In this document: positions 1-10,909 of the stretch, piece after piece
How positions within the stretch are numbered: position 1 is the stretch's first letter
How the letters are laid out: every line of letters starts with the position of its first letter
Origin: Candidatus Helarchaeota archaeon
Lineage (GTDB): Archaea > Asgardarchaeota > Lokiarchaeia > Helarchaeales > HEL-GB-A
Assembly: GCA_016840125.1 (NCBI GenBank)
Contig: JAEOSY010000584.1
Coordinates: 1 to 10,909, forward strand
Direction: 5' to 3'
Length of the DNA: 10,909 bases
The notes under the pieces: model-generated
What the model was told of the DNA's origin: nothing
The model's input: the letters and a program-made list of their open reading frames with translations, nothing else
Databases searched by the model: none
Made by a program: the position numbers and the translations under genes

Positions 1-54
1 GGCGTACCGCCTGATAACCTTAGGGCGGGTCTGTCCGCAGCTGCCTGCGGCTAG
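1..54. other. GC-rich segment with two hairpins, identity unknown
   Basis: About 63% G+C by count, against almost pure A/T in the following 60 bases. Two stem-loops can be drawn: CCGCC (7-11) with GGCGG (24-28), and CCGCAG (35-40) with CTGCGG (45-50) around a 4-base loop. On the + strand frame 1 is open from the window edge to TAG at 52-54 and reads as a short tail ending in LSAAACG. The segment could therefore be the 3' end of a structured RNA or the C-terminal end of an upstream gene. No tRNA, rRNA, SRP RNA or RNase P RNA signature was recognised. The left edge cuts the element, so it cannot be resolved here. Confidence 0.3.
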
Positions 55-70
55 ATGGATCAGAAGCATA

Positions 71-110
71 GGAATTTTATAGATTTTTATAAAAATTTAT
101 AAATTTTTAT
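71..110. repeat. AT tracts phased at 10 bp
   Basis: Four successive 10-base blocks (71-80, 81-90, 91-100, 101-110) all end in TTTAT. The A/T tracts are thus repeated exactly once per helical turn. Such phasing is known to bend DNA. It lies just upstream of the TATA box of the GH15 gene and could affect that promoter; this role is inferred. Several copies also resemble TATA boxes themselves. Confidence 0.55.
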
Positions 111-131
111 AACTTTTTGGAAGGTTATTCC

Positions 132-140
132 CTTATATAT
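132..140 (+). promoter_or_regulatory. TATA box of the GH15 hydrolase gene
   Basis: CTTATATAT stands about 55 bases before the ATG at 194. With the usual archaeal spacing of about 25 bases, transcription would start near 160-165 and leave a leader of about 30 nt. A clear GGTGA-type ribosome binding site is missing before this start, unlike most other genes here. Confidence 0.5.
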
Positions 141-193
141 GATTTGTTGGATCAACATAGCTCTTTTTCATTTCAAGAAGCATAAAATGAGTA

Positions 194-2446
194 ATGGTAA
201 TGATGACATCCCAAAAAACGGGTCTCCCTAATGAAGCCATTAAATCTAAGGAATTCCGACGCTACTTTGGTGCAGAAAGCATGGGTGGAGCCACAAACGC
301 AGCTGGCGCACTTGGTAATGGAAAGCTGACTGTTGGGATTAGTCCTTGGAGCGAACTTATTTATTTTCGCTGGCCTACGTTATCCTACTATGATCATCTC
401 CGATATTACACAAAGGCACGTGGATTACTAAGCGCTCTCTCTCCGAAAGACATGCGGTGGGGGAAGGATGCTCCAAGCTTGGATTGGCACCGATATGGTC
501 GCCCTTATGATGTGTATCCAGGAGCGGGGGCACGCGGTGGGATTTCTCTGAGTTCTGGTAACGTGAGCTGGTTCGGGGACTCGACCTGGACGAGTTCCCG
601 GCGGTATGAACCCCCGGATGGTCCAATCATTTGCACAACGGTATCTCGACAGGATGCTAAAGTCGAAATCTGCCAGTGGCTTGACCAGAACAGTGACTTA
701 TTAGTGCAGGAATATCATATTGAATCAAGCAGTGCCTCGAAATTCTTCTATTATGGAACTTTCGCTCCAACAAAAAAGTTGGACCGTGGGTTTGGTGTCC
801 CAGATTCAAAAAAACATGGCTTTGCGGGGACATATCTTCCAGATCACTCAATAATTCTTTATTTTCAACCTAATGTAAAGGATAAAGGTAGAATTTCATC
901 CAAAATCAATACTGGATTATCCGCTGCACAAATCGATGACCTATTTCCTGAACGGGGGACATTCATTGCGATGAGTCTGACACCATCTCTCGATGGGTTT
1001 CAAGTTGGTGCCGACCGGAGGGGGCGGTCAGTTAGTAGGGATGCTCCAATTGGGGCGAGTGAAAATGCTATTACAGGTAGCTTGGATAGTAATATCGGGT
1101 ACATTGGTCAAATTGATGCAGGGTTCGAGTATGAACTTGATGGTGGAGAAAATGATGTAACAGTATTGATTGGGGTAGCTGATACCGCGGAAAGCAGTGT
1201 AAAGATAATAGAAGCTGCCCAGAAACCGAATTTAGATAAAATAAAAAAAGCAACCATTAATTATTGGTTGAATCTCTCAAAAAATATAGAGGTCCCACAG
1301 CAAGCTAAAGAGACGGAGAAAATTTTAGCACGTCGCCAAATCACGAATCTTTTTATCGGGCGTGATCCGGAGACTGGTGCGATTGTAGCAGCACCGACCC
1401 GCCAACCTGCGTACCGATTTGATTGGCCCCGTGATGGCGCTTTCTATGACCTTGCATTGGATTTCGCAGGTTTTCCTGAAATTGTGAGCCACCATCTCGA
1501 ATTCTACAGACGTTTTCAACGAAAGAAACGAATTGGAGCGAGTATATCTTGGCTTTTGAGGTTCAAATCACCCTTTTATTCACCAAAGGGACATTGGGAT
1601 GCTATCTTATTTACAGATGGGCGAAAAGGGGCACTTTCGATAATTCCCTTCGAAATAGATGAAACATCGCTAATTCTTTGGGATCTCTGGCGTCATGAAC
1701 AATTCGTTCCTTCCTCCGAACAAGCCAGTTATCAAAAAACATCACTTGGCACGCTCACCCTTGCCGCCAATGCAATTACCTCATATGTAAATAAACGAAA
1801 AGGCTGGAATAAGCGTGCATTCGAGGATGATAACATTGTTCCAACCGCAACCTTGCATGGAGCCTCATCCATCCTAATGGGGTTAGCATCTGCTATCGAC
1901 GCGGGGCGCAAATGGGGGGGAGATACCGAAAGCATAGACCGTTGGAAAGCATCTGCGATAGCTCTACGTGAGGGGATCCTCCGGAGAATTGAAGACAAAT
2001 CCATCCTTGGGAAGGCAGGATGGCGAGGGATCCGATGGGCACTATTTCCCGCACCTGTGTTTGAAACCTATGAGGATTCCCGTGCCCAAACGTTAATTGA
2101 TGCGTTGATAACAGAAACTGAAGAGAAGATAACCCAGAAAAGGCTCGCATATAGTTACCTGGCTGAGGATGTATACGTCTTATGCATTGCCGCTGCAAAC
2201 GATCCTAACATCAAACCATTACTTTCACAAGCAGTTGATGTGGTTGTAAATCAACTTCCTATACCTGGTACTAATTGCTATGGGGAGAATACAATTCTAA
2301 TTTCGATGCCAGATTCCCCAAAATATCTACTTCAACAACGTGTTAGCATTCCTCATCTCTGGAATGGGGTCTGTGCTTACCTTTGCATTGAAGCTTTCTA
2401 TCGACCTGAACGCTTCTTATCCCAGATCCCCCCAATCCCTAAATAG
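194..2446 (+). CDS. GH15 family glucoamylase/trehalase-like glycoside hydrolase
   Basis: Predicted inverting alpha-glucosidase of family GH15, releasing glucose from the non-reducing ends of alpha-glucans or cleaving trehalose; the substrate cannot be told from sequence. The 750-residue protein has an N-terminal beta-rich domain (about 30-350), as in prokaryotic glucoamylases, then the (alpha/alpha)6 barrel (about 370-745). The barrel opens with the family motif YRFDWPRDGAF (407-417). The segment FEDDN (543-547) followed by TATLHGAS takes the place of the usual WEER, so E544 is the likely general acid. CYGEN (695-699) followed by PHLWNG (720-725) matches the C-terminal base region, so E698 is the likely base. 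No signal peptide or membrane helix is seen, so it is probably cytoplasmic and may act on stored glycogen or trehalose. ATGs at 194, 200 and 203 are all possible starts. It has its own promoter and no operon partner. Family assignment is firm; the exact enzyme activity is not. Confidence 0.88.
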   Translation: MVMMTSQKTGLPNEAIKSKEFRRYFGAESMGGATNAAGALGNGKLTVGISPWSELIYFRWPTLSYYDHLRYYTKARGLLSALSPKDMRWGKDAPSLDWHRYGRPYDVYPGAGARGGISLSSGNVSWFGDSTWTSSRRYEPPDGPIICTTVSRQDAKVEICQWLDQNSDLLVQEYHIESSSASKFFYYGTFAPTKKLDRGFGVPDSKKHGFAGTYLPDHSIILYFQPNVKDKGRISSKINTGLSAAQIDDLFPERGTFIAMSLTPSLDGFQVGADRRGRSVSRDAPIGASENAITGSLDSNIGYIGQIDAGFEYELDGGENDVTVLIGVADTAESSVKIIEAAQKPNLDKIKKATINYWLNLSKNIEVPQQAKETEKILARRQITNLFIGRDPETGAIVAAPTRQPAYRFDWPRDGAFYDLALDFAGFPEIVSHHLEFYRRFQRKKRIGASISWLLRFKSPFYSPKGHWDAILFTDGRKGALSIIPFEIDETSLILWDLWRHEQFVPSSEQASYQKTSLGTLTLAANAITSYVNKRKGWNKRAFEDDNIVPTATLHGASSILMGLASAIDAGRKWGGDTESIDRWKASAIALREGILRRIEDKSILGKAGWRGIRWALFPAPVFETYEDSRAQTLIDALITETEEKITQKRLAYSYLAEDVYVLCIAAANDPNIKPLLSQAVDVVVNQLPIPGTNCYGENTILISMPDSPKYLLQQRVSIPHLWNGVCAYLCIEAFYRPERFLSQIPPIPK

Positions 2447-2497
2447 AAGGGATTTCCTTGACTTTTTAACAGCGTTAACCTCTCTAGATTTCAACAA

Positions 2498-2508
2498 CAT
2501 ATAAATAG
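2498..2508 (+). promoter_or_regulatory. TATA box of the first four-helix membrane protein gene
   Basis: CATATAAATAG closely fits the archaeal TATA consensus. A start of transcription about 25 bases on (near 2530) gives a leader of about 40 nt. The leader contains GGTGAG (2560-2565), 4 bases before the ATG at 2570. Confidence 0.6.
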
Positions 2509-2569
2509 AAGTAAAATTAATCCGTTCTCAACATTCTTTTCTCCTAAATAATAAAAAAGTGGTGAGGCA

Positions 2570-3010
2570 ATGGATAGCAACAAACTAGGAGATCGCCTAA
2601 ATTTAATAGGAAACATAATATTAGCAGGTCTAATGGTTGTATTTCTTATTGTTATTTATGTAATGCAAGATCTATTTCTGGCAATAGCGGGACCCGAAGG
2701 ACCAATGTTTATTTTTATTTACCAAATTTATTACGGTTGTCTATTGGCACTGGGAGTAATAGGAATTATTCTTGCAATACTTGGGAAGAAAAAGGGTCCC
2801 AATGGACTCACTGGCGGAATTGAGCTACTTAAATCGATCGGTAGTCTTATCATTGTTACCTATGTCGCTATATGGTCGATTATACTCCTTACAGCTGTTG
2901 GTGACCCCAGCGGACCCACAATTACGGGTATGATTAATTTATTCATCTTTATAATCGTCATACTTGGGCTCTTGGGCGGTCTGTTTAAAATCAAAGGGCG
3001 CAACCAATAA
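2570..3010 (+). CDS. Four-helix integral membrane protein, function unknown
   Basis: A 146-residue protein with four predicted membrane helices (about 11-33, 47-71, 88-110 and 118-139). It has a short polar N-terminus, a basic loop between helices 2 and 3 (GKKKGPNG, 72-79), a 'VGDPSGP' loop between helices 3 and 4, and a basic tail (KIKGRNQ). The positive-inside rule puts both ends and the 2-3 loop in the cytoplasm. The start is fixed by GGTGAG four bases upstream of the ATG. I recognise no family. The next gene (surface protein, same strand) begins 82 bases later behind a T run. The gene at 4195-4635 encodes a protein of the same length and helix layout, so the two may be distant paralogues. 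No catalytic motif is visible. A role in membrane transport, sensing or envelope assembly cannot be chosen from sequence. Confidence 0.8.
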   Translation: MDSNKLGDRLNLIGNIILAGLMVVFLIVIYVMQDLFLAIAGPEGPMFIFIYQIYYGCLLALGVIGIILAILGKKKGPNGLTGGIELLKSIGSLIIVTYVAIWSIILLTAVGDPSGPTITGMINLFIFIIVILGLLGGLFKIKGRNQ

Positions 3011-3020
3011 TTCCCAACCT

Positions 3021-3028
3021 CTTTTTTT
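3021..3028 (+). terminator. T-run terminator
   Basis: A run of seven T (3022-3028) lies 11 bases after the stop of the membrane protein gene, the usual form of archaeal intrinsic terminators. It argues that the surface protein gene downstream has its own promoter, for example the TATA-like AAATATAAG near 3052-3060. Confidence 0.45.
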
Positions 3029-3092
3029 AAAAAAAATTGAGCAAAAATTAGAAATATAAGAAATTCATTAAAATACTTTATATTAAAAAAGG

Positions 3093-4007
3093 GTGAGAAA
3101 AATACATCATAGAAAAAAAATTGTAACGATAATAATGTTCCTCTTAGTTTTTACCATGATGGGACTGATATCGGGTTTAATCGGAACAAAATCTAGTAAT
3201 GGTTCAGAGACTCTCGGGAATCCTGGAGCTCTATCTCCAAAAGGATCTATCGATCCTGCCTCCCCTGATTTCTTAGCTGATGAGGTCGATGAATTGGAAT
3301 CTTTTGACACCGAAGATGAAGAATATTACTATGATACCTTTCAAGTGAATGCATCTGGTTATTTTCTGAGCTGGGTCTATACGGCTCAGCCTGGTGTTGT
3401 AATGGCGGATAATTTGAACTTGTATTTATATTCTGATTCCAACTACACCGTTTTGGTCGATTCTTCCACTTCAATGACAGATTACGTGGATTGGGTCGTG
3501 TATCGTCCGGCGAGTAGCCAAAGTATGTACCCCATGGTTTATACTGAATGGATATGGGGTACGTGTACAAATAACCGAATTGAAGCCCAATCGGGAGTTC
3601 CCATCAATCTGAGTTCAACGTACGATGTTTTCATGAGTCTTGGTGAATGCGGAGATCTTTTCGTCGTCGCGCTTTCATCTTCCACCACCTACAACGTAGA
3701 TTTAGATGTACCTGCAGGTTGTGATTTTGATCTATATGCCTTTCGATTGGCACCTGGATCCAGCAGCCAAGTAGATTATGAAAAAAGCGAAGAAGCTGCG
3801 GGTAGCGATGAACACGTCACTCTACAACCAACCTCTACAGATGATTATGCCATTGTTGTAATATTCCGATCCGGATCCGGGACCGCAAAATTAACCGTAG
3901 CGCCTCGCACCGGCATCCCCTCATTCGAGATGTTACCCGTATTAATAGCTTTAATCAGTTTAATGGTAATATACATCACTAAAAAACACAACCTAATAAA
4001 AGGTTAA
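3093..4007 (+). CDS. Secreted, C-terminally anchored surface protein with PPC-like beta domains
   Basis: The 304-residue protein starts with a basic stretch (RKIHHRKK) and a hydrophobic helix (about 10-30), fitting a Sec signal peptide or anchor. An acidic linker (60-78) follows. The outer part is rich in beta strand, Tyr, Ser and Asn. It seems to hold two copies of a PPC-like beta-sandwich (pre-peptidase C-terminal family): NLNLYLYSDSN (108-118) and CDFDLYAFRLAP (210-221) look like equivalent strands. It has N-glycosylation sequons (NAS 86-88, NYT 117-119, NLS 172-174) and three cysteines (158, 186, 210). It ends with GIPSFEMLP (274-282), a hydrophobic helix and KKHNLIKG, a tripartite tail like archaeal surface sorting or anchor signals. 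The protein probably sits on the outer face of the membrane. The start is uncertain: GTG 3093 lies inside the GGGTGAG ribosome-site-like motif. A start at 3135 would lose the basic n-region. No enzyme motif is seen. Confidence 0.75.
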   Translation: MRKIHHRKKIVTIIMFLLVFTMMGLISGLIGTKSSNGSETLGNPGALSPKGSIDPASPDFLADEVDELESFDTEDEEYYYDTFQVNASGYFLSWVYTAQPGVVMADNLNLYLYSDSNYTVLVDSSTSMTDYVDWVVYRPASSQSMYPMVYTEWIWGTCTNNRIEAQSGVPINLSSTYDVFMSLGECGDLFVVALSSSTTYNVDLDVPAGCDFDLYAFRLAPGSSSQVDYEKSEEAAGSDEHVTLQPTSTDDYAIVVIFRSGSGTAKLTVAPRTGIPSFEMLPVLIALISLMVIYITKKHNLIKG

Positions 4008-4023
4008 ATGTGTTTTTAGTGAT
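3975..4023. terminator. Long inverted repeat spanning the stop codon
   Basis: The right arm 4009-4023 (TGTGTTTTTAGTGAT) is the exact reverse complement of the left arm 3975-3990 except for one extra A in the left arm. Inside, ACCT (3991-3994) and AGGT (4001-4004) pair again. The left arm and inner stem lie in the coding sequence and the right arm just after the TAA (4005-4007). The stem would form a strong 3'-end hairpin in the RNA. Such long stems are unusual for archaeal termination, so mRNA 3' protection or a bidirectional barrier is also possible. Confidence 0.7.
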
Positions 4024-4076
4024 AGAAAAGAGAAACTGCTTCAAAAAGGATTATTTACACGTCATACCACAAGAAT

Positions 4077-4111
4077 CCAGCTTCTGCTGGGCTATCCCCT
4101 AACTTTTTTTT
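4077..4111 (+). terminator. Hairpin followed by an eight-T run
   Basis: CCAGC (4077-4081) and GCTGG (4086-4090) pair around TTCT. Thirteen bases later comes a run of eight T (4104-4111). It lies 70 bases past the stop of the surface protein gene, in the convergent gap before the minus-strand membrane protein gene. It probably ends + strand transcription. The T run alone would be enough in an archaeon. Confidence 0.45.
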
Positions 4112-4163
4112 ATTTATTAAAAAATGCCTATTACCAGTTGATCCTATGTCTTACCGTTTTCTC

Positions 4164-4175
4164 AAAAAAGGGGGG
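4164..4175 (-). terminator. T-run terminator of the minus-strand membrane protein gene
   Basis: On the minus strand this reads CCCCCCTTTTTT, about 20 bases after the stop codon at 4195-4197. Together with the + strand T run at 4104-4111 it separates the two convergent transcripts. Confidence 0.4.
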
Positions 4176-4194
4176 AAAATTAAAAATCCGCCGC

Positions 4195-4635
4195 TCATTC
4201 CTTATGGAGGATCTTGAGACTGCTCCCTAGAAGAAAAACTAAGCTCAGACCGACCGCCACGTAGAAACTTATAGAAATTATAATCATCATGAAGGCATCG
4301 CCCCCGACGCCAGCAAGTGCATCGAATACAACCAAGATTAAAGTAGTAAAAACTCCAAGGAAAACGGCAGTTGCAGCTACTCCGAGGAAGCCATTGCGTC
4401 GATTGCGAGGACTCATCTTTCCAATTACGCTCACCACCAGCAACATTTCAGCCAAAACGAAGGTAAACGTCGCTGTCATTTGACCCGCTGCAAACGGAAT
4501 GATATATTCCGATGCAACATTCTCAAGCATACTAGGACTCATGATAATCAACATCATAATAGCAGCTGCACCAATTACTGACAAAAAAAGACCAGTAAAA
4601 ATGCATAAAATATTTCCAATTTTATTCAGATTCAT
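4195..4635 (-). CDS. Second four-helix integral membrane protein, function unknown
   Basis: A 146-residue protein with four predicted helices (about 8-32, 50-72, 83-107 and 114-138). A basic loop KMSPRNRRNG (73-82) lies between helices 2 and 3, a 'GVGGDA' loop between helices 3 and 4, and a basic end (KILHKE). The charge pattern puts both ends and the basic loop inside the cell. Length, helix positions, the basic 2-3 loop, the VG-D turn before helix 4 and the tail all match the protein at 2570-3010. The direct residue match is weak, so common origin is only a suggestion. The ATG at 4635 follows a TATA box by about 55 bases; the ribosome site is weak (GAGG 16 bases upstream). It is convergent with the surface protein gene. 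No known family is recognised. Confidence 0.75.
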   Translation of the reverse strand: MNLNKIGNILCIFTGLFLSVIGAAAIMMLIIMSPSMLENVASEYIIPFAAGQMTATFTFVLAEMLLVVSVIGKMSPRNRRNGFLGVAATAVFLGVFTTLILVVFDALAGVGGDAFMMIIISISFYVAVGLSLVFLLGSSLKILHKE

Positions 4636-4690
4636 TCTCTACTTCCCTCAAGTTCAGTAGAATCGTTGGTTGATTATTCGTCTATCTATC

Positions 4691-4700
4691 TTTATAAAAA
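4691..4700 (-). promoter_or_regulatory. TATA box of the minus-strand membrane protein gene
   Basis: The minus strand reads TTTTTATAAA about 56 bases before the ATG at 4635. A start near 4668 would give a leader of about 30 nt. The fit to the archaeal consensus is good. Confidence 0.5.
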
Positions 4701-4790
4701 TATGGGTTTCGAAACAGCTACGGAAAGTGAATAAGAGTAAATAAATTTCAATAAATTTGAATAATTTTACGTTAGATTTGAGTAGATGTA

Positions 4791-4816
4791 TTTTGCGCAA
4801 AATTCCAATTTGCGCA
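4791..4816. promoter_or_regulatory. TGCGCAAA-N7-TTTGCGCA dyad, candidate operator
   Basis: TGCGCAAA (4794-4801) and TTTGCGCA (4809-4816) form a perfect 8-bp inverted repeat with a 7-base gap. The left half also sits in a perfect 12-bp palindrome, TTTTGCGCAAAA (4791-4802). The flanks are strongly A/T-rich, so the GCGC cores stand out. It lies 15 bases upstream of a + strand TATA-like box (4831-4838), where an operator for a dimeric regulator would be expected. No regulator is encoded nearby. Confidence 0.45.
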
Positions 4817-4830
4817 TTTTAGTCGGGCAG

Positions 4831-4838
4831 ATTTATAA
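4831..4838 (+). promoter_or_regulatory. TATA-like box upstream of the hairpin region
   Basis: ATTTATAA on the + strand, directly downstream of the dyad. It would start a transcript near 4860, reading into a region with two hairpins and no long ORF. Confidence 0.3.
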
Positions 4839-4859
4839 CCGATGGTCGTGTATTTTCTT

Positions 4860-4960
4860 GTGATTTGTCATTGAGGGGAGAATTTGAAGAGTATTAAAAC
4901 CGTTCGCCTCACTTGTTTTAGATGTAGAGAGGCGATTTCCCTGAGCTGAGGAAATGGACA
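4860..4960 (+). ncRNA. Possible small RNA or very short gene
   Basis: Downstream of the TATA-like box two stems can be drawn: TCGCCTC (4904-4910) with GAGGCGA (4929-4935), and ATTTCC (4935-4940) with GGAAAT (4950-4955). The two share base 4935, so only one pair can use it. Base composition is less A/T-rich than the flanks. A GGGGAG site (4875-4880) also precedes a TTG at 4884 that would open a 21-codon peptide containing CFRC. Neither reading is proven: there is no T run after the hairpins and no complete C/D-box pair. Confidence 0.22.
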
Positions 4961-5003
4961 AAAAATCAAAAATTACCTTAATAAAATGGAATGGATTGTG
5001 ACT

Positions 5004-5035
5004 AAAAAAATTAAAAAAAGATAAAGAAAAAAAAA
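5004..5035 (-). terminator. Triple T-run terminator of the histone-fold gene
   Basis: On the minus strand three runs of nine, seven and seven T (5027-5035, 5013-5019, 5004-5010) begin 10 bases after the stop codon at 5046-5048. Repeated T runs are the typical strong terminator of highly expressed archaeal genes, which suits an abundant chromatin protein. Confidence 0.65.
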
Positions 5036-5045
5036 GTGGATGAGG

Positions 5046-5363
5046 TTACTTCTTACCTTTCTTCTTCGCTGGTTCTCCCATTTTATTTTTTAAGACACGC
5101 TTGCCTTTGGTGACATCGCCTTTCTTAACTGTCTTTCTAGAGAGTTGACCTTCTTGCTCGCCTTTACTCTTGGTAGGCATCGCTTCCACTAAGCTATCCA
5201 GAGCCAGTTTAATAAGGTCTTCTAACCAATTGATCATTGGTTCCTTTGCATCACGACTAACGTTCAATTTTGTTTCCTTTCCCTCGTACGTGCCTCGAAG
5301 GAGTTCCCTTATCCGTGAATAATAAACTAACGGCTTTTTTGCTTCAGTTGCCTCTTCAGCCAT
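5046..5363 (-). CDS. Histone-fold DNA-binding protein with loop insertions and a lysine-rich tail
   Basis: The 105-residue protein carries the landmarks of archaeal histones such as HMfB in the right order. Helix 1 is YYSRIRELLRG (14-24). VSRDAK (35-40) corresponds to VSDDAR at the start of helix 2. RKTVKKGD (76-83) corresponds to RKTIKAED, keeping the exact spacing of the R-D salt-bridge pair (R76, D83) and the RKT DNA-contact motif. It differs from the roughly 68-residue canonical form in three ways. There are about 7 extra residues in loop 1, about 10 extra before RKT (around MPTKSKGEQEGQ, 62-73), and a C-terminal tail ending KKKGKK. The N-terminus also adds about 10 polar residues. It probably binds DNA as a dimer in the nucleoid. 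It is monocistronic, with its own TATA-like box and strong terminator. An alternative is a histone-fold transcription factor subunit. I infer the fold by motif alignment only. Confidence 0.65.
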   Translation of the reverse strand: MAEEATEAKKPLVYYSRIRELLRGTYEGKETKLNVSRDAKEPMINWLEDLIKLALDSLVEAMPTKSKGEQEGQLSRKTVKKGDVTKGKRVLKNKMGEPAKKKGKK

Positions 5364-5410
5364 ATTTTTCTACCCCACTCAAATGTATTACAAACGTATT
5401 ACATGAGTTA

Positions 5411-5420
5411 ATTTTTAATA
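5411..5420 (-). promoter_or_regulatory. TATA-like box of the histone-fold gene
   Basis: The minus strand reads TATTAAAAAT about 48 bases before the ATG at 5363, giving a predicted leader of about 25 nt. The ribosome site is unclear: a G-rich GAGTGGGG (5375-5382) lies 11 bases before the ATG. Confidence 0.35.
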
Positions 5421-5890
5421 AGAATTTTGCACTTTTTAAGCCTTACGCTTTTCTGTCGAACAAAAATGTAGTGATCATACACGACACATTTTTACCAAAA
5501 TATATTATGGATTATTAAACTGAGATTGCTATTGTCTGCTTTATTTTCGTTTTTATCGTTGAATATTTTCTCATTAAATAACTTATATGAAAAATTGAAT
5601 GCATTTCGAAATTAAATCCGCGCCTATTTATACTTTCATTTTATGCCAATTTAAACTAAGAATCCAGTCCGATTCTTTCTATCCATGTAAATGGAGTGTG
5701 AAATTAAAATGAGGGAAAAAAATTACCAAAAATTCATGTTTTTCTCATACAATTTCAGCTAATATGGCGATTAATATAAGTTTTTAAAGAATATTATCTT
5801 AAATCCTCCCATTGTACTTGTACTTTTTTTATTAAAAACTGAAAAAAAAAGTAACAAAACAGTGCATTCTATGTTCTTGTTGTTATACAA

Positions 5891-5900
5891 AATTTTTAAG
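5891..5900 (+). promoter_or_regulatory. Possible TATA box of glutamine synthetase
   Basis: AATTTTTAAG would set the transcript start near 5920 and a leader of about 50 nt before the ATG at 5972. Other A/T-rich candidates exist nearby, so the choice is weak. No NrpR-type GGAA-N6-TTCC operator was seen. Confidence 0.28.
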
Positions 5901-5956
5901 ATGGGAAATCACAAAATGTCTTATCAGAAACTAAGAGGATTTTAGTTAGAACGCTT

Positions 5957-5964
5957 AAGGTGAT
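5957..5964 (+). promoter_or_regulatory. Ribosome binding site that fixes the glutamine synthetase start
   Basis: AAGGTGAT matches the 3' end of archaeal 16S rRNA and stands 7 bases before the ATG at 5972. The in-frame GTG at 5960 is part of this site and so is unlikely to be the start. Confidence 0.7.
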
Positions 5965-5971
5965 TTATGAT

Positions 5972-7330
5972 ATGCTTGACTTAAATGATCCCCGCCGAAA
6001 AGACGAAGTAGATCGCGTGATTAAATTTATTCGTGATGAGGGGATAAAATATGCGCGCTTACAATTCATTGATATTAATGGATTATTAAAGAGTTTCTCT
6101 GTTTCCACGAAATTTATTGAAAGAACGCTCGCTGAAGGGCAATATTTTGATGGATCCTCCGTTACTGGGATGGGTAGTATCGAAGAAAGCGATATGATCG
6201 CGATTCCTGATCCTTCTACTTTCAATGTGATCCCCTGGAGATCTAAAGAATTATCTACCTGCCGGTTCATTTGTGATATATATTTGCCCAATGGGAATCC
6301 CTATGAGGGTTCATCAAGATACGTTTTGAAAAAGGCATTGGAAGAAGCCAAAAAGCTGGGTTATACCTTGAAATGTGCCCCTGAGTTAGAATTTTTCATC
6401 CTTGAGGAAAATGAATCCACTATTCCTGCTCCTATGGATTTTTCCGGGTACTTTGATTTACATCCTAGTGGCATTTCTGAGGACTTAAGGCGGAAAATGG
6501 CGGATACGGCGGAACAATTCGGAATAGATATAGAGGTGGCTCATCATGAAGTGGCCGTAGGGCAAAATGAGATTGATTTCCGCTATGATGAAGCCATGCT
6601 TACTGCAGATCGAACCATTACCATGAAGATGGTCATCAAAAGTATTGCGAAACGTAATGGATACCTTGCTACTTTTATGCCCAAACCCTTCTTTGGTGTC
6701 AATGGTTCCGGAATGCATGTCCATCAGAGCCTCTGGACGCTAGATGGGCAAAACGCATTCTTTGCTGAAAATGAAAAAACTGGATATCTCTCCGATGTCG
6801 CGCTACATTTCATTGGTGGGCAATTATTACATGGACGTGAGATGTCAGCAGTGCTTGCCTCTTGGCCAAACTCTTATAAAAGATTAGTACCGGGCTATGA
6901 GGCACCTGTCTATGTTGCCTACGCCCACAAAAATCGGTCAGCATTAATACGCGTCCCAGATTTCGGGAAACGTAAGAATGCCGCTCGGATGGAAATTCGT
7001 TGCCCTGATCCTGCCGGAAATCCCTATCTCCAATTTGCGGTGCTCCTTCAAGTTGGTCTAACCGGGATTAAGAAGAAAATAGAACCACCGGAACCCACCG
7101 AATTAAACGTTTATAAAATGAGTTTAGAAGAGCGACGCAAACTTGGGATTATTTCATTGCCAGAATCTCTCTCTGAAGCCCTTAAAGAGCTCGAAAAGAG
7201 CGAATTGATGCGTCAAGCCCTCCTACCTACCGCTTATGAAAACTTTTTAGAAATAAAATGGAAGGAGTGGGATGAATACCGCATGCAAGTGACGAGCTGG
7301 GAATTGGAACGGTACATCCAGAAATTATAA
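5972..7330 (+). CDS. glnA: Glutamine synthetase type I (GSI-alpha-like)
   Basis: Makes glutamine from glutamate, ammonium and ATP; GSI forms cytoplasmic dodecamers. From the ATG chosen by the ribosome site the protein is 452 residues, near the length of GSI-alpha enzymes. The N-terminal beta-grasp domain holds FDGSSVTG (59-66) and SDMIAIPDP (73-81). The catalytic domain shows the metal/glutamate residues E138 and E140 (PELEFF) and the ATP/ammonium segment KPFFGVNGSGMHVHQSL (238-254, H249). It also has the flap Glu in PGYEAP (E310), NRSALIRVP (321-329) and MEIRCPDPAGNPYL (340-353, E341 and R343). The region around Y381 (NVYKMSLEER) and the C-terminus resemble GSI-alpha. The NLYDLP adenylylation motif of GSI-beta is missing, so control by adenylylation is not expected. 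Feedback control cannot be read from sequence. The enzyme partners metabolically with the glutamate dehydrogenase at 7899-9248. It ends 8 bases from the stop of a small convergent gene. Confidence 0.96.
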   Translation: MLDLNDPRRKDEVDRVIKFIRDEGIKYARLQFIDINGLLKSFSVSTKFIERTLAEGQYFDGSSVTGMGSIEESDMIAIPDPSTFNVIPWRSKELSTCRFICDIYLPNGNPYEGSSRYVLKKALEEAKKLGYTLKCAPELEFFILEENESTIPAPMDFSGYFDLHPSGISEDLRRKMADTAEQFGIDIEVAHHEVAVGQNEIDFRYDEAMLTADRTITMKMVIKSIAKRNGYLATFMPKPFFGVNGSGMHVHQSLWTLDGQNAFFAENEKTGYLSDVALHFIGGQLLHGREMSAVLASWPNSYKRLVPGYEAPVYVAYAHKNRSALIRVPDFGKRKNAARMEIRCPDPAGNPYLQFAVLLQVGLTGIKKKIEPPEPTELNVYKMSLEERRKLGIISLPESLSEALKELEKSELMRQALLPTAYENFLEIKWKEWDEYRMQVTSWELERYIQKL

Positions 7331-7338
7331 ACGAAAAA

Positions 7339-7500
7339 TCAAAGTTCGTTACGTAAAAATAGAAAAAGATCATTAATCAACATCAACGCGACCAAAATAT
7401 CTACTAGTGGTCGCCTCACAATTTCTTTTACATCCTCATCAACTGAGTACTCCTCTTGCTCTACCTCAATTGCGGTCCAAGTGTCCAGACTGTCGCTCAT
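7339..7500 (-). CDS. Small acidic protein with a C-terminal hydrophobic helix
   Basis: A 53-codon gene with ATG at 7498-7500 and TGA at 7339-7341. The N-terminal half is acidic (MSDSLDTWTAIEVEQEEYSV, then DEDVKEI). The second half, after RRP (29-31), is a strongly hydrophobic, probably amphipathic or membrane-binding helix rich in Leu with Asp and Asn (LVDILVALMLINDLFLFL, 32-49) ending RNEL. A good ribosome site, GGAGATGA (7505-7512), stands 4 bases before the ATG, and a TATA-like TTTTAAAG lies about 45 bases upstream. The first two-thirds is less A/T-rich than the rest of the gap, as expected for coding DNA. It converges with glnA, 8 bases apart. I recognise no family. The place between glutamine synthetase and glutamate dehydrogenase raises the idea of a small regulator of nitrogen metabolism, but nothing in the sequence shows it. 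Confidence 0.55.
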   Translation of the reverse strand: MSDSLDTWTAIEVEQEEYSVDEDVKEIVRRPLVDILVALMLINDLFLFLRNEL

Positions 7501-7735
7501 TCACTCATCTCCAATAACGGTAACACTTTCTAACACCATTTTTTCTTTAAAAGGTACCTCTTTATTGTCGAAGATAAATACTCCAAAAATTTAGACCATA
7601 TTTCCGATGGAACTTAAGATTCTGTTCAAAAATAACTAATAAATTCGAAAATTGATCAGTTTTACCTAGCAATAATAACATATAATATAGACTTTTTTGA
7701 TAGAATGGTATAATTTCAATACCAAACAATGGCAA
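7501..7735 (-). pseudogene. Possible small gene, perhaps frameshifted, upstream of the 53-codon gene
   Basis: On the minus strand an AGGAAGGTGAT ribosome site (7740-7750) precedes a TTG at 7735, and a TATA-like TTTATAATAAAT lies further upstream. From there an ORF of 57 codons runs to TAA 7562-7564. It is hydrophobic, with segments such as PFYQKSLYYMLLLLGKTDQF. Near its end a second frame (open from 7590) reads IFDNKEVPFKEKMVLESV and stops with TGA at 7501-7503, directly abutting the ATG at 7500. A +1 shift around 7565-7590 would join the two into one protein of about 78 residues. This could be a decayed gene, a sequencing error, or two chance ORFs in AT-rich DNA. No family is recognised. Treat it as a weak call. 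Confidence 0.25.
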
Positions 7736-7827
7736 AATAATCACCTTCCTTATAAAACTCAATGTAAATTTATTATAAACTACACCTAACATTCTGCCAT
7801 CATTTGATAGATTTTCTCTAACTACAT

Positions 7828-7837
7828 GTTAAATTTT
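7828..7837 (+). promoter_or_regulatory. Possible TATA box of glutamate dehydrogenase
   Basis: GTTAAATTTT would place the transcript start near 7860 and give a leader of about 38 nt. It is a loose match. The region 7736-7887 would hold divergent promoters if the minus-strand small ORF is real. Confidence 0.28.
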
Positions 7838-7887
7838 TTTCACTATGTTTATCTAAGTCCTGTTGAGATGTAACAGCAATGAGATTT

Positions 7888-9248
<1,361 letters not shown>

Positions 9249-9258
9249 ACTACTATTC

Positions 9259-9268
9259 TCTTTTTTTT
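9259..9268 (+). terminator. T-run terminator of glutamate dehydrogenase
   Basis: Eight T (9261-9268) start 12 bases after the GDH stop, followed by a second run of five T at 9275-9279. The run overlaps the stop codon (9267-9269) of the convergent gene. No matching T run is seen for the minus-strand transcript, which may therefore read antisense into the end of gdhA. Confidence 0.55.
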
Positions 9269-10909
9269 AATCTCTTTTTGATAAATAGCAAATTCCTTGT
9301 TGCGTAAACGCATTCATATTAATTTTAATTACTTGATCCCTCTCTGAATCAAAATTAATTACTTTTATTGCATCCTTCCAACGATCTGTATCGGGGATCA
9401 GATCACCTAGAATGTTTTTTGAGTTGAAGAAGAACTCTCGGTTAAGAATATATTCCTCTTTATCGGGGTGAATAACAAGGTATAATATATCTGATTCTAC
9501 AAGATTATTGAAGAAATGAGTCCCTAGAGAAACATCTGGAATTAATTCCCCAATTTTCTCTGCCATTTCACAAATAATTGAAAAATTTCGTATTTCAGTA
9601 AATGATACGGGTATTCCAAAACTTGGGGATGAAGTACCCCATCTTCCTGGCCCTAAAAGCATAAAACTTTTATTCTCTAATTCTTTTAACTGGTTAATTT
9701 TCCCTATCACGCGGGCAATCGAATAGCGCTCAGTCTCTCTCATTTTTCCATACACTTCAGGGACAATATATACAATTCTATCGATTGTTCCCGCGAGGCT
9801 ATTCCCAATTATCGGGCCCGTTGTTTTTAAAATAATCGAATCACGCTCCACGTCTTTTGGTGAAACGATGTTTTTGATTTCATTTTTAACTTGGAATCGC
9901 CGACACTGTAAGAGATTAATTCGATAGTCCTTGTCATCTAAAAAATTAATGGTGTATTCGATGTCAACTGGACATTCATAGGCTTTTTCAAGGGTTTCTA
10001 AGATGCTTCTCATATCTTTAATAAAATTGGTATTTTTCAACAAGTTATTGAATGTCAAAATCCACGGGAATTGAATAGGTCTATTTAGTTGCCGCATTCT
10101 TTTTTCGAGATCTTGATTATACGTTGCTACAATTCTTAATGGCAATAGGTCTTCAATAAATTGCAAATTAACAAAATCCTCGGTGAGAAGCTCATTGCGT
10201 TCGATATCCAGCAAATCAACTTTCCGTTGGGAATGTTCTTCAATTTCTTCTAAGGAGCTTTCAACTCGCAATAAAGGTTCGTTTAAGGCAACGAGTCTAG
10301 TAAAATCATCTTCAATTCTTTCAACAGCACGCGTTCCAAGACCAAACACTAATCTTAAGAAACCCGCATTTGGGTCAATTTTCTCGTTCCAAACATAGGG
10401 ATTGAAGGAAAAGCCTGTCCCCGCTATTTGTGGAAAAAAATATTTATCATAGATTGAACCGGAAACTCGTTGGACCAGTATAGCCATTTGTTCGTCTTCC
10501 TCCAACAAATTCCGATCCCGTCGATAAATTAGGGCTTCTCGACTAACGGCACTTGCATAGACTGTTTTTATAGCTTCAATAAATCCTTCTAAGCGTTCTT
10601 CTGGCGTTCCTTGATTTACACAAAAAATACTCTCATATTTTCCAGAGAATGAATTTCCATAGGAATCCTCTTGCAAACTACTAGAACGTATAATTATGGG
10701 CGATTGTCCGAAATAATTGAGAACGTCTTTGAATTTTTCAATTAAATAATCAGGGAATTTTCCAGAGAGAATCCTATCATGTGTTTCTTTCCATCCCTCA
10801 AGGAATTTATCGGGGTTTGATAGTTTTCTTCGCATCCACCAGCAACCATTTTTTACTAAGAAGGTATAAAAAACCTCGGTTCCTATGTAAAAGGAATCAT
10901 GCGGTTCCA
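9267..10909 (-). CDS. PEP/pyruvate-binding (PPDK N-domain) ATP-grasp protein without a phosphohistidine domain, 5' end missing
   Basis: The reading frame has no stop from 9267 to the right edge. The ATG at 10835 is internal, because the upstream codons continue in family-like sequence (DSFYIGTEVFYTFLVKNGCW, like the 'visTeaf..fl..n' start of these domains). Numbering from M10835, ATP-grasp features are IIIRSSSLQEDSYGNSFSGK (47-66) with R50, VQRVSGSIYDKYFFP (121-135), GLGTRAVERIEDDF (165-178), and DIEY followed by LLQCRRF (291-314), which closes the nucleotide site. The C-terminal part carries LLGPGRWGTSSPSFGIPVSF (393-412) and SLGTHFFNNL (436-445), typical of stand-alone PEP/pyruvate-binding proteins. 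No TSH-type phosphohistidine motif or PEP-utilising TIM barrel follows, so it is not a complete PEP synthase. Function is unknown; such proteins may be ATP-dependent phosphotransferases or sensors, sometimes fused to signalling domains. It converges with gdhA at 18 bp. Confidence 0.82.
   Translation of the reverse strand, partial: EPHDSFYIGTEVFYTFLVKNGCWWMRRKLSNPDKFLEGWKETHDRILSGKFPDYLIEKFKDVLNYFGQSPIIIRSSSLQEDSYGNSFSGKYESIFCVNQGTPEERLEGFIEAIKTVYASAVSREALIYRRDRNLLEEDEQMAILVQRVSGSIYDKYFFPQIAGTGFSFNPYVWNEKIDPNAGFLRLVFGLGTRAVERIEDDFTRLVALNEPLLRVESSLEEIEEHSQRKVDLLDIERNELLTEDFVNLQFIEDLLPLRIVATYNQDLEKRMRQLNRPIQFPWILTFNNLLKNTNFIKDMRSILETLEKAYECPVDIEYTINFLDDKDYRINLLQCRRFQVKNEIKNIVSPKDVERDSIILKTTGPIIGNSLAGTIDRIVYIVPEVYGKMRETERYSIARVIGKINQLKELENKSFMLLGPGRWGTSSPSFGIPVSFTEIRNFSIICEMAEKIGELIPDVSLGTHFFNNLVESDILYLVIHPDKEEYILNREFFFNSKNILGDLIPDTDRWKDAIKVINFDSERDQVIKINMNAFTQQGICYLSKRD

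Follow-up and report, generated by a model that had tools for sequence, protein, structure and literature searches.

A predicted histone-fold protein of Helarchaeota with an extended loop 2, and its family in Asgard archaea

The window, by which we mean the whole 10,909-nt stretch of Candidatus Helarchaeota DNA analysed here, encodes a 105-residue protein that, judging from structure prediction, very probably adopts a histone fold, and whose second loop carries an insert that recurs at a fixed length throughout a family of Asgard proteins. The open reading frame (5046-5363, minus strand) starts with ATG and ends with TAA. The T runs directly 3' of the stop codon are compatible with an archaeal terminator of this gene and would fit a stand-alone transcription unit; TATA-like hexamers in the window occurred at chance level (38 found versus 39.6 expected). 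The features of the gene are as follows.

5046..5363, minus strand: coding sequence of the loop-2-extended histone-fold protein, 105 aa (open reading frame; 24 relatives at 45-90% identity)
5301..5321, minus strand: helix 1, residues 15-21 (AlphaFold2 models)
5268..5297, minus strand: loop 1 with a predicted beta hairpin, residues 23-32 (AlphaFold2 and 140-row alignment)
5181..5255, minus strand: helix 2, residues 37-61 (AlphaFold2)
5124..5180, minus strand: extended loop 2, residues 62-80, MPTKSKGEQEGQLSRKTVK, the most conserved segment of the family (family alignments)
5115..5138, minus strand: RKTxxxxD motif with the R-D clamp, residues 76-83 (conservation in the 140-row alignment)
5082..5123, minus strand: helix 3, residues 81-94 (AlphaFold2)
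5049..5081, minus strand: basic C-terminal tail, residues 95-105, its end predicted to be disordered (AlphaFold2)
5004..5035, minus strand: three T runs (9, 7 and 7) directly 3' of the stop codon (seen in the sequence)

A sequence-only reading of the gene had singled out VSxDA and RKTxxxxD, with R and D seven residues apart, as marks of an archaeal histone. Both are present in the translated frame, as V35-S36-R37-D38-A39 and R76-K77-T78-V-K-K-G-D83, and the spacing of seven is that of the 'R-D clamp' of PMC13260811, where the clamp together with RxT in L2 is given as a universal histone-fold signature (this paper and those named below are cited from partial text). To follow these residues across the family, we used an alignment of 140 rows, which holds the window protein and 144 listed relatives minus five with odd ends (P0098, P0099, P0118, P0123, and P0137). 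R76 and T78 are each kept in 140/140 rows and D83 in 139/140, the window included, and because these residues are near-invariant the RKTxxxxD match is no chance resemblance.

Exactly 36 residues lie between A39 in helix 2 and R76 in loop 2 in all 140 rows, the window included, compared with 27 between the helix-2 Ala and the L2 Arg in 33/33 canonical Asgard histones, which were the best-scoring loci from genome scans and no random sample; the loop-2 insert is thus fixed at nine residues. The 36-residue spacing also occurs in the doublet and fused forms described below and in four of the relatives outside the alignment (P0098, P0099, P0118, and P0137), and hand counts gave 36 for P0123 and for the compact member of genome G081. 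Within the loop, P63 and G68 are invariant in the 140 rows, K67, G72, and L74 are each kept in 137/140, and K65 in 125/140. Of all segments, loop 2 varies least, with a mean entropy of 0.95 bits versus 1.75 bits in helix 2 (140 rows), and in the 25 rows of the tailed form to which the window protein belongs the values are 0.32 and 1.24 bits. The insert keeps both its length and its sequence, and is in this respect unlike a random linker. Insertions had been predicted in both loops: loop 2 is nine residues longer in 140/140 rows, whereas loop 1 is longer in 25/25 tailed rows but not in most compact ones. Searched for in other Asgard genomes, as the sequence-only reading had suggested, the loop-2 insertion recurs and marks a wider family; it is not peculiar to the window gene.

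Given the 140-row alignment, AlphaFold2 predicted a three-helix histone fold for the window protein (pLDDT 85.9; confident in all five models), with a long central helix and with L1 and L2 as its joints. The three helices of this monomer and the solved-structure matches listed for it, which are histone-fold entries although each is weak, bear out the fold that had been proposed; NF-Y chains were placed high for this model by Foldseek. The KKKGKK tail is likewise real, and the C-terminal end (residues 102-105, pLDDT under 50) is predicted to be disordered.

The family comprises two main forms. Two protein searches yielded 24 relatives of the tailed form, and the named organisms among the closest relatives of the window protein are Candidatus Helarchaeota and Promethearchaeota metagenome-assembled genomes (MAGs). 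Over 227 Asgard genomes, the tailed profile found matches in 17, mostly to a compact form, which has ~76 residues and lacks the long tail. With an E threshold of 0.01, a compact profile built from 15 sequences matched 158 proteins, and 120 of these were used; the 17 organism-named proteins among the matches listed all come from Promethearchaeota, Promethearchaeia, Loki- or Helarchaeota, and two compact proteins among the matches listed belong to the cultured Ca. Lokiarchaeum ossiferum (P0075 and P0111). Over the genomes, the compact profile matched 20/227, all 20 in the class of Helarchaeota Hel_GB_A, and the joint profile matched 21/83 genomes of that class and 4/4 of the order; the extra genome found with the joint profile, G153, is a marginal match (E 8.6e-4) and proved on reading to hold a canonical-type histone. 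Asgard archaea were covered by genome scans and organisms beyond them by the protein collection, and in this scope the family is so far limited to one class of Asgard archaea. Among viral contigs, 45 stretches matched a pattern and none was confirmed as a relative.

Aligned with each other, the tailed and compact profiles matched with 98.4% probability (E 6e-15). In a quick tree of 25 tailed rows, 29 of the 115 compact rows plus the G081 compact member, three of the four fused proteins, and five of the 33 canonical histones, the tailed form fell on one side of a branch with support 75, and the family was separated from the five canonical histones with support 98. Only 6 of the 60 inner branches of this tree carry a star and 27 are left open; long branches are joined at the split from the canonical histones. 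A canonical-length Asgard histone, L061 (G164:C69:6124-6321), came out on top of the 33 under each of the three variant profiles (tailed, compact, and joint) and is possibly the family's closest canonical relative.

Several members depart from the single-domain layout. Genome G090, of the same class as Hel_GB_A, has two copies of the loop-2-extended fold as a doublet in a single frame of 179 aa (L026:1-540, plus strand, G090:C44), which overruns the contig start. The two halves share 55% identity over 77 residues, and each has the 36-residue spacing. Fused forms were found in G001 (L100:7758-8375, plus strand), G161 (L101:6082-6738, minus strand), G159 (L114:689-1402, minus strand), and G158 (L115:902-1753, minus strand), at 206 and 219 aa and, counted stop to stop, 237 and 283 aa. 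Each begins with a helical-looking region, followed by a linker, the loop-2-extended fold, and a short stretch at the C-terminus; the G161 protein gave no convincing Pfam match. The tailed homologue of Hel_GB_A (P0022; L001:3707-4057, plus strand) has an odd N-terminus with no ATG before the fold, which may reflect an error in the MAG sequence or another start site.

The tailed and compact forms differ in the DNA edge of loop 1, in loop-1 length, in helix 3, and in the basic tail. By hand count in alignment A3, loop 1 of the window protein is five residues longer than that of the canonical Hel_GB_A histone L002 (16 versus 11), and its length is 16 in 25/25 tailed rows and 12 in 89/115 compact rows. 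In canonical histones, an Arg of loop 1 enters the minor groove. This Arg is kept in 114/115 compact rows, whereas in 25/25 tailed rows, the window included, its place right after loop 1 is occupied by an Asn (N34). Helix 3 is predicted to span 14 residues (81-94) in the window protein; 105/115 compact rows stop at most seven residues past the clamp Asp, which leaves room for no more than a rudimentary helix 3 in these relatives. The tail, for which a search of Asgard genomes had also been suggested, occurs in the 24 tailed relatives; it is missing, together with almost the whole of helix 3, from most family members. C-terminal tails in general are already known on archaeal histones: tails of up to 11 residues have been described in several archaea, including a Lokiarchaeon (PMC6136690).

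All 20 genomes with a compact-profile match also contain 4-10 matches to PF00808 (E up to 0.001), of which the four of Hel_GB_A were inspected singly and are canonical in layout; the variant thus looks accessory, apparently supplementing canonical histones and not replacing them. The tailed gene is divergent from a glutamine synthetase gene (glnA) both in the window (gap 5364-5959) and in Hel_GB_A (L001 3009-3706), and this neighbour was absent from 20 other stretches, including the tailed loci of G082 and G083, so that we draw no conclusion from it. The window glnA (5960-7330) is 78% identical to that of Hel_GB_A. A shared operon was rejected, as the 293 ORFs of 22 loci (the window, L001, and the 20 stretches) show no consistent partner gene. 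Most recurring neighbours fall in groups of closely related loci (four or three loci with the same gene order). In less related loci, CoA-ligase-type genes (Succ_CoA_lig, CoA_binding) lie near the family gene in L084, L090, and L098, and DUF362 genes in L085, L091, and L100; given their varying orientation and distance, we read both as probably common genes. Elsewhere in the window, an AT-rich repeat (73-122; four copies at 10-bp spacing) lies upstream of an ORF at 194 with a weak match to glycoside hydrolase family 15, and 9267-10835 (minus strand) encodes a 522-aa protein for which Pfam gives a single match, to the N-terminal ATP-binding domain of PPDK/PEP-synthase.

We consider it reasonably probable that the window protein is a divergent, basic, DNA-binding histone-fold dimer, an accessory chromatin variant of Helarchaeota in which a loop-2 arm would alter DNA contact and disfavour growth of a hypernucleosome. 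Histone dimers bind ~30 bp with the face of helix 1 and with their paired L1-L2 loops, and they extend through a four-helix bundle formed by the helix-2 end and helix 3 (PMC11390915; PMC13260811). The window protein would act as a dimer beside several canonical histones and would likewise hold ~30 bp, using helix 1 and the edges at which L1 and L2 pair. The nine-residue insert (M/L-P-x-K-x-K-G...G-x-L-x-R-x-T) would form a Lys/Gly-rich arm at the L1-L2 edge, placed between the helix-2 end and the clamp. Since it would there adjoin both the DNA edge and the four-helix bundle, the arm could supply lysine-DNA contacts that replace the missing loop-1 Arg and could hinder end-to-end stacking of dimers; the outcome would be DNA bending or the ending of a histone run rather than hypernucleosome extension. 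The lysine tail may contribute unspecific DNA affinity. Altered wrapping of DNA, a capping variant, and a histone-fold transcription factor are the roles that the sequence-only reading had put forward as possible. Taken on its own, DNA binding by the window protein is likely, and we lean slightly towards the view that by itself it would form no canonical hypernucleosomes.

Capstone histones have an unstable dimer-dimer interface, with an acidic or hydrophobic residue 49. The window protein might be a hypernucleosome capstone of this kind, which would heterodimerise with or join canonical runs and stop their extension through a defective tetramer interface. The protein contains no histidine at all, so the H49 contact discussed in PMC7776873 is impossible in it; in most compact relatives helix 3, a part of the four-helix bundle (PMC13260811), can be rudimentary at best, and family members share their genomes with PF00808 histones. 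Against this stand the 14-residue helix 3 predicted in the window protein itself and position 49, which is unalignable across the nine-residue insert, and we regard a capstone role as a tentative reading only, less likely to be right than wrong.

The family is barely recognised by standard protein models. The search with the archaeal histone profile (CBFD_NFYB_HMF) that had been proposed as a check did not bear out the expectation, as the window protein has no Pfam match, PF00808 and PF09415 included; the NCBIfam archaeal histone model NF043032 gave E 0.014 and 15.8 bits against a cut-off of 50. In an alignment of 20 members searched at E up to 10, 18 matched NF043032 (best 0.00098) and 10 matched PF00808 (best 0.03); among the 140 members at E up to 1, the counts were 33 (best 0.00056) and 18 (best 0.01). 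The IMG/JGI label 'histone H3/H4' on five listed relatives (P0014, P0020, P0045, P0068, and P0102) shows that the family has already been touched by automatic annotation. Two compact relatives, P0047 and P0088, bear the JGI label 'formaldehyde-activating enzyme involved in methanogenesis', which is probably a misannotation; the corresponding NCBIfam model weakly matched eight of the 140 members. As for profile controls, reversed profiles came out nearly equal to forward ones in an ORF-decoy test, and we relied on a shuffle test instead, which was clear for the tailed (15/33) and joint (18/33) profiles only and unclear for the compact one (7/33).

These searches bear on the idea that the protein is a histone-fold subunit of a specific complex of the NF-Y, NC2, TAF, or CENP-S/CENP-X type, in which loop 2 would read a partner or a DNA structure. 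The low variability of loop 2 and the high Foldseek rank of NF-Y chains point in this direction, as do the fusion of some relatives to other regions and CENP-X (PF09415), itself a histone fold, as the commonest Pfam match of the 140 members (32/140 at E up to 1, best 0.00019), beside many unrelated weak matches. However, the CENP-X scores obtained are below threshold, and we rejected this kinship; the two are set apart by scores and not residue by residue. Among ten chosen members four matched, at no more than 19 bits against a cut-off of 25; over genomes, 22/83 matched at E up to 1, none above the cut-off (best 21.6 bits), and 6/14 control genomes likewise matched below it. With no Pfam match for the window protein and no consistent partner gene nearby, such a role is unlikely.

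It is more improbable still that the protein joins two duplexes through its C-terminal part, as a DNA-bridging histone like MJ1647/HmvA would. HmvA was the best match of the family profile among solved structures (E 0.081 with 20 rows, 0.017 with 140), but bridging by MJ1647 uses a C-terminal extension of about 27 residues with two helices (PMC10516927), whereas the window protein has only 11 residues past helix 3, with no helix and no folded tetramerisation module predicted, and most compact relatives have none. With the window protein as a single sequence, two designed helical repeat proteins were the best PDB matches (E 6e-6); the E-value arises from five weak repeats, none significant alone, and both matches were set aside as chance. 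That the protein has no histone fold and is a small helical basic protein (e.g., RNA- or ribosome-associated) with a fortuitous RKTxxxxD is most improbable of all: individual scores are weak, unrelated Pfam and NCBIfam matches are scattered, and the profile controls are partly composition-driven, but all five models of the 140-row prediction are confident, the solved structures listed as matches have histone folds, and hardly any row departs from the RxT motif and R-D clamp.

A comparison with known systems sets the loop-2-extended variant apart in several ways. With canonical HMfA/HMfB-type histones (PF00808) it shares the predicted three-helix fold, RxT, the R-D clamp seven apart, VSxDA opening helix 2, and a small, basic protein; it differs in the nine-residue-longer loop 2 of all 140 rows, in the longer loop 1 and Asn of the tailed form, and, for the window protein, in the lack of His and of a Pfam match. 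In alpha3-truncated histones (face-to-face, DUF1931, and bacterial HBb), helix 3 has 3-4 residues (PMC11390915). Most compact relatives resemble them in having almost nothing past the clamp Asp, and the family profile weakly matched 9qt0 (DUF1931) and HBb; however, the family has 36 residues between A and R versus 23 counted in 9qt0, and the window protein, with its 14-residue helix 3, is not alpha3-truncated. Tailed archaeal histones have a short Lys-rich tail on an Asgard histone fold, as here, but no loop-2 insertion is described for them in the available text of PMC6136690 and PMC10919886.

In the open-licence literature, which leaves supplements and preprints out of scope, we found no description of a loop-2-extended Asgard histone. 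HLkE of Lokiarchaeota GC14_75 has a truncated C-terminus (PMC6136690) and is known here by that description alone, not by sequence. A 2026 archaeal survey of 11 million proteins relied on PF00808 with an E threshold of 0.1 and on PF00125 with one of 4 (PMC13260811), and from the weak single-protein E-values of the family we infer that most of it would be missed there. Loop 2 is usually no more than a short loop in contact with DNA. It is conceivable, though we hold it at somewhat below even chance, that the family forms a histone class of its own in Loki- and Helarchaea, one that mostly escapes Pfam-based surveys and whose loop 2 would be a dedicated, length-fixed binding arm; these archaea would then have two chromatin systems, one of canonical runs and one of a loop-2-armed variant that occurs in tailed, doublet, and fused forms.

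Among known prokaryotes, Asgard archaea are the most closely related to eukaryotes, and inferences on the origin of the nucleosome draw on their histone repertoire. Nine histone paralogs have been counted in L. ossiferum and at least five paralog groups in Lokiarchaeia (PMC10919886). Given a conserved histone-fold family that scores below standard models, Asgard paralog counts may be incomplete, and because members occur in the cultured Ca. Lokiarchaeum ossiferum, their occupancy of DNA and the role of the loop-2 arm are directly testable.
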